Positions 1-64,000 of a stretch of DNA of 64,000 nucleotides are shown piece after piece. Within the stretch, counting starts at the first letter, position 1. Every line of letters starts with the position of its first letter. The position numbers were made by a program, and so were the translations under genes. Origin of the DNA: Pseudomonas sp. B21-040 (GTDB lineage Bacteria > Pseudomonadota > Gammaproteobacteria > Pseudomonadales > Pseudomonadaceae); contig NZ_CP087176.1 of NCBI RefSeq assembly GCF_024748695.1, forward strand, positions 5,263,501 through 5,327,500, read 5' to 3'. The notes under the pieces are model-generated. The model made no database searches and had not been told where the DNA came from. It saw only the letters and a program-made list of their open reading frames with translations.

Positions 1-738
1 ATCGAACTTCCCAAGGAAGCGCTGCAAAATGCCGCCAGCACGTTACGCAAGGATCTGTTCAGCTGGATGGGCAAGCTCCCGGATTCCGTGAGGCAGACAC
101 CCGACTGGCTCACCGACTGGATGACGCAAGGCTACGTACTGCCCGACCTTCACATACGCGCCAATGCCCGGCTGCGCCTGGCCAGACGCACGTCCCGCAC
201 GCTATCAGAGCAGGCATTGTGGGACCTGCTGCAGACCATCGTTCGCGTACCGGTGCACACCGTGGTGCTGACCGCCGATCGTGATTACTACGACCCGCAA
301 GAACAGCAAATCCACATCAACCTGGCCATCGTCGATGGTTTCGGACAAGCCCTGCAAACCCAGCAACGCGTCGAGCCTGGTGAGGCTTATGTGGTGGAAA
401 ACGGCGAACTGGTGATTGAAAACGGTCAGCCGAAAGTGGCGCACGCCGAGCGTCGCTGGCGTATCAGCGAACGCGTGGAATACAACAACAAAGGGTTGGC
501 GGTACGCACCTACCGACCGTATTTCGCCAATGCTTATGGCTACATTCATGACCATTCTTTCAGGGATTTCGGCCATCACGACAAAAGCTATTACGACGTC
601 CTCGGTCGCCTGATCAAGATCATCAACGCCAAAGCCGATGTCGCGCTGGAAATCATCCACCCTTGGTACACCACCAAGCTGGATTTCAATGACACCTATG
701 TCGCACCGGACTCGAAAGGCTCCAAGGCAGGCAAGTGA
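1..738 (+). CDS. Tc toxin B component, C-terminal part (5' truncated by window)
   Basis: This is the last 245 residues of a TcB-type (TcaC/TcdB-like) protein, open at the window edge with no in-frame stop upstream. TcB and TcC together form the cocoon that encapsulates the toxic C-terminus and docks on the TcA pore. The family signature near the end is visible: a tyrosine-rich stretch, RPYFANAYGYIHD, then YYDVLGRLIKIINAKAD and HPWYTTKLDFNDTYVA, which match the usual QPYF..., YDPLGR..., TPWF...NDT pattern of TcB C-termini. The stop codon overlaps the start of the tccC gene (TGATG), so the two are translationally coupled. The toxin A gene, if present, must lie upstream of the window. Confidence 0.85.
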   Translation: MELPKEALQNAASTLRKDLFSWMGKLPDSVRQTPDWLTDWMTQGYVLPDLHIRANARLRLARRTSRTLSEQALWDLLQTIVRVPVHTVVLTADRDYYDPQEQQIHINLAIVDGFGQALQTQQRVEPGEAYVVENGELVIENGQPKVAHAERRWRISERVEYNNKGLAVRTYRPYFANAYGYIHDHSFRDFGHHDKSYYDVLGRLIKIINAKADVALEIIHPWYTTKLDFNDTYVAPDSKGSKAGK

Positions 739-3536
739 TGACCACCACGGTCGACTGGAAAACCCCGTCGGTGACGGCCATTGATGCTCGGGGCCTGGCC
801 GTGCGCCAGATGATCTACTTGCGCAATGTGCCGGGCGGGACCGTGCAAACCCTCATCACCCGGCAATGTTTCGACAACCTCGGGCGGCTGATGGAGCAAC
901 GGGACGCGCGACTGCTCAATGCTGCCAAGCCCAACCTGGCGACTATTTACGACCTGGGCGGGCAACCGGTAAACGTCGCCAGCGTCGATGCCGGAGGACG
1001 CACCCGCCTGGTGGGCCTGGCCGGTGAAATCCTCCTGCGCTGGGATGGACGCGGCAATCATTGGCGCAACACTTACGACAACCAGTTGCGCATGCTCACC
1101 CTTGAAGAAAGCGGTCAAGGCATCGTTGACGCTTATGCCTACGCGACGGCACTGGCGGACCCGAGCCATAACCTTCGTGGGCAGATGATCCGGCAAACCG
1201 ACCTCTCAGGCGTACTCGAACTCAACAGCTTCAACCTCAAGGGCCAGCCGCTGCGCGACAGCCGGACCATCACCGATGCCGGCACTTTCACCAGCAGCCG
1301 GACTTACAACCCGCACGGCGCATTGCTGACCCAGACCGATGCCGGTGAACATCAGCAACGGATGCACTACGACATCGCCGGGCAACTGCGACAGGTTCAA
1401 TTACGGCTAGAACCCACAGGCACCTGGCAGGCTGTGCTTGAAGAGGCCAGGTACAACGCCGAAGGGCAGATCATTGAGCAACAGGCCGGCAACAAAGTGC
1501 TCAGCACCTGGGTCTACGACGAGGCCGATGGTCGTCTCACGGCCTTTACCGCCGGTGTACCGGGGCAGGCCACGCTTCAGCACTTCGCGTACCTTTACGA
1601 CCGGGTCGGTAACACCCTGCGCATCGACGACCTCACCTTCAAACCGATGTACTTCGCCAATCAGCAGATCGACGGCCGCCGCGAATTCACCTACAACTCG
1701 CTCTACCAACTGAGCAGCGCCACAGGCCATGACGCGCTCCCAAGTGCAGACCTGCCCGGCCGCCCTTCGCCCAGTGATCCCAATAACCACCTCAACTACA
1801 CACAGCGATACGAGTACAACGCCGGCGGTAGCCTGATCAAATTGATCCATGAACGTGCGGTGGGCGGGTATAGCCACGAGATGTTCATTGACCCGACCAG
1901 CAATCGAGGTGTTCGTTGGAAAGAAGCGGACCCTGCCCCGGATTTCGACACGTTGTTCGACCGCCACGGCAACCAGCAAGTCTCGTCCCCGGGCAGGTCC
2001 TTGCACTGGAACAGCCGCGATCAACCGGCATCAGCGACGCTGGTTGAACGTGACAACAGCGCCAACGATGAGGAAACGTATCGCTACAGTCAGGGTGCAC
2101 GGCTGCTCAAACGCCATGAATGGCAAGCCTCGAACATCACTCATTTTCGTCAAGTGATCTACTTGCCGGGGCTGGAAATCCGCACCCGGGACGACGGTGA
2201 AACGCTGCACGTCATTACCTTGCCCGGTGGCCGAGGCAATGTCCGTTGTCTGCATTGGGTGAGCAAAAAACCCGACGGGATCGATCAGGATCAACTGCGC
2301 TACACCCTCGACGATCAGTCGGGTTCCTGCGTCATGGAACTTGACCAGGACGCCAGACTGATCAGCCACGAAGGCTACTATCCATTCGGTGGCACCGCCT
2401 GGCTCAAGGCCGCTTCCTTACTGGAAGTCGGTTACAAAACCATCCGTTATTCGGGCAAGGAAATGGATGAATGCGGGCTTTACTACTATGGCGCTCGTTA
2501 CTACGCACCCTGGTTACAGCGCTGGGTGAGTGCGGATCCGGCGGGGGCTGCGGACGGGTTGAGCCTGTATCAATTTGTCGGAAACAATCCGCTGCGCTAT
2601 GTCGACCCTGACGGCGGAACCAAAGCGGAAAATGTGATTTACAACTATTCAAGATTCATTTCCGCTCTCGCAGGTCATGCCAACGAGACGCTCCAGCAAC
2701 TCGACAACATCATTCATAAAAAGAACATCACAAGAAATCTGGCGAAAAGTCTGGTGCTTGCAGGATTCAAAGGCTCAATCGGCTACGAAGGGGGTGTTTT
2801 GGGTACTGGACAAGCCGGACTCGTTCTTCCGCAAGCCTCCCACGCTATCCAGATGACCGATCCCAATGCATTGATCGGCGGCAATATTGGAGGAGATTTA
2901 GCCGGTGAGATGGAAGCCCCGTACACAAATGGCTTGGGGCTGGTCTCGGGCGCGCTCATCCCGCAAACCTCAACGATGTCCATTGCTGCGATTGATCGGC
3001 AGTTGGGCTTCCCTGCCGCCGCCAAAGAAATAAGCCTCAACTGGAAAGCCATCAAAAATGAGGTGATTCATCCGGCACTCAACTCGATTCTAAATCCTGG
3101 CTTTTTGATGAATAGGGTGATGGCCTCATGGATATCGGTCATTCCCGGCACGATCAGTTCGTTCCAGCGGGCCACCGAAGCTGAGGACATCAAGAACGGG
3201 CTCGACCCGGTCAAGATCGGCAAAATCGAAGCGATGCTGAACGAGTGGGAGTCCGTGGAAAACGAGCGATATGCCAATGCGATGGCCGCCTTCCAGGGCA
3301 TCGGCGTTGATGCCATTTACCCCGCCAACTGGCTACCCAATGTCAATTACATGACCCCGAAAAGCCTCCTTCAACCGATTCTCCTGAGTGACTTGCAACA
3401 CCAACATGCGACGACGCAGGACTTGATCCGTCGCAACAAAGCAGGTCTGGCGCAAATCAAGGAGAGAGGGACGACAGACAATCGGTTCCTGTTCAAGCAG
3501 GCGCGTACTGCAGCGCAGCGCAGTGCACATGCATAA
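738..3536 (+). CDS. tccC: Tc toxin C component (TccC-like, RHS core plus variable toxin domain)
   Basis: TcC subunit of an insecticidal toxin complex, 932 residues from ATG; a GTG one codon earlier is possible. Residues 1 to about 625 are RHS/YD-repeat shell, ending in the conserved RHS-associated core: YSGKEMDECGLYYYGARYYA, then WVSADPAGAADGLSLYQFV and NPLRYVDPDGG. In this family the core contains an aspartyl autoprotease that releases the C-terminal effector inside the cocoon. The roughly 305 residues after DPDGG (from about base 2617) are the variable effector. I recognise no catalytic motif in it. Its DNA is visibly more AT-rich around 2630-2780 than the shell, as expected for an exchanged module. 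It overlaps the TcB stop by one base. Confidence 0.92.
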   Translation: MTTTVDWKTPSVTAIDARGLAVRQMIYLRNVPGGTVQTLITRQCFDNLGRLMEQRDARLLNAAKPNLATIYDLGGQPVNVASVDAGGRTRLVGLAGEILLRWDGRGNHWRNTYDNQLRMLTLEESGQGIVDAYAYATALADPSHNLRGQMIRQTDLSGVLELNSFNLKGQPLRDSRTITDAGTFTSSRTYNPHGALLTQTDAGEHQQRMHYDIAGQLRQVQLRLEPTGTWQAVLEEARYNAEGQIIEQQAGNKVLSTWVYDEADGRLTAFTAGVPGQATLQHFAYLYDRVGNTLRIDDLTFKPMYFANQQIDGRREFTYNSLYQLSSATGHDALPSADLPGRPSPSDPNNHLNYTQRYEYNAGGSLIKLIHERAVGGYSHEMFIDPTSNRGVRWKEADPAPDFDTLFDRHGNQQVSSPGRSLHWNSRDQPASATLVERDNSANDEETYRYSQGARLLKRHEWQASNITHFRQVIYLPGLEIRTRDDGETLHVITLPGGRGNVRCLHWVSKKPDGIDQDQLRYTLDDQSGSCVMELDQDARLISHEGYYPFGGTAWLKAASLLEVGYKTIRYSGKEMDECGLYYYGARYYAPWLQRWVSADPAGAADGLSLYQFVGNNPLRYVDPDGGTKAENVIYNYSRFISALAGHANETLQQLDNIIHKKNITRNLAKSLVLAGFKGSIGYEGGVLGTGQAGLVLPQASHAIQMTDPNALIGGNIGGDLAGEMEAPYTNGLGLVSGALIPQTSTMSIAAIDRQLGFPAAAKEISLNWKAIKNEVIHPALNSILNPGFLMNRVMASWISVIPGTISSFQRATEAEDIKNGLDPVKIGKIEAMLNEWESVENERYANAMAAFQGIGVDAIYPANWLPNVNYMTPKSLLQPILLSDLQHQHATTQDLIRRNKAGLAQIKERGTTDNRFLFKQARTAAQRSAHA

Positions 3537-3660
3537 GGGCACACCCAATCTGACGGTCGGTGATACCAGAGGCCTGCCGATTCGCCAAGTGGCTTATCTG
3601 CGCAAGAAAGCCGAGGGTGATGTGGAAACACTCATCACACGACATTGCTGCAGAGCGTGA
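3529..3660 (+). pseudogene. 5' remnant of a second tccC gene
   Basis: A 43-codon reading frame begins at an ATG overlapping the tccC stop (ATGCATAA). It encodes a TcC N-terminus: NLTVGDTRGLPIRQVAYLRK followed by EGDVETLITRHCCRA. This aligns with the start of the intact neighbour (SVTAIDARGLAVRQMIYLRN, GGTVQTLITRQCFD). It stops at TGA after the cysteine-rich end, where intact TcC proteins continue into the shell. I see no continuation in the other frames before the terminator at 3748. It is most likely the residue of a second tccC cassette, or of a recombination that replaced the effector module. The overlapping start could still allow translation of a short peptide. Confidence 0.7.
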
Positions 3661-3747
3661 CGTTGAAAGCACAGACCTCGCTTCAAGACCAGCGCCGAAA
3701 CGCTACGGTCTCTTGACATTCCGGCAACATTCACCGGCGCGTGGACC

Positions 3748-3780
3748 GGGCTCCAGAACTTCTGGAGCCCCTTCTCTCTT
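3748..3780 (+). terminator. Terminator-like hairpin after the Tc locus
   Basis: A perfect 9-bp stem GGGCTCCAG / CTGGAGCCC with a 5-base loop is followed by the pyrimidine tract CTTCTCTCTT. It lies 88 bases after the remnant tccC and just before the histidine kinase gene. The tail is not pure T, so termination may be partial. Confidence 0.6.
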
Positions 3781-3794
3781 AAGGCGGGCCCACC

Positions 3795-5603
3795 ATGCTA
3801 TGGTGCCTGCCCGACTTCCGACCTGTTTGCACCAGCATGCTGCCAACTTCCCGTACCCTGCGTTTGTCGTTGTACACATTGCTGATCATCGCTGGCGCGG
3901 CGCTCGCAGCCGGCTTCGCCATGCTCCACGCCGAACGCCAGGCCCTGGTCGAGGACGCCTCCCGCGCCAATCAGCAACTGGCGCTCTACGCCAATTCCCT
4001 GCACACCCTGATCGATCGCTACCGCGCCCTGCCCGCTGTGCTGGCGCTGGACCCGGAACTGCGCGCCGCCCTCAATGGCCCGGTATCGGCTGCGCAACAG
4101 GACGCGCTGAATCGCAAGCTGGAAAAAATCAACGGCGCCGCGCAATCCTCGACCCTCGAACTGCTCGACCGCACCGGCCTCGCCGTGGCGGCCAGTAACT
4201 GGCGTTTACCCAGTAGCTATGTCGGCCACAACTACGGCTTTCGCCCTTACTTCAGCGAGACTCGCACCCAAGGCACCGGGCGCTTCTACGCCGTGGGCGT
4301 GACCAGCGGCATTCCGGGGTACTTCCTGTCCAGCGCAGTGACCGACGACAACGGCGAGTTCCTCGGGGCGATGGTGGTCAAGCTCGAGTTTCCAGAACTG
4401 GAACGCGAATGGCGTCAGGGCAGCGACACGCTGCTGGTCAGCGATGCACGCGGGATCATCTTCATCGCCAACCAGCCGGGCTGGCGCTATCGCTTGTTGA
4501 ACCCCCTGAGCGACAGCGATCACGCCGAACTCAAGGTCACCCGCCAGTACGACAAACAACCGCTCACGCCGCTCGAATTCCAATCGGTGGAGCGTTTCGA
4601 TGACAACAGTGAGCTGAGGCAAGTGGCGGGGCCTGACGGGGCGGCGAAGTATCTGTGGGAATCACTGCCGTTGACCGCCGAAGGCTGGACGCTGCACTTG
4701 CTGCGCCGCCCGCAAGTCGCGTTCGAAGACAGCCGCAACGCCGCGCTCGCCGCCGCCGGGCTGTGGCTGGCGCTGGTGTTTCTGTTGCTGTTCCTCAATC
4801 AGCGTTGGCGCCTGGCCAGACTGCGCCAGCGCAGCCGCGAAGAGCTTGAACGATTGGTCGAGGAACGTACCCGCGATTTGCGCACGGCGCAGGACAGTTT
4901 GGTGCAGTCGGCCAAACTCGCGGCGCTGGGGCAGATGTCGGCGGCGCTGGCCCATGAAATCAACCAGCCGCTGACCGCCCAGCGCATGCAGCTTGCTACT
5001 CTGAGGCTGCTGCTCGATCACGGTCGGGTCGACGACGCTTACAAGGCACTCAAACCGGTGGACGACATGCTCACGCGCATGGCGGCCCTCACCGGCCACC
5101 TGAAAACCTTCGCCCGCAAAAGCCCCAGTGGCCTGCGCGAACGCCTGGACCTGGCCGCGGTGGTCGACCAATCCCTGCAATTGCTCGACGCACGCCTGCG
5201 TGATGAACAAATCAGCACGGTGCTGCACCTGACGCGTCCGGCGTGGGTGCGCGGCGATGCGATTCGTCTGGAACAGGTGCTGATCAATCTGCTGCGCAAC
5301 GCCCTCGACGCCATGCACGACAAACCCTGCAAGCGTCTGGAAATCCGCCTCGAAGCCGACGAGCAACTGTGGCGCCTGACCGTCAGCGACAACGGTGGCG
5401 GCATCGCCGAAGAACATCTGGGCAACGTGTTCGATCCCTTCTTCACCACCAAACCGGTGGGCGATGGCCTGGGCCTTGGCTTGGCGGTATCGTTTGCCAT
5501 CGCTCACGAAGCGGGCGGACGCCTGAGTGCCGACAATCACGCCAACGGCGCGGTGTTCACCCTGTCCTTGCCCATTGATCTGGAGGCACACAGCCCATGC
5601 TGA
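3795..5603 (+). CDS. mifS: Sensor histidine kinase, DctB/MifS type
   Basis: Membrane kinase of 602 residues. A hydrophobic segment (about residues 23-43) and a second one (about 315-335) flank a periplasmic PDC/Cache sensor domain. They are followed by a coiled linker, HisKA with the phosphoacceptor in ALAHEINQPLTA (His near 386), and a HATPase domain with DNGGGI and GDGLGLGLAVSFA. This is the DctB-type layout for C4-dicarboxylate or alpha-ketoglutarate sensing. The response regulator overlaps its 3' end and a KgtP/PcaT-type permease follows, so the MifS assignment (alpha-ketoglutarate response in P. aeruginosa) is favoured over DctB. The first ATG has AAGGCGGG upstream. An internal ATG at 3837 (MLPTSRTLRLS) would give a cleaner N-terminal membrane anchor. 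Confidence 0.85.
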   Translation: MLWCLPDFRPVCTSMLPTSRTLRLSLYTLLIIAGAALAAGFAMLHAERQALVEDASRANQQLALYANSLHTLIDRYRALPAVLALDPELRAALNGPVSAAQQDALNRKLEKINGAAQSSTLELLDRTGLAVAASNWRLPSSYVGHNYGFRPYFSETRTQGTGRFYAVGVTSGIPGYFLSSAVTDDNGEFLGAMVVKLEFPELEREWRQGSDTLLVSDARGIIFIANQPGWRYRLLNPLSDSDHAELKVTRQYDKQPLTPLEFQSVERFDDNSELRQVAGPDGAAKYLWESLPLTAEGWTLHLLRRPQVAFEDSRNAALAAAGLWLALVFLLLFLNQRWRLARLRQRSREELERLVEERTRDLRTAQDSLVQSAKLAALGQMSAALAHEINQPLTAQRMQLATLRLLLDHGRVDDAYKALKPVDDMLTRMAALTGHLKTFARKSPSGLRERLDLAAVVDQSLQLLDARLRDEQISTVLHLTRPAWVRGDAIRLEQVLINLLRNALDAMHDKPCKRLEIRLEADEQLWRLTVSDNGGGIAEEHLGNVFDPFFTTKPVGDGLGLGLAVSFAIAHEAGGRLSADNHANGAVFTLSLPIDLEAHSPC

Positions 5604-6928
5604 ATTCAGTCATGGTGGTCGACGACGAAAGCAGTATTCGCAGTGCCGTCGAACAATGGCTGAGCCTGTCGGGCTTTGAGGTGCAATTGTTCAGCCGCGC
5701 CGATGAATGCCTGGCGCAACTGCCCACTCACTTTCCCGGCGTGATCCTCAGCGATGTGCGCATGCCCGGCATGACCGGGCTGGAACTGCTGGCCGAGGTC
5801 CAACGGCGCGATGCCGACCTGCCGGTGATTCTGCTGACCGGTCACGGCGATGTGCCGATGGCGGTCGAGGCGATGCGCGATGGCGCGTATGACTTTCTTG
5901 AAAAACCCTTCAGCCCGGAAACCCTGCTGAGCAGTTTGCGCCGCGCGCTGGACAAGCGGCGGCTGGTGCTGGAGAACCGCGCCCTGCACGAACAGGCCGA
6001 CAACCGCGCCAAACTCGACGCGACGCTACTCGGTGTGTCCCGTGGCTTGCAAACCTTGCGCCGCCAGGTGCTGGACCTGGCGGCATTGCCGGTCAATGTG
6101 CTGATCCGCGGCGAAACCGGCAGTGGCAAAGAGCTGGTTGCCCGCTGCCTGCACGACTTCGGACCGCGGGCCGACAAGCCGTTTGTGGCGCTCAACTGCG
6201 CGGCGATTCCCGAGCAATTGTTCGAGGCCGAGTTGTTCGGCCACGAAAGCGGCGCGTTCACCGGGGCGCAGGGTAAACGCATCGGCAAGCTTGAATACGC
6301 GGATGGCGGCACGCTGTTTCTCGATGAGATCGAAAGCATGCCGCTGGCCCAGCAAGTGAAATTGCTGCGGGTGCTGCAGGAGCAGAAGCTTGAGCGCCTG
6401 GGGTCCAACCAGAGCATTCGCGTGGATTTGCGAATCATCGCCGCGACCAAGCCAGACCTGCTCGATGAAGCGCGGGCCGGGCGCTTTCGCGAGGACCTGG
6501 CCTATCGACTGAACGTTGCCGAGTTGCGCCTGCCACCGTTGCGCGAACGACGTGAAGACATTCCGTTGTTGTTCGAGTCGTTTGCGCAGAATGCCGCCGA
6601 GCGTCTGGGGCGGACGTTCCCACCGTTGACTGGCCCGCAGTTGAGCCATCTGCTGAGCCACGACTGGCCGGGCAATGTGCGCGAACTGGCGAACGTTGCC
6701 GAACGGCAAGTGCTGGGGCTGGGCGAACCGGAACCGGTGGGCATCGACCCTGGCCAGTCACTGGCGGCGCAGCAGGAAGCGTTTGAAGCGCAATGCCTGC
6801 GCTCGGCGTTGACCCGGCACAAGGGCGATGTGAAAGCGGTGCTTGAAGAACTTCAACTGCCGCGCCGGACCTTCAATGAAAAGATGCAGCGGCATGGACT
6901 GACGCGCGAGATGTTCCTCGCCGAGTGA
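5597..6928 (+). CDS. mifR: Sigma-54-dependent response regulator, DctD/MifR type
   Basis: NtrC-family activator of 443 residues. The receiver domain carries phosphorylatable Asp53 in VILSDVRMPG and LTGHGD near the switch Thr. The AAA+ domain has Walker A GETGSGKE, the sigma-54 contact loop ESGAFTGA, and Walker B GGTLFLDEIE. It ends in a Fis-type helix-turn-helix (about 400-440, VKAVLEELQLPRRTFNEKMQ). The intact GAFTGA loop means it should activate sigma-54 RNA polymerase. The start codon overlaps the kinase stop (ATGCTGA), so the pair is co-transcribed. A GG-N10-GC promoter and two palindromes lie between its stop and the permease gene, which makes that gene the obvious target. Confidence 0.9.
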   Translation: MLNSVMVVDDESSIRSAVEQWLSLSGFEVQLFSRADECLAQLPTHFPGVILSDVRMPGMTGLELLAEVQRRDADLPVILLTGHGDVPMAVEAMRDGAYDFLEKPFSPETLLSSLRRALDKRRLVLENRALHEQADNRAKLDATLLGVSRGLQTLRRQVLDLAALPVNVLIRGETGSGKELVARCLHDFGPRADKPFVALNCAAIPEQLFEAELFGHESGAFTGAQGKRIGKLEYADGGTLFLDEIESMPLAQQVKLLRVLQEQKLERLGSNQSIRVDLRIIAATKPDLLDEARAGRFREDLAYRLNVAELRLPPLRERREDIPLLFESFAQNAAERLGRTFPPLTGPQLSHLLSHDWPGNVRELANVAERQVLGLGEPEPVGIDPGQSLAAQQEAFEAQCLRSALTRHKGDVKAVLEELQLPRRTFNEKMQRHGLTREMFLAE

Positions 6929-7037
6929 TCGTTCCCACGCTCCGCGTGGGAATGCAGCCGGGGACGCTCTGCGTCCCAAATAAAGCCGAACGCGGAGCGT
7001 CCGTTGAGGCATTCCCACGCGGAGCGTGGGAACGATC
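6927..7037. repeat. Intergenic palindromic repeat, GTTCCCACGC family, copy 1
   Basis: A roughly 110-bp element bounded by GATCGTTCCCACGCTCCGCG and its near inverted copy ending GAGCGTGGGAACGATC. A second internal palindrome is built on GGGACGCTCTGCGTCCC and GCGGAGCGTCC. It starts on the last two bases of the mifR stop codon. The same family recurs at 20602, 33776 (half), 39957 and 48221 in this window. Confidence 0.9.
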
Positions 7038-7044
7038 AGCTTCG

Positions 7045-7056
7045 GCGGAATTCCGC
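7045..7056. promoter_or_regulatory. Candidate MifR upstream activator site 1
   Basis: Perfect 12-bp palindrome GCGGAATTCCGC. Its centre is 32 bp (about three helical turns) from the second site and about 83 bp upstream of the -24 element. The CGG-N4-CCG core resembles the site reported for AauR, a related DctD-type activator. Assignment to MifR is inference from position. Confidence 0.5.
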
Positions 7057-7076
7057 TTGCCGCCTCGATCCAATAA

Positions 7077-7088
7077 GCGGATTTCCGC
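7077..7088. promoter_or_regulatory. Candidate MifR upstream activator site 2
   Basis: GCGGATTTCCGC differs from site 1 by one base and lies about 51 bp upstream of the -24 element. Paired, phased sites at this distance are typical for NtrC-family activators. They fall outside the neighbouring repeat element, so they are not part of it. Confidence 0.5.
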
Positions 7089-7130
7089 TCAACAAACCCG
7101 CCTCCCCCCTCTAAACCGGCCCTCTGCACC

Positions 7131-7147
7131 TTGGCACACCTCCTGCT
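7131..7147 (+). promoter_or_regulatory. Sigma-54 promoter (-24/-12) of the permease gene
   Basis: TTGGCACACCTCCTGCT has GG at 7133-7134 and GC at 7145-7146, the required 10 bases apart. It matches the TGGCAC-N5-TTGC consensus well at -24 and adequately at -12. It lies 63 bases before the permease start codon and directly downstream of a sigma-54 activator gene. Confidence 0.85.
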
Positions 7148-7209
7148 ATAGCCCTCGCAGGCTGCGTTTCAACGCGCTCCACAAAAACAATTAAACGAAG
7201 GATCCTTCA

Positions 7210-8529
7210 ATGGATAACTCCAATACCCTGCCCCTTGGGTCGGCTGCCGTGCCGGCTAAAGAAAGAACCACCGCCAGTCGCATCAAATCGATTTTCAGCG
7301 GCTCGGTCGGCAATATGGTCGAGTGGTACGACTGGTATGTCTACGCCGCCTTCTCCCTGTACTTCGCCAAGGCCTTTTTCCCCAAAGGCGACACCACCGC
7401 CCAACTGCTGAACACCGCCGCGATCTTCGCCGTGGGCTTCCTGATGCGCCCGATTGGTGGCTGGATGATGGGCCTCTATGCCGACAAAGTCGGGCGCAAA
7501 AAAGCGCTGATGGCCTCGGTGTACCTGATGTGCTTCGGCTCGCTGCTGATCGCCCTGAGTCCTGGGTATGAAACCATCGGCATCGGCGCACCGATCCTGC
7601 TGGTGTTCGCGCGCCTGCTGCAAGGTTTGTCGGTCGGTGGCGAGTACGGCACTTCGGCGACTTATCTCAGCGAGATGGCCACCAAGGAGCGTCGCGGCTT
7701 CTACTCCAGCTTCCAGTACGTGACGCTGATCTCCGGCCAGCTCATAGCCTTGGCCGTGCTGATCGTGTTGCAACAAGTGCTGACCACCGAGCAGTTGTAC
7801 GACTGGGGCTGGCGCATCCCGTTCGCCATCGGCGCGCTGTGTGCCGTGGTCGCGCTCTACCTGCGTCGCGGCATGGAAGAAACCGAGTCGTTCACCAAAA
7901 AAGAGAAGTCCAAGGAAAGCGCCATGCGCACCTTGCTTCGTCACCCGAAAGAACTGATGACCGTGGTCGGCCTGACCATGGGCGGTACGCTGGCGTTCTA
8001 CACCTACACCACGTACATGCAGAAATACCTGGTGAACACCGTCGGCATGAGCATCTCCGACTCCACCACGATTTCCGCCGCCACATTGTTCCTGTTCATG
8101 TGCCTGCAACCGATCATCGGCGGGCTGTCGGATAAAGTCGGTCGTCGCCCGATCCTGATTGCCTTCGGCATTCTGGGCACGCTGTTCACCGTGCCGATCC
8201 TGACCACCCTGCACACCGTTCAATCCTGGTGGGGCGCGTTCTTCCTGATCATGGCGGCGCTGATCATCGTCAGCGGCTACACCTCGATCAACGCCGTGGT
8301 CAAAGCCGAACTGTTCCCGACCGAGATTCGTGCGCTGGGCGTAGGCTTGCCGTATGCCCTGACCGTGTCGATCTTCGGCGGCACCGCTGAATACATCGCA
8401 CTGTGGTTCAAGAGCATCGGCATGGAAACCGGTTACTACTGGTATGTCACCGCGTGCATCGCGGTGTCGTTGCTGGTGTATGTGACCATGAAAGACACCC
8501 GCAAGCATTCGCGGATCGAGACTGACTGA
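7210..8529 (+). CDS. pcaT: MFS alpha-ketoglutarate/dicarboxylate permease
   Basis: A 439-residue metabolite:H+ symporter family transporter (KgtP/PcaT/ShiA group) of the inner membrane with about 12 membrane segments. The N-terminal hallmark GNMVEWYDWYVYAAFSLYFA is present. So are the loop 2-3 motif GLYADKVGRKKAL, RLLQGLSVGGEYGTSATYLSE, and the half-repeat loop GGLSDKVGRRPIL. In P. aeruginosa the MifSR-controlled PcaT imports alpha-ketoglutarate. Here the regulators sit directly upstream, which supports the same substrate, though C4-dicarboxylates or dihydroxybenzoates cannot be excluded from sequence. GAAGG precedes the ATG. It is a single-gene transcript with its own sigma-54 promoter and a strong terminator. 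Confidence 0.85.
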   Translation: MDNSNTLPLGSAAVPAKERTTASRIKSIFSGSVGNMVEWYDWYVYAAFSLYFAKAFFPKGDTTAQLLNTAAIFAVGFLMRPIGGWMMGLYADKVGRKKALMASVYLMCFGSLLIALSPGYETIGIGAPILLVFARLLQGLSVGGEYGTSATYLSEMATKERRGFYSSFQYVTLISGQLIALAVLIVLQQVLTTEQLYDWGWRIPFAIGALCAVVALYLRRGMEETESFTKKEKSKESAMRTLLRHPKELMTVVGLTMGGTLAFYTYTTYMQKYLVNTVGMSISDSTTISAATLFLFMCLQPIIGGLSDKVGRRPILIAFGILGTLFTVPILTTLHTVQSWWGAFFLIMAALIIVSGYTSINAVVKAELFPTEIRALGVGLPYALTVSIFGGTAEYIALWFKSIGMETGYYWYVTACIAVSLLVYVTMKDTRKHSRIETD

Positions 8530-8546
8530 TACCGTCAGCGCTGAAC

Positions 8547-8583
8547 AAAAGGGGCAGACCTGCGAGGGTCTGCCCCTTTTTAC
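8547..8583 (+). terminator. Rho-independent terminator of the permease gene
   Basis: AAAAGGGGCAGACC / GGTCTGCCCCTTTT is a perfect 14-bp stem with loop TGCGAG. It ends in a T run 18 bases after the permease stop and can work in both directions. Confidence 0.95.
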
Positions 8584-8600
8584 TGAATAGACCTACAACC

Positions 8601-8638
8601 TGTAGGAACGAGCCGGCTCCGGGCGGCTCGCTCCTACA
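8601..8638. repeat. Small palindrome (TGTAGGA...TCCTACA type)
   Basis: TGTAGGAACGAGCCGGCTCC and GGCGGCTCGCTCCTACA form an imperfect hairpin of about 16 bp. This is a solitary short relative of the TGTAGGAGC repeat families seen elsewhere in the window. Confidence 0.7.
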
Positions 8639-8715
8639 TTTTGACCTCAATGCTGGAAATAATCGGCTCGTCCTTGCACCATGTTCGCCTCCCGAGAACC
8701 CCAGGAATTTACGCC

Positions 8716-9345
8716 ATGGCTGACGACATCCATTTCTACGAACCAGCCAACGGCCACGGCCTGCCCCACGACCCGTTCAACGCCATCGTCGGCCCGCGCC
8801 CTATCGGCTGGATTTCCTCGCAGGATGCCAACGGCCGCCTGAACCTGGCGCCGTACAGCTTCTTCAATGCCTTCAACTACATTCCGCCGATCATTGGTTT
8901 TTCCAGCGTCGGGCGCAAAGACAGCCTGAACAACATCGAGCAGACCGGCGAGTTCGCCTGGAACCTGGCCACCCGCCCGCTGGCCGAGCAAATGAATCAG
9001 AGCTGCGCCATGGTCGGCCCCGAGGTCAATGAGTTCGAACTGTCGGGGCTCACGCCCCTCGCCTCGAAAATCATCCAGGTGCCACGGGTGGCCGAAAGCC
9101 CGGTGTCCTTCGAGTGCAAGGTCACGCAGATCATTCAGTTGCAACGCGCCGACGGAAACGTGGTGCCGAGCTGGCTGATTCTCGGCGAAGTGGTCGCCGT
9201 GCATATCGCCAAGTGGCTGTTGAAGGACGGGGTATACGACACCGCCGCGGCAGAACCGATTCTGCGCGGCGGTGGGCCAGCGGACTATTTTCAGCTGGGA
9301 CCGGAGGCGTTGTTCAAGATGTATCGCCCGGGGGCAAACCGGTAA
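8716..9345 (+). CDS. Flavin reductase-like FMN-binding protein
   Basis: Cytoplasmic protein of 209 residues of the flavin reductase/DIM6-NTAB family (FMN-binding split barrel). Characteristic stretches are FNAIVGPRPIGWISSQDANG, the LAPYSFFNAFNYIPP phosphate-binding region and DSLNNIEQTGEFAWNLATR. Family members bind FMN and reduce flavin, or serve as oxidoreductases with unassigned substrates; no pathway partner is adjacent. I start it at MADDIHFYEP because AGGA lies 9 bases upstream. An upstream in-frame start at 8641 would add a leader that is not conserved-looking and overlaps the preceding palindrome. Confidence 0.82.
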   Translation: MADDIHFYEPANGHGLPHDPFNAIVGPRPIGWISSQDANGRLNLAPYSFFNAFNYIPPIIGFSSVGRKDSLNNIEQTGEFAWNLATRPLAEQMNQSCAMVGPEVNEFELSGLTPLASKIIQVPRVAESPVSFECKVTQIIQLQRADGNVVPSWLILGEVVAVHIAKWLLKDGVYDTAAAEPILRGGGPADYFQLGPEALFKMYRPGANR

Positions 9346-9346
9346 A

Positions 9347-9577
9347 TCACCAAAGCAGGTCGGTGTTTTCCTTGACGTCTTTGAGGCGGGTCAGCTCTTT
9401 GGCTGCTGCTTCATCGGCCTCATGGGCGGTCTTGAAGACCTGGCCTTCGAGGACTTTGTGAAAACGCGGTGCGCCCGCGCCACCCAGGGCTTTGACGGCG
9501 ATGGCGGCGTGGTAACCCCCTTCACCCGGTACTACTGCGGAAACGGCTTCGAAGTGTTCAAAGGCTTTACGTGCCAT
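9347..9577 (-). CDS. Small conserved hypothetical protein, 76 aa
   Basis: I do not recognise the family with confidence. The product is small, soluble and slightly acidic, with EGGYHAAIAVKALGGAGAPRF suggesting a short beta-hairpin core and a C-terminal helix rich in Ala and Glu (HEADEAAAKELTRL). AGGA sits about ten bases before the ATG. It converges on the flavin reductase gene with its stop two bases from that gene's stop, and it runs in the same direction as the monooxygenase-fold gene upstream. Codon use looks like that of its neighbours, so a real gene is likely. Confidence 0.7.
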   Translation of the reverse strand: MARKAFEHFEAVSAVVPGEGGYHAAIAVKALGGAGAPRFHKVLEGQVFKTAHEADEAAAKELTRLKDVKENTDLLW

Positions 9578-9618
9578 GTCGCGGATCCTGGCTGATTGAG
9601 AATGCGCTCATTAAACCC

Positions 9619-9972
9619 TCAACCCGCCATTTTGTGTACCCACGACCCGGACTGGCCCAGGGCCTGAGCGGCAGAGACTTCCTTGAAGGTATGAAAGTCC
9701 AGGCTGTTGACCACCAGTTCCTGCACCAGCTCGGCGAACACTTCCATCGCCGGCGTGCTGAAATAAGCGGTCATGGCTTGCTGATGGGCCCAAAAACCGG
9801 AAACCAGCCACAACTCGGGATCGCATTGTGAATGCTGCAGGGAAAAACTCAGGCAACCCGGCGCGCTGCGCGATGGCTCGATCAACGCGCTCAGGCGCAC
9901 ACCGAGCTCCGCCGAGCGCCCGGCGCGGGCACGCACAAAAGCCATGTGACTGACGGGGATCTGCGTAGACAT
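9619..9972 (-). CDS. Antibiotic biosynthesis monooxygenase (ABM) fold protein
   Basis: A 117-residue dimeric alpha/beta-barrel type protein (ABM/YgiN-like). The sequence shows the usual pattern: an N-terminal strand HMAFVRARAGRSAELGVRLS, a middle PGCLSFSLQHSQCDPELWLVSGFW, and a helix QQAMTAYFSTPAMEVFAELV. Family members are small quinol or heme-associated monooxygenases or stress proteins; the substrate here is unknown. The start is set by a strong GGAGG seven bases upstream of MSTQIPVSHM. It is divergent from the AraC regulator gene, with two 17-bp direct repeats between them, so that regulator is its probable controller. Confidence 0.78.
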   Translation of the reverse strand: MSTQIPVSHMAFVRARAGRSAELGVRLSALIEPSRSAPGCLSFSLQHSQCDPELWLVSGFWAHQQAMTAYFSTPAMEVFAELVQELVVNSLDFHTFKEVSAAQALGQSGSWVHKMAG

Positions 9973-10040
9973 GTTCAACCCTCCCAGGTACTCGAGTGGC
10001 AGCCGTGGGACGGGCTGCGACAGGATCAAAGGTTAATCGC

Positions 10041-10057
10041 GCACAATCCAGCGCGGT
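10041..10057. promoter_or_regulatory. Direct repeat 1, candidate AraC operator
   Basis: GCACAATCCAGCGCGGT is repeated with one mismatch 40 bp downstream (10081-10097). Direct repeats a whole number of turns apart between divergent genes are typical of AraC-family operators. It lies 69 bp upstream of the ABM gene's start. Confidence 0.55.
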
Positions 10058-10080
10058 TAGTCGATTTCTGCCGGCTTATT

Positions 10081-10097
10081 GCACAATCCTGCGCGGT
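10081..10097. promoter_or_regulatory. Direct repeat 2, candidate AraC operator
   Basis: GCACAATCCTGCGCGGT is the second copy of the 17-bp repeat, 16 of 17 bases identical to the first and in the same orientation. It may serve the divergent ABM gene, autoregulation, or both. Confidence 0.55.
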
Positions 10098-10309
10098 GTT
10101 CCAAAACGGCCGTAGCGGCCTGTCTATACGTTCCACGCCAATGAAACACGGGTTTCAAGCAAGTTTCCCCGGGGATACGCAGACATAGACGCACCGTTAA
10201 CCCACGCCGTGCAGAATCAGGCAAGGTTGAGGCAGGATGTGTCTACCGCTTTTTCTTGCACAAATTTAAGCTCGGCTCATTACCTACCCCCTCAGCGAGG
10301 ATGCCCGGC

Positions 10310-11239
10310 ATGTCGTCGTTCGATCACGTTCAAGTTCCGCTGGATGCCGACATGGAGAAACAGCGCGAAGAACTGGCCGCTATCATCCGCCGCAATACGT
10401 CGGACGATGGCACCTATGCGACGGCCGTCGGTTCGCTGTTCATGTCACGCCACAGCCAGTCCCATGTGTTTGCCCCGGTGCTCGCGCAACCGGCGCTGTG
10501 CATCATGGCGCAGGGGCGCAAAGAGGTCAGGCTGGCCGACGAGCACTTCAACTACGACCCGCTGAATTACCTGGTGGTGTCGGTCTCGATGCCGCTGAGC
10601 GGGCGGGTGGTAGACGTCTCGCCCGAGGCGCCGATCCTTGCCGTACGCCTGGACATCGACCCGGCAGAAATCACCGCGCTGATCGCCGACGCCGGCCCCT
10701 TGGGCGTTCCGACCCGCCCTACCGGTCGTGGTCTGTATGTCGAACGCATCGACACCGCGATGCTCGACGCAGTGCTGCGCCTGGCGCGGTTGCTGGACAC
10801 GCCGAAAGACATCGCCATGCTCGCGCCGCTGATTCGTCGGGAGATTCTTTATCGGTTGTTGCGCAGTCCGCAGGGGCATCGGCTGTATGAAATCGCCATC
10901 GCCAACAGCCAGAGCCATCGCATCAGTCAGGCGATCAAGTGGCTCAACGGCAACTATGAGCAGCCGCTGCGTATCGATGATCTGGCCAAGGAAGTGAATT
11001 TGAGCGTGTCGACGCTGCATCACCGGTTCAAGGCGATGACGGCGATGAGCCCGTTGCAGTATCAGAAGCAACTGCGGTTACAGGAAGCGCGGCGGTTGAT
11101 GCTGGCCGAAGGACTGGAGGCTTCGGCGGCGGGGTATCGGGTGGGGTATGAAAGCCCCTCGCAATTCAGCCGGGAATACAGTCGGTTGTTTGGGGCGCCG
11201 CCATTGCGGGATTTGGCGCGGTTGCGGTTGAGTGTCTGA
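10310..11239 (+). CDS. AraC-family transcriptional regulator (AraC_N/YqhC type)
   Basis: A 309-residue regulator. The N-terminal half is the AraC_N cupin-like domain (MSRHSQSHVFAPVLAQPALC, then IMAQGRKEVRLADEHFNYDP). The C-terminal third holds two helix-turn-helix motifs: LRIDDLAKEVNLSVSTLHHR and SAAGYRVGYESPSQFSREYS. Relatives such as YqhC sense aldehydes and activate divergent oxidoreductase genes. The true start is probably MSSFDHV, with GAGG about ten bases upstream; ATGs at 10256 and 10301 have poor spacing. Operator-like direct repeats lie in the upstream gap. Confidence 0.85.
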   Translation: MSSFDHVQVPLDADMEKQREELAAIIRRNTSDDGTYATAVGSLFMSRHSQSHVFAPVLAQPALCIMAQGRKEVRLADEHFNYDPLNYLVVSVSMPLSGRVVDVSPEAPILAVRLDIDPAEITALIADAGPLGVPTRPTGRGLYVERIDTAMLDAVLRLARLLDTPKDIAMLAPLIRREILYRLLRSPQGHRLYEIAIANSQSHRISQAIKWLNGNYEQPLRIDDLAKEVNLSVSTLHHRFKAMTAMSPLQYQKQLRLQEARRLMLAEGLEASAAGYRVGYESPSQFSREYSRLFGAPPLRDLARLRLSV

Positions 11240-11263
11240 TCCAGAAATTGTTGCGTGGCTGAT

Positions 11264-11346
11264 GGCCTCATCGCGGGCAAGCCCGCTCCCACAGGGATCA
11301 CGGTGTACACAAAACCTGTGGGAGCGGGCTTGCCCGCGATGAGGCC
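11264..11346. repeat. REP-type inverted pair, GCGGGCAAGCCCGC family, copy 1
   Basis: Two perfect 32-base arms (11264-11295 and 11315-11346) with a 19-base loop, centred on ATCGCGGGCAAGCCCGCTCC. It sits between the convergent araC-type and ABC ATPase genes, where it can act as a two-way transcript end. Confidence 0.92.
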
Positions 11347-11370
11347 AGTTCAGGCAATAAAAATTTGGGA

Positions 11371-12426
11371 TCAGGCACCCAGTACGCGGCAAGCCTCGGC
11401 CGGCAACGTCACCGACACCGGGTTGCCAATGCTCAGCCCAAACCCTTGGCACGGTGTGCTCAGCGCGGTAAACGTCACCCCGGAACACTCCACGGTCGTT
11501 TCAATCGTCGCACCGATATCACGCACGAACGTCACCTTGCCCAGCAACCGGTTCCCCGCCGTCTCCTGCGGGTGCGACAGTTGCAGGTCTTCAGGACGGA
11601 TGAGCATTTTCACTTTCTCGCCGACCACGATGCTGCTGCAGATCGGCACTTGCAGTGCATCGCCACCTGGCAAACTGACTTTGCCGTTGCCCAGCGCCGT
11701 GGCCGGGAAAATGTTGCCCGAACCGATGAAGTCCGCGACAAATTCGTTGGCCGGGTGGCGGTAGATTTCAATCGGCGTACCCACTTGTTGCACGCGGTGC
11801 TCACCCAACACCACAACGATATCGGCCATGGTCATTGCCTCACGCTGATCGTGGGTCACCATGATCGTGGTGATGTTCAGGCGTTGTTGCAGCTGACGGA
11901 TTTCCACCTGCATCGACTCGCGCAGCTTGGCGTCCAGCGCCGACAGCGGTTCATCCAGCAGCAGGATTTTCGGGTGGTTGGCAATCGCCCGGGCAATCGC
12001 CACGCGCTGACGCTGACCACCGGAGAGTTTTGCCACCGGGCGATCAATCATTTCCTGCAGCTGAATCAGCTCCAGCAATTCCACCACCCGCGCCTGCTGA
12101 TCAGCCTTGCTGACGCCACGCAGTTTCAGCGGATAGGCGATGTTCTCCCCCACCGTCATGTGCGGAAACAGCGCCAGCGATTGAAACACCATGCCGAAGT
12201 TGCGCTGGTGCGCAGGCGTGTTGCCGATGTCTTCACCGTCCAGGCGAATCTCGCCGCCGGTCAGGGTTTCGAGGCCGGCAATCATGCGCAGCAACGTGGT
12301 TTTGCCACACCCCGAAGGACCGAGGAAACACACCAGTTTGCCTTCCGGCAAATGCAGGTTTACATCCTTTACCGCGCAAGCCGAGCCGTAGTGTTTCTCG
12401 ACGTTTTCCAGAATCAGACCAGACAT
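11371..12426 (-). CDS. ABC transporter ATP-binding protein, PotA/FbpC-like
   Basis: The 351-residue ATPase of the polyamine-type importer encoded just upstream. Walker A is GPSGCGKTT, the signature LSGGQRQR, Walker B ILLLDEPLSALD, and the H-loop VTHDQREA. After the nucleotide-binding domain (about residues 1-235) comes an OB-type regulatory domain (TOBE, about 275-350), as in spermidine/putrescine and ferric importers. It is the last gene of the minus-strand transporter operon, 18 bases after the second permease, with GAGG before its ATG. The REP pair beyond its stop probably stabilises the mRNA end. Confidence 0.92.
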   Translation of the reverse strand: MSGLILENVEKHYGSACAVKDVNLHLPEGKLVCFLGPSGCGKTTLLRMIAGLETLTGGEIRLDGEDIGNTPAHQRNFGMVFQSLALFPHMTVGENIAYPLKLRGVSKADQQARVVELLELIQLQEMIDRPVAKLSGGQRQRVAIARAIANHPKILLLDEPLSALDAKLRESMQVEIRQLQQRLNITTIMVTHDQREAMTMADIVVVLGEHRVQQVGTPIEIYRHPANEFVADFIGSGNIFPATALGNGKVSLPGGDALQVPICSSIVVGEKVKMLIRPEDLQLSHPQETAGNRLLGKVTFVRDIGATIETTVECSGVTFTALSTPCQGFGLSIGNPVSVTLPAEACRVLGA

Positions 12427-12444
12427 GTGAATTACCTCAAGAAA

Positions 12445-13293
12445 TCAGAACGAAACGCCACCTTCACCCACCAGCTTCTCCAGCGCCCAGATCAGGACGA
12501 AGTCGATGAGCACGATGAGCACGGCGAACGAGAACACGGTAGGGTCGAGCGAAGACACGGTGCGGCTGTACATCCAGATCGGCACGGTCATGACGTCGAT
12601 GGTGTAGAGGAAATAGGTCACGGTGAACTCGTTGAACGAGACGATGAACGCCAGCAGCATCCCCGCCAGAATCCCCGATTTCATCAGCGGTACCACCACA
12701 TCGACAATCGCCCGGGTCGGCGAGGCACCGAGCATTTGCGCGGCCTCCTCGACTTCGGTGCCGATGGACAGCATCGCCGCGGTGCAGTTTTTCACCACGA
12801 AGGGCAGCGCCAGGATCACGTGGGCAATCACCAGCCGCGAGGTGGTCATCTGGAACGGCAGGCTGTCGAACACCAGCAGCAATGCCAGGCCCAATACCAC
12901 CATCGGGAACACCAGTGGCAGCGACATCAATTGCATCGCCACGGCTTTGCCGCGAAATTCGCAACGGGTCAGCGCGTATGCCGCCGGCACTGCGATGATC
13001 GTGGCGAAGACCATGGTCAGGCACGCCACCATCAGGCTGGTGGTCATGGCTTTGCCCAGGCTCAGCACGTCGCTGGCATCCGGCGAGACGAAGGTGTGCC
13101 AGGCGGCCTTGTACCATTGCAGGCTGTAGCTGCTTGGCGGGAAGTCGAGGTTCGACGAACCGCTGAACGACATCACGATCATGGTCAGGATCGGCAACAC
13201 CGCCAGCAGCAGGATGAAGCCCGAGAGGATACCGGCAAACTTGCCGGTTTCGCCCGGCAGCAGCCCATAACGTTTCTTGGTCAGGGTGCTCAT
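12445..13293 (-). CDS. ABC transporter permease, PotC/PotI-like
   Basis: Inner-membrane permease of 282 residues with six predicted segments. The cytoplasmic EAA loop that couples to the ATPase is visible as EEAAQMLGASPTRAIVDVVV. The first segment follows a short basic N-terminus (LTKKRYGLLPGETGKFAGIL). Its ATG overlaps the stop of the other permease (ATGA), which implies coupled translation and a heterodimeric channel. Confidence 0.9.
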   Translation of the reverse strand: MSTLTKKRYGLLPGETGKFAGILSGFILLLAVLPILTMIVMSFSGSSNLDFPPSSYSLQWYKAAWHTFVSPDASDVLSLGKAMTTSLMVACLTMVFATIIAVPAAYALTRCEFRGKAVAMQLMSLPLVFPMVVLGLALLLVFDSLPFQMTTSRLVIAHVILALPFVVKNCTAAMLSIGTEVEEAAQMLGASPTRAIVDVVVPLMKSGILAGMLLAFIVSFNEFTVTYFLYTIDVMTVPIWMYSRTVSSLDPTVFSFAVLIVLIDFVLIWALEKLVGEGGVSF

Positions 13294-14198
13294 TGCGAAG
13301 CCTCCAGCATGCGCCGACGGCGGCCAGTGATGTATTCGGACAAGGTCATGATCGCCAGCGTAGTGACAATCAGCACCACACCGGCAGCGGACGCGGCGGG
13401 CCAGTTCATCAGCGGGGCGATCTGGTCATGGACCATCACCGCCAGCATCGGCACGCGTCGACCACCGAGCAGCAGGGGCACCACGAAGCTGCTGGCGTTG
13501 TAGGCAAACACCAACGTCGCGCCGGTGATGATCCCCGGCATGCTCATCGGCAACACCACCTGGCGGAACACCTGCAAGCGACTCGCGCCCAGTGTCGCGG
13601 CGGCTTCTTCGTAAGTACGGGCGACGCCGCGCATGGCGCTGGCAATCGGCAGCACGGCCAGCGGGAACGCGGTTTGCACCAGGCCCATCAGCACGCCGTT
13701 CTGGTTGTAAAGCAGCATGATCGGACGCTTGATCAAGCCCAGGCCCATCAGTGCCTGGTTGAGCATGCCGCCAGGGCCGAGAATCACCAGCCAGCCGTAG
13801 CTTTGCAGCAGCAGGTTGACCAGCAACGGCAACAGCACCGCGGCGAGGAAGATCCGGCGCACGAACGGTGAGGTCAGGCGCGACATGGTGTAGGCCACCG
13901 GGATCGCCAACACGACAGCAATAACTGCGCTGATCAGCGCCAGGCGCAGGGTCAGCAGCAACGATTTGAGGTAATACGGTTCCAGCAGTTGGGCGTAACT
14001 GGCCAGGCTGAACCCGGTCCACTCCGCGCCTTTGGTGCCCACGCTCATGCGCAGGACCAGCAGGCTGGCGGCAATCAGCACACCCATGAACAGCATCGAC
14101 GGCGACAGGAAAAGCCAGGCGCGCGTCGTCGGCGAAACACCCCGGTTGGCGCGCACGGGGGCGACACTCACCGGATGAGTCAGAGGTTGGTGTTCCAT
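13290..14198 (-). CDS. ABC transporter permease, PotB/PotH-like
   Basis: A 302-residue permease with a cytoplasmic N-terminal extension of about 30 residues, six membrane segments and the EAA loop (YEEAAATLGASRLQVFRQVV). I place the start at MEHQPLTHPV rather than at the upstream in-frame ATG, because the extra 21 residues would run back toward a palindromic repeat. It forms the transmembrane pair with the next gene. A 143-base gap with a repeat separates it from the substrate-binding protein gene. Confidence 0.88.
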   Translation of the reverse strand: MEHQPLTHPVSVAPVRANRGVSPTTRAWLFLSPSMLFMGVLIAASLLVLRMSVGTKGAEWTGFSLASYAQLLEPYYLKSLLLTLRLALISAVIAVVLAIPVAYTMSRLTSPFVRRIFLAAVLLPLLVNLLLQSYGWLVILGPGGMLNQALMGLGLIKRPIMLLYNQNGVLMGLVQTAFPLAVLPIASAMRGVARTYEEAAATLGASRLQVFRQVVLPMSMPGIITGATLVFAYNASSFVVPLLLGGRRVPMLAVMVHDQIAPLMNWPAASAAGVVLIVTTLAIMTLSEYITGRRRRMLEASQ

Positions 14199-14243
14199 AG
14201 CAAAGGTCTCGTCAATGGAAGATCTTGGCGAGTGCTGCGCACT

Positions 14244-14313
14244 CGATCGCGGGCAAGCCATGCTCCTACAGGTATGGCGCTGCTCTTGTAGGAGCGAGGC
14301 TTGCCCGCGATGA
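14244..14313. repeat. REP-type inverted pair, GCGGGCAAGCC family, copy 2
   Basis: ATCGCGGGCAAGCCATGCTC pairs imperfectly with GAGCGAGGCTTGCCCGCGAT. It lies inside the transporter operon between the binding-protein and permease genes. There REP hairpins often cap the abundant upstream mRNA and leave less permease message. Confidence 0.85.
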
Positions 14314-14341
14314 GGTTCGAAGAACCTCCCTGCGATTCAGA

Positions 14342-15445
14342 TCAGGAAGAAAAGATTTCCGTGTAGCGACGAATCCATTGGTCATGCACGGTGGCCAGGA
14401 AGGCGTTGTCGTGCATGATCGCCTTCTCGGCAATCTGCTCTGGCGTGAGGATGTACGGGCTCTTGCGCGCTTCGGCGGAGATGATCGCCTTGGCGTTGAC
14501 CGGGCCGTTGTAGATGTCTTCAGCCATCTTGCCCTGCACTACCGGGTCCAGAGAGTGGTTGATGAAGGCGTACGCCATGTCGGTGTCGCCCGGACGGTTC
14601 TTCGGCATGACCGATTGCATCAAGTCGGTGTAGAAACCTTCCTTCATGCCAAAGGTTGCACTCAGGCCGTAGGCCGGATCGCGAATCTGTTTCGGGAAGA
14701 ACGCCGGCGCGTACAAGCCGCCCATGTCCAGGGAACCGGTGCGGAACAGCTCGGCGATCTGGTTCGGGTTTTCACCCAGGGTCACCACGCGATCTTTCAG
14801 CTCGGCGAGTTTCTTGAAGCCCGGCTCAATGTTGTGCTCGTCACCACCGGCCAGTTTGGCGGCGATGATGATCAGGTCCATGGCCTCGGTCCAGTTTGGC
14901 GGCGGCAGGAAGATGTTCGGCGCAGCGTCGGCGTCCCACAGGGAGGCGTAGCTGGTCGGGGCTTCTTTCTGGGTGCGGGTGCTGTAGACGAGGCTGTTGC
15001 ACCACAGGAGGTAACCGATACCGTGGCCATTGGCGCCGGTGCGGTATTTTTCCGGTACGTCGACCAGGTTGGGAATGCGGTTGAGGTCGGGTTTTTCCAG
15101 CAGGTTGGCGGCGGCCAGACCTTCGGCACCGACGCCAGCCAGGGTGATGATGTCGTACTGCGGACGATCACCGCCGGCCTTCAGTTTGGCAACCATTTCC
15201 GAGGTACTGCCGGTACGGTCAGCGATGACCTTGCAGCCGTACTTGTCTTCGAAAGTTGCAGCGATATTGCGCAGGGCTGCCAGACCGGTGTCATCGGACC
15301 AGGTCAGCAAACGCAGGGTCTTGCCGGCAAAACGTGTGTCGCTGGCATTGGCCTTGATGAACGGCATGCTCATGGCGGCCGCTGCCACCGAGGCTACGCC
15401 CACGGTTTTGATGAATTGACGTCTGTTCAGATCATGCTCGCCCAT
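14342..15445 (-). CDS. Periplasmic substrate-binding protein, PotD/PotF-like, Tat signal
   Basis: Extracytoplasmic solute-binding protein of 367 residues. The N-terminus carries a twin-arginine motif (NRRQFIK) and an alanine-rich signal ending near residue 35 (IKANASD), so it is probably exported folded by Tat. The mature part opens with KTLRLLTWSDDTGLAALRNI, typical of the polyamine/2-aminoethylphosphonate binding group, and includes YDIITLAGVGAEGL and LPPPNWTEAMDL. The aspartate and tryptophan ligands of true polyamine binders cannot be assigned by eye, so the substrate remains open; an amino acid-derived amine or guanidino compound fits the enzymes upstream. AGGGAGTCC precedes the ATG. Confidence 0.87.
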   Translation of the reverse strand: MGEHDLNRRQFIKTVGVASVAAAAMSMPFIKANASDTRFAGKTLRLLTWSDDTGLAALRNIAATFEDKYGCKVIADRTGSTSEMVAKLKAGGDRPQYDIITLAGVGAEGLAAANLLEKPDLNRIPNLVDVPEKYRTGANGHGIGYLLWCNSLVYSTRTQKEAPTSYASLWDADAAPNIFLPPPNWTEAMDLIIIAAKLAGGDEHNIEPGFKKLAELKDRVVTLGENPNQIAELFRTGSLDMGGLYAPAFFPKQIRDPAYGLSATFGMKEGFYTDLMQSVMPKNRPGDTDMAYAFINHSLDPVVQGKMAEDIYNGPVNAKAIISAEARKSPYILTPEQIAEKAIMHDNAFLATVHDQWIRRYTEIFSS

Positions 15446-15619
15446 GAAGGACTCCCTTTATTTTTGTAAATTATGAGGTTGGTCGCAACCGTTGTATCCG
15501 CGCGGTCAGATCCGCTTCAAACCCCCGTATTCAAAGGGTTAGAGCTGAGCCGACGGGTTCATCCTGAGGTCGTGTAAATCACCTGACTATCGATAAAAAC
15601 TCATTGAAGCCATGACGCC

Positions 15620-15648
15620 AGCGCATGCCTCGTTTCGAGGCATGCGCT
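15620..15648 (-). terminator. Perfect hairpin between aldehyde dehydrogenase and transporter genes
   Basis: AGCGCATGCCTCG / CGAGGCATGCGCT forms a perfect 13-bp stem with a 3-base loop, 17 bases after the dehydrogenase stop. On the minus strand no T run follows, so it may be a weak terminator or an mRNA-processing/stabilising stem. It would allow the catabolic and transporter genes to be expressed at different levels. Confidence 0.55.
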
Positions 15649-15664
15649 CACCGTTTTCGTGCCG

Positions 15665-17113
15665 TCAGACGGCCCGAATCACGTGTTTTATTTCCTGGAA
15701 AGCCTGCAAGCCCCACGGCCCCAATTCGCGGCCGATGCTGCTCTGCTTGTAGCCACCCCAGGCGGTCTGCGGGAAGATCACCTGTGGCGCGTTGATCCAC
15801 ACCAGCCCCGCCTGCAAGGCGTTAGCGACGCGGTCAGCCGTTTCGGCATTGCGCGTGACGACGCTGGCGACCAGGCCAAACTGACTGTCGTTGGCCAAGG
15901 CAATCGCCTCGGCTTCAGTGGCAAAACTGCGAACGCAGATCACCGGGCCGAAAATCTCTTCACACCACAACGCACTGTCCAGGGGCACTTCGGTGAAAAT
16001 CGTCGGCTGTAAAAAATATCCGCGCGGCAGGTCTGCCGGACGATTACCGCCGCACATCAGCTTGGCGCCCGCACTCAAGCCCCGGTCGATGTGACCGAGC
16101 ACACGCTGGTATTGCGCGTGGTTGACCAGCGCACCCATTTCCACCGCCGGGTCGAACGGGTCAGCCACGCGAATGGCTTCGGCGCGAGCCTTCAGGCGCA
16201 ACAGGAATTCATCGGCGACTTCATCGGCAACCAGCACGCGGCTAGTGGCGGAGCACATTTGCCCGGCGTTGAAGAAACCACCGCCGCACGCCACTTCCAC
16301 CGCCAGTTCGATGTCAGCATCGGCCAGCACCAGCAGCGACGATTTACCGCCCAGCTCCAGGCTCACGCCTTTCACGGTTTCCGCCGCCCGTTGCATGACC
16401 TGCACACCCACCGCGTTGCTGCCGGTGAAGGAGATTTTGGCGATGCGCGGATCCGCCGACAGCGGCGCTCCGACCGCCAGGCCCGTGCCGCAGACCAGGT
16501 TGAAAACGCCGGCAGGCAAGCCGGCCTTGGCGATGATGGCCGCCAGCTCCAACTCTGGCAGCGGCGTCACCTCGGACGGCTTGAGCACCACGCAGCAACC
16601 GGCAGCCAGGGCCGGGGCGAGTTTCCAGGCGGTGGTGACCATCGGGAAATTCCACGGCACGATCAAACCGACCACACCGGCAGGCTCACGGCGCAGACGT
16701 GCGCTGAAATCTTCAGTCGGCAGCTCAACAGCGCTGTCTTGTTTCGCGTCCAGCCCTTCGGCCAGACCGGCGTAATACTCGAAGGTGGCGATCACGTCAT
16801 CGACGTCGATGGCCGCTTCAAACTGTGGCTTGCCGTTGTTGCTCGACTGCAAGTGCATCAAGCGCTCACGAGCGGCCTGCACGCCGGCCGCGATGTTGCG
16901 CAGAATCGCGCCACGTTCGGCACCGCTGGTTTTCGACCACTCGGCGAAAGCGTTGGTCGCCGCGCTCACGGCCTGATCGACAGCCTGGGCATCACCGCCA
17001 TTGACGGTGGTCAGCAACGCTTCGGTTGCCGGGTTGATCACGCGCAGGTGTTCGTTGCCGGCCGACCATTGGCCATTGATGAACACGCCATCCAAGGTTG
17101 TTGGAAAACTCAT
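15665..17113 (-). CDS. NAD(P)-dependent aldehyde dehydrogenase
   Basis: ALDH-superfamily enzyme of 482 residues. The active-site cysteine is in FFNAGQMCSATSR, the general-base glutamate in SLELGGKSS, and the cofactor motif in FTGSNAVG with IVPWNFPMVT. It resembles betaine/gamma-aminobutyraldehyde dehydrogenases. The start at MSFPTTLDGV overlaps the stop of the ThDP decarboxylase gene (ATGA). The simplest reading is that the decarboxylase makes an aldehyde that this enzyme oxidises to the acid. If the decarboxylase is a 2-ketoarginine type, the aldehyde would be 4-guanidinobutyraldehyde. Confidence 0.88.
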   Translation of the reverse strand: MSFPTTLDGVFINGQWSAGNEHLRVINPATEALLTTVNGGDAQAVDQAVSAATNAFAEWSKTSGAERGAILRNIAAGVQAARERLMHLQSSNNGKPQFEAAIDVDDVIATFEYYAGLAEGLDAKQDSAVELPTEDFSARLRREPAGVVGLIVPWNFPMVTTAWKLAPALAAGCCVVLKPSEVTPLPELELAAIIAKAGLPAGVFNLVCGTGLAVGAPLSADPRIAKISFTGSNAVGVQVMQRAAETVKGVSLELGGKSSLLVLADADIELAVEVACGGGFFNAGQMCSATSRVLVADEVADEFLLRLKARAEAIRVADPFDPAVEMGALVNHAQYQRVLGHIDRGLSAGAKLMCGGNRPADLPRGYFLQPTIFTEVPLDSALWCEEIFGPVICVRSFATEAEAIALANDSQFGLVASVVTRNAETADRVANALQAGLVWINAPQVIFPQTAWGGYKQSSIGRELGPWGLQAFQEIKHVIRAV

Positions 17114-18747
17114 TTCGACACCGCCTTCATCCACTGGGTCTGATCGATTTCAATCAGGGTCGGGCCCTGACGGTCGGCAGCGGCACGCAATGCAACGCGC
17201 AGTTGCTCGACACCGTTGACCGCGTCGGCGGCACAGCCCAGCGCCTTGGCCACACCGATGAAGTCCGGGGTGTAGATGTCCACGCCGACCGGCTCGATGG
17301 CGCGGTTGACCATGTATTTCTTGATCTCTTCGTAGCCCTGGTTATTCCACAGCAGCACGATCACCGGAGTGCGCGCTTCAACGGCGCTGGCCAGTTCCGG
17401 CAGGGTGAATTGCAGGCCACCGTCACCGATCAGACACACCACCGGAGGACGCGAGTCGCCGACAACGCTGCCGCCAAGCCAGGCGCCGATAGCGGCCGGC
17501 AAGGCGTAACCGAGGGTGCCGTAACCGGTGGACGAGTTGAACCAGCGACGCGGGCGCTCGGGGTTGAACGTCAGGTTGCCGGTGTAGACAGGCTGGGTCG
17601 AATCGCCGACGAACACGGCCTCCGGCAACTCGTGCAGAACGGTTTCGAGGAAGCGGGTCTGAGCCAGTGTCGGAGCGTCCCAGGTGCCGGCCAGTTCTTC
17701 ACGCAAGCGGGCAGCACGCACCTGACCCCAATCGTTGCGGCGCGCCGCCAGCGATGTGTGCGACAGGGCAGTGAGCAAGGCTTGGGCGGCGTTACGTGAG
17801 TCGGACACCAGCGCCACGTGCGGCGGGTAGTTGCGCACGGTCTGGTCCGGGTCGATGTCCACGCGCAGCAATTGGCCAGGAATTTCGAAACCACCGGCGA
17901 AGGTCACGTCGTAGTCGGTCTCGGCCAGCTCGGTGCCGATGGCCAACACTACGTCGGCCTCGGCCACCAGGGCGCGGGTGGCAACCAGGCTTTGGGTCGA
18001 ACCGATCAGCAACGGGTGGCTGGATTCCAGCATGCCCTTGGCATTGATGGTCAGGGCGACTGGCGCGTCCAGCAGTTCGGCCAGTTCGGTCAACTCAGCG
18101 GCGGCATCGATGGCACCGCCACCGGCGAGGATCAGCGGACGCTTGGCGCCGGCCAGCAACTCGCTCATGCGCGAAACGGCGGTCGGCGATGCACCGGCGC
18201 GGTCGATGTTCACCGGTACGCTGCTGAGCAGGTCGTCGGCTTCTTCAACCAGCACGTCCAATGGAATTTCGATGTGCACCGGACGCGGACGACCGGCCTG
18301 GAACAGGGCAAAGGCACGCGCCAGTACGCCGGGCAATTCAGACGCCGACATCAAGGTGTGGGAGAACGCCGCCACGCCGGCGACCAATGCGCCCTGGTTC
18401 GGCAGCTCATGCAGCTTGCCGCGACCGCCCCCCAATTGGCTGCGCGATTGCACGCTGGAGATCACCAGCATCGGGATCGAGTCGGCATAGGCCTGACCCA
18501 TCGCAGTGGTGATGTTGGTCATGCCAGGGCCGGTGATGATGAAGCACACACCCGGTTTGCCGCTGGTGCGCGCATAACCGTCGGCCATGAAGCCGGCGCC
18601 TTGTTCGTGACGCGGAGTGACGTGGTTGATGCTCGAACGGGCCAGCCCGCGGTACAGCTCCACGGTGTGAACCCCGGGAATGCCGAACACCTGCTCGACC
18701 CCGTAATCTTCGAGTAACTTGACCAATACTTCGCCGCACGTCGCCAT
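17110..18747 (-). CDS. ThDP-dependent 2-oxoacid decarboxylase, AruI-like
   Basis: Acetolactate synthase-superfamily protein of 545 residues with three domains: Pyr (1-170), central (190-330) and PP (360-530). The cofactor-activating glutamate lies in PRHEQGAGFMADGYA. The diphosphate/Mg motif is GDGGLQFTLPELASAV followed by WNNQGY. It most resembles 5-guanidino-2-oxopentanoate decarboxylase (AruI) of the arginine transaminase pathway; benzoylformate- or sulfoacetaldehyde-type activity is less likely but not excluded. No arginine transaminase gene (aruH) is adjacent. It is first in the minus-strand run, divergent from a LysR gene, with AAGG before the ATG. Confidence 0.75.
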   Translation of the reverse strand: MATCGEVLVKLLEDYGVEQVFGIPGVHTVELYRGLARSSINHVTPRHEQGAGFMADGYARTSGKPGVCFIITGPGMTNITTAMGQAYADSIPMLVISSVQSRSQLGGGRGKLHELPNQGALVAGVAAFSHTLMSASELPGVLARAFALFQAGRPRPVHIEIPLDVLVEEADDLLSSVPVNIDRAGASPTAVSRMSELLAGAKRPLILAGGGAIDAAAELTELAELLDAPVALTINAKGMLESSHPLLIGSTQSLVATRALVAEADVVLAIGTELAETDYDVTFAGGFEIPGQLLRVDIDPDQTVRNYPPHVALVSDSRNAAQALLTALSHTSLAARRNDWGQVRAARLREELAGTWDAPTLAQTRFLETVLHELPEAVFVGDSTQPVYTGNLTFNPERPRRWFNSSTGYGTLGYALPAAIGAWLGGSVVGDSRPPVVCLIGDGGLQFTLPELASAVEARTPVIVLLWNNQGYEEIKKYMVNRAIEPVGVDIYTPDFIGVAKALGCAADAVNGVEQLRVALRAAADRQGPTLIEIDQTQWMKAVSK

Positions 18748-18907
18748 GTAATTTGCCCTTCTTGTTCGATTGAGACGCCGGGCCTGCGCGTTGTTTATGA
18801 TGCGTGGGCAGGTCCAGGGATGGCCTCATTGGAACGGGCGACACATAGCCGCAACAATGGATAAAAAATCATACTAGCCATGTCCTCACGTCATACCTTG
18901 GATCCCA

Positions 18908-19789
18908 ATGAAACGACTGCCACCTCTGCCGGCGCTGCACACTTTCCTGATCACCGCGCAGTGCTGCAATTTCACCCGCGCAGCCGAACAGCTGCACATC
19001 ACCCAAGGCGCAGTGAGCCGACAGATCGCCGGGCTGGAAGATCATCTGGGCTATGAGCTGTTCATTCGCCAGGCCCGAGGCCTGGACCTGACGGCTGAAG
19101 GACGTGAATGGCTGCCACGGGTCCAGCAGATTTTCGGCCTGATCGACGAGGCGGTGGAGCAGATCGGCGAGAAGCGCGAGACCTTGCAACTCAAGGCCCC
19201 GACGTGCGTCATGCGTTGGCTGTTGCCGCGCCTGTTGCAGTGGCAACGGGAGCGCCCGGATGTGCCGGTGGAATTGACTACCACGATCAAGCACGGTGTG
19301 GATTTTCATCGCGAGCAGTTCGACGCGGCGGTGATGTACGGCGCGCAGCCAGACAGCGTATTGGTGTCCCAGCGCCTGTTTGAAGAACAACTGACGCCGG
19401 TCTGCTCCAAACCGCTGCTCGAAGGCCCGGTGCCGCTGCAGACGCCCGAAGATCTTGAGAAACACATGCTGCTGCACCCGACACGGGATGAACGGGACTG
19501 GAAGGCCTGGCTGGCCACCGCCAATGTTCGCTTGAGCAATGTCAGCAAGGGTCAGCACTTTGAAACGCTGGACCTGGCGATGTCGATGGCGTCTCAGGGA
19601 ACGGGGGTAGCGATTGGGGACTGGTCGTTGATTGGCGATGACTTGAGCGCCGGGCGGCTGGTCATGCCGTTTGAACTGAAGGTGAAGACGGGGCTGGCGT
19701 ATTACCTGGTGTTCCCGGAAAAACCCGGACCGTCGCCGAAGTTGCGCGAGCTGATGGGGTGGTTGGTGGAGCAAGCGCAGGCGCGATGA
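18908..19789 (+). CDS. LysR-family regulator, GcvA-like
   Basis: A 293-residue LysR protein. The N-terminal winged helix-turn-helix is LPALHTFLITAQCCNFTRAA ... EQLHITQGAVSRQIAGLE, and the periplasmic-binding-type effector domain spans about residues 90-290. The PALHTF start and the VSRQI helix are the GcvA/AmpR-subgroup pattern. It is divergently transcribed from the ThDP decarboxylase/ALDH genes across a 160-bp gap, so it is the probable regulator of that catabolic operon. A long palindromic repeat follows its stop. Confidence 0.87.
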   Translation: MKRLPPLPALHTFLITAQCCNFTRAAEQLHITQGAVSRQIAGLEDHLGYELFIRQARGLDLTAEGREWLPRVQQIFGLIDEAVEQIGEKRETLQLKAPTCVMRWLLPRLLQWQRERPDVPVELTTTIKHGVDFHREQFDAAVMYGAQPDSVLVSQRLFEEQLTPVCSKPLLEGPVPLQTPEDLEKHMLLHPTRDERDWKAWLATANVRLSNVSKGQHFETLDLAMSMASQGTGVAIGDWSLIGDDLSAGRLVMPFELKVKTGLAYYLVFPEKPGPSPKLRELMGWLVEQAQAR

Positions 19790-19798
19790 GCGAAATCC

Positions 19799-19931
19799 TG
19801 TAGCAGCTGGCGAAGCCTGCGTCCGGCTGCGTAGCAGTCGTAAAACCATAGTTCACGGTGTGTCAGAAAAACCGTGGATGCAGGGTTTACGACTGCTACG
19901 CAGCCGGACGCAGGCTTCGCCAGCTGCTACA
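19799..19931. repeat. Long inverted repeat, GTAGCAGCTG family, copy 1
   Basis: Perfect 46-base arms (19799-19844 and 19886-19931) around a 41-base loop. They contain TGTAGCAGCTGGCGAAGCCT and GCGTAGCAGTCG. It lies between convergent genes. Members also occur at 28028, 59724 and 61047. Confidence 0.93.
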
Positions 19932-19944
19932 AGGTTTGCGGTGA

Positions 19945-20559
19945 TCAGTACCCGACGGTGAAACGCTGGCGAGTGTGCTTCGGCGCTTCCACTTCATCCA
20001 TCATCGCAATCGCATAATCGGCAAACGTGATCCAGCTGCGCCCGGCACTGCTCACCAGCAAGTCATCCTGGCCAACCCGGAAGTTTCCGCTGCGCTCGCC
20101 TTCGACAAACTCCGCCGATGGCGACAGGAACGTCCAGTCCAGATCCTTTTCTTGACGCAGGCTCCCCAGGAACTCGGCACCGGCGCTGGCCTCTGCCTTG
20201 TACGCCTCAGGGAAACCTTCGCTGTCGATCACCCGAGTGCCATTGGGCAACAACAACGAACCGGCACCGCCCACCACCAGCAGGCGTTTCACACCGGCCT
20301 TTTTCACTGGGCCGATGACGGCACTGGCGGGCAAGGTCGCGAAGTGCGCGGCGCTGATCACCACATCATGCCCCGCGACCGCCGCTTGCAACGCCTCGGC
20401 GTCGAGTGCATCCACGGCTTTGTTCACCACACCGGCACGCGGGCCGAGCTTCGACGTGTCGCGAGCGATGGCCGTAACGCTGTGACCGCGACGTAGGGCC
20501 TCTTCCAACAGTTGGCTACCGGCACGACCGGTGGCTCCGATGATTGCGATGTTGCTCAT
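19945..20559 (-). CDS. NAD(P)-binding atypical SDR (NmrA/YwnB-like)
   Basis: A 204-residue Rossmann-fold protein of the atypical SDR group. The dinucleotide motif at the N-terminus is IAIIGATGRAGSQLLEEALR, and VISAAHF and LLVVGGAGSLL mark the following strands. It has no YxxxK catalytic pair, as in NmrA/YwnB-like members, which are redox sensors or quinone/flavin reductases. The start at MSNIAIIG is set by GGAG eight bases upstream. It is probably a single-gene transcript between two repeats. Confidence 0.8.
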   Translation of the reverse strand: MSNIAIIGATGRAGSQLLEEALRRGHSVTAIARDTSKLGPRAGVVNKAVDALDAEALQAAVAGHDVVISAAHFATLPASAVIGPVKKAGVKRLLVVGGAGSLLLPNGTRVIDSEGFPEAYKAEASAGAEFLGSLRQEKDLDWTFLSPSAEFVEGERSGNFRVGQDDLLVSSAGRSWITFADYAIAMMDEVEAPKHTRQRFTVGY

Positions 20560-20601
20560 GACGTTCTCCAGTTGGCTCAAGTGAATTAGTGCATGCGGAA
20601 T

Positions 20602-20681
20602 GATCGTTCCCACGCTCTGCGTGGGAATGCCTCAACGGACGCTCCGCGTTCAGCTTTGAATGGGACGCGGAGCGTGGGAAT
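20602..20681. repeat. Intergenic palindromic repeat, GTTCCCACGC family, copy 2
   Basis: An 80-bp shortened member: GATCGTTCCCACGCTCTGCG to GACGCGGAGCGTGGGAA. It ends three bases before the stop codon of the metallo-hydrolase gene. Confidence 0.88.
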
Positions 20682-20683
20682 AC

Positions 20684-21571
20684 TCATTCACCCCACTTCA
20701 TCTCGCCCTTCGCGACTTTGGCGCTCAACTCCAGCGAGCTTTCCTCGCCCAGTGTCGGGTAGCGTTTCTTCATCGCGGCGATCAGTGCAGCGGAGTCTTT
20801 TGCCTTGGCGGTTTCATCATCGAAGGCCTTGATGTAGTCGGCGGTGAACTGCACGGCCGCCAACGAGCGGGCACTGTCACCGAGGTAATGACCCGGCACG
20901 ATGGTTTTCGGTTTCAGGGTTTCGATGGAATGCAGCGTAGTCAGCCAATCGGCGTGTGACTGCGGTGTTTGCGTGTCAGCCATCCAGACGTGGATGTTTT
21001 CTGCCACGACCACGCCTCCGACAACGGCCTTGATCGACGGAATCCAGACGAAGGTGCGATCCGGTTGCTTGCCCGCCAGCCCCACCACCTGCAACTTCTG
21101 CCCTTCGAGCATCAGGCTGTCGCCCTTGAGTACACCCGGCACGATGGTTTTAGAGGGGACGTCGGCGCCCATTTTCGGGCCCCAGAACGCGAGTTTGCCG
21201 TCGACGGTGTGCTTGATGTGATCCACGGTCGGTTGCGAGGCGAGCACTTTGGCGTTCGGGAACGCAGCGGTCAGGGTGTCGAGGCCGAAGTAGTAATCCG
21301 GGTCGCCGTGGCTGATGTAGATGGTGGTCAGTTGCTTGCCGCTGGCGCGGATTTTCTCGACGACCTGTTCAGCCTGGGATTTGCCGAACTGCGCATCCAC
21401 CAGAATCGCGTCCTTTTCGCCACTGACCAGCACCGACGTCACCGGGAAAATCGCCTTGTCGCCGGGGTTGTAAACGTCCAGAGTCAGCGTCGATGCCGCG
21501 GCTGCATGGGCCGCGAAGCCGAGCGTGGCGGTGGCCAGCAAAATACGTTTAAGCGAGGTGAAGCCGATCAT
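20684..21571 (-). CDS. Secreted MBL-fold metallo-hydrolase
   Basis: A 295-residue metallo-beta-lactamase-fold protein with a cleavable signal (MIGFTSLKRILLATATLGFA, cleavage near AAAAS), so it is probably periplasmic. The metal loop reads SHGDPDYYFGLD: the first His and the DxxD part of the usual HxHxDH are recognisable, but the second His is Asp and the third is Tyr. Downstream VPGHYLG and VDAQFG match other motifs of the fold. The atypical loop suggests one metal or a different ligand set. It is divergent from a LysR gene. CGGAG lies upstream of the ATG. Confidence 0.8.
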   Translation of the reverse strand: MIGFTSLKRILLATATLGFAAHAAAASTLTLDVYNPGDKAIFPVTSVLVSGEKDAILVDAQFGKSQAEQVVEKIRASGKQLTTIYISHGDPDYYFGLDTLTAAFPNAKVLASQPTVDHIKHTVDGKLAFWGPKMGADVPSKTIVPGVLKGDSLMLEGQKLQVVGLAGKQPDRTFVWIPSIKAVVGGVVVAENIHVWMADTQTPQSHADWLTTLHSIETLKPKTIVPGHYLGDSARSLAAVQFTADYIKAFDDETAKAKDSAALIAAMKKRYPTLGEESSLELSAKVAKGEMKWGE

Positions 21572-21611
21572 CTGTTGCTCCGTTGTTGATGGCCAAGGTT
21601 GGCCGATGGCT

Positions 21612-21701
21612 CTGTAGGAGCTGACGAGTGAAACGAGGCTGCGATCTTGTAAAGGCAAGATCAAAAGATCGCAGCCTCGTTTCACTCGTCAGCTCCTACA
21701 G
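21612..21701. repeat. Inverted repeat, TGTAGGAGCTGACGAGTGAAAC family, copy 1
   Basis: Perfect 37-base arms (21612-21648, 21665-21701) with a 16-base loop. It sits between the divergent MBL and LysR genes, unusually in a promoter-bearing gap. The start-proximal 80 bases before the LysR ATG remain free for regulation. Confidence 0.93.
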
Positions 21702-21780
21702 GGGGACAGAGCTTAGTTGCCTGACTCAGTACAAAAAATGCGATGCTTGAACATAGTTTGTTTCTAAAAGTGGGCAAATC

Positions 21781-22686
21781 ATGGATCGTCTACAAGCAAT
21801 GCGCGTGTTCGTCAGCGTGGTCGACCTCGGCAGCCAGTCGGCGGCGGCCGATCAACTGGACCTGTCACGCCCGGTGGTTTCGCGTTATCTGGCGGAACTG
21901 GAAGATTGGGTCGGCGCCCGGTTGATGCACCGCACGACACGCAAGTTGAGCCTGACGGCTGCCGGCACCGAGATGCTGCCCCGCTGCCGGCAGATGCTCG
22001 ACTTGTCCACCGACATGCAAGCCGCCATCCGCGAGCCCGACGATGCGCCGCGCGGGCTGTTGCGGATCAGCGTCAGCACCTCGTTTGGTCAGGCCCAACT
22101 GGCGGACGCCATGGCCGCCTACGTCAAACGTTACCCCGGCGTCAGCATCGATATGCAGATGCTCGACCGCACCGTGAACCTGGTGGATGAACGCATTGAT
22201 CTGGCGATACGCACCAGCAACGACCTGGACCCGAATCTGATTGCCCGCCGGCTGACGGTCTGCCGCTCAGTGATTTGCGCGTCCCCGGCCTATCTGCGTG
22301 AACATCCGAGGCCACAGCGGGTGGAAGATTTGAGTCAGCACAACTGCCTGACCCATTCCTACTTCGGCAAAAGCCTTTGGCATTTCGAGGAGGACGGTGA
22401 GCCGGTCTCGGTGCCGGTGCAGGGCAACATCAGCGCCAACGAAGCCAGCACGTTGCTGCGCGCGACAATGGCCGGCGCGGGGGTGGCAATGCTCCCCAGT
22501 TATCAGGCCGGCGTGCATATCCACAGCGGTGAGCTGATTCGTCTGCTACCCCATGCCGAGCCCCGGCAGATGAACATCTACGCGGTGTACGCCTCACGCA
22601 AACACATGCCGGCGGCGCTGCGCAGCCTGCTGGATTTTCTTGTTTTAAGGTTCCCCGAGGAACCGGAGTGGGATGTCGGCCTATAA
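21781..22686 (+). CDS. LysR-family regulator
   Basis: A 301-residue LysR regulator of the large CrgA/DsdC-like group. The DNA-binding helix is MDRLQAMRVFVSVVDLGSQS ... AADQLDLSRPVVSRYLAELE. The effector-binding domain carries the familiar DLAIRTSNDLDPNLIARRL. It is divergent from the secreted metallo-hydrolase gene and probably regulates it. The canonical SQSA/VSR start makes the ATG choice safe, although the ribosome site is weak. Confidence 0.87.
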   Translation: MDRLQAMRVFVSVVDLGSQSAAADQLDLSRPVVSRYLAELEDWVGARLMHRTTRKLSLTAAGTEMLPRCRQMLDLSTDMQAAIREPDDAPRGLLRISVSTSFGQAQLADAMAAYVKRYPGVSIDMQMLDRTVNLVDERIDLAIRTSNDLDPNLIARRLTVCRSVICASPAYLREHPRPQRVEDLSQHNCLTHSYFGKSLWHFEEDGEPVSVPVQGNISANEASTLLRATMAGAGVAMLPSYQAGVHIHSGELIRLLPHAEPRQMNIYAVYASRKHMPAALRSLLDFLVLRFPEEPEWDVGL

Positions 22687-22690
22687 AAAA

Positions 22691-22776
22691 CCTGCGAGCT
22701 TGCTCGCGATAGCGGTAGTTCAGTCGACATCGTTGTTGAATGATCAATCGCTATCGCGAGCAAGCTCCCACAGGGG
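22691..22776. repeat. Inverted repeat, GAGCTTGCTCGCGATAGCG family, copy 1
   Basis: GAGCTTGCTCGCGATAGCG (22696) and its inverse (ending 22767) form a 19-bp stem. It lies directly after the LysR stop, acting as a 3' end cap. Confidence 0.9.
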
Positions 22777-22891
22777 ATCATCAAGGCTCTGAATACCGTG
22801 TCAGAGCCGATATCGCTTCAGTGGCAACTCCACCGCGCTGACCTATGCTCAAAGTAATACCCAAGCGGTATTCGTTCAGAGGTCAAACGCC

Positions 22892-23068
22892 ATGAACACC
22901 AAAACAAGAAGATACCTCGCCATTTTCATTACCTGCGCGGCGACGCTGGCGCTGTATGGCACAGCCGCCTGGCGGGTCGAGCAGTTGCGCCAACTGCCCC
23001 GCGAATTTGCGAGCTGCAACTTCGAGCGCTGCATCCCCCACAACGCGACCCTCAACGCCCTGCGCTAA
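22892..23068 (+). CDS. Small single-pass membrane protein, 58 aa
   Basis: A short gene with an AGAGG ribosome site eight bases before the ATG. The peptide begins MNTKTRRYLAIFITCAATLA, a basic N-terminus followed by a hydrophobic helix of about 20 residues. A short tail contains two cysteines six residues apart (CNFERC). The layout fits a membrane-anchored peptide with a periplasmic disulfide-capable tail. I do not recognise the family. It converges on the AraC-type gene of the pobA locus, with stops ten bases apart. It would be missed by length cut-offs. Confidence 0.6.
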   Translation: MNTKTRRYLAIFITCAATLALYGTAAWRVEQLRQLPREFASCNFERCIPHNATLNALR

Positions 23069-23077
23069 CGAAGAGGA

Positions 23078-25344
<2,267 letters not shown>

Positions 25345-25354
25345 CTTGCTATCG

Positions 25355-25409
25355 CAGGGTGTGTTATCCATTTTTCCCGCGTCGCGGGAAAAATGGATAA
25401 CACACCCTG
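25355..25409. repeat. Perfect 26-bp inverted repeat between pobA and exporter gene
   Basis: Arms 25355-25380 and 25384-25409 are exact inverse copies with the 3-base loop GTC. Each arm contains GTGTGTTATCC and the run ATTTTTCCCGC. It resembles none of the REP families in the window. It lacks a terminal T run, so it is not a classical terminator, although it lies ten bases after the pobA stop. Confidence 0.9.
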
Positions 25410-25474
25410 TACACTGGCGAGCATCCCCGCTCGCCTTGCCCCTTGCGGATCCATCACTGCCCGCAGGTTTTACC

Positions 25475-26992
25475 GTGACCAATCTCAACCAGCCTGACAC
25501 GCCCAAGCCAGCCATTCGCAGCGTGCTGATCGCCTTGATGCTGGCGATTTTTCTCGGCGCGCTGGACCAGACCATCGTCGCCGTCTCGATGCCGGCGATT
25601 TCCGCGCAGTTCAAGGACGTCAGCCTGCTGGCCTGGGTGATTTCCGGGTACATGGTGGCGATGACAGTGGCGGTGCCGATCTACGGCAAGCTCGGCGATT
25701 TGTATGGTCGGCGCAAGCTGATGCTGTTCGGCATGGGGCTGTTCACCCTCGCTTCGTTGTTTTGCGGCATGGCCCAAAGCATGGAGCAACTGGTGCTGGC
25801 GCGGATCATTCAAGGCATCGGCGCGGGCGGGATGATTTCGGTCAGCCAGGCGATCATCGGCGACATCGTGCCGCCTCGGGAGCGTGGTCGTTATCAAGGC
25901 TATTTCAGCAGCATGTACGCGGTGGCGAGCGTCGCCGGCCCGGTGCTTGGCGGTTACATGACCGAGTACTTGTCCTGGCGCTGGGTGTTTTTGATCAATC
26001 TGCCGCTGGGCCTCGGTGCCTGGCTGGTGGCCAATCGCACACTCGTCGGGCTGCCGGTGCCACAGCGCAAACCCATCATTGATTACCTCGGCACGCTGCT
26101 GATGATCATCGGTTTGACGGCGTTGCTGCTGGGTATCACTCAGGTGGGTCAGGGTCATTCGTGGCGCAGCGCCGAAGTGCTGGCCTTGTTCGGGTCTGCG
26201 GTGTTGGTACTGGCGCTGTTCGTCTGGCATGAGCGTGGAGCGCGTGAGCCCTTGCTGCCGATGCACTTGTTCGCCAACCGCAATGCCATTTTTTGCTGGT
26301 GCACGATTTTCTTCACCAGCTTCCAGGCGATCTCGTTGATCGTGCTGATGCCGCTGCGCTTCCAGAGCGTCACCGGCGCCGGGGCCGACAGCGCCGCGCT
26401 GCACTTGTTGCCACTGGCCATGGGTTTGCCGATTGGTGCGTACTTTGCCGGACGCCGGACCTCCGTCACCGGGCGCTACAAACCGATGATCCTGACGGGC
26501 GCTGCACTCATGCCGATGGCGATCCTGGGTATGGCGTTCAGCCCGCCCCAGGCCTTTTGGCTCAGTAGCCTGTTCATGTTGCTGTGCGGGATCGCCAGTG
26601 GCATGCAATTCCCGACGTCATTGGTCGGCACGCAGAATTCGGTGGAGCAGCGTGATATCGGCGTTGCCACCAGCACCACCAATCTCTTCCGCTCACTGGG
26701 CGGCGCGGTGGGAGTGGCGTTGATGTCGGCACTGTTGCTGGCACTGTTGCAGGATTCCAGTTTTGCCCACATTGCCGGTTCATCGCTGATTGCCGAGGGC
26801 AGCTCGGGCAATGTCTTGCTCGACGGCCTGAACGCCGCGCCGGGGGATGCGCAAAACGCCTTGCGCGCCGAACTGTTGCTGACCTTCAGGCATTTGCTGA
26901 TGGTCAGTGCGGCGGTGTCGCTGCTGGGGCTGGCGGCGGCGATTGCCATGCCGAATATGTTGTTGCGCGGGCGAGAGGATAAGGTTCGGTAG
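25475..26992 (+). CDS. DHA2-family MFS drug/efflux transporter (14 TMS)
   Basis: A 505-residue EmrB/QacA-type proton antiporter. Signature segments are LGALDQTIVAVSMPAI (motif D1), KLGDLYGRRKLM (motif A), RIIQGIGAGGMISVSQAIIG (motif B) and AVASVAGPVLGGYMTEY (motif C). About 14 membrane helices are expected. It most likely starts at GTG (MTNLNQPDTPKP), with AGG upstream. The longer frame reaching back into pobA would add a non-membrane leader crossing the inverted repeat. It may export an aromatic or antibiotic; no partner gene (membrane-fusion or regulator) is adjacent. Confidence 0.85.
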   Translation: MTNLNQPDTPKPAIRSVLIALMLAIFLGALDQTIVAVSMPAISAQFKDVSLLAWVISGYMVAMTVAVPIYGKLGDLYGRRKLMLFGMGLFTLASLFCGMAQSMEQLVLARIIQGIGAGGMISVSQAIIGDIVPPRERGRYQGYFSSMYAVASVAGPVLGGYMTEYLSWRWVFLINLPLGLGAWLVANRTLVGLPVPQRKPIIDYLGTLLMIIGLTALLLGITQVGQGHSWRSAEVLALFGSAVLVLALFVWHERGAREPLLPMHLFANRNAIFCWCTIFFTSFQAISLIVLMPLRFQSVTGAGADSAALHLLPLAMGLPIGAYFAGRRTSVTGRYKPMILTGAALMPMAILGMAFSPPQAFWLSSLFMLLCGIASGMQFPTSLVGTQNSVEQRDIGVATSTTNLFRSLGGAVGVALMSALLLALLQDSSFAHIAGSSLIAEGSSGNVLLDGLNAAPGDAQNALRAELLLTFRHLLMVSAAVSLLGLAAAIAMPNMLLRGREDKVR

Positions 26993-27009
26993 TAGACCGA
27001 GTCGCGGCC

Positions 27010-27090
27010 ATCGCGGGCAAGCCCGCTCCCACAATAGACCGAGTTGTTCCAGAGAACGCGGTCAACCGTGGGAGCGGGCTTGCCCGCGAT
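27010..27090. repeat. REP-type inverted pair, GCGGGCAAGCCCGC family, copy 3
   Basis: ATCGCGGGCAAGCCCGCTCC...AC and its inverse form 23-base arms around a 35-base loop between convergent genes. Confidence 0.92.
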
Positions 27091-27113
27091 AGCGGTTTAT
27101 CAGTCACTGAGAT

Positions 27114-27962
27114 TCAAGGGCTGTAATACCCGACAGCCACCAGGAAGTGCCCGACCTTTTTAAGGTAGGCATGCTTGTCTTCAACCTTGCCGGTCACCGG
27201 GTTTTTCCAGCGGTATGCGTATTCGCCATAATCCTGTTTGGCCATCAACGCCAGGATCGGCTCGCCCACCGGTTTGCCGTCCGGGTCCTTGATCTTGCTG
27301 AAGTCGGTATTGATCAGCCGCAGATTGGTGCCGTGAGCCACATAACGCTGGGTGTCCAGGTCGACGACGAATACATACAGGTCATCCTGCAAGTAACCGC
27401 CCTTGAGGGAGTTGATGGCGGTCAGCGTACCCTTCTCGTCCTTGGCCAGATCGGTCGCGGCTTTGTTCAGCAGCGCCATGGCCTGCTCCGCCGACGCCCG
27501 TGGCAGGTAGTAACCGACCGCGAGGATTCGCGCCCCCACGCGCTGATAGAACACATGCTTGAGCTCGACCTTGCCGTCGGCCCAGTTCTGCCAGCGGTAT
27601 TCAGCCTCCTGGATGCCATTGCCCTCCGGTACTTTCAAGGCGTCCTTGAAGGCTTTCTGCAAGTCTGGCCCGAGCGTCTCGGTCACGTTCCGTCCGATCA
27701 ACGCCGCAGACGGCCCACCACTGGCGAGCATTACGCCTTTGGTATCTACCACAAACACGTAGCGTTCCTTGTCGACAAACTCGCCCTGACGGCTGAACGC
27801 CGCGAGGGCCTTGTCGCCATTGTCGTGGTAATAGGCCAGGGCTTTCTCCAGCAAGGCCCTGGCAGCCTGGCTGTCTTCTTTTTCGGTGCCGGCAGCGAAA
27901 GCCTGGCCCAAGCACAGAAGCAGCATTGCGCCCATCAAGGTCAATTTGTGCAAAACCCCCAT
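27114..27962 (-). CDS. Secreted double-Cache (sCache_2) sensor-domain protein
   Basis: A 282-residue periplasmic protein with signal peptide (MGVLHKLTLMGAMLLLCLGQ, cleavage after AFA). Two tandem single-Cache domains follow: about residues 45-155 (RYVFVVDTKGVMLASGG, YRWQNW, VGYYLP) and 170-282 (YVFVVDLDTQRYVAHGTNLR, YRWKNP, VGYYSP). Such domains normally sense small ligands for chemoreceptors or kinases. Here no transmembrane or output domain follows, so it should act as a free ligand-binding protein or partner of a separate membrane receptor. GAGGGA precedes the ATG. It stands alone between two repeats. Confidence 0.83.
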   Translation of the reverse strand: MGVLHKLTLMGAMLLLCLGQAFAAGTEKEDSQAARALLEKALAYYHDNGDKALAAFSRQGEFVDKERYVFVVDTKGVMLASGGPSAALIGRNVTETLGPDLQKAFKDALKVPEGNGIQEAEYRWQNWADGKVELKHVFYQRVGARILAVGYYLPRASAEQAMALLNKAATDLAKDEKGTLTAINSLKGGYLQDDLYVFVVDLDTQRYVAHGTNLRLINTDFSKIKDPDGKPVGEPILALMAKQDYGEYAYRWKNPVTGKVEDKHAYLKKVGHFLVAVGYYSP

Positions 27963-28027
27963 TGTGCATCCCTCGTTCTTGTCGATGTTTCAAGAGCGTA
28001 GACGGCAATGGGAGATACACCCAGACC

Positions 28028-28176
28028 CGTAGCAGCTGTCGAGCCCCGGCGAGGCTGCGACCGGCTGCGAAGCAGTCGCAAAATCTACCGACTCGGTGCT
28101 TCAGGTAGACCGAGTTGATCGGATTGACGACTGCTTCGCAGCCGAACGCAGCCTCGCCGGGGCTCGACAGCTGCTA
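28028..28176. repeat. Long inverted repeat, GTAGCAGCTG family, copy 2
   Basis: Outer arms of 31 bases (28028-28058 and 28146-28176) containing GTAGCAGCTGTCGAGCCCCG pair perfectly. The interior contains CTACCGACTCGGT and GTAGACCGAG segments. It separates the Cache protein gene from the next minus-strand gene. Confidence 0.9.
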
Positions 28177-28192
28177 CAAGGTTGCCTGAGGT

Positions 28193-29068
28193 TTATTGCC
28201 GGGCGCGAAGCTGCTGCTGCAGGTTCTGGATTTGGGCCTGAAGGGTGTTGATGTTGCGGGTGACCTGGCCGCGGAACGCGTCGAACTCAGCGGTATTGGT
28301 GGAACCTTGCGCAACGGCCGGGCGGTTGTCCTGCAGGCTTTTGAGCACAACCATGTCTTGTTCCAGACGATCAATGGCTGCACTTGGGTTGCCTTGTTTT
28401 TTCAGCGCGGCGACGTCGGCGCCAAGGCTTTTCAGTTCGGCCTCGACTTTGCTGGTGTCCGCCGGGGCACTTTTCAGTGCGGTCAATTCGCTGCTCAGCG
28501 ATTTGAGCTGCGCCTGCAATTGCGTATTGGCCGCCTGTTGTTCGGTGTGCTGGGTGGTGAGTTGCGCCAGACGCTTATCCAGATCGCTGGTTTGCGCGGT
28601 CATCTGCGCCAGGCGCTTGTCCAGATCCGAGGCCTGACCGACTACGCCTTGTTGCTGCTTGCCTTGATCCAGCAGCTTGTTTTCCAGGTCTTTGATTTGC
28701 AGTTTCAGCGCTTCGCTGTCGCTGGTGACGTTGGTCTGGCTGGCAACGACCTTGCCGGAAATGTCCTGCAAGCGCCCCGCCGCTTCCTCACTGATACGCG
28801 CGAAACTTTCCTGGGTGGCCACCAGTTGTTGTTCCATCAGCGAGATCTGCTGAAAGCTCCACCAGGCAAGGCCGGCAAAGGCAAAAAACAAGGCGCCGAC
28901 CAATGCCCACAGCGCGCCGGTGCTGGCGCTCTTGACCTTGACCACCGGTGCCGGCCGCGAATGCACGCTGGTGCGAGCGGTAGGCGCAAAATCATCATCG
29001 TCGAGGCTGTCGGCGCGCAGGCTCGGTACATCATCAAAATCGTCGTTGGCATCGTTACGCATGGACAT
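28193..29068 (-). CDS. Single-pass membrane protein with long coiled coil
   Basis: A 291-residue protein with an acidic cytoplasmic N-terminus (residues 1-48, DDFDDVPSLRADSLDDDDF), one membrane helix (about 50-72) and a long helical domain to the C-terminus. That domain is rich in Gln, Leu, Ala and Asp/Lys heptads. A near-exact 14-residue repeat, SDLDKRLAQMTAQT / SDLDKRLAQLTTQH, lies around 143-172. It resembles envelope-spanning or membrane-scaffold coiled-coil proteins. Relatives in Pseudomonas are labelled ATPase, but I see no nucleotide-binding motif. AAAGG lies upstream of the first ATG. It is probably co-oriented with, but separate from, the epimerase gene. Confidence 0.72.
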   Translation of the reverse strand: MSMRNDANDDFDDVPSLRADSLDDDDFAPTARTSVHSRPAPVVKVKSASTGALWALVGALFFAFAGLAWWSFQQISLMEQQLVATQESFARISEEAAGRLQDISGKVVASQTNVTSDSEALKLQIKDLENKLLDQGKQQQGVVGQASDLDKRLAQMTAQTSDLDKRLAQLTTQHTEQQAANTQLQAQLKSLSSELTALKSAPADTSKVEAELKSLGADVAALKKQGNPSAAIDRLEQDMVVLKSLQDNRPAVAQGSTNTAEFDAFRGQVTRNINTLQAQIQNLQQQLRARQ

Positions 29069-29187
29069 TGAGTCAACCTTTGTGAAACGCGGTGATGGCT
29101 TTATGCGGCGAGTATAAACCCCACTGCCGCACCGATTGACTCCCTACTCCCAACTCGGTTCAGTGCGGGCAGACGACTAGCGCGACG

Positions 29188-30180
29188 TCAACGCAGGTCT
29201 TGAGCCTTCCACCAACTGCAGAATTCATCGAGGGCGGCCCAGACACTGACTTTCGGATCGTAGTCCAGATAATGCCGGGCGCGGCTGATGTCCAGGGTGA
29301 AATTTTTGTTCATGACCTGCATGCCCAGCCGCGACAACGTCGGCTCGGGACGCCCCGGCCACAGTTTGCACACACCTTCGTTGAGTGCCGCGACGGTGTA
29401 ACCCAAACCGTAGGAACGGTAGCGCGTGACTTGTGGGACTTCCATGTTGCGCATGACGTAATTGACCACATCCCACAACGGAATCGGCGTTCCATTACTG
29501 ATGTTGTAGGCCTTGCCCAATGCCGAGCCGCTGGCCAGCAAACTGCTGAGCAACGCTTCGTTGAGGTTGTGCACGCTGGTGAAGTCGACCTTGTTGAGGC
29601 CGTTGCCGATGATCGCCAAGCGGCCTTTGCGCTGCATTTTCAGCAGGCGTGGGAAGATGCTCATGTCACCTGCGCCGGTGACGAAACGCGGACGCAGGGC
29701 CAGGGTTTCGAGGCCAAACTCCTGGGCACCGAAAACCTTTTGCTCGGCCAAAAATTTGGTCGCAGCGTAGGGGTGCTTGAAACGCTTGGGCACCTGTTCT
29801 TCGGTCAACCCCAAGTGGTCGCGACCGTCGAAGTAGATCGACGGCGACGACAAGTGCACCAGGCGTCGAACGCGCTGTTTCAGGCAGGCTTCAACCACGT
29901 TTTCAGTGACCTGGACGTTGCCTTGATGAAAGTCCTGATAACGTCCCCACAGCCCCACCGCCCCCGCGCAATGGACCACGGCCTCGACATCTGAACACAG
30001 GTCGCGCGCCAGTTCCGGGTCGCTCAAATCGCCCTGAATAAACTCGGCGCCACGGCGCACCAGATGTTCGACGCTTTCGGCCCCGCGACCGTTGACCCGC
30101 ACGTCCAGGCCCTGCTCCAACGCGAAACGCGCAAAGCGTCCGCCGATGAAGCCGCTTGCGCCGGTGACCAGAATTTTCAT
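29188..30180 (-). CDS. Extended SDR, NAD-dependent epimerase / 3-beta-HSD-like
   Basis: A 330-residue extended short-chain dehydrogenase/reductase. The N-terminal Rossmann motif is ILVTGASGFIGGRFARFALE, the active-site serine lies in VHLSSPSIYFDG, and the catalytic pair in HPYAATKFLAEQ (YxxxK). RPRFVTGAGD matches the PR-x-GxGD element of 3-beta-hydroxysteroid dehydrogenase/OleD-like members. Substrate is probably a sugar nucleotide or a hydroxy-lipid. It belongs, by my recollection, to a block conserved next to argP in Pseudomonas. Confidence 0.82.
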   Translation of the reverse strand: MKILVTGASGFIGGRFARFALEQGLDVRVNGRGAESVEHLVRRGAEFIQGDLSDPELARDLCSDVEAVVHCAGAVGLWGRYQDFHQGNVQVTENVVEACLKQRVRRLVHLSSPSIYFDGRDHLGLTEEQVPKRFKHPYAATKFLAEQKVFGAQEFGLETLALRPRFVTGAGDMSIFPRLLKMQRKGRLAIIGNGLNKVDFTSVHNLNEALLSSLLASGSALGKAYNISNGTPIPLWDVVNYVMRNMEVPQVTRYRSYGLGYTVAALNEGVCKLWPGRPEPTLSRLGMQVMNKNFTLDISRARHYLDYDPKVSVWAALDEFCSWWKAQDLR

Positions 30181-30234
30181 GTAGTGCTCCGATGTCTTTC
30201 GTTTTGCCTGATTCGTGAGTCTTGACGCTGCCCG

Positions 30235-31128
30235 TCAGTCCAACGGCACCAGCCATTGCTTCGACGAACGCACCAATTGGTCCGTCAGCAACCCCAGAAG
30301 CTGACCGCCATTACGCCAATGATGCCAGTACAGCGGCACATCGATGGGCTTATCTGGCAAAAGCTCGACCAATACACCGCGCTCCAGTTGCTCGCGCACC
30401 TGTAATTCAGGCACCAGCCCCCAGCCGAGTCCGGCCTCGGTCAAACGAATGAAGCCTTCTGACGAGGGGCATAAATGGTGTTCGAAACCGCCATCAACCC
30501 CCACCGAAGCAAGGTAACGATGTTGCAGGAAATCGTCCGGGCCAAAGACCAGCGCCGGGGTTTTCGCCAGTTGATCGGCACGAACGCCTTGCGGGAAATG
30601 CCGGGCGATGAACGCCGGGCTGGCCAATGCCCGATAACGCATGGCCCCCAACAGAACGCTGCGAGCACCGGCCACCGGGCGCTCACTGGCGCAGACACAC
30701 GCCGCCACGTCACCGGCACGCATGCGTTTGAGGCCGACGGTCTGGTCCTCGACCACCAGATCCAGCAGCAAGTGTTGTTCGGCGCAAAAATCGCCCACCG
30801 CTTGCGCCCACCACGTGGCCAGGCTGTCGGCATTCAATGCAATTCGCAGACGTTCCGGCAGGCCTTCTTCGTCCAGCGCCGGCACCTGGGATTGCAAGTC
30901 ACGCTCCAGCAGCCGCACTTGTTGCACATGGTTGAGCAAGCGCCGACCGATTTCAGTCGGGGCTGGCGGCGTAACCCGCACCAGCACCGGTTGGCCGACC
31001 CGCGCTTCCAGCAACTTGATGCGCTGGGAGATCGCCGATTGCGACAAGCCAAGCACCTGCGCGGCCCGTTCGAACCCGGCCTGCTCGATAACGGCAGCCA
31101 GGGCAGAGAGTAATTTATAGTCGAACAT
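30235..31128 (-). CDS. argP: LysR-family regulator ArgP
   Basis: A 297-residue LysR protein of the ArgP/IciA/LysG subgroup, which senses Arg and Lys and activates the argO/lysE exporter gene. The DNA-binding segment is MFDYKLLSALAAVIEQAGFE ... LGLSQSAISQRIKLLEARVG, followed by VLVRVTPPAPTEIG, diagnostic of this subgroup. AGGA sits eight bases before the chosen ATG. It is divergent from the ACT-protein/argO operon, the usual arrangement, so the 96-bp AT-rich gap (31129-31224) should contain the ArgP site and both promoters. Confidence 0.92.
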   Translation of the reverse strand: MFDYKLLSALAAVIEQAGFERAAQVLGLSQSAISQRIKLLEARVGQPVLVRVTPPAPTEIGRRLLNHVQQVRLLERDLQSQVPALDEEGLPERLRIALNADSLATWWAQAVGDFCAEQHLLLDLVVEDQTVGLKRMRAGDVAACVCASERPVAGARSVLLGAMRYRALASPAFIARHFPQGVRADQLAKTPALVFGPDDFLQHRYLASVGVDGGFEHHLCPSSEGFIRLTEAGLGWGLVPELQVREQLERGVLVELLPDKPIDVPLYWHHWRNGGQLLGLLTDQLVRSSKQWLVPLD

Positions 31129-31224
31129 CAGTTTTCCTAATGAGCGATCAGCATGATTGGTTTTTCTTATACAGGTTAGCAGCCCAGAATGCCCGACAAG
31201 CACTTTTGAACAAGGAATACCGAC

Positions 31225-31626
31225 ATGGCTGGTGAAACTTCATTGGCAACCTTGCTGCGCAGCATGAGCCCGCAACTCAACGCCGGCGAATACGTGTTTT
31301 GCACCCTGCGCGACGGCACGTTGCCGACTGGCCTTGAGATCGTCGGCAGCTTTCGCGAGCAGGAAGGTCTGACCGTGATTCTGGAGCGCTCCCACGCCGA
31401 ACAGGCCGGTTTCAGCTTCGACTATGTCGCGGCCTGGATCACCTTGAATGTGCACTCGGCGCTGGAAGCAGTTGGCCTGACTGCCGCGTTCGCCACCGCT
31501 TTAGGCAAGGCCGGCATCAGCTGCAACGTGATCGCAGGTTACTACCACGACCACCTGTTCGTCGGTCAGGCCGATGCTGAACGTGCCCTGCAAGTATTGC
31601 GCGATCTCGCGGCCAACGGGGAGTAA
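31225..31626 (+). CDS. ACT-domain-containing protein
   Basis: A 133-residue cytoplasmic protein made of tandem ACT-like folds (DUF/ACT_7 group). The sequence shows GEYVFCTLRDGTLPTGLEIV, an aromatic-rich AAWITLNVHSALEAVGLTAAF, and a C-terminal ISCNVIAGYYHDHLFV typical of this family. ACT domains bind amino acids. Placed between argP and argO, it may report basic amino acid levels, but its role is unproven. AAGGA precedes the ATG. It ends seven bases before argO, so the two are co-transcribed. Confidence 0.85.
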   Translation: MAGETSLATLLRSMSPQLNAGEYVFCTLRDGTLPTGLEIVGSFREQEGLTVILERSHAEQAGFSFDYVAAWITLNVHSALEAVGLTAAFATALGKAGISCNVIAGYYHDHLFVGQADAERALQVLRDLAANGE

Positions 31627-31632
31627 TGACGT

Positions 31633-32235
31633 ATGTGGCAAAGTTATGTAAACGGCCTGCTGGTCGCCGCTGGACTGATCATGGCGATCGGCACTCAGAA
31701 TGCGTTTGTGCTCGCGCAAAGTCTTCGACGCGAACATCACCTGCCGGTGGCAGCGCTGTGCGTGGTCTGCGATGCATTGTTGGTGGCGGCCGGAGTCTTC
31801 GGCCTCGCGACGGTCCTGGCGCAAAATCCGACACTGCTGGCGGTCGCCCGCTGGGGTGGCGCGGTGTTTCTGATTTGGTACGGCAGCCAGGCACTGCGCC
31901 GGGCCTGCTCGAAACAAAGCCTGCAACAGAGTGAAAACCAGACCGTTCGCTCACTGCGTGCCGTCATGCTCAGTGCGTTGGCCGTCACCCTGCTCAACCC
32001 GCACGTTTATCTGGATACGGTGTTGCTGATCGGCTCTCTCGGGGCGCAACAAACCGAGCCCGGTGCTTATGTGGTGGGCGCGGCGAGTGCGTCGTTGCTG
32101 TGGTTTTTCACCCTGGCGCTGGGCGCGGCGTGGCTGGCGCCGTGGCTGGCCCGGCCAAGTACATGGCGGATACTCGACCTGCTGGTCGCGGTGATGATGT
32201 TTGCGGTGGCGTTTCAATTAATTGTTGCAGGCTGA
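31633..32235 (+). CDS. argO: Arginine/lysine exporter ArgO (LysE family)
   Basis: A 200-residue LysE/ArgO-family exporter of the inner membrane with about six hydrophobic segments. The family hallmark [20 protein letters not shown] near the N-terminus, and [20 protein letters not shown] in the middle, are characteristic. It would relieve toxic accumulation of arginine or lysine under ArgP control. It is second in the operon with the ACT protein. No clear terminator follows; the 175-bp gap to sodB holds the sodB promoter. Confidence 0.93.
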
Positions 32236-32300
32236 TTATTCCAAAAGGCTCTGGAACCTCTATTCCACACAGTTGTTGCGTGGTTATGCCGCACCCCCGG

Positions 32301-32309
32301 TGCTATGAT
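32301..32309 (+). promoter_or_regulatory. Extended -10 promoter element of sodB
   Basis: TGCTATGAT matches the extended -10 (TGnTATAAT with one change), 103 bases before the sodB start codon. No good -35 is present at 17 bp, which fits an extended -10 promoter. Confidence 0.45.
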
Positions 32310-32411
32310 CCGATTCCCTGCGCCGCAAAGAGTACAAACTCCCCGGCGCTTGTCTGGCCGCCCGTGATCGGCCTTGCGCTCACCGCAACTGACCTGACTA
32401 GGAGAATCATC

Positions 32412-33008
32412 ATGGCTTTCGAATTGCCGCCGCTGCCTTACGCACACGATGCCCTGCAGCCGCACATTTCCAAGGAAACTCTGGAATACCACCACGACAA
32501 GCACCACAACACCTACGTCGTGAACCTGAACAACCTGGTGCCAGGCACCGAGTTCGAAGGCAAGACCCTGGAAGAAATCGTTAAATCTTCGTCGGGCGGT
32601 ATCTTCAACAACGCCGCTCAGGTCTGGAACCACACCTTCTACTGGAACTGCCTGGCGCCAAACGCCGGCGGTCAACCTACCGGCGCGCTGGCTGAAGCCA
32701 TCAACGCGGCTTTCGGTTCGTTCGACAAGTTCAAGGAAGAGTTCAGCAAGACGTCCATCGGCACCTTCGGTTCCGGTTGGGGCTGGCTGGTGAAAAAGGC
32801 TGACGGTTCCCTGGCCCTGGCCAGCACCATCGGCGCCGGCAACCCGCTGACCAACGGCGACACCCCGCTGCTGACCTGCGACGTCTGGGAACACGCCTAC
32901 TACATCGACTACCGCAACGTTCGTCCGAAATACGTCGAAGCGTTCTGGAACCTGGTCAACTGGAAATTCGTGGCTGAGCAGTTCGAAGGCAAAACCTTCA
33001 CCGCTTAA
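32412..33008 (+). CDS. sodB: Iron superoxide dismutase
   Basis: A 198-residue Fe-SOD that dismutates superoxide in the cytoplasm. It has the normal family length and N-terminus ([20 protein letters not shown]). Metal ligands are visible: His in [13 protein letters not shown], His in [12 protein letters not shown], and Asp/His in [17 protein letters not shown]. The Fe-type context GSGWGWLV and AALG-less [11 protein letters not shown] favour iron over manganese. AGGAG lies seven bases before the ATG. It is a monocistronic gene with a strong terminator. Confidence 0.97.
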
Positions 33009-33022
33009 TCTCGACGCCAGTC

Positions 33023-33053
33023 AAAAAAACCCGGCTTTTGCCGGGTTTTTTTC
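33023..33053 (+). terminator. Rho-independent terminator of sodB
   Basis: AAAAAACCCGGC / GCCGGGTTTTTT with loop TTTT and a following T run. It is bidirectional in form, so it may also serve the convergent DUF6124 gene, whose stop is 13 bases away. Confidence 0.96.
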
Positions 33054-33065
33054 GCCAGGAGAATG

Positions 33066-33440
33066 TCAGGTCGCTTGAGGGTCAACGTTATCCAAGGCTC
33101 GGTTCACTGCCAACTCGGCCAGCATGATGATCTGCTGGATCGCCAGCACGGTGTTTCTCTGCGGGCCGATCAGGTTCGCGGCGAAATCACTGGTCATGAC
33201 GCTGGCGGAGGCCAGTGACTCGCAGGCCTGGGCCAGGAGGCTTTCGGTGTCCATGTTGGGGGCGACCAGAAACATCGTGCTGGGGCGGCGGGGTTTTTCG
33301 GTGTATTGGGACGGGGGATCGAGGTAGTAGTCGAGGGCGCGTTTTATGGCTTCGCGGTCTCGGAGGAGTGCTTCGGATTGGGTGTCTTCGGCGGTTGGGG
33401 TGGTGGTGTTGAAGGGTGGATCGGGAATTAATTTGTCCAT
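33066..33440 (-). CDS. DUF6124/DUF3077-family protein
   Basis: A 124-residue protein of a family largely confined to Pseudomonas. The recognisable core is a ...ALDYYLDPP segment, RRPSTMFLVAPNMDTESLLA, ACESLASASVMTSDFAANL, and a C-terminal helix ending VNRALDN. Function is unknown; no membrane segment or catalytic motif is visible. The ribosome site GGAG is ten bases from the ATG and lies in a small predicted stem (CTCCA/TGGAG). Upstream is a 280-base hairpin-rich leader. It is convergent with sodB. Confidence 0.8.
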   Translation of the reverse strand: MDKLIPDPPFNTTTPTAEDTQSEALLRDREAIKRALDYYLDPPSQYTEKPRRPSTMFLVAPNMDTESLLAQACESLASASVMTSDFAANLIGPQRNTVLAIQQIIMLAELAVNRALDNVDPQAT

Positions 33441-33718
33441 TGAGCATTTCTCCAGCGTTGGAGCCTCCACTCGCCGCTTCTCACACGGCGAAGAGGTGGC
33501 AGCTATGTGCGAGGTGAGAAGACCGGTTATGGACACCCGGCCGGACCGAAGTCCGCCCGCACACAGCCGCCATAACGCATTTGCCGGCAGCGAATAAGCT
33601 GGCGGCGATTATGCGTGTACAGACACTGGATGACCATAAGTTGCCGGGCTCTCACACCCGGTCGCTGAATTTTCAGCGACAGCCAGAGGTTAGAGAGACT
33701 GCTTCCTACCCGGCAACC
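33441..33718 (-). ncRNA. Hairpin-rich leader upstream of the DUF6124 gene
   Basis: Read on the minus strand, the sequence holds an ordered series of stems. The first pairs 709-717 with 640-648 (GTTGCCGGG/CCCGGCAAC, window bases 33640-33717) and encloses GTCGCTGAA/TTCAGCGAC (33661-33680). The second is GTTATGG/CCATAAC (33526-33576), enclosing CGGAC/GTCCG with a UUCG-type loop. The third is CTTCTCAC/GTGAGAAG (33477-33521), which competes with TCGCCG/CGGCGA (33471-33491). The last is CTCCA/TGGAG (33450-33463), covering the ribosome site. I see no reading frame with a ribosome site. A regulatory leader or an independent small RNA is inferred. Confidence 0.5.
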
Positions 33719-33775
33719 TGAAAAATGCGTGGGAAAGCACTGCGTTTCTTACACATCTTTCAACACACAAAAATG

Positions 33776-33825
33776 GAACGCGGAGCGTCCCCGGCGACAT
33801 TCCCACGCGGAGCGTGGGAACGATC
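33776..33825. repeat. Half copy of the GTTCCCACGC repeat family
   Basis: Only the right half is present: GAACGCGGAGCGTCCCC, then ATTCCCACGCGGAGCGTGGG and AACGATC. The left half is missing, so this is a decayed or recombined member. Confidence 0.85.
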
Positions 33826-33834
33826 AATTGATGC

Positions 33835-33974
33835 ACACCTGTTAGAGATTGGTTGGCTGCCAGACCGCCATCGCGGGCAAGCCCGGCTCCTACAGAGACT
33901 AGGTACACCTGCTAGAAATTGGATGGCTGTCAGGCCGCCTTCGCGGGCAAGCCCGCTCCCACAAAAAGCAAAAC
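33835..33974. repeat. Two 70-bp direct repeats carrying a REP core
   Basis: ACACCTGTTAGAGATTGGTT... (33835) recurs as ACACCTGCTAGAAATTGGAT (33905). Both continue through a similar TCGCGGGCAAGCCCG core and end in C-T-rich bases. The period is 70 bp with several substitutions. The cores are in direct orientation, unlike the inverted REP pairs elsewhere. Confidence 0.8.
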
Positions 33975-34632
33975 AACCCACATCTGCTCTTGCCCCTCAC
34001 CACTCATCAGGCCGAGCGTTAGCTCGCCTACAGCTTTTGATCTTGATCCACCCGCCCCTTCGGGAGGCTGAGTGGAGGTGTTCATCCGGGGAGTGGCGCG
34101 CAGCGCCGTTCGACGCAGTCGAACACGCTGCATGTAGGTCGAAGCGAAGCCGACCGGAGGGCAGTGTCCCCGGATGAATACCGGAGCGAAGGAACGCCGA
34201 GCCCCAGCGAGGGGCCGGACGCCGGGGCGAGACCTTTGCTTCCTTTGGGGCGTTTGCCAAAGGGAGTCGACCGTCAGGGCGAAACCATAAGTAGCCGTTA
34301 CCGCAGCAACGGATATGTACCCCCCCCACAGCCTCAACGCGCCCCCAAAAAAATCAAGCCAAAATCGGACGATGAAACCAGCGATCAACCCCTTGCCCCA
34401 ACGCCACACCCGTCTAACATCAACCAAAAGGAAAAATAGTCCCCATCCCCCTCAAGTTGAAGGACCCAACTACCGACACAGTACTAATCGGACAAATACC
34501 CCAGGCAACTGCATATCGGCCAAGCCCACAGGCAAAAACCCCCTGTGATTGATTGTCCCTTTGACTGCAAACACAGGATTGCCAATACTCATGGCAACTT
34601 GATGCTACCCGCACGGAACAAGGAATAACCCT
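33975..34632. other. Gene-poor interval before bifA with a structured repeat element
   Basis: No credible gene is seen. Reading frames here are rich in Pro, Arg and Ser and overlap a repeat-like, strongly palindromic element at about 34045-34320. The last 200 bases before bifA (34430-34632) are AT-richer and probably hold the bifA promoter, but I see no confident -35/-10 or operator. Confidence 0.6.
34081..34178. repeat. 98-base structured intergenic element
   Basis: A perfect 12-bp closing stem pairs TTCATCCGGGGA (34081-34092) with TCCCCGGATGAA (34167-34178). Inside are three smaller palindromes: GGCGCGCAGCGCC, GTTCGACGCAGTCGAAC and GGTCGAAGCGAAGCCGACC. Flanking bases contain further pairs such as GGAACGCC with GGCGTT. 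Elements of this look occur in many Pseudomonas intergenic regions and are often mis-annotated as proteins. That is recollection, not a search. Confidence 0.65.
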
Positions 34633-36684
34633 TTGAAGCTGGAACTCAAGAACAGCTTGTCGGTGAAGTTGCTCCGGGTCGTGCTCCTGTCGGCATTGAT
34701 CGTCGGCGTGGTCTTGAGCTGTGCGCAAATCGTCTTCGATGCCTACAAGACGCGCCAGGCCGTGGCCAATGACGCCGAACGCATCCTCGACATGTTCCGC
34801 GACCCCTCGACCCAGGCGGTCTACAGCCTGGACCGGGAAATGGGCATGCAAGTGATCGAAGGCCTGTTCCAGGACGACGCCGTGCGCCAGGCCTCCATCG
34901 GCCACCCCAACGAAGCCATGCTCGCGCAAAAAACCCGCGAATTGCAGCATTCAAACAGTCGCTGGCTGACCGACCTGATCCTCGGCAAGGAACGCACCTT
35001 CACCACCCAACTGGTAGGTCGCGGCCCTTACAGTGAATATTACGGCGACCTGAGCATCACCCTCGATACCGCCACCTACGGGCAGGGCTTCATCGTCAAC
35101 TCGGTGATCATCTTCATTTCCGGCGTGCTGCGCGCCTTGGCCATGGGCCTGGTGCTGTACCTGGTCTATCACTGGCTGCTGACCAAACCGCTGTCGCGGA
35201 TTATCGAACACCTGACCGAAATCAACCCGGATCGCCCCAGCGAACACAAAATCCCGCAGCTCAAGGGCCACGAAAAGAACGAACTGGGGATCTGGATCAA
35301 CACCGCCAACCAGTTGCTCGAATCCATCGAACGCAACACTCACCTGCGCCACGAAGCGGAAAACAGCCTGTTGCGCATGGCCCAGTACGACTTCCTCACC
35401 GGCCTGCCAAATCGCCAGCAATTGCAGCATCAGCTGGACAAGATCCTGGTCGACGCCGGCAAATTGCAGCGTCGGGTCGCGGTGTTGGTGGTGGGCCTGG
35501 ATGACTTCAAAGGCATTAACGAACAATTCAGCTATCAGACCGGCGACCAATTGCTATTGGCCCTGGCTGACAGGTTGCGGGCTCACAGTGGCCGCCTCGG
35601 CGCCCTCGCCCGTCTGGGCGGCGACCAGTTCGCCCTGGTCCAGGCCGATATCGAACAACCCTACGAAGCCGCCGAACTGGCGCAAAGCATTCTCGATGAC
35701 CTGGAAGCGGCGTTTGCCCTCGATCATCAGGAAATACGCCTGCGCGCGACCATTGGCATCACCTTGTTTCCCGAGGATGGCGACAGCACCGAGAAGCTGC
35801 TGCAAAAAGCCGAACAGACCATGACCCTGGCCAAGACGCGCTCACGCAATCGCTATCAGTTCTACATTGCCAGCGTCGACACCGAGATGCGCCGCCGTCG
35901 TGAACTGGAAAAAGACCTGCGCGACGCACTGCTGCGCAATCAGTTCTACCTGGTCTACCAACCCCAAATCAGTTACCGCGACCACCGGGTGGTGGGCGTC
36001 GAAGCGTTGATTCGCTGGCAACATCCCGAGCATGGCCTGGTACCGCCCGATCTGTTCATTCCGCTGGCCGAGCAAAACGGCACCATCATTGCCATAGGCG
36101 AATGGGTGCTGGATCAGGCCTGCAAACAGCTGCGTGAATGGCACGACCAGGGCTTCCCCGACCTGCGCATGGCGGTCAACCTGTCCACCGTGCAATTGCA
36201 CCACGCCGAGTTGCCGCGAGTGGTCAATAACCTGCTGCAAATGTACCGTCTGCCACAGCGCAGCCTGGAACTGGAAGTGACCGAAACCGGCCTCATGGAA
36301 GACATCAGCACCGCCGCCCAACACCTGCTGAGCCTGCGCCGCTCCGGCGCATTGATCGCCATCGATGACTTCGGCACCGGCTATTCGTCACTGAGCTATC
36401 TGAAAAGCCTGCCGCTGGACAAAATCAAGATCGACAAGAGCTTCGTGCAAGACCTGCTCGATGACGACGACGATGCAACCATCGTTCGAGCGATTATCCA
36501 GTTGGGCAAGAGTCTGGGCATGCAGGTCATTGCCGAAGGCGTGGAAACCGCCGAGCAAGAGGCCTATATCATCTCCGAAGGCTGCCACGAAGGTCAGGGC
36601 TATCACTACAGCAAACCCTTGCCGGCACGTGAGTTGAGCGCCTACCTGAAACAGGCCCAGCGCAGTAACGCGGCCATTTTGTAG
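34633..36684 (+). CDS. bifA: Cyclic-di-GMP phosphodiesterase BifA
   Basis: A 683-residue inner-membrane protein. Two membrane helices (about 12-32 and 158-180) bracket a periplasmic domain. A HAMP-like linker, a degenerate GGDEF domain (LARLGGDQFALV, about residues 255-415) and a complete EAL domain (430-675) follow. EAL catalytic elements are intact: GVEALIRWQHPEHG, NLSTVQLH, ETGLMED, and IAIDDFGTGYSSLSYLKSLP. It therefore hydrolyses c-di-GMP, and loss in relatives raises biofilm and lowers swarming. The GGDQF degeneration is the BifA hallmark. Translation starts at TTG (MKLELKNSLSVKLLRVV) with AAGGA eight bases upstream, as expected from the family N-terminus. Confidence 0.93.
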   Translation: MKLELKNSLSVKLLRVVLLSALIVGVVLSCAQIVFDAYKTRQAVANDAERILDMFRDPSTQAVYSLDREMGMQVIEGLFQDDAVRQASIGHPNEAMLAQKTRELQHSNSRWLTDLILGKERTFTTQLVGRGPYSEYYGDLSITLDTATYGQGFIVNSVIIFISGVLRALAMGLVLYLVYHWLLTKPLSRIIEHLTEINPDRPSEHKIPQLKGHEKNELGIWINTANQLLESIERNTHLRHEAENSLLRMAQYDFLTGLPNRQQLQHQLDKILVDAGKLQRRVAVLVVGLDDFKGINEQFSYQTGDQLLLALADRLRAHSGRLGALARLGGDQFALVQADIEQPYEAAELAQSILDDLEAAFALDHQEIRLRATIGITLFPEDGDSTEKLLQKAEQTMTLAKTRSRNRYQFYIASVDTEMRRRRELEKDLRDALLRNQFYLVYQPQISYRDHRVVGVEALIRWQHPEHGLVPPDLFIPLAEQNGTIIAIGEWVLDQACKQLREWHDQGFPDLRMAVNLSTVQLHHAELPRVVNNLLQMYRLPQRSLELEVTETGLMEDISTAAQHLLSLRRSGALIAIDDFGTGYSSLSYLKSLPLDKIKIDKSFVQDLLDDDDDATIVRAIIQLGKSLGMQVIAEGVETAEQEAYIISEGCHEGQGYHYSKPLPARELSAYLKQAQRSNAAIL

Positions 36685-36705
36685 ATTTGTAGAGATTCGA
36701 AAATC

Positions 36706-36793
36706 GTAGCCTCGTTTCACTCGACAGCTCCTACATGGGCCCCCGTGCTTCTGTAGCAGCTGTGTAGCAGCTGTCGAGTGAAACGAGGCTGCG
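36706..36793. repeat. Inverted repeat, CGAGTGAAACGAGGCTGCG family, copy 2
   Basis: GCCTCGTTTCACTCGACAGC and its inverse (ending GAAACGAGGCTGC) flank a loop holding two GTAGCAGCTG units. It lies just after the bifA stop. Confidence 0.88.
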
Positions 36794-36856
36794 TTTCTTT
36801 TGATCCACGACACAACCCCGTGTGAATAAGAAATATTTCCACCTGCAACCCTTTAC

Positions 36857-36883
36857 ACATAATGCGAAAGATTTGCATTATGT
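36857..36883. promoter_or_regulatory. 9-9-9 inverted repeat upstream of icmP
   Basis: ACATAATGC and GCATTATGT are exact inverse copies separated by nine bases, 58 bases before the icmP start codon. Half-sites share ATAATG with metal-regulator boxes (Fur type), but the spacing is too wide for a classical Fur box. It is a candidate operator or repressor site at the promoter. Confidence 0.5.
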
Positions 36884-36940
36884 CGCAGTTTTGCGCGCGT
36901 GAAGCGCCCTTCCACCCCCTCTTGAAGCAGGATGTTCACC

Positions 36941-38290
<1,350 letters not shown>

Positions 38291-38305
38291 TCAACGCTGG
38301 CTGAC

Positions 38306-38319
38306 TGAAAAAGGCGACC
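38306..38319 (+). terminator. Left half of the icmP terminator, interrupted by the IS
   Basis: TGAAAAAGGCGACC is the exact inverse of GGTCGCCTTTTTCA at 39923-39936. Joined through TTCG they form a 14-bp stem with a UUCG tetraloop and T tail, a textbook terminator. The insertion lies precisely in the loop. Confidence 0.88.
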
Positions 38320-38356
38320 TTCGCAGACTGTGTGAAAACGCGCTGAAGGCCGGCCC

Positions 38357-38391
38357 AACAAACGCCCCGACTTGTTCGGGGCGTTTGTTTT
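38357..38391. terminator. Internal IS terminator
   Basis: AACAAACGCCCCGA / TCGGGGCGTTTGTT with loop CTTGT and T runs on both sides. It lies after the transposase stop on the minus strand and also blocks transcription entering from icmP. Confidence 0.85.
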
Positions 38392-38419
38392 GGTGCGGGC
38401 GACAGGCGAAAAAAGCCTT

Positions 38420-39838
38420 TCAGCCCATTAACGCCATCAATTGGCGGGCCCCGAGCACACTAATTGCGCGTTTTAGGTTGTAGGCACTCACTGCCAAGGC
38501 CATTTCCGCTCTCGCGCCCTCCAGTTGACGCAACAGGAAGCGAGCATTGCCAAACAGCCATTGCTTCAGGTTGCCGAAGGGGTGCTCAACAATGGATCTT
38601 CGGTTGGCCATCATCTGCGGATGGGCCAGCATTCGTTGCTCCATTCGCTCAAAGGCTTCTTCATGGGCGTGGCGTGAGACGTAGCGGCGCTGAGCGCCAG
38701 TGCATTGGGATTTGAGCGGGCAGGCGGCGCAGTCGCTGACATCTGCCTGATAGATCCGATCGCCCTTGTGGCGCTGTTTGAGCGTTAACCACTTGCCTGC
38801 CGGGCACTGATAACGATCGTGTTCGGCTTCGTAGATAAAGTCTTTGCGCTCAAAAAAGTCCTCACCACCAGGATTGACCGAGCGGTTGGGCGGCACATAA
38901 ACGGTAATCGCAGCCTCCTCGCAGGCCTGAAACTGCTGGCCGTTGGAGTAGCCGGCATCGGCAGTCACGGTCAGGGCATCTTGTTCCAGCTGTTCTTTGG
39001 CGGCTTTAGCCATTGGTTCGAGTTGCTTGCGGTCGTCGCCATCCTGGGTAACCTCATGATGCAGAATCAGGCAATGCTTGGCATCCACGGCGCTCTGCAC
39101 GTTATAGGACACACGCGGCCCCTTGGGCGTGCGCATCATTCGGGCATCGCTTTCGTGGGTGTTGAACTGCTCCAGGCCCATCGAGTTCATCAGCGCTTGG
39201 CAGCTCTGATTGTCCTGCTGGCGAACTTTAAGCTGCACCAGTGCTGTTTTGATCGCGCCGCGATCAATCACCTCTCCCGCATCGAGCCTGTCAGCCTCAT
39301 CCAGTTCGGCCAGATACTGAGCGATGCGCTTATCCAGTTTTTCTTCCTGACGCTTGAGTTGCTTGAGGTTCATATGGCGCCGCGAGGAAGCGACTGCCTG
39401 AAACTTGCTGCCGTCGATGGCCACCAAGTCTCCTGCGATCAGACCGGCCATGCGGCAAAACCGGACGAAGGCACCGCACGTCGCCACAAAGGCGGATTTG
39501 TTGTTTTTGCGAAAGTCGGCGATGGTCTTGAAGTCGGGCTTAAGCCGGTTGATCAGCCACATCACTTCGATGTTGCGCTGGCACTCGGCTTCGAGACGCC
39601 GCGATGAGCGAATCCGCTGAAAATAGCCATAGAGGTAGAGCTTGAGCTGATCGGCAGGATCATAAGAAGGACGACCTGTGCTTTTGGGCAGCGCTTTATC
39701 AAAGCCCAGTTGCACCAGATCCAGCTTGGCGACGTACAGGTCAATAACCCGAACGAGATGATCCTCGGGGATCAGTTCTTCCAGCGAGACCGGGAACAGA
39801 CTGGTCTGGCTACGGGACTCACCTTGGATGTAAGCCAT
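38420..39838 (-). CDS. IS1182-family transposase
   Basis: DDE transposase of 472 residues. The N-terminal domain has RPSYDPADQLKLYLYGYFQR. Catalytic acidic residues are recognisable in GDLVAIDGSKFQA, TVTADAGYSNGQQF and IVEHPFGNLKQWL. A cysteine cluster (QCPAGKW..., CAACPLKSQC) is typical of the family. I start at MAYIQGESRSQTSLFP; the 12 codons before it fall in a perfect hairpin and have no ribosome site. No frameshift or stop is seen, so it should be functional. Confidence 0.93.
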   Translation of the reverse strand: MAYIQGESRSQTSLFPVSLEELIPEDHLVRVIDLYVAKLDLVQLGFDKALPKSTGRPSYDPADQLKLYLYGYFQRIRSSRRLEAECQRNIEVMWLINRLKPDFKTIADFRKNNKSAFVATCGAFVRFCRMAGLIAGDLVAIDGSKFQAVASSRRHMNLKQLKRQEEKLDKRIAQYLAELDEADRLDAGEVIDRGAIKTALVQLKVRQQDNQSCQALMNSMGLEQFNTHESDARMMRTPKGPRVSYNVQSAVDAKHCLILHHEVTQDGDDRKQLEPMAKAAKEQLEQDALTVTADAGYSNGQQFQACEEAAITVYVPPNRSVNPGGEDFFERKDFIYEAEHDRYQCPAGKWLTLKQRHKGDRIYQADVSDCAACPLKSQCTGAQRRYVSRHAHEEAFERMEQRMLAHPQMMANRRSIVEHPFGNLKQWLFGNARFLLRQLEGARAEMALAVSAYNLKRAISVLGARQLMALMG

Positions 39839-39843
39839 AACGA

Positions 39844-39877
39844 AAAATGCTCCGTATCTTTCGATACGGAGCATTTT
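39844..39877. promoter_or_regulatory. Anti-readthrough hairpin before the transposase start
   Basis: AAAATGCTCCGTATC / GATACGGAGCATTTT is a perfect 15-bp stem with loop TTTC, ending six bases before the transposase ATG on the minus strand. Such stems in IS elements stop outside transcripts from being translated into transposase. Confidence 0.7.
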
Positions 39878-39922
39878 CTTTGAGCTTTGCGCAGATTGCT
39901 AGGTTTTCACACAGTCTGTTCG

Positions 39923-39936
39923 GGTCGCCTTTTTCA
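39923..39936 (+). terminator. Right half of the icmP terminator, displaced by the IS
   Basis: GGTCGCCTTTTTCA continues the icmP terminator stem across the insertion (see 38306). The separated halves can no longer act as one RNA hairpin in icmP transcripts of normal length. Confidence 0.88.
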
Positions 39937-39956
39937 TACCTGCCAACCACCGATCC

Positions 39957-40067
39957 GATCGTTCCCACGCTCTGCGTGGGAATGCAGCCCGTGACGCTCC
40001 GCGTCACACCAAAAGCCGAACGCGGAGCGTCCGTTGAGGCATTCCCACGCAGAGCGTGGGAACGATC
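39957..40067. repeat. Intergenic palindromic repeat, GTTCCCACGC family, copy 4
   Basis: A full 111-bp member bounded by GATCGTTCCCACGCTCTGCG and GCAGAGCGTGGGAACGATC. An inner GTGACGCTCCGCGTCAC palindrome is present. It lies 20 bases after the icmP terminator remnant. Confidence 0.92.
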
Positions 40068-40166
40068 ACCCTGCGCCAGATCAAGCAAACGATAATTCCT
40101 CTTATTCAAATTCCCATCCCCTGTTAGACTTTGCGCCCTTGTTTTGCTCGCCTTGCAGGATGTCTG

Positions 40167-41594
40167 ATGCCCCCGCTGCCTCTTCGCTTGTCCGCACTGT
40201 TGCTGGCCCTGGGCCTGAGTGCCTGCGATGACGCCCCGCGTTTTACCAAGGCCGAACCCGGTGAAGCCCGTTCCGGTGGCAGCGCGACCGTACGCAAGAC
40301 CGATCAGAACTCGTTTTCCCTGCCGTCCGCCAATCTGCCGCCGTCACGGCGCGTGGACTTCAGCGTCGGCAACAGTTTCTTCCGCAGCCCCTGGGTGATC
40401 GCGCCGTCGACCACCACCGCCCGTGACGGCCTCGGCCCGTTGTTCAACACCAATGCCTGTCAGGGCTGCCACATCAAGGACGGTCGCGGCCATCCGCCGA
40501 CGCCGGATGCGCCGAACGCCGTGTCGATGCTGGTGCGCCTGTCGATCCCCAATGCGCCGGCCTATGCTCACGTCATCGAGCAGCTTGGCGTGGTGCCGGA
40601 GCCGGTCTATGGCGGGCAGCTCCAGGACATGGCCGTGCCCGGTGTCGCGCCGGAAGGCAAAGTGCGCGTTGATTACACGCCCGTTGCGGTGCGTTTCAAG
40701 GACGGCACTGAAATTGAACTGCGTAAACCGCGGCTGAACATCACTCAATTGGGCTACGGCCCGATGCACCCTGACACCCGTTTCTCGGCACGTGTCGCAC
40801 CGCCAATGATTGGCCTGGGCTTGCTTGAAGCGATCCCCGAGGAGACGATCCTGGCCAATGCCGAGGCGCAGGCGAAGGCCAAAAACGGCATCGCCGGACG
40901 TCCGAACCAGGTCTGGGATGACGTGCAACAGAAGACCGTTCTCGGGCGATTTGGCTGGAAAGCCGGGCAACCGAACCTCAATCAACAAAATGTTCACGCG
41001 TTTTCCGGCGATATGGGCCTCACGACGAGCCTCAGACCCTTCGATGACTGCACCGATGCGCAAACCGCCTGCAAACAGGCGCCCAATGGCACCGGCCCCG
41101 ATGGCGAGCCGGAAGTCAGCGATAACATTTTGCGTCTGGTGCTGTTCTACACCCGCAACCTTGCCGTACCGGCCCGCCGCGATGTCGGTGCGCCCGACGT
41201 CCTGGCCGGCAAAAACCTGTTCTATCAGGCTGGATGCCAGTCCTGTCACACACCGACGTACACCACCGCCGCCAACGCCGCCGAACCTGAACTGGCCAAT
41301 CAAGTGATTCGCCCATACAGCGATCTGCTGCTGCATGACATGGGCGACGGTCTGGCCGACAACCGCAGCGAATTCCAGGCCAGTGGCCGCGACTGGCGCA
41401 CGCCGCCGTTGTGGGGCATCGGCCTGACACAGGCGGTCAGTGGCCATACCCAGTTTTTGCATGATGGCCGCGCACGCAATCTGCTCGAAGCCGTGCTCTG
41501 GCATGGCGGTGAAGCGACGGCCGCGCAGCAACAGGTTTTGTCTTTCAATGCCGAACAACGCGCTGCGTTGCTGGCATTTTTGAACTCACTTTAA
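40167..41594 (+). CDS. Di-heme cytochrome c lipoprotein, DUF1111 (thiol oxidoreductase-like)
   Basis: A 475-residue secreted protein with lipoprotein signal MPPLPLRLSALLLALGLSAC (lipobox LSAC). Two c-type heme attachment motifs are present: NACQGCHIKDG near residue 105 and AGCQSCHTPTY near 370. The DUF1111 family is related to MauG/di-heme peroxidases and is regularly found with imelysins and DUF1513 proteins in a putative periplasmic iron-acquisition or oxidation system. GCAGGA lies six bases before the chosen ATG. It heads the operon with the next two genes, 27 bases upstream of the imelysin-like gene. Confidence 0.9.
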   Translation: MPPLPLRLSALLLALGLSACDDAPRFTKAEPGEARSGGSATVRKTDQNSFSLPSANLPPSRRVDFSVGNSFFRSPWVIAPSTTTARDGLGPLFNTNACQGCHIKDGRGHPPTPDAPNAVSMLVRLSIPNAPAYAHVIEQLGVVPEPVYGGQLQDMAVPGVAPEGKVRVDYTPVAVRFKDGTEIELRKPRLNITQLGYGPMHPDTRFSARVAPPMIGLGLLEAIPEETILANAEAQAKAKNGIAGRPNQVWDDVQQKTVLGRFGWKAGQPNLNQQNVHAFSGDMGLTTSLRPFDDCTDAQTACKQAPNGTGPDGEPEVSDNILRLVLFYTRNLAVPARRDVGAPDVLAGKNLFYQAGCQSCHTPTYTTAANAAEPELANQVIRPYSDLLLHDMGDGLADNRSEFQASGRDWRTPPLWGIGLTQAVSGHTQFLHDGRARNLLEAVLWHGGEATAAQQQVLSFNAEQRAALLAFLNSL

Positions 41595-41621
41595 ACACTT
41601 ATAAAGAATCGGGAGCCCGAC

Positions 41622-42686
41622 ATGTTCCGCCCCAAACTGTTGTTCACCAGCCTTGCAGCACTCGCACTGGGCGCCTGTTCACCGCAGGACCCGCAAGCCG
41701 TGACATCGGCCGCCATCGCCAAGTCGGTGATCCTGCCGACTTACACCCGCTGGGTTGAAGCCGACCGCCAACTGGCTGTCAGCGCCCTCGCCTACTGCGA
41801 AGGCAAGGAAAACCTCGACACCGCCCGCGCTGATTTCCTGCACGCACAGAAAGCCTGGGCCGAGCTGCAACCGCTGCTGATCGGTCCGTTGGCCGAGGGT
41901 AACCGTTCGTGGCAGGTGCAGTTCTGGCCAGACAAGAAGAACCTGGTCGGCCGTCAGGTCGAACAACTGGTCAGCGCCCAGCCGCAGATCGATGCAGCGG
42001 CCCTGGCCAAGTCCAGCGTGGTGGTTCAGGGGCTCTCGGCCTATGAATACATTCTGTTCGACAGCAAGCCAGACGTGGCCAACGACGCGCAAAAAGCCAA
42101 GTACTGCCCACTGCTGAAAGCGATTGGCGAGCGTCAGAAACAGCTGGCCGAAGAGATTCTGCAAAGCTGGAACAGCACCGACGGCATGCTCGCACAATTG
42201 AGCAAGTTCCCGAACCAGCGCTACGCCGACTCCCACGAAGCCATCGCCGATTTGCTGCGTGTACAAGTCACCGCCATCGACACCTTGAAGAAAAAACTCG
42301 GCACGCCGATGGGCCGTCAGAGCAAGGGCGTGCCGCAGCCGTTCCAGGCTGATGCATGGCGCAGCCAGTCGTCCCTGACCGGTATCGAAACCAGCCTCGC
42401 CGCGGCCAAAACCGTGTGGGAAGGCGTCGACAACAAAGGCCTGCGCGGCCTGTTGCCGGCTGAGCAAAAGCCATTGGCCGACAAAATTGATGCTGCCTAC
42501 GCCGCCGCACTGAAACTGTTCGCCAGCAATCAACGCTCGCTGACCGAAATGCTCAAAGACGACGCCGGTCGCCAGCAGCTCAACGATCTCTACGACAGCC
42601 TCAACGTTGTCCATCGCCTGCACGAAGGCGACCTGGCCAAGGCGTTGGGCATTCAACTGGGCTTCAACGCCAACGACGGTGACTGA
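41622..42686 (+). CDS. Imelysin-family lipoprotein, second paralogue
   Basis: A 354-residue imelysin-like lipoprotein (MFRPKLLFTSLAALALGACS, lipobox LGAC). The fold's first half is recognisable (ILPTYTRWVEADRQLAV, WAELQPLLIGPLAEG). The GxHxxE motif of icmP is replaced by GLSAYEYILFD, which loses the histidine. A metal- or iron-binding role of that motif is therefore unlikely in this paralogue, which may be structural or heme-partner specific. It is co-transcribed, with the stop overlapping the next start (TGATG). Confidence 0.87.
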   Translation: MFRPKLLFTSLAALALGACSPQDPQAVTSAAIAKSVILPTYTRWVEADRQLAVSALAYCEGKENLDTARADFLHAQKAWAELQPLLIGPLAEGNRSWQVQFWPDKKNLVGRQVEQLVSAQPQIDAAALAKSSVVVQGLSAYEYILFDSKPDVANDAQKAKYCPLLKAIGERQKQLAEEILQSWNSTDGMLAQLSKFPNQRYADSHEAIADLLRVQVTAIDTLKKKLGTPMGRQSKGVPQPFQADAWRSQSSLTGIETSLAAAKTVWEGVDNKGLRGLLPAEQKPLADKIDAAYAAALKLFASNQRSLTEMLKDDAGRQQLNDLYDSLNVVHRLHEGDLAKALGIQLGFNANDGD

Positions 42687-43798
42687 TGAGGGCGAGTGCC
42701 ATGCTGCGACGTCAGGCTCTGACTTTAGGTAGTTTGCTGCTGGGAGCAGTGACACTGGGCGGCTGGACGCTGTTCAAGCAAAAGGACAAAAGCCCGTTGC
42801 TGCTGTCGGCGCGGGACGATACCGATGGCAAGCATTACGCCGTCGGTTATCGGCTGGACGGCACCCGGGTGTTCGCCACCCAGGTCGGCCAGCGTTGCCA
42901 TGACATCATCAATCACCCGACGCAGCCGATCGCGCTGTTCGTCGCCCGTCGTCCGGGCACCGAAAGCTACCTGATCGACCTGCGCGACGGCACGTTACTG
43001 CAGACCATCGTTTCGCAGCCAAACCGGCACTTCTACGGCCATGCCGTGATTCACAAGAGCGGTGACTGGCTGTACGCCACCGAGAACGATACCTCCGATC
43101 CGGGTCGCGGCTTGCTGGGTGTGTATAAGTTCGAAGGTGAACGGCTGGTGCACAGCGGTGAACTCTCGACGCATGGCCTTGGCCCGCATCAGGTGTCGTG
43201 GATGCCTGATGGGGAAACCCTGGTCGTGGCCAACGGCGGCATTCGCACCGAGGCCGAAAGCCGGGTCGAGATGAACCTCAATGCCATGGAGCCGAGCCTG
43301 GTGCTGATGCAACGCGACGGCACCCTGTTGAGCAAGGAAACCCTGGCCCAACAGATGAACAGCGTGCGCCACCTGGGCATCGCCAGCGACGGCACGATCG
43401 TCGCCGGTCAGCAATTCATGGGGCCATCCCACGAGTCTTCGGAGTTGCTGGCGATCAAGCGTCCGGGCCAGCCGTTCGTAGCGTTCCCGGTGCCTGAGCA
43501 TCAATTGCAGGCCATGGGGCATTACACCGCCAGCGTCGCGGTGCACAGCGATCTGCGCCTGGTGGCGTTGACCGCGCCACGGGGCAACCGCTTTTTCATT
43601 TGGGACCTGGACAGCGGCGAAGTGCGCCTGGACGCGCCACTTCCCGATTGCGCCGGGGTCGGTGCGGTGGCCGATGGGTTTGTCGTGACGTCCGGGCAGG
43701 GACGCTGCCGGTACTACGATTGCCGCCAGACAAACCTTGTTGCAAAACCCCTTGAGTTGCCTGCGGGGCTCTGGGACAACCACCTGCACCTCATCTGA
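42686..43798 (+). CDS. DUF1513-family periplasmic beta-propeller protein
   Basis: A 370-residue protein with an N-terminal export signal that carries a twin-arginine-like start (MLRRQALTLGSLLLGAVTLG). Repeats of the type HDIINHPTQPIALFVARRPG, LYATENDTSDPGRGLLGVYK and HQVSWMPDGETLVVANGGI indicate a seven-bladed propeller. DUF1513 genes accompany imelysins and DUF1111 cytochromes, and a periplasmic iron or redox role is inferred from that context. Translation is coupled to the imelysin gene by a TGATG overlap. A palindromic repeat follows. Confidence 0.88.
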   Translation: MRASAMLRRQALTLGSLLLGAVTLGGWTLFKQKDKSPLLLSARDDTDGKHYAVGYRLDGTRVFATQVGQRCHDIINHPTQPIALFVARRPGTESYLIDLRDGTLLQTIVSQPNRHFYGHAVIHKSGDWLYATENDTSDPGRGLLGVYKFEGERLVHSGELSTHGLGPHQVSWMPDGETLVVANGGIRTEAESRVEMNLNAMEPSLVLMQRDGTLLSKETLAQQMNSVRHLGIASDGTIVAGQQFMGPSHESSELLAIKRPGQPFVAFPVPEHQLQAMGHYTASVAVHSDLRLVALTAPRGNRFFIWDLDSGEVRLDAPLPDCAGVGAVADGFVVTSGQGRCRYYDCRQTNLVAKPLELPAGLWDNHLHLI

Positions 43799-43811
43799 TA
43801 CACCCGGCCCT

Positions 43812-43901
43812 TGTAGGAGCTGAGCTTGCTCGCGATGGCGGCTGCACATCCAGCATAGTTGTTACTGATAGACCGCTATCGCGAGCAAGCTCGGCTCCTA
43901 C
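43812..43901. repeat. Inverted repeat, GAGCTTGCTCGCGAT family, copy 2
   Basis: TGTAGGAGCTGAGCTTGCTC...GCGAT pairs with ATCGCGAGCAAGCTCGGCTCCTACA. It forms the 3' end of the DUF1513 operon. Confidence 0.9.
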
Positions 43902-44003
43902 AGGTTTTGCGCTTGCCTGTAAATTCTGGCAGTTGGAATCACCCGCGCACTCGGGGTAATGTGCCTGCCTGTCTCACCTGATTTTCTCCAAGGAACTGGA
44001 AAT

Positions 44004-45152
44004 ATGCTGCGTCGCCGCATGCTGATCATGTTGGGTGTTGTGCTGCTGATTGTACTGGTCCTGGCCGCTTACAAAGCCTTCTCCATCTACACGATGATTC
44101 AAGGCTTCTCCGCGCCAAAGCCGCCGGTCAACGTCGCCGTGGCCACGGCAATCGAGCGGCCGTGGCAAGCGCGCCTGCCGACCGTCGGCACTCTCAAGGC
44201 GCTGCAAGGGGTGGACCTGAGCCTGGAGACTGACGGCACGGTCACGGACGTACAGTTCCAGTCCGGACAGAAGGTCAAGGCCGGCCAGCCCATCGTCCAG
44301 CTCGACAGCGCCGTGGAAACCGCCCTGCTGGAAACGGCTCAGGCCGATCTCGGGTTGGCCATGGTCGATTACTCCCGTGGCAGTCAACTGGTCGGCAGCC
44401 AGGCCATTTCCAAAGGCGAGTTCGATCGCCTCTCGGCCGTGCTGAAAAAGAGCAAGGCTACGGTCAATCAGCTCAGGGCCGCACTCGGCAAAAAAAGCAT
44501 TCATGCGCCGTTCAGCGGGACCATCGGCATTCGCCAGGTGGACGTCGGCGACTATGTCGCCACCGGCACCATGATTGCCACCCTGCAAGATCTCAGCAGT
44601 CTCTACGCCGACTTTTTCGTGCCTGAGCAGTCCGTGCCGAAAATCGCGGTCGGCCAGCCGGTGCAAATCATTGTCGCGGCGTATCCGGCGCAGCAGTTTC
44701 CCGGGACGATCAGTGCGATCAACCCGAAAGTCGAGAACAGCACGCGTAACGTGCAAGTGCGCGCCACCCTGGCCAATCCCGACGGCAAATTGATGCCAGG
44801 CATGTTCGCCAACCTGGACGTGTTGCTGCCCAACCCGCAGCCACGCATCGTCGTACCGGAAAGCGCGATCACCTACACCCTCTACGGCAATTCGGTGTAC
44901 GTGGCCGCGCAGAAAAAAGCTGAAGATGGCAGCGTCGAGAAGGACGACAAGGGCGAGCCGATCCTGGTCGCCGAACGGCGTTTCGTTGAAACCGGTGAAC
45001 GCCGCGAGGGGCTGGTGATCGTTACCAAAGGAGTGCAGAACGGCGAAAAAGTGGTCACGGCCGGCCAGATCAAACTGGACAACGGTGCGCACATCGCGAT
45101 CAGCGACGACAAGACCCTAGCCGAGAAGAACAGTCCGCCGCGCGCGGACTGA
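44004..45152 (+). CDS. mexV: RND efflux membrane-fusion protein MexV
   Basis: A 382-residue HlyD/MexH-type periplasmic adaptor. One N-terminal anchor helix (MLIMLGVVLLIVLVLAAYKA) is followed by a lipoyl half-motif (VDLSLETDGTVTDVQFQSGQ), an alpha hairpin (about 110-180) and the second lipoyl half (SIHAPFSGTIGIRQVDVGDY). It bridges the RND pump to an outer-membrane channel. No channel gene is adjacent; in P. aeruginosa MexVW uses OprM. I start at MLRRRML with AAGGAACTGG upstream rather than at the earlier ATG. It ends 13 bases before mexW. Confidence 0.9.
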   Translation: MLRRRMLIMLGVVLLIVLVLAAYKAFSIYTMIQGFSAPKPPVNVAVATAIERPWQARLPTVGTLKALQGVDLSLETDGTVTDVQFQSGQKVKAGQPIVQLDSAVETALLETAQADLGLAMVDYSRGSQLVGSQAISKGEFDRLSAVLKKSKATVNQLRAALGKKSIHAPFSGTIGIRQVDVGDYVATGTMIATLQDLSSLYADFFVPEQSVPKIAVGQPVQIIVAAYPAQQFPGTISAINPKVENSTRNVQVRATLANPDGKLMPGMFANLDVLLPNPQPRIVVPESAITYTLYGNSVYVAAQKKAEDGSVEKDDKGEPILVAERRFVETGERREGLVIVTKGVQNGEKVVTAGQIKLDNGAHIAISDDKTLAEKNSPPRAD

Positions 45153-45165
45153 TCAAGGAATCCCC

Positions 45166-48100
45166 ATGGCTTTTACCGACCCGTTCATCCGCCGCCCGGT
45201 CCTCGCTACCGTGGTCAGCCTGTTGATTGTGCTGCTGGGCTTTCAGGCCTGGAGCAAACTGCCGCTGCGCCAATACCCGCAAATGGAAAACGCCCTGATC
45301 ACGGTGACGACGGCGTACCCCGGGGCCAACGCCGAAACCATTCAGGGCTACATTACCCAACCGATGCAGCAAAGCCTGGCCAGCGCCGAGGGGATCGACT
45401 ACATGACCTCGGTCAGTCGCCAGAACTTCTCGGTCATCTCGATCTACGCGCGCATCGGCGCCAACACCGACCGTTTGTTCACCGAGCTGTTGGCCAAGGC
45501 CAACGAAGTGAAGAACCAACTGCCCCAGGACGCCGAAGACCCGGTACTGAGCAAGGAAGCCGCCGACGCCTCGGCGCTGATGTACATCAGTTACTTCAGC
45601 AAGGAGCTGAGCAACCCGCAGATCACCGACTACCTGTCGCGGGTCATCCAGCCGAAACTGGCGACCTTGCCGGGCATGGCCGAAGCCGAGATTCTCGGCA
45701 ATCAGGTCTTTGCCATGCGCCTGTGGCTGGACCCGGTAAAACTCGCCGGCTTCGGCTTGAGCGCCAGCGACGTGACCAACGCGGTGCGCCAGTACAACTT
45801 CCTCTCCGCCGCCGGCGAAGTGAAAGGCGAGTACGTGGTGACCAGCATCAACGCCAACACCGAGCTCAAGTCCGCCGAGGCCTTTGCGGCCATTCCGCTG
45901 AAGGTCGATGGCGACAGTCGAGTGCTGTTGCGTGATGTGGCGCGGGTTGAAATGGGCGCGGAAAACTACGACACCATCAGCTCCTTCGGCGGCACGCCCT
46001 CGGTGTACATCGGCATCAAGGCCACGCCCGGCGCCAACCCGCTGGACGTGATCAAGGAAGTGCGCAAGATCATGCCGCAACTGGACGCCCAGCTGCCGCC
46101 TAACCTCAAGGCCGAGATTGCCTACGACGCCACGCTGTTCATCCAGGCCTCGATCGACGAAGTGGTGAAAACCCTGTTCGAGGCGGTGCTGATCGTGATT
46201 GTGGTGGTGTTCCTGTTCCTCGGCGCATTCCGTTCCGTCGTGATCCCGGTGGTTACTATCCCGTTGTCGATGATCGGCGTGATGTTCTTCATGCAGATGA
46301 TGGGGTATTCGATCAACCTGCTGACCCTGCTGGCGATGGTATTGGCCATCGGCCTGGTGGTGGACGACGCCATTGTTGTGGTGGAAAACATCCACCGGCA
46401 CATCGAGGAAGGCAAGACACCGTTCGATGCGGCCATCGAAGGCGCCCGGGAAATCGCCATGCCGGTGGTTTCCATGACCATCACCCTGGCGGCGGTCTAC
46501 GCGCCGATCGGCTTTCTGACGGGGCTGACGGGGGCGCTGTTCAAGGAGTTTGCCCTGACGCTGGCCGGCGCGGTGGTGATCTCCGGGATCATTGCCCTGA
46601 CCTTGTCACCAATGATGTGCGCACTGCTGCTGCGTCACGATGAAAACCCCAGCGGCCTGGCCCACCGCCTGGACCTGATTTTCGAAAGCCTCAAGCGTCG
46701 TTATCAAAGCATGCTGCACGGCACGCTCAACACCCGGCCAGTTGTGCTGGTGTTCGCCGTGATTGTGCTGTGCCTGATTCCGGTACTGCTCAAGTTCACC
46801 AAATCGGAACTGGCGCCGGACGAGGATCAGGGCATCATTTTCATGATGGCCAGCGCACCGCAACCGACCAACCTCGATTACCTGAACACCTACACCGACG
46901 AGTTCGTCACGATCTTCAAGGCGTTTCCCGAGTACTACTCTTCGTTCCAGATCAACGGTTTCAACGGCGTGCAATCAGGGATCGGCGGCTTCTTGCTCAA
47001 GCCGTGGAACGAGCGCGACCGCACTCAAATGCAGATCCTGCCCGACGTCCAGGCCAAACTGGAAAGCATCCCGGGCTTGCAGATTTTCGGTTTCAACCTG
47101 CCCTCCCTGCCCGGCACCGGCCAGGGCCTGCCGTTTCAGTTCGTCATCAATACCGCCAACGATTACGAGTTGCTGCTGCAAGTGATGGACCGGGTGAAAA
47201 AGCGCGCCATGGAGTCCGGCAAGTTCGCCTTCGTCGACGTCGACCTGGCCTTCGACAAGCCCGAGGTGGTGGTCGATATCGACCGCGCCAAGGCCGCGCA
47301 GATGGGTGTATCCATGCAAGACCTGGGCGGAACGCTGGCGACGTTGCTGGGGGAGGCGGAAATCAACCGTTTCACCATTGAGGGGCGCAGCTACAAGGTC
47401 ATCGCGCAGGTCGAACGCCCCTTCCGGGACAATCCGGACTGGCTGAACAACTATTACGTGAAGAACACCAAGGGCGAATTGCTGGCCCTGTCGACCCTGA
47501 TCACCGTGACCGACCGTGCGCGGCCACGGCAGTTGAACCAGTTCCAGCAACTCAACTCGGCCATCCTTTCAGGGGTACCGCTGGTCAGCATGGGCGAAGC
47601 CATCGAGGTCGTGCGGCAGATCGCCCGGGAAGAAGCGCCGGCGGGCTTCGCCGTCGACTATGCCGGGGCATCGCGGCAATACGTTCAGGAAGGCAGTGCG
47701 CTGTGGGTGACCTTCGCCCTGGCACTGGCGATCATTTTCCTGGTACTGGCCGCGCAGTTTGAAAGCTTTCGCGACCCGCTGGTGATTCTGGTGACCGTGC
47801 CGCTGTCGATTTGCGGCGCGTTGATCCCGCTGTTCCTGGGCTGGTCGAGCATGAACATTTACACCCAGGTCGGGTTGGTGACCCTGATCGGGCTAATCAG
47901 CAAGCACGGGATTTTGATCGTCGAGTTCGCCAACCTGTTGCGCAAGGAAAAAGGGCTGACGGCTCGTGAAGCGGTCGAGGAAGCGGCGGCGATTCGACTT
48001 CGCCCTGTACTGATGACCACGGCAGCGATGGTGTTCGGCATGGTGCCGTTGATCATCGCGACGGGCGCGGGGGCGGTCAGCCGGTTTGATATCGGCACGG

Positions 48101-48201
48101 TGATCGCTACGGGGATGTCGATCGGGACGTTGTTTACGTTGTTCGTGTTGCCGTGCATCTACACATTGCTGGCCAAACCCGACGCTAAAGAACGCGCATG
48201 A
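45166..48201 (+). CDS. mexW: RND efflux transporter MexW
   Basis: A 1011-residue inner-membrane proton antiporter with the RND layout: 12 helices and two large periplasmic loops. The proton-relay aspartates lie in AIGLVVDDAIVVVENIHRHI. Other motifs are FIRRPVLATVVSLLIVLLGF at the start and GLVTLIGLISKHGILIVEFA in the second half. The length is at the short end of HAE1 pumps, as for MexW/MdtC-like members. Context with mexV and the upstream icmP block matches the mexVW locus. CAAGGAA precedes the ATG. Confidence 0.92.
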   Translation: MAFTDPFIRRPVLATVVSLLIVLLGFQAWSKLPLRQYPQMENALITVTTAYPGANAETIQGYITQPMQQSLASAEGIDYMTSVSRQNFSVISIYARIGANTDRLFTELLAKANEVKNQLPQDAEDPVLSKEAADASALMYISYFSKELSNPQITDYLSRVIQPKLATLPGMAEAEILGNQVFAMRLWLDPVKLAGFGLSASDVTNAVRQYNFLSAAGEVKGEYVVTSINANTELKSAEAFAAIPLKVDGDSRVLLRDVARVEMGAENYDTISSFGGTPSVYIGIKATPGANPLDVIKEVRKIMPQLDAQLPPNLKAEIAYDATLFIQASIDEVVKTLFEAVLIVIVVVFLFLGAFRSVVIPVVTIPLSMIGVMFFMQMMGYSINLLTLLAMVLAIGLVVDDAIVVVENIHRHIEEGKTPFDAAIEGAREIAMPVVSMTITLAAVYAPIGFLTGLTGALFKEFALTLAGAVVISGIIALTLSPMMCALLLRHDENPSGLAHRLDLIFESLKRRYQSMLHGTLNTRPVVLVFAVIVLCLIPVLLKFTKSELAPDEDQGIIFMMASAPQPTNLDYLNTYTDEFVTIFKAFPEYYSSFQINGFNGVQSGIGGFLLKPWNERDRTQMQILPDVQAKLESIPGLQIFGFNLPSLPGTGQGLPFQFVINTANDYELLLQVMDRVKKRAMESGKFAFVDVDLAFDKPEVVVDIDRAKAAQMGVSMQDLGGTLATLLGEAEINRFTIEGRSYKVIAQVERPFRDNPDWLNNYYVKNTKGELLALSTLITVTDRARPRQLNQFQQLNSAILSGVPLVSMGEAIEVVRQIAREEAPAGFAVDYAGASRQYVQEGSALWVTFALALAIIFLVLAAQFESFRDPLVILVTVPLSICGALIPLFLGWSSMNIYTQVGLVTLIGLISKHGILIVEFANLLRKEKGLTAREAVEEAAAIRLRPVLMTTAAMVFGMVPLIIATGAGAVSRFDIGTVIATGMSIGTLFTLFVLPCIYTLLAKPDAKERA

Positions 48202-48220
48202 CCGCACGGCTGACGCTCGC

Positions 48221-48325
48221 TCCCACGCTCTGCGTGGGAATGCAGCCAGGGACGCTCCGCGTCCCACCAAAGGCCGAACGCGGAGCGTCCGTTGATGCAT
48301 TCCCACGCAGAGCGTGGGAATGATC
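48221..48325. repeat. Intergenic palindromic repeat, GTTCCCACGC family, copy 5
   Basis: TCCCACGCTCTGCGTGGGAA, then GGGACGCTCCGCGTCCC, and CCCACGCAGAGCGTGGGAA. It lacks the outermost GATCGT on the left. Confidence 0.92.
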
Positions 48326-48352
48326 CAGCAGCAGCTTGGAAATCGGGCAATA

Positions 48353-48385
48353 AAAAGGCCTCGCAGATGCGAGGCCTTTTATTTT
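48353..48385. terminator. Bidirectional terminator between mexW and the inaA operon
   Basis: AAAAGGCCTCGC / GCGAGGCCTTTT with loop AGAT, T-rich on both strands. It ends both convergent transcripts. Confidence 0.93.
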
Positions 48386-48398
48386 GGTTTCAATCGGG

Positions 48399-48626
48399 TC
48401 AACTTTGCGGCCTCATTCCCTGAGCAAGTCCGAACATGAGCAACAACAGATCGTGGTCGGGTTGCGCTGCCGAGGAGGCTTTGATTGCCCGTGGAATTGG
48501 ACAGTGAGCATCGCTGCTCACTGAACTGAGGACCTGCGTGCGAGGCTGCTCCCAGGCAGCCACCGCCAAAGTAGCAACTGCCAAGGCTCCAACTAAAAAC
48601 AAACCTCGTGCAATTTCTAGTTTCAT
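48399..48626 (-). CDS. Small exported or membrane-anchored protein, 75 aa
   Basis: The third gene of the ColR-side operon. The N-terminus MKLEIARGLFLVGALAVATL is a good signal or anchor sequence. The mature part is short with one cysteine (SSDAHCPIPRAI). AAGGG is nine bases from the ATG and the gap to inaA is two bases, both of which support translation. I do not recognise a family. A terminator follows its stop. The position matches a small hypothetical gene I recall next to inaA in other pseudomonads. Confidence 0.68.
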   Translation of the reverse strand: MKLEIARGLFLVGALAVATLAVAAWEQPRTQVLSSVSSDAHCPIPRAIKASSAAQPDHDLLLLMFGLAQGMRPQS

Positions 48627-48628
48627 CG

Positions 48629-49342
48629 CTATAAACCCTTGATAGCGCTGCCAAACGCCGTCTCATAAAAGTAGACAAGTTTTTTCCAGTCCGCAGCGCT
48701 GAACGACGAGTGGCGACGCAGTTGCTTCATGTCATGTGCAGCCGCCTGATAAGCCGTCATACGCTGTCGGCACTTCTCCAGGTCGATCAAGGCAATTTCG
48801 ACCTTGGCCGACTCACCTTCACCGGTGACCCGCAGAAACACATGCTTGATGTAGATGCAGCTGTGCTGCCACCGCCCCTTGTGCATGCGGGCGAGGTTTT
48901 CGGCCAGATCTTTCAACACACGATCATTCACCGCTTCGCCATGACGCTCTCGACCACCACCGGCGTACCACTTTTCGATTTCGTCGAAGCCATCCAGCGA
49001 CTTGGTCACCAGCAATGCGCGCCATTTGTGTACAGGGTCGCGCTGTGCGCCGCAGAAAACGATTTCCGGAACACGCACGTCAAGCTTGCGCAGACCGATG
49101 AGTGCATCTTGCTCACGCAATACGGTAGGGCGGCCAAACGGGTGCAACCAGCTTCGATAGATATGGCCGGTCTGACGCTTGGCGTAGAGCAGTTGTCCAT
49201 CGCTGCCCATGACACGCTGCACACCACTTTCCCCACCGCGGCGAACGTTGGGTTCTTCTACCCATTCACCGCGCTGGCTCCAGAAAAAATCGAAGCGGTC
49301 CTTTGGAGCGACTTCCGTTTCTGCTGCACATTGCACTGCCAT
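48629..49342 (-). CDS. inaA: InaA / LPS-kinase-like protein
   Basis: A 237-residue cytoplasmic protein of the lipopolysaccharide kinase (Kdo/WaaP) family, the InaA group. Kinase-like elements are visible: the ATP-lysine in QLLYAKRQTGHIYRSW, HKGRWQHSCIYIKHVFLRV with the catalytic-loop His, and ALIDLEKCRQRMT as the DxE/DFG-like strand. It may phosphorylate or otherwise modify LPS core sugar; the weak acid-inducible inaA of E. coli has no proven substrate. It starts four bases after the methyltransferase stop and is followed by the small exported protein, so the three form one operon next to colS. Confidence 0.87.
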   Translation of the reverse strand: MAVQCAAETEVAPKDRFDFFWSQRGEWVEEPNVRRGGESGVQRVMGSDGQLLYAKRQTGHIYRSWLHPFGRPTVLREQDALIGLRKLDVRVPEIVFCGAQRDPVHKWRALLVTKSLDGFDEIEKWYAGGGRERHGEAVNDRVLKDLAENLARMHKGRWQHSCIYIKHVFLRVTGEGESAKVEIALIDLEKCRQRMTAYQAAAHDMKQLRRHSSFSAADWKKLVYFYETAFGSAIKGL

Positions 49343-49346
49343 CCTG

Positions 49347-50018
49347 TTACCTCTTGCGTAATACGTAAACGCGCCACATGGCGTAGAGCGGAATAAAGTC
49401 CAGTTTTTCCTGGATACGGAAACCCGCTTGCTCGAATTCCTTCTCCACCGTTGCGGCCGGTAACACAAACCGGTTTTGGTAACCTTCCTGCCCACGTCGC
49501 GCTTCTGAGCGCTTGCGTTTCCAGGCCTTGAAGTTACCGTCCACCCACAACGAAAGGATCACGCTGTCACGGGAGACACGCTGAAATTCGCGCAAAATGG
49601 CCAGTCGATGCTCGGCATCACCGATGTGGTGCAGCAGACGCATACAGAAAATGCTGTCGACGGCGTTATCTGGCAAGGCGATGTCGAAGGCAGAAGTGTG
49701 CAAGGGTTGTACCCGTTTCACCACGTCGGCGGGTTGCGCCTGCATGGCAATCTTCACCATCGATTCCGAGTTGTCTGCGCCGATGATGGCCCGGTTGGCT
49801 TTTTCCGCCAGCATCGGCCAGAAACGCCCTGCACCGCAAGGCAAGTCGAGCACCAGGCCAGGCTCGCCGACCAGTGTCAGCGCCTTGCGTGCCAGCTGTA
49901 TGTCACGCCAGTGGGACAGCTTGCGACCGAGGCCGTCCTGATGCTTGCGCAGGTAGCGTTGAGCGTGTTGATCATCGTACTTTTCGGAAAAATCGAGTTT
50001 GATCGGGCCGTCCATCAT
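49347..50018 (-). CDS. SAM-dependent methyltransferase (class I)
   Basis: A 223-residue class I methyltransferase. The SAM motif I is VLDLPCGAGRFWPMLAEKA, acidic motif II is IGADNSESMVKIA, and motif III is DNAVDSIFCMRLLHHIGDAE. The substrate is unknown; context with inaA suggests an envelope component. AGGAG is seven bases before the first of two tandem ATGs. It heads the operon transcribed away from colS, and a ColR-box-like sequence lies about 70-85 bases upstream. Confidence 0.87.
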   Translation of the reverse strand: MMDGPIKLDFSEKYDDQHAQRYLRKHQDGLGRKLSHWRDIQLARKALTLVGEPGLVLDLPCGAGRFWPMLAEKANRAIIGADNSESMVKIAMQAQPADVVKRVQPLHTSAFDIALPDNAVDSIFCMRLLHHIGDAEHRLAILREFQRVSRDSVILSLWVDGNFKAWKRKRSEARRGQEGYQNRFVLPAATVEKEFEQAGFRIQEKLDFIPLYAMWRVYVLRKR

Positions 50019-50085
50019 CAGGTCTCCTGAAATGCTGATGTCACCAACCTTATGTATTTTTGTGTCGGTGACAGGTCATGCATTT

Positions 50086-50101
50086 GTGAAAATTTCGTTG
50101 A
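50086..50101 (-). promoter_or_regulatory. Candidate ColR box upstream of the methyltransferase-inaA operon
   Basis: On the minus strand, TCAACGAAATTTTCAC matches 14 of 16 positions of the reported ColR consensus YYNASNNYTTTTTCAC (recalled from P. putida work). It keeps the 3' TTTTCAC. In P. putida the operon next to colS is a ColR target. Confidence 0.45.
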
Positions 50102-50176
50102 GCAAACCCCCGAACCATTTCAGGGTTTTACAGGATCGTAACAATAGCGCAGGGCCATCCCTTCGCAACAGGTCAT

Positions 50177-51460
50177 TTAATCACCATCTGACGCCTGTAA
50201 TTCGACCTGAAAACGACAGCCATTAGGCTCCATGGTTGTCAGGCTGACCGTCCAGCCCTGGTTCTCGCAGATCCGCTGCACCAGTGACAACCCAAGGCCC
50301 AGGCCCTCACCGCGTTTTTCAGAACCGCGCACGAAAGGCTCGAACATCGCCTCGCGCTTTTCTTCGGGAATGCCGACACCACTGTCCTCAACCAGAAAAC
50401 CCGTAGCCGTCAGGGTCAACCGGATGAAACCGCGCTCGGTGTAATGCAGAGCATTGCGCAACAGGTTGCCCATCACCGCATGCAAAAGGGTTGCGTTGTA
50501 ACTGGCGGTTGGAGGGGAGCCTTGCTCGACAATCAGCGTCAGCCCTTTGGTCTCGATAGGTTCTCGCCACAGATTGAGCAGCCCGTCGGCTACCTGCTTG
50601 ACGTTCTGCTGCGGTGACATGCTGGCATCTTCACGCTGCGCGCGCGCCAGCATCAGGAAAGTCTGGACCAGTTCCCGCATCTCTTCACAGGCACGGGCAA
50701 TGCGCTCGACCTGGGCCCGCCCGCGCTGATCAATACCAGGGTTTTCCAACAGCAGCTCACAGGAGCTGGCCAGCACCATCAATGGCGTGCGCAGTTCGTG
50801 GCTGACATCACTGGTAAACAACCGCTCGCGGGTCAATGCCTGACGCAAGCGCCCAAGGGTGGCGTCGAAGGCCACGGCCAGCTCGCCCACTTCGTCAGCG
50901 GCATAATCCGGTGCCAGTGGCGGTGCCAGACCCAACAATTGATCGCGGTGACGCACCTGGCGCGCCAGGCGAACCACCGGCGCCATGACTTTGCGCGCCA
51001 GGACCCAGCCGAGAAAGACCGCCAGCGCCAGGCTCAGCACGAAGCCCACCAGCACCACGGCAAACAGCACCCGCTCACGCTCTTCGAAATCGCTTTGGTC
51101 CTGCAACAACACGTAACGCCGGCCGTCGACGATTTCGACCATGGCGTGATACGACAAATGATCGCGAAACACCTCGTGAAAACCCGAGTCCAGGTTGCGC
51201 AGATCCTTGGGCAGCTCGAAATCGCCTGCCCCGCCGCTGAAGTAGAACAACTGGTCCGGCTCGGGGCGGTGGCTCCAGTCCGTGATGCTGTCCATCAGCA
51301 ACAAGCGCTGCAAATCGCCACCCAGGCCGGATGAAATCAGTTTTTCTTCCACCACGTGCACGGTCGCCACAATGCCCATGGCGAAGGCGCCGGCCACCAG
51401 CACGCTCATCAGCGCAAAGGCGATGATGATCCGTTGAGCCAGGCTCTGTTTAAACTCCAT
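50177..51460 (-). CDS. colS: Sensor histidine kinase ColS
   Basis: A 427-residue membrane kinase. Helices at about 10-33 and 132-155 bracket a roughly 100-residue periplasmic domain; HAMP, HisKA (TSDVSHELRTPLMVL) and HATPase (GNLLRNALHYT, DSGVGI, GEGLGLGLSLV) follow. The periplasmic residues reported to bind Fe(III)/Zn in P. putida ColS are all present at the same numbers: Glu38, Asp57, His95, Glu96, and the ExxE pair Glu126/Glu129 (FEERE). It thus probably signals excess metal. The start MEFKQSLAQR overlaps the colR stop by 11 bases. Confidence 0.93.
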   Translation of the reverse strand: MEFKQSLAQRIIIAFALMSVLVAGAFAMGIVATVHVVEEKLISSGLGGDLQRLLLMDSITDWSHRPEPDQLFYFSGGAGDFELPKDLRNLDSGFHEVFRDHLSYHAMVEIVDGRRYVLLQDQSDFEERERVLFAVVLVGFVLSLALAVFLGWVLARKVMAPVVRLARQVRHRDQLLGLAPPLAPDYAADEVGELAVAFDATLGRLRQALTRERLFTSDVSHELRTPLMVLASSCELLLENPGIDQRGRAQVERIARACEEMRELVQTFLMLARAQREDASMSPQQNVKQVADGLLNLWREPIETKGLTLIVEQGSPPTASYNATLLHAVMGNLLRNALHYTERGFIRLTLTATGFLVEDSGVGIPEEKREAMFEPFVRGSEKRGEGLGLGLSLVQRICENQGWTVSLTTMEPNGCRFQVELQASDGD

Positions 51461-52133
51461 CACGGCCCTCGGCCAAGCGATAACCCACACCGTGAACGGT
51501 TTGCAGCAATGGCTTGGCGAACGGTTTGTCGATCACTTGACGCAGTTGATGAACGTGGCTGCGCAGGCTGTCACTGTCCGGGCAGTCGTCGCCCCACAGG
51601 GCTTCTTCGAGAATTTCGCGGCGCAGCACGTGCGGGCTTTTCTGCATCAGCACAGCCAGCAGCTTCAACCCCACCGGATTGAGCTTCAGCAGTCGGCCTT
51701 CGCGGGTCACTTCCAGGGTATCGAGGTCGTAGGCCAGATCGGCGACCTGCAAGGTGCGACGACCGCCACCCTGGGTGCGGCGCATCACCGCTTCAATGCG
51801 CGCGGCCAGTTCAGACAGGGCAAACGGTTTGATCAGGTAATCATCGGCCCCGGACTTGAAGCCCTGCAACCGGTCATCCAGTTGATCGCGAGCGGTGAGC
51901 ATGATCACCGGCGTGTCACGGCGGGCGTCTTCACGCAGGCGTTTACACAGGGTGTAGCCGTCGATGCCGGGCAGCATGATGTCGAGCACGATCAAGTCGT
52001 AATGTTCGGTGGCCGCCAGATGCAGGCCGGACAAACCGTCTTGTGCGCAATCCACGGTATAGCCTTTGAGGCCCAGGTAATCAGCCAGGTTGGCCAGGAT
52101 GTCGCGGTTGTCTTCAACCAATAGAATTCGCAT
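51450..52133 (-). CDS. colR: Response regulator ColR
   Basis: A 227-residue OmpR/PhoB-type regulator. The receiver has acidic pocket VEDN, phosphorylated Asp in LIVLDIMLPGIDG, and Lys in YLIKPFALSEL. The C-terminal winged helix contains LLAVLMQKSPHVLRREILEE and SDSLRSHVHQLRQVIDKP. In P. putida ColR controls membrane-modifying genes in response to Fe, Zn and phenol stress. The ATG (MRILLVEDN) has GGAGAAGG six bases away; an upstream GTG is less likely. It is divergent from the LtaS-like gene, and a near-perfect ColR box lies in the gap. Confidence 0.93.
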   Translation of the reverse strand: MRILLVEDNRDILANLADYLGLKGYTVDCAQDGLSGLHLAATEHYDLIVLDIMLPGIDGYTLCKRLREDARRDTPVIMLTARDQLDDRLQGFKSGADDYLIKPFALSELAARIEAVMRRTQGGGRRTLQVADLAYDLDTLEVTREGRLLKLNPVGLKLLAVLMQKSPHVLRREILEEALWGDDCPDSDSLRSHVHQLRQVIDKPFAKPLLQTVHGVGYRLAEGRDGV

Positions 52134-52249
52134 GGGCACCTTCTCCGTACACAGTAACGGCCGTCTTGGCCCGCGCAGCTTAAGGCCAAGTGTGACTCAG
52201 GGCTAGGGTTACAGGTCGTAGAATCAATTCACTCAACCAAACGGGTGGA

Positions 52250-52265
52250 CTTACAAGTTTTTCAC
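52250..52265 (+). promoter_or_regulatory. Candidate ColR box upstream of the LtaS-like/PAP2 genes
   Basis: CTTACAAGTTTTTCAC matches 15 of 16 positions of YYNASNNYTTTTTCAC (recalled ColR consensus), failing only at the eighth base. It is oriented toward the LtaS-like gene, 71 bases before its start codon, and lies in the colR-divergent gap. Confidence 0.6.
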
Positions 52266-52336
52266 TATCGGTTCACAACCTGAATACAGTGATAGGCTGA
52301 TACTTTCGCGCATTGATAATAAGGAATACACACACA

Positions 52337-54286
52337 ATGGACTTCTTTAAAACGGCGCCAATGCGCTTTCTCCTGCTGGTGACCGGCGCCTGGCTGGCCA
52401 TTTTCTTTCTGACCCGAACGGTGCTGCTGCTCACTCACCTGGATGAGGCCGGCAGCGGCTTCCTGTCGGTATTCGGCATCGGCTTGCTGTATGACCTGGG
52501 CTTTATTGCCTATGCGGCACTGCCAATGGGCCTCTACTTGCTGTTGTGCCCGCCGGCCTTGTGGCGTCGGCGCGGTCATCGCTGGTTTCTTCAGGGCCTG
52601 CTGACGGTCAGTCTGTTCGCCATGTTGTTCACTGCGGTGGCCGAATGGCTGTTCTGGGATGAATTCGGCGTGCGCTTCAATTTCATCGCCGTCGACTACC
52701 TGGTGTATTCCGACGAAGTACTGAACAACCTGCTCGAGTCCTATCCGATCGGCAAGCTGCTGAGCCTGCTCGCGGTGTTGGCCGTTGTCTTGAGTTTCGT
52801 ATTGCGCAAACCGTTCAATGCCGCGATGACCGCCCCTTTGCCGCCACTGCGCGGGCGGCTGCTCAATGCCTTGGGGCTGCTGATCGTTGCCGGTTTGAGC
52901 CTGCAATTGCTCAGCCAGGACGCGCCTCGCGCGCAGGGCGGTAACGCCTATCAAAACGAACTGGCCAGTAACGGCCCGTATCAGTTTTTCGCAGCATTCC
53001 GTAACAACGAACTGGACTACCCACAGTTCTACAAGACGCTGCCAGCTGACGTGGTTGCCAAGCAGATCCGGGCCGAACTGAGCGAGCCGAACGCACGCTT
53101 TATCGGCAAGGACCCACAAGATATCCGCCGGGAAATCGATAACCCCGGCACCCCGCGCAAACCCAACATCGTGTTGGTGACCATCGAAAGCTTCAGCGCC
53201 AAGTACATGGGCAGCAACGGTGACCAGCGCAACCTGACACCCAATCTCGATGCCTTGCGCAAGCAGAGCCTGTATTTCAACAATTTCTACGCCACCGGCA
53301 CCCGTACTGACCGTGGCCTGGAAGCCATCACGCTGGCCATCCCGCCAACGCCAGGTCGCTCGATCGTCAAGCGCGTGGGCCGTGAGAGCGGTTTTGCCAG
53401 CCTGGGCCAACAGCTCAATGCCGTGGGTTACGACAGCGTATTCGTTTACGGTGGACGCGGTTACTTCGACAACATGAACGCGTTCTTCAGCGGCAACGGT
53501 TACCGCGTGGTCGACCAGAGCAGTGTCGATGAAGCCGAGATTCACTTCAAGAACGCCTGGGGCATGGCCGACGAAGACCTTTATAACCAGACCCTGAAAC
53601 TGGCTGACGCCGACTATGCGAAACAACAGCCGTTTCTGCTGCAACTGATGACCACGTCCAATCACCGTCCCTATACCTACCCGGACAATCGGATCGATAT
53701 CAAATCCGGTAATGGTCGCGACGGCGCCGTGAAGTACACCGACTACGCCATTGGTCAGTTCCTTGAGCAGGCACGCAAAAAGCCATGGTTTGACAATACA
53801 ATCTTCGTCTTCGTCGCTGACCACACGGCGGGTAGCGCCGGCAAGGAAGACTTGCCGATCGCCAACTATCAGATTCCACTGTTCATTTACGCACCCAAGT
53901 TGATTGAAGCCCGAGAGACGGCACAACTGGCCAGCCAGATTGACCTCGCGCCCACCTTGCTGGGCTTGCTGAACCTGGACTATGAATCGACGTTCTTTGG
54001 TCGCAACCTGTTGCAGGACAACCCGCTGCCGCCACGAGTGGTGGTTGGCAATTATCAACACCTGGGGTTGTTTGACGGCAAGGATCTGGCGATCCTTAGC
54101 CCCCGCCAAGGGTTGCGACGTCATGATGAAGCGCTGACAGATAGTCGCGAATCCCGTGCCACCGCCGATGATCCGTTGATCACCCGTGCGATTACCTATT
54201 ACCAAACCGCCAGTTATGGCTTCAAGCAACAGCTGCTTGGCTGGAAGGCGCCCAAGGAGGGTGCCGGTCAAGTCAGCGATCGTTAA
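52337..54286 (+). CDS. LTA synthase-like/phosphoglycerol-phosphoethanolamine transferase family protein
   Basis: A 649-residue inner-membrane protein of the LtaS/OpgB/EptA alkaline-phosphatase superfamily. About five helices (residues 1-195) precede a periplasmic catalytic domain. Metal/active-site elements are NIVLVTIESFSAKYMG (Glu ligand), GTRTDRGLEA (candidate nucleophile Thr), and FVFVADHTAGSAG (Asp-His ligands). The family moves phosphoglycerol or phosphoethanolamine head groups onto periplasmic glucans or lipid A; Gram-negatives have no lipoteichoic acid. A ColR box upstream and the PAP2 gene downstream suggest envelope remodelling under metal stress. I start at MDFFKTAPMRFLLLV with AAGGAA upstream. 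Confidence 0.87.
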   Translation: MDFFKTAPMRFLLLVTGAWLAIFFLTRTVLLLTHLDEAGSGFLSVFGIGLLYDLGFIAYAALPMGLYLLLCPPALWRRRGHRWFLQGLLTVSLFAMLFTAVAEWLFWDEFGVRFNFIAVDYLVYSDEVLNNLLESYPIGKLLSLLAVLAVVLSFVLRKPFNAAMTAPLPPLRGRLLNALGLLIVAGLSLQLLSQDAPRAQGGNAYQNELASNGPYQFFAAFRNNELDYPQFYKTLPADVVAKQIRAELSEPNARFIGKDPQDIRREIDNPGTPRKPNIVLVTIESFSAKYMGSNGDQRNLTPNLDALRKQSLYFNNFYATGTRTDRGLEAITLAIPPTPGRSIVKRVGRESGFASLGQQLNAVGYDSVFVYGGRGYFDNMNAFFSGNGYRVVDQSSVDEAEIHFKNAWGMADEDLYNQTLKLADADYAKQQPFLLQLMTTSNHRPYTYPDNRIDIKSGNGRDGAVKYTDYAIGQFLEQARKKPWFDNTIFVFVADHTAGSAGKEDLPIANYQIPLFIYAPKLIEARETAQLASQIDLAPTLLGLLNLDYESTFFGRNLLQDNPLPPRVVVGNYQHLGLFDGKDLAILSPRQGLRRHDEALTDSRESRATADDPLITRAITYYQTASYGFKQQLLGWKAPKEGAGQVSDR

Positions 54287-54293
54287 CCGAATC

Positions 54294-54321
54294 GCCCCGG
54301 GCTGATGCCCCGGGGCTTTTT
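54294..54321 (+). terminator. Rho-independent terminator after the LtaS-like gene
   Basis: GCCCCGGG / CCCGGGGC with a 7-base loop and a TTTTT tail, 8 bases after the stop. Some read-through into the PAP2 gene 20 bases on is likely if the pair is co-regulated. Confidence 0.85.
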
Positions 54322-54340
54322 CCCTTGTTCAGGATTCACC

Positions 54341-55084
54341 ATGTCATCAACCGTTGTCCGTCCTGCCCCTCGCCCACTCAATTTCTGGGTGTGCCTGGGG
54401 GTTCCCGCCGTTGCGGCGATCATCCTGGTGTTGCTCGAACTGACATCGCTGGACATGGACCTTGCCAGGCTGTTCTTCGATCCAGTGGCGGGAGACTTCA
54501 TCGGGCGCCACAGTTACTTCCTGGAAGACATCCTGCATGACCGCGCCAAGCAAGTGGTCATTGCCTTTTCCGTGTTTGCGATCATCGGCTATATCACCTC
54601 TTTTTTCGTGGTCAGGCTCAAACCGTTCAAGCGGGAACTGGGCTGCCTGGTACTGTCTCTGGGTCTGGCAACCTCGTTTGTCACGCCCATGAAAGCGGTG
54701 ACGGCGGTGCAATGCCCATGGAGCCTTGAGCAATTTGGCGGCCACGAAACCTATAGCGAATTGCTGAGCCCTCGCCCGCACACGGATAAGCCCGGCCGCT
54801 GCTGGCCTGGTGGCCATGCCGCCACCGGTTTTACTCTGTTTGCGCTGTTCTTCGTGCTGCGTGATCGCCGTCCGCGCATGGCTCGCGCGGCGTTTATCTT
54901 CGCCTTATCCCTGGGTACGGTGTTCTCGATTGGCCGGATGATGCAGGGTGCGCACTTCTTCTCACACAACGTGTGGACCGCGATTTTCTGCTGGCTGATT
55001 TGCCTGGGATCGTACTACTACGTTCTTTACCGGCCGGCTTTGAGGGTTGAGTCGGTGGCCAAAGCAAAAGCAGTTAGCGCCTGA
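54341..55084 (+). CDS. PAP2-family membrane phosphatase
   Basis: A 247-residue membrane protein with about six helices of the PAP2/LpxE-like acid phosphatase superfamily. The middle catalytic motif is CWPGGHAATGFTLFALFF (PSGH variant PGGH). The third motif, SIGRMMQGAHFFSHNVWTA, keeps the nucleophile-type His (GAHFFSH) but has GR for SR and N for the final D. It probably dephosphorylates undecaprenyl pyrophosphate, phosphatidylglycerol phosphate or lipid A. The chosen ATG has AGGA six bases upstream. It is the likely partner of the LtaS-like enzyme. Confidence 0.85.
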   Translation: MSSTVVRPAPRPLNFWVCLGVPAVAAIILVLLELTSLDMDLARLFFDPVAGDFIGRHSYFLEDILHDRAKQVVIAFSVFAIIGYITSFFVVRLKPFKRELGCLVLSLGLATSFVTPMKAVTAVQCPWSLEQFGGHETYSELLSPRPHTDKPGRCWPGGHAATGFTLFALFFVLRDRRPRMARAAFIFALSLGTVFSIGRMMQGAHFFSHNVWTAIFCWLICLGSYYYVLYRPALRVESVAKAKAVSA

Positions 55085-55090
55085 ACTGAC

Positions 55091-55176
55091 GCCATCGCGG
55101 GCAAGCCCAGCTCCTACAGGGGACTGCATTAACTCGTGGGACCGGTGGTGCGACGATTCGGCTTGCCCGCGATGGC
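55091..55176. repeat. REP-type inverted pair, GCGGGCAAGCC family, copy 5
   Basis: GCCATCGCGGGCAAGCC (55091) and GGCTTGCCCGCGATGGC (ending 55176) form 17-base outer arms between the PAP2 gene and groEL. Confidence 0.9.
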
Positions 55177-55214
55177 AGCGACCAGGTCTCCTGACTTACC
55201 CGAATCAGGGCAAT

Positions 55215-55250
55215 AAAAAACCCCGCCTGCTTTCGCAGGCGGGGTTTTTT
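55215..55250. terminator. Terminator of the groESL operon
   Basis: AAAAAACCCCGCCTGC / GCAGGCGGGGTTTTTT, a perfect 16-bp stem with loop TTTC. It works on both strands and lies 21 bases after the groEL stop. Confidence 0.96.
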
Positions 55251-55270
55251 AGTACAGGGGTGAGGCTGGC

Positions 55271-56926
<1,656 letters not shown>

Positions 56927-56963
56927 TTAAATACTTTGTAGTAGCGGGAAAATGAGCGGGGAA

Positions 56964-57257
56964 TCAGCCTTCGATAACAGCGAGAATCTCGTTCTCAGCC
57001 ATTACCAGCAGGTCTTCGCCGTCAACTTTCACGGTGTTGCTGCCGGAGTACGGGCCGAACACAACCTTGTCACCCACTTTAACGGCCAGTGCACGCACTT
57101 CACCGTTGTCCAGCACGCGGCCGGTGCCGACAGCGAGGATTTCGCCGCTGTTGGCTTTCTCAGCAGCCGAACCTGGCAGGACGATACCGCCAGCGGTTTT
57201 CTTTTCTTCTTCGCTGCGACGGATGACGACGCGGTCATGCAGAGGACGAAGCTTCAT
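56964..57257 (-). CDS. groES: Co-chaperonin GroES
   Basis: The 97-residue lid subunit. The conserved opening [20 protein letters not shown] and the mobile loop region [20 protein letters not shown] are present, ending in the usual EILAVIEG. The ribosome site is a strong TTAGGAGAG. The 5' leader between promoter and start is about 140 bases and carries stable stems. Confidence 0.99.
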
Positions 57258-57399
57258 TGTCGATCTCTCCTAATTGTGGTTTTCATCGGCCGGTGTATTC
57301 CCGGCGGGTTTAACAAATCCGGCGGTGCCGGGTGCGGCTCGACAAGCGAGACGCGGAAGTCTGTCTGGCGTGATCGCCAGAAACCTTGCGGTGACCGTT
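57258..57399 (-). ncRNA. Structured groES leader (Pseudomon-groES-like)
   Basis: The groES 5' untranslated region of about 140 bases includes the stem CTGGCG/CGCCAG (57365-57380) and GC-rich pairings such as CCGGC...GCCGG near 57290-57335. A conserved Pseudomon-groES RNA motif has been reported upstream of groES in pseudomonads. Position and structure fit, but I have not aligned it. Confidence 0.5.
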
Positions 57400-57427
57400 A
57401 CATAAGGGCGCATAAGCTTATTACAAG
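57400..57427 (-). promoter_or_regulatory. Sigma-32 heat-shock promoter of groESL
   Basis: On the minus strand the -35 is CTTGTAA (57421-57427) and the -10 is CCCTTATGT (57400-57408), 12 bases apart. These match the CTTGAAA-N11-16-CCCCATnT consensus with one and one to two changes. Confidence 0.8.
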
Positions 57428-57470
57428 GGCGGGCCAGCAAAAAATTTCACAACGCTGCCCCGCAAACGAA

Positions 57471-57492
57471 CACGGCACCCGAAGGTGCCGTG
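57471..57492 (-). terminator. Terminator-like stem after fxsA
   Basis: CACGGCACC / GGTGCCGTG with loop CGAA lies 13 bases after the fxsA stop. On the minus strand it is followed by only a weak T-containing tail (TTCGTTTG). Confidence 0.6.
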
Positions 57493-57505
57493 CAGATAAC
57501 GCGAT

Positions 57506-57985
57506 TTACTTGGTGTCACGGTGGTGTTCGAACTCGCCTTCGATCACGTTGGGCTCTCGCCCCAGTGGTTCGCGCGGCGCAGGGCCGCCCCGAGGCTGCA
57601 GGTCGTCGGCAAATGCACGCTGACGAATCGCCTGTTCTTCGGCGCGCTGGCGCATTTTATTGGCCAGTAAGCGACGAGAGAATGGCATCAACAAGATCAG
57701 GCCCAACACATCAGAGACGAAGCCCGGCAGGATCAACAGACCGCCCGCCAGGGCCAGCATCAAGCCTTCGAGCATGGTCTGGGCCGGCAACTCGCCGCGA
57801 TTCAGGCTTTCACGGGCACGCAGTGCAGTGGCCAGACCGGCGATGCGCAGCACAAAAACGCCGAGCATCGAGCCGAGAATGATCAGTAGCAGGGCCGGGA
57901 AAAACCCGATAGCCCCGCTGACTTTGACGAATACGAACAGCTCCAACACCGGGAACAGTACAAAGAGCAATAAAAAAGGGCGCAT
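57506..57985 (-). CDS. fxsA: FxsA-family membrane protein
   Basis: A 159-residue inner-membrane protein of the FxsA family (suppressor of F exclusion of phage T7 in E. coli). It has four hydrophobic segments: MRPFLLLFVLFPVLELFVFV, IGFFPALLLIILGSMLGVFV, and a paired hairpin LEGLMLALAGGLLILPGFVS / DVLGLILLMPFSRRLL. The tail is basic, then disordered. The start at ATG, with GAGG nine bases upstream, fits the family; an in-frame TTG five codons earlier is less likely. It lies upstream of groESL in the same orientation, the arrangement common in pseudomonads. Confidence 0.9.
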   Translation of the reverse strand: MRPFLLLFVLFPVLELFVFVKVSGAIGFFPALLLIILGSMLGVFVLRIAGLATALRARESLNRGELPAQTMLEGLMLALAGGLLILPGFVSDVLGLILLMPFSRRLLANKMRQRAEEQAIRQRAFADDLQPRGGPAPREPLGREPNVIEGEFEHHRDTK

Positions 57986-58051
57986 CAAATGGTTCCTCAA
58001 CGCAAGAATGCCTTGCCAGTAAGCCTTAGATGACGTCGCCCTTTCGTGAAT

Positions 58052-58783
58052 TCAAGCGTCGGCGACTTCTTTTTTGGGCCAATGCTCGGCGTGAGCCAGG
58101 AAAACCAAGGCTTCCCGGACTTGTGTCGGCGTATTACAAGGTGCTTGAAACGGCAACCAGTACAGCGCCTGACCGATGCGCAAATGCATGCCTTCGGTGT
58201 CGATGCCAGCCAGTTGCGCCGGTTCGGTTTTCGGCAGGCCGGCCAGTTCGACGTAGTGCGCGATGGCTTTGGCGTGATCGGCATTCATGTGCTCGACCAT
58301 GCTCACTTCGGCTTTGCCGGCAAACGGGTTGGCCAGGGTCAGGTGATCGACCCAATGAATCGCGCCGAAGCCGCCGATGTAGCGGTGACGCACGGGTTTG
58401 AGCACCCAGAAATCGAAATCGTGAGCCTTGTGATAGCTCTGCGATTCCGGGAAATAGCGGTAGTAACGCTCGGCAGCCGCTTCAATGGCCGCCTCGTCTT
58501 CTAGCTTTTCTGCTTCGGCGAGGTACGTCAGCCGACCAACGGCTTGCACGTCATCGGCCTCACGCTCGCCCACGAACAATGAGCATTTCGGATCTTTTTG
58601 CAGGTTATGAGTGTGCTGAGCGATGCGGCTGATAAGGATCAGCGGCCGGCCTTGCTCATCCAGGCAGTAAGGAACCACTGAGCCAAACGGGTAACCCGGC
58701 ATGGACTTGGAATGGGTCGACAGCACCCCACGGTATTCCTTGAGAAGCAATTCTCGGGCATTCTTGGCCGCTTCAACGCTCAA
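58052..58783 (-). CDS. HugZ-like heme-utilisation/PNPOx-fold protein with DUF2470 domain
   Basis: A 243-residue cytoplasmic protein. The pyridoxamine 5'-phosphate oxidase-like split barrel (about 1-150) includes TLSK-type [20 protein letters not shown] and [22 protein letters not shown]-terminal DUF2470 domain has [20 protein letters not shown] and [10 protein letters not shown]. HugZ relatives bind or degrade heme. The start is TTG (read as [14 protein letters not shown]), chosen because AAGGAG sits seven bases upstream; a longer frame to 58954 has no ribosome site and overlaps the divergent SDR start. Confidence 0.85.
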
Positions 58784-58948
58784 TTTATGACTCCTTATAT
58801 AGAATCCGTCATAAAAACGGACAGGCACCTGGGGATAAGTATCCAGCACGCCATCGGGGCAGTTCTCATGTGCAGCCAGGCCACGCCAGGTGCAGATCGA
58901 GAGGCCCTCTTCAAGGAAACCACTCTGACCTGCTATTGGGGCATGCGA

Positions 58949-59707
58949 ATGCAACTCACTGACAAAGTAATCATTATCACTGGCGGTTGCCAGGGTTTAG
59001 GTCGTTCCATGGCCGAGTATTTCGCCGCCAAAGGCGCGAAACTGGCGCTGGTGGACCTGAACCAGGAAAAGCTCGACGACACCGTCGCGGCGTGCAAGGC
59101 CAAGGGTGCCGAAGCGCGCAGCTACCTGTGCAACGTCGCCAACGAAGAGCAAGTGAGCGACATGGTCGCCCGGGTTGCCGAAGATTTCGGCGCGATCCAT
59201 GGCCTGATCAACAACGCGGGCATCTTGCGTGACGGCCTGTTGTTGAAGGTCAAGGACGGCGAAATGACCAAGATGAGCCTGGCCCAATGGCAGGCGGTCA
59301 TCGACGTCAACCTGACCGGCGTGTTCCTGTGCACCCGCGAAGTCGCGGCCAAAATGGTCGAGCTGAAAAACAGCGGCGCGATCATCAATATCTCGTCGAT
59401 TTCCCGCGCTGGCAACGTCGGCCAGACCAACTACTCCGCCGCCAAGGCTGGCGTGGCAGCGGCCACCGTGACCTGGGCCAAGGAACTGGCGCGCTACGGC
59501 ATCCGCGTGGCAGGCATTGCACCGGGCTTTATCGAGACCGAGATGACGTTGGGCATGAAGCCCGAAGCACTGGAGAAAATGACGGCCGGGATTCCGCTCA
59601 AGCGCATGGGAAAACCGGAAGAGATCGCCCATTCGGCGGCGTACATTTTCGAGAATGACTACTACACCGGCCGGATCCTGGAGATGGATGGCGGGTTGCG
59701 TATCTAA
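58949..59707 (+). CDS. Short-chain dehydrogenase/reductase, FabG-like
   Basis: A 252-residue classical SDR with NAD(P) motif [20 protein letters not shown], structural [12 protein letters not shown], catalytic Ser in [12 protein letters not shown] and the YxxxK pair in [12 protein letters not shown]. The C-terminal DGGLRI is typical of 3-oxoacyl reductase relatives. Substrate is unassigned. GGGG lies eight bases before the second of two close ATGs, which I use. It is divergent from the HugZ-like gene and followed by a long palindromic repeat. Confidence 0.9.
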
Positions 59708-59723
59708 CGCCCCCCCAAAACCC

Positions 59724-59826
59724 TGTAGCAGCTGCCGAGGTACGAGGCTGCGTTGCGTGTCCGCAGGACCGCCCTCGGGGGCCGCTGCGCAGCCCAACGC
59801 AGCCTCGTGCCTCGGCAGCTGCTACA
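59724..59826. repeat. Long inverted repeat, GTAGCAGCTG family, copy 3
   Basis: TGTAGCAGCTGCCGAGGTAC and the closing arm ending GCAGCTGCTACA pair over about 30 bases. It lies between the convergent SDR and apbC genes. Confidence 0.92.
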
Positions 59827-59842
59827 ACATCTATTCAGCGAA

Positions 59843-60937
59843 TCAATCGTCGCTGACGCTGATGTTCGGCATCGCCGGCGATACCGCTTCCTGCAACACG
59901 ATCCGCGCACCGACATGACGGGCCAGTTCCTGGTACACCATGGCAATCTGGCTGTCCGGCTCGGCGATCACCGTTGGTTTGCCGCCATCGGCCTGCTCGC
60001 GGATAACCATCGACAGTGGCAACGAGGCCAGCAGTTCGACGCCATACTGGTTGGCCAGCTTCACACCACCGCCTTCACCGAACAGATGCTCGGCATGCCC
60101 GCAGTTGGAGCAGATGTGCACGGCCATGTTTTCCACCACGCCCAGCACCGGGATGTTGACCTTGCGGAACATCTCCACGCCCTTGCGCGCGTCCAGCAAT
60201 GCCAGATCTTGCGGGGTCGTGACGATTACTGCACCGGCCACCGGTACTTTCTGTGCCAGGGTCAGCTGAATGTCACCTGTGCCTGGCGGCATGTCGATGA
60301 CCAGGTAATCCAGGTCGCCCCACGCAGTCTGGGTCACCAGTTGCAGCAGCGCACCGGACACCATCGGCCCACGCCAGACCATCGGTGTGTTGTCGTCGGT
60401 CAGGAATGCCATCGACATCACTTCAACGCCATGGGACTCGATCGGCACGAACCACTTCTGATCCTTGACCTTTGGTCGGGTGCCTTCAGCGATGCCGAAC
60501 ATGATGCCCTGGCTTGGACCGTAGATGTCCGCGTCGAGAATCCCCACTTTGGCGCCTTCACGGGCCAGCGCCAGCGCCAGGTTCGCGGCGGTGGTGGATT
60601 TACCCACGCCGCCCTTGCCGGACGCCACGGCCACCACGTTTTTCACGTTCGCCAGCCCCGGAATCTGCGCCTGAGCCTTGTGCGCGGCAATCACGCTGGT
60701 GATGTCGACGCGAGCAGTCGTCACGCCGTCCAGGCCTTCGATGGCCATTTGCAGCATCTGTGACCAGCCGCTCTTGAACAGGCCGGCGGCGTAACCCAAC
60801 TCCAACTGGACGCTGACGCGATCGCCCTGGATGTCGATGTTGCGCACACACCCGGCGCTGACCGGGTCCTGGTTCAGGTAAGGGTCGGTGTATTGGCGAA
60901 GGACGGCTTCCACCGCTGCGCGATTGACGGCGCTCAT
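59843..60937 (-). CDS. apbC: Fe-S cluster carrier ApbC/Mrp
   Basis: A 364-residue P-loop NTPase that loads or carries [4Fe-4S] clusters. An N-terminal MIP18/DUF59 domain (about 1-95) precedes the deviant Walker A VASGKGGVGKSTTAANLALA and Walker B-type YLVIDMPPGTGD. The cluster-bridging CxxC is present in VHICSNCGHAEHLF. GGAG lies seven bases before the chosen ATG (MSAVNRAAVEAVLR). It is divergent from metG, an arrangement I recall in other pseudomonads. Confidence 0.95.
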   Translation of the reverse strand: MSAVNRAAVEAVLRQYTDPYLNQDPVSAGCVRNIDIQGDRVSVQLELGYAAGLFKSGWSQMLQMAIEGLDGVTTARVDITSVIAAHKAQAQIPGLANVKNVVAVASGKGGVGKSTTAANLALALAREGAKVGILDADIYGPSQGIMFGIAEGTRPKVKDQKWFVPIESHGVEVMSMAFLTDDNTPMVWRGPMVSGALLQLVTQTAWGDLDYLVIDMPPGTGDIQLTLAQKVPVAGAVIVTTPQDLALLDARKGVEMFRKVNIPVLGVVENMAVHICSNCGHAEHLFGEGGGVKLANQYGVELLASLPLSMVIREQADGGKPTVIAEPDSQIAMVYQELARHVGARIVLQEAVSPAMPNISVSDD

Positions 60938-61046
60938 GGGCAACTCCGATAGCAAGACAGGAAAATCAGGCTGGTATCCTACCTGTTCTGTTGGCCGGAC
61001 GGCATGCTTTCAGGACGTGACAATTATCCTGTGGCCAGATGCAACC

Positions 61047-61179
61047 TGTAGCAGCTGGCGAAGCCTGCGTTCGACTGCGAAGCAGTCGTGTATCCCGGCA
61101 ACCCGGATGACCTGAAACACCGCAGTGTCCGGTTTTACGACGGCTGCGCCGCCGGACGCAGCCTTCGGCAGCTGCTACA
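61047..61179. repeat. Long inverted repeat, GTAGCAGCTG family, copy 4
   Basis: TGTAGCAGCTGGCGAAGCCT and the closing arm GGCAGCTGCTACA, with an inner ACTGCGAAGCAGT palindrome. It lies in the divergent apbC-metG gap (60938-61267). The 88 bases after it hold the metG promoter; the rest of that gap shows nothing further. Confidence 0.9.
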
Positions 61180-61267
61180 AAGGTCCGCGGTGCCGGTCGC
61201 GGGGGTGAAAAATATGCGCTGGCGCTTTATAGTGGCCGACCTCCGTTTCATCAAGTAGCCGAGCCCC

Positions 61268-63319
61268 ATGTCCGAGCCACGCAAGATCCTCGTCACCAGC
61301 GCCCTGCCCTATGCCAATGGTTCGATCCATCTTGGCCACATGCTGGAATACATCCAGACCGATATGTGGGTGCGTTTCCAGAAGCACCGCGGCAATCAAT
61401 GCATTTACGTCTGCGCCGACGACGCCCACGGCTCGGCGATCATGTTGCGCGCGGAAAAGGAAGGCATCACCCCGGAACAACTGATCGCCAACGTCCAGGC
61501 TGAACACAGCGCCGACTTTGCCGAGTTCCTGGTGGACTTCGACAACTTCCACTCCACTCACGCCGAAGAAAACCGTGAGCTGTCGAGCCAGATCTACCTG
61601 AAGCTGCGCGACGCCGGGCACATCGCCCAGCGCTCGATCACGCAGTACTTCGACCCGGAAAAGAAAATGTTCCTGGCCGACCGCTTCATCAAGGGCACCT
61701 GCCCGAAATGCGGCACCGAAGACCAGTACGGCGACAACTGCGAAAAATGCGGTGCGACTTACGCGCCCACCGATCTGAAGGATCCGAAGTCGGCCATCTC
61801 TGGCGCCACCCCGGTGCTCAAGGATTCCCAGCACTTCTTCTTCAAGCTGCCGGACTTCCAGGAAATGCTGCAAGCCTGGACCCGCAGTGGGACCCTGCAA
61901 GACGCCGTCGCGAACAAGATCGCCGAATGGCTGGATGCCGGCCTGCAACAGTGGGACATCTCCCGTGATGCACCGTACTTCGGTTTCGAGATCCCGGGCG
62001 AGCCAGGCAAGTATTTCTACGTGTGGCTGGACGCGCCGATCGGCTACATGGCCAGCTTCAAGAACCTCTGCGATCGCACGCCGGAGCTGGATTTCGACGC
62101 GTTCTGGAACAAAGATTCCACCGCCGAGCTGTACCATTTCATCGGCAAGGACATCGTCAACTTCCACGCCCTGTTCTGGCCAGCCATGCTCGAAGGCGCC
62201 GGTTTCCGTAAACCGACCGGCATCAACGTCCACGGCTACCTGACCGTCAACGGTCAGAAAATGTCCAAATCGCGCGGCACCTTCATCAAGGCCCGGACTT
62301 ACCTGGATCACCTGTCGCCGGAATACCTGCGTTATTACTACGCGGCCAAGTTGAGCCGTGGCGTCGACGATCTGGACCTGAACCTTGAGGACTTCGTGCA
62401 GAAGGTCAACTCGGACCTGGTCGGCAAAGTCGTCAACATTGCCAGCCGTTGCGCCGGTTTCATCAACAAGGGCAATGCCGGCGTGATGGTCGACACCAAC
62501 GCCGCGCCGGAATTGACCGATGCCTTCCTGGCCGCCGCGCCAAGCATCGCCGACGCCTATGAAGCCCGCGACTTCGCCCGCGCCATGCGCGAGATCATGG
62601 GCCTGGCCGACCGCGCCAACGCCTGGATCGCCGACAAGGCGCCGTGGTCGCTGAACAAACAGGAAGGCAAGCAGGATGAAGTTCAGGCCATCTGCGCCAC
62701 GGGCATCAACCTGTTCCGCCAACTGGTGATCTTCCTCAAGCCGGTCCTGCCGTTGCTGGCAGCCGACGCCGAAGCGTTCCTGAACGTCGCTCCGCTGACC
62801 TGGAACGACCACGCGACCTTGCTCAGCAACCATCAGTTGAACGAGTTCAAGCCTTTGATGACTCGTATCGACCCGGTGAAAGTGCAGGCGATGAGCGATG
62901 CTTCCAAAGAAGATCTGACCGCCAGCGCAACCGACACCGGCGAAACCGCGCCTGCCGGCAACGGTGAACTGGCCAAAGATCCCCTGTCGCCAGAAATCGA
63001 GTTCGACGCCTTTGCTGCCGTCGATCTGCGCGTCGCACTGATCCTCAAGGCCGAACACGTGGAAGGCGCGGACAAGTTGTTGCGCCTGACCCTGGACATC
63101 GGTGACGAGCAACGCAACGTGTTCTCCGGGATCAAGAGCGCTTATCCGGACCCGTCCAAGCTCAATGGTCGCCTGACCATGATGATCGCCAACCTCAAGC
63201 CACGGAAAATGAAGTTCGGCATTTCCGAAGGCATGGTGATGGCGGCCGGCCCTGGCGGTGAAGAAATCTACCTGCTCAGCCCTGATAGCGGCGCCAAGCC
63301 GGGTCAGCGCATCAAGTAA
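61268..63319 (+). CDS. metG: Methionyl-tRNA synthetase
   Basis: A 683-residue class I synthetase. The HIGH motif is [15 protein letters not shown], and the KMSKS motif is [12 protein letters not shown] zinc knuckle is formed by [19 protein letters not shown]. The anticodon-binding alpha bundle and a C-terminal tRNA-binding/EMAP-like domain (about 575-683, [20 protein letters not shown]) follow, so it is the long dimeric form. Essential for translation initiation and elongation. It is followed by a terminator and the rsx/rnf cluster. Confidence 0.98.
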
Positions 63320-63337
63320 ACGTGTTGCGGTAAACCG

Positions 63338-63374
63338 ATCCCACAGTCGTGCCTGACGCGACTGTGGGATTTTC
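63338..63374 (+). terminator. Rho-independent terminator of metG
   Basis: ATCCCACAGTCG / CGACTGTGGGAT, a perfect 12-bp stem with a 9-base loop and TTTTC tail, 19 bases after the stop. Confidence 0.88.
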
Positions 63375-63463
63375 ATATCTGGCCCCCCCTCCGTCCTTGC
63401 CGGATAATGCCTAAGCTTTTTAGACCGCTGAGTTAAAAAGCCCCCGTTCTTGCCGGCACGATC

Positions 63464-64000
63464 ATGACCGAAATACTGCTTACGCTTATCAGCGCTGCCC
63501 TGATCAACAACGTCGTGTTGCACTGGCCGCTGGGCGTCGATCCACTGGTGGGCAATGAGCATCGGCAAGTCCATGCGCTGGGTATAGCGACGGCATGCCT
63601 GACGCTGATCGTCGGCCTGTCGGGCTATTTGGCCAACCGTTGGTTGCTGGTGCCGCTGGATCTGACATCACTGCGTCTATTCGTGTTCTTGCCATTGAGC
63701 GTTCTGCTGATTGGGCCATTGTTGAAAGCACTGTCACGGTTACTGCCGACACTGGCGTTCGACGGCCTCTGGCCACTGCTGGCAGGCAACGCGGGCGTGC
63801 TCGGCCTGACGTTGCTCAACGCCCAGGACGACAAAGGATTCTTTCACGCAACCGCCCTGAGCCTCGGCGCCGGGCTGGGGTTTTGGCTGGTGCTGAGCCT
63901 GTTCAGCGATTTGCGCCAGCGCACACTCGATAACGATGTCCCCCTGCCCTTTCGAGGCCTGCCGATCGAGTTGATCGGGGCCGGACTGATTGCAGTGGCA
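63464..64000 (+). CDS. rsxA: RsxA/RnfA membrane subunit (3' end beyond window)
   Basis: The first 179 codons of an Rnf/Rsx complex subunit; the frame is open to the window edge. It aligns with RsxA from the start (MTEILLTLISAALINNVVLH) through VPLDLTSLRLFVFLPLS and AGNAGVLGLTLLNAQD. The complex couples electron transfer between NADH and ferredoxin or SoxR to ion movement. In canonical RsxA the Cys of GLCPFMG (residue 26) and the Cys of TTNCAVLG help bind a [2Fe-2S] cluster; here they are Asp26 (GVDPLVG) and Ala110 (AGNAGVLG). Only one cysteine (residue 45) remains. Start chosen by alignment; the ribosome site is weak. Confidence 0.85.
   Translation, partial: MTEILLTLISAALINNVVLHWPLGVDPLVGNEHRQVHALGIATACLTLIVGLSGYLANRWLLVPLDLTSLRLFVFLPLSVLLIGPLLKALSRLLPTLAFDGLWPLLAGNAGVLGLTLLNAQDDKGFFHATALSLGAGLGFWLVLSLFSDLRQRTLDNDVPLPFRGLPIELIGAGLIAVA

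Follow-up and report, generated by a model that had tools for sequence, protein, structure and literature searches.

The terminator hairpin behind an icmP gene of Pseudomonas sp. B21-040 is split exactly in its loop by a mobile element, which raises the question of what the transposase recognizes when it selects such a site. We analyzed this locus in the window, the whole stretch of 64,000 nucleotides under study (positions 5,263,501 to 5,327,500 of the forward strand of NZ_CP087176.1), and all positions given here count from its first letter. A preliminary description had placed an IS1182-type element in the TTCG loop of the icmP terminator, and the sequence was found to be as described there. 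The features of the locus are the following:

36932 to 38290, plus strand: icmP-like gene for an imelysin (Peptidase M75), followed by the split terminator (open reading frame; Pfam PF09375, E 1.2e-88).
38306 to 38319, plus strand: left half-stem of the split terminator, TGAAAAAGGCGACC (sequence; core hairpin intact in 7 of 24 relatives' loci).
38320 to 38323, plus strand: first copy of the target duplication, identical to the terminator tetraloop TTCG (sequence).
38324 to 39918, minus strand: IS1182-family insertion sequence of 1595 bp with its transposase on the minus strand (NCBIfam NF033551, 431 bits; 12 near-identical genomic copies).
38357 to 38389: hairpin resembling a terminator, with a 14-bp stem and a 5-nt loop, within the 3' end of the element (sequence; most of 34 element types have a hairpin there, with pair changes).
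38420 to 39838, minus strand: transposase gene with the probable start MAYIQ (longest open reading frame reaches 39874; start from peptide patterns and match starts).
39844 to 39877, minus strand: hairpin that immediately precedes the transposase start and has a Shine-Dalgarno-like GGAG in its 3' arm (covaries among 34 element types; role putative).
39919 to 39922, plus strand: second copy of the target duplication, TTCG (sequence).
39923 to 39936, plus strand: right half-stem of the split terminator, GGTCGCCTTTTTCA (sequence).

The match of the transposase to the IS1182 family model (cut-off 270 bits) covers residues 20-471, and the protein carries the Pfam domains DUF772 and DDE_Tnp_1. IS1182 elements are ca. 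1.6 kb long and have a single transposase gene, terminal inverted repeats and a short direct repeat. The element fits these features with its length of 1595 bp, one transposase gene, the ends CAGACTGTGTGAAAAC...GTTTTCACACAGTCTG and a 4-bp duplication. Another member of the family, ISPse1, is listed at 1653 bp with 4 bp in the accessible part of its source (PMC3281130). Based on the peptide patterns and match starts, translation probably begins at 39838 (MAYIQ...) and not at the first in-frame ATG at 39874. Comparison of the transposase with PDB sequences gave no match at E 0.01, and a search of phages gave none at E 1e-20. Further, six shortened copies of ca. 550-1100 bp were observed (L133, L135, L055, L069, L078 and L079) which have both ends and mostly terminator-like flanks; these are possible non-autonomous derivatives.

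The icmP product is an imelysin/M75 family protein according to Pfam, and the gene is no Dot/Icm gene; icmP is the name in use for imelysin M75 genes in Pseudomonas. When restored, its terminator has a 14-bp stem and a TTCG loop and scores 35 on the pairing scale of this analysis, and the 4-bp duplication is the tetraloop itself, as the preliminary description had it. Empty sites were searched with the icmP end in 38 genomes, 26 of which matched, yielding 25 loci including the own one; the 24 others were judged by eye in 150 bases each. An uninterrupted GGCGACC-TTCG-GGTCGCC stands behind icmP in seven of them (L247-L252 and L254), the same TTCG hairpin loop with 1-2 stem changes in three (L253, L256 and L260) and a TTCG loop with a different stem in one (L261), while the remaining 13 have another terminator or none that is clear within 150 bases. 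The presence of the empty TTCG hairpin in relatives indicates that the element split a pre-existing terminator loop. The suggestion that the element separates icmP from operon partners could not be upheld, since seven relatives have an intact terminator after icmP, and since the sequence that precedes the next gene recurs, by eye, in L253, L260 and L268. REP-like inverted repeats adjoin the occupied terminator at 39960-40068 (by eye).

The genome that harbors this locus (G000; 6.75 Mb, single contig) contains 12 full copies of the element, 10 of them identical. In all 12 cases a 4-bp duplication lies in or overlaps a hairpin loop, and runs of A or T flank the hairpin. None of the copies interrupts a frame that is open through the site (mechanically called open reading frames), and 10 of 12 follow the stop of such a frame (at least 90 codons) at a distance of at most 50 bp. 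Background levels are low. Of the 4-bp windows in 800 kb of this genome, only 0.065% come within half a base of a hairpin axis (hairpin score at least 24). In 400 kb, 0.105% come within one base of such an axis, as do all 12 element sites. The prediction that most genomic copies would lie in terminator hairpins was therefore borne out against a chance of ca. 0.1% per site.

We extended the analysis to copies from named contigs (best 80 of 95), from overlapping genus surveys of 298 and 398 genomes, from carrier searches and from 7 of 20 plasmid records. Matches at E 1e-120 were obtained in 28 of the 398 surveyed genomes. After de-duplication 127 full copies remained, of which 113 carry duplications of 4 bp or more; among 126 Pseudomonas-type full copies, 112 have duplications of 4-6 bp. 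The counted set comprises 109 sites in Pseudomonas and Stutzerimonas. It leaves out one Bacteroidales locus (L062), three sites located in genes or next to them and 14 duplication-less copies, as well as sites with flanks below 40 bases (L041, L046, L125 and any others), loci with one end and members with other outer bases. Hairpins were found at 95 of the 109 sites (own genome 12/12, genome G396 20/27, others 63/70), so copies are not scattered over random non-hairpin sequence. Our data thus confirm that the element mostly goes to terminator-hairpin loops behind genes. Retaining the three gene sites gives 95 hairpins at 112 sites, with 20/29 in G396 versus 75/83 in the rest (p=0.013). A first check for shared insertions was blind to indels; a gap-tolerant one flagged L045, L143 and L335, of which L143 together with L043 looks like a single shared insertion, and omitting the three leaves 92 hairpins at 106 sites and the same picture. 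In case of G396, which carries 35 copies, the share of hairpin sites is lower than elsewhere (20/27 vs 75/82, p=0.04) and some copies lie in open frames (mechanically called). Surviving copies may have been filtered by selection, with recent bursts showing the raw preference and older sets being filtered.

Across the 109 sites, duplications of 4 bp (84 sites), 5 bp (21 sites) and 6 bp (4 sites) were observed, which rules out the fixed 4-bp duplication assumed in the preliminary description. The duplication is centered exactly on the hairpin axis in 74 of 95 hairpin sites. Further, its parity follows that of the loop: even duplications lie in 63 even and 11 odd loops, odd duplications in 17 odd and 4 even loops (p=2.8e-8), so that exceptions amount to 11/74 and 4/21, respectively. 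The same relation was seen on the reduced set of 106 sites (61/11 vs 4/16, p=1.1e-7) and within G396 alone (p=0.03), while in genome G064 all three 5-bp duplications are in odd loops and 9/10 4-bp duplications in even loops.

These numbers bear on the alternative that the transposase recognizes an extruded hairpin or cruciform and duplicates its loop by cutting at the stem-loop junctions, as in pathway c of the model drawn for IS1272 (Wan et al. 2017). We consider this explanation less likely than not. It would account for the duplication equaling the loop in 57/61 four-base and 11/16 five-base loops, and also for duplications other than 4 bp being confined to hairpins (25/95 vs 0/14, p=0.04), since non-hairpin sites show a 4-bp duplication in 14/14 cases versus 70/95 at hairpins. 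IS1272 itself targets hairpins according to the accessible text of PMC4923244 and PMC5678879. However, three-base loops gave 4 bp (5 sites) or 5 bp (5 sites) and six-base loops mostly 4 bp (4/6), and the cut is thus not generally at the stem-loop junction. For the same reason, equality of duplication and loop length was discarded as a rule in favor of axis parity.

A hairpin as the sole signal is also rejected by the 14 of 109 sites which lack one and by the hairpins that the element leaves alone. In 800 kb of the own genome 1084 hairpins score at least 20; only 97 are terminator-like, and none of the 12 copies is found in any of the 987 strong hairpins without A/T runs. Aligning hairpin half-sites at the cut revealed a mirror-symmetric motif, consisting of an A-tract at -11 to -8 (A frequency 0.87-0.93) and a C at -1 (0.89), with the complement on the other side. 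Half-sites from non-hairpin sites show the same phase with weaker frequencies (A 0.47-0.72, C 0.75; 18 sites, including four later left out of the 109). Using a ranking motif trained on hairpin sites of other genomes only, with positions -6 to -3 excluded, all seven non-hairpin sites of G396 were placed in the top 0.09% of windows in a 400-kb sample of the same genome. The seven non-hairpin sites outside G396, unranked in their own genomes, have a weaker A-tract, with a mean of 4.1/8 positions compared with 1.6/8 for random sequence in G000.

The relative weight of motif and arm pairing was assessed by logistic comparison with background windows, using sites with 4- and 5-bp duplications (own genome n=12, G396 n=25, G064 n=13). 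The motif yielded likelihood ratios of 241, 422 and 220 in the own genome, G396 and G064, respectively. Base pairing at the four inner stem positions added 4.7, 7.2 and 12.1 (sum 24.1, p=2.4e-5), while GC content of the inner stem positions added little except in G064 (19.1). As 23 of 25 G000 background windows scoring at least 18 on the full motif are hairpins, motif and terminator overlap strongly, which makes it difficult to tell them apart by genome data alone. A conditional test that included the stem positions in the motif, and suggested no hairpin effect, was set aside because it over-adjusts, and the reduced motif was used instead. Pairing of the arms remains informative after the motif, in line with the hairpin-based alternative, which means that a pure duplex-motif model is insufficient. 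We conclude that the motif is read first and that arm pairing is a smaller helping effect.

Starting from the sites, the duplications, the motif and the parity rule, all of which are observed, we consider it quite probable that this IS1182-family transposase picks its targets by a mirror-symmetric duplex motif, with pairing as a non-essential extra preference. The duplex motif would comprise AAAA 8-11 bp out, C beside the cut, 4-6 free bases, and then G and TTTT on the opposite side. Strand transfer would be symmetric about the dyad axis, which would yield a 4-bp duplication if the axis lies between bases and usually 5 bp if it lies on a base. In these GC-rich genomes, terminators with a 5-8 bp GC stem between A-tract and loop would be the best matches to this motif, so that most copies would split terminator loops behind genes. 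Arm pairing would add preference, perhaps via cruciform opening of the palindrome, and would not be essential. A more specific version, for which our belief and doubt are about balanced, is that the DDE transposase reads terminators as two A-tracts one helical turn from the dyad axis and sets a 4-, 5- or 6-bp stagger by the axis position, with cruciform opening as a booster.

We further infer, alongside duplex reading and cruciform help, a role for the hairpins at the element ends, which would terminate transcripts again and keep read-through expression of the transposase low. Covariation was evaluated on 34 non-redundant element types, with counts taken without a control, and the hairpin at the transposase start shows changes on both sides of several of its pairs. 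This hairpin, with its Shine-Dalgarno-like GGAG, could mute read-through translation, and both end hairpins could restore termination once the host terminator is split. It is plausible, given these conserved hairpins, that a terminator of the element replaces the split one of icmP, as had been proposed. A simple terminator scan listed neither the split icmP terminator nor the end hairpins, whose T-runs are inside the stem. By eye, the A-tract distance or closing pair of the end hairpins (39844-39877 and 38357-38389) fits the target motif poorly, a mismatch that could protect the element against self-insertion.

Two other explanations fare less well than the hairpin-based one. Specific recognition of UUCG tetraloops by the transposase is highly improbable. 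Duplications of TTCG or CGAA are indeed enriched in the own genome (9/12 sites vs 2/97 background terminator-like hairpins, p=2.7e-9), but they make up only 23/109 overall and 0/13 in G064, and GATA, TTGG and CTGG are duplicated at the other three own sites. UUCG is thus a bias of the copies in this genome and not a general rule, and may be a bias of the own element subtype. The preliminary claim that the transposase recognizes terminator or UUCG hairpins therefore stands with respect to terminators as targets (12/12 and 95/109) and falls with respect to both the hairpin as such and UUCG as a rule. Weak target choice, where insertion occurs widely and selection leaves harmless copies behind genes, draws on G396 with its copies in open frames and 7/27 non-hairpin sites versus 7/82 elsewhere (p=0.04), and can hardly be correct since harmlessness does not explain base-exact axis centering, duplication parity or the motif at non-hairpin sites, and since even in G396 20/27 sites lie in hairpins, compared with 1.2% of background windows of that genome lying no more than half a base from such a hairpin axis.

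Ends were exchanged between copies for eight of the 14 copies without a duplication, and seven of the eight matched a partner: L298/L314 and L306/L308/L309 of G396 regained duplications in clear hairpins with scores of 21.5-34, and L142/L148 of genome G236 regained them in weak dyads (9-11), while L272 had no partner. Two further matches were dismissed as chance because they joined different genomes, with a score of 9. This sequence pattern points to recombination or inversion between element copies behind the missing duplications. The sites of three copies of G236 (L142, L148 and L157) resemble one another (gagctgccgAAGgctgcgatctttt) and apparently belong to a dispersed repeat. Distant members from Methylobacterium and Collimonas were considered as further cases and rejected, as the duplication is GACC/GGTC in 6/6 members with both ends and a duplication; 4 of the 10 full copies listed lack a matching duplication. 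The six (L049, L052, L056, L057, L058 and L060; 41-44% identity) are found in CGACCC-like sequence with no terminator.

Our findings suggest how an element can attain 12-35 copies and yet mostly spare genes, and terminator targeting likewise suggests a reason for the conserved hairpins at the element ends. The element is a natural example of mobile DNA settling where little harm results, apparently via a motif that good terminators carry. If the proposed reading is true, cut spacing would be adjustable rather than fixed and the terminator would serve as a safe harbor. A terminator-seeking transposase could also be a tool for integration behind genes. A stagger linked to target symmetry is, to our knowledge, unusual for a DDE transposase.

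Several known systems share aspects of this behavior. Group IIC introns, which are mobile as well, likewise insert at intrinsic terminators; they are retrotransposing ribozymes, whereas the enzyme here is a DDE transposase. The annotated relative ISPpu20, an IS1182-like element of the P. putida plasmid pWW53, shares 70% DNA identity and is at such identity a different element; its insertion likewise divides a terminator-like hairpin, where the loop has 5 bases and the duplication 5 bp. No paper using the name ISPpu20, and no report of IS1182 members targeting terminators in Pseudomonas, was found in the literature searched, a collection with only a minor part of the subscription papers. Insertion sequences that target REP palindromes, described in the accessible part of PMC1525189, have palindromic extragenic targets as well, while the targets here are A/T-flanked terminator-like hairpins in 12/12 own sites, which tends to speak against REP targeting by the present element. 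Some IS1182 members target palindromes according to Siguier et al., as cited in the accessible text of PMC4923244 and PMC5678879; the latter states there that no detailed data were given. For the same family and likewise palindromic targets, the present analysis provides 109 sites together with a comparison to empty sites and a test against background.

The closest parallels are IS1272 and TnSha1 of staphylococci, also IS1182-family elements, which insert in both orientations in inverted repeats or hairpins, several of them confirmed terminators, as reported in the accessible sections of Furi et al. 2016 (PMC4923244) and Wan et al. 2017 (PMC5678879). Transposase family, type of target (12/12 and 95/109 sites) and insertion in both orientations are shared with the present element. 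In the same sections, IS1272 is described as deleting part or all of the hairpin without a duplication and as lacking primary sequence specificity. In contrast, the Pseudomonas element keeps both arms (12/12), duplicates 4-6 bp of the axis region and has a symmetric target motif of A-tract (-11 to -8) and C (-1). It thereby resembles a path in the IS1272 model, given as hypothetical in the figure legend of PMC5678879, in which the loop alone is duplicated. Terminator-hairpin targeting as such is already known for IS1272; the kept arms, the duplication and the motif set the present element apart. The element described here is a counterpart to IS1272 in which both arms survive, with enough independent sites to infer the signal and the placement of the cut.
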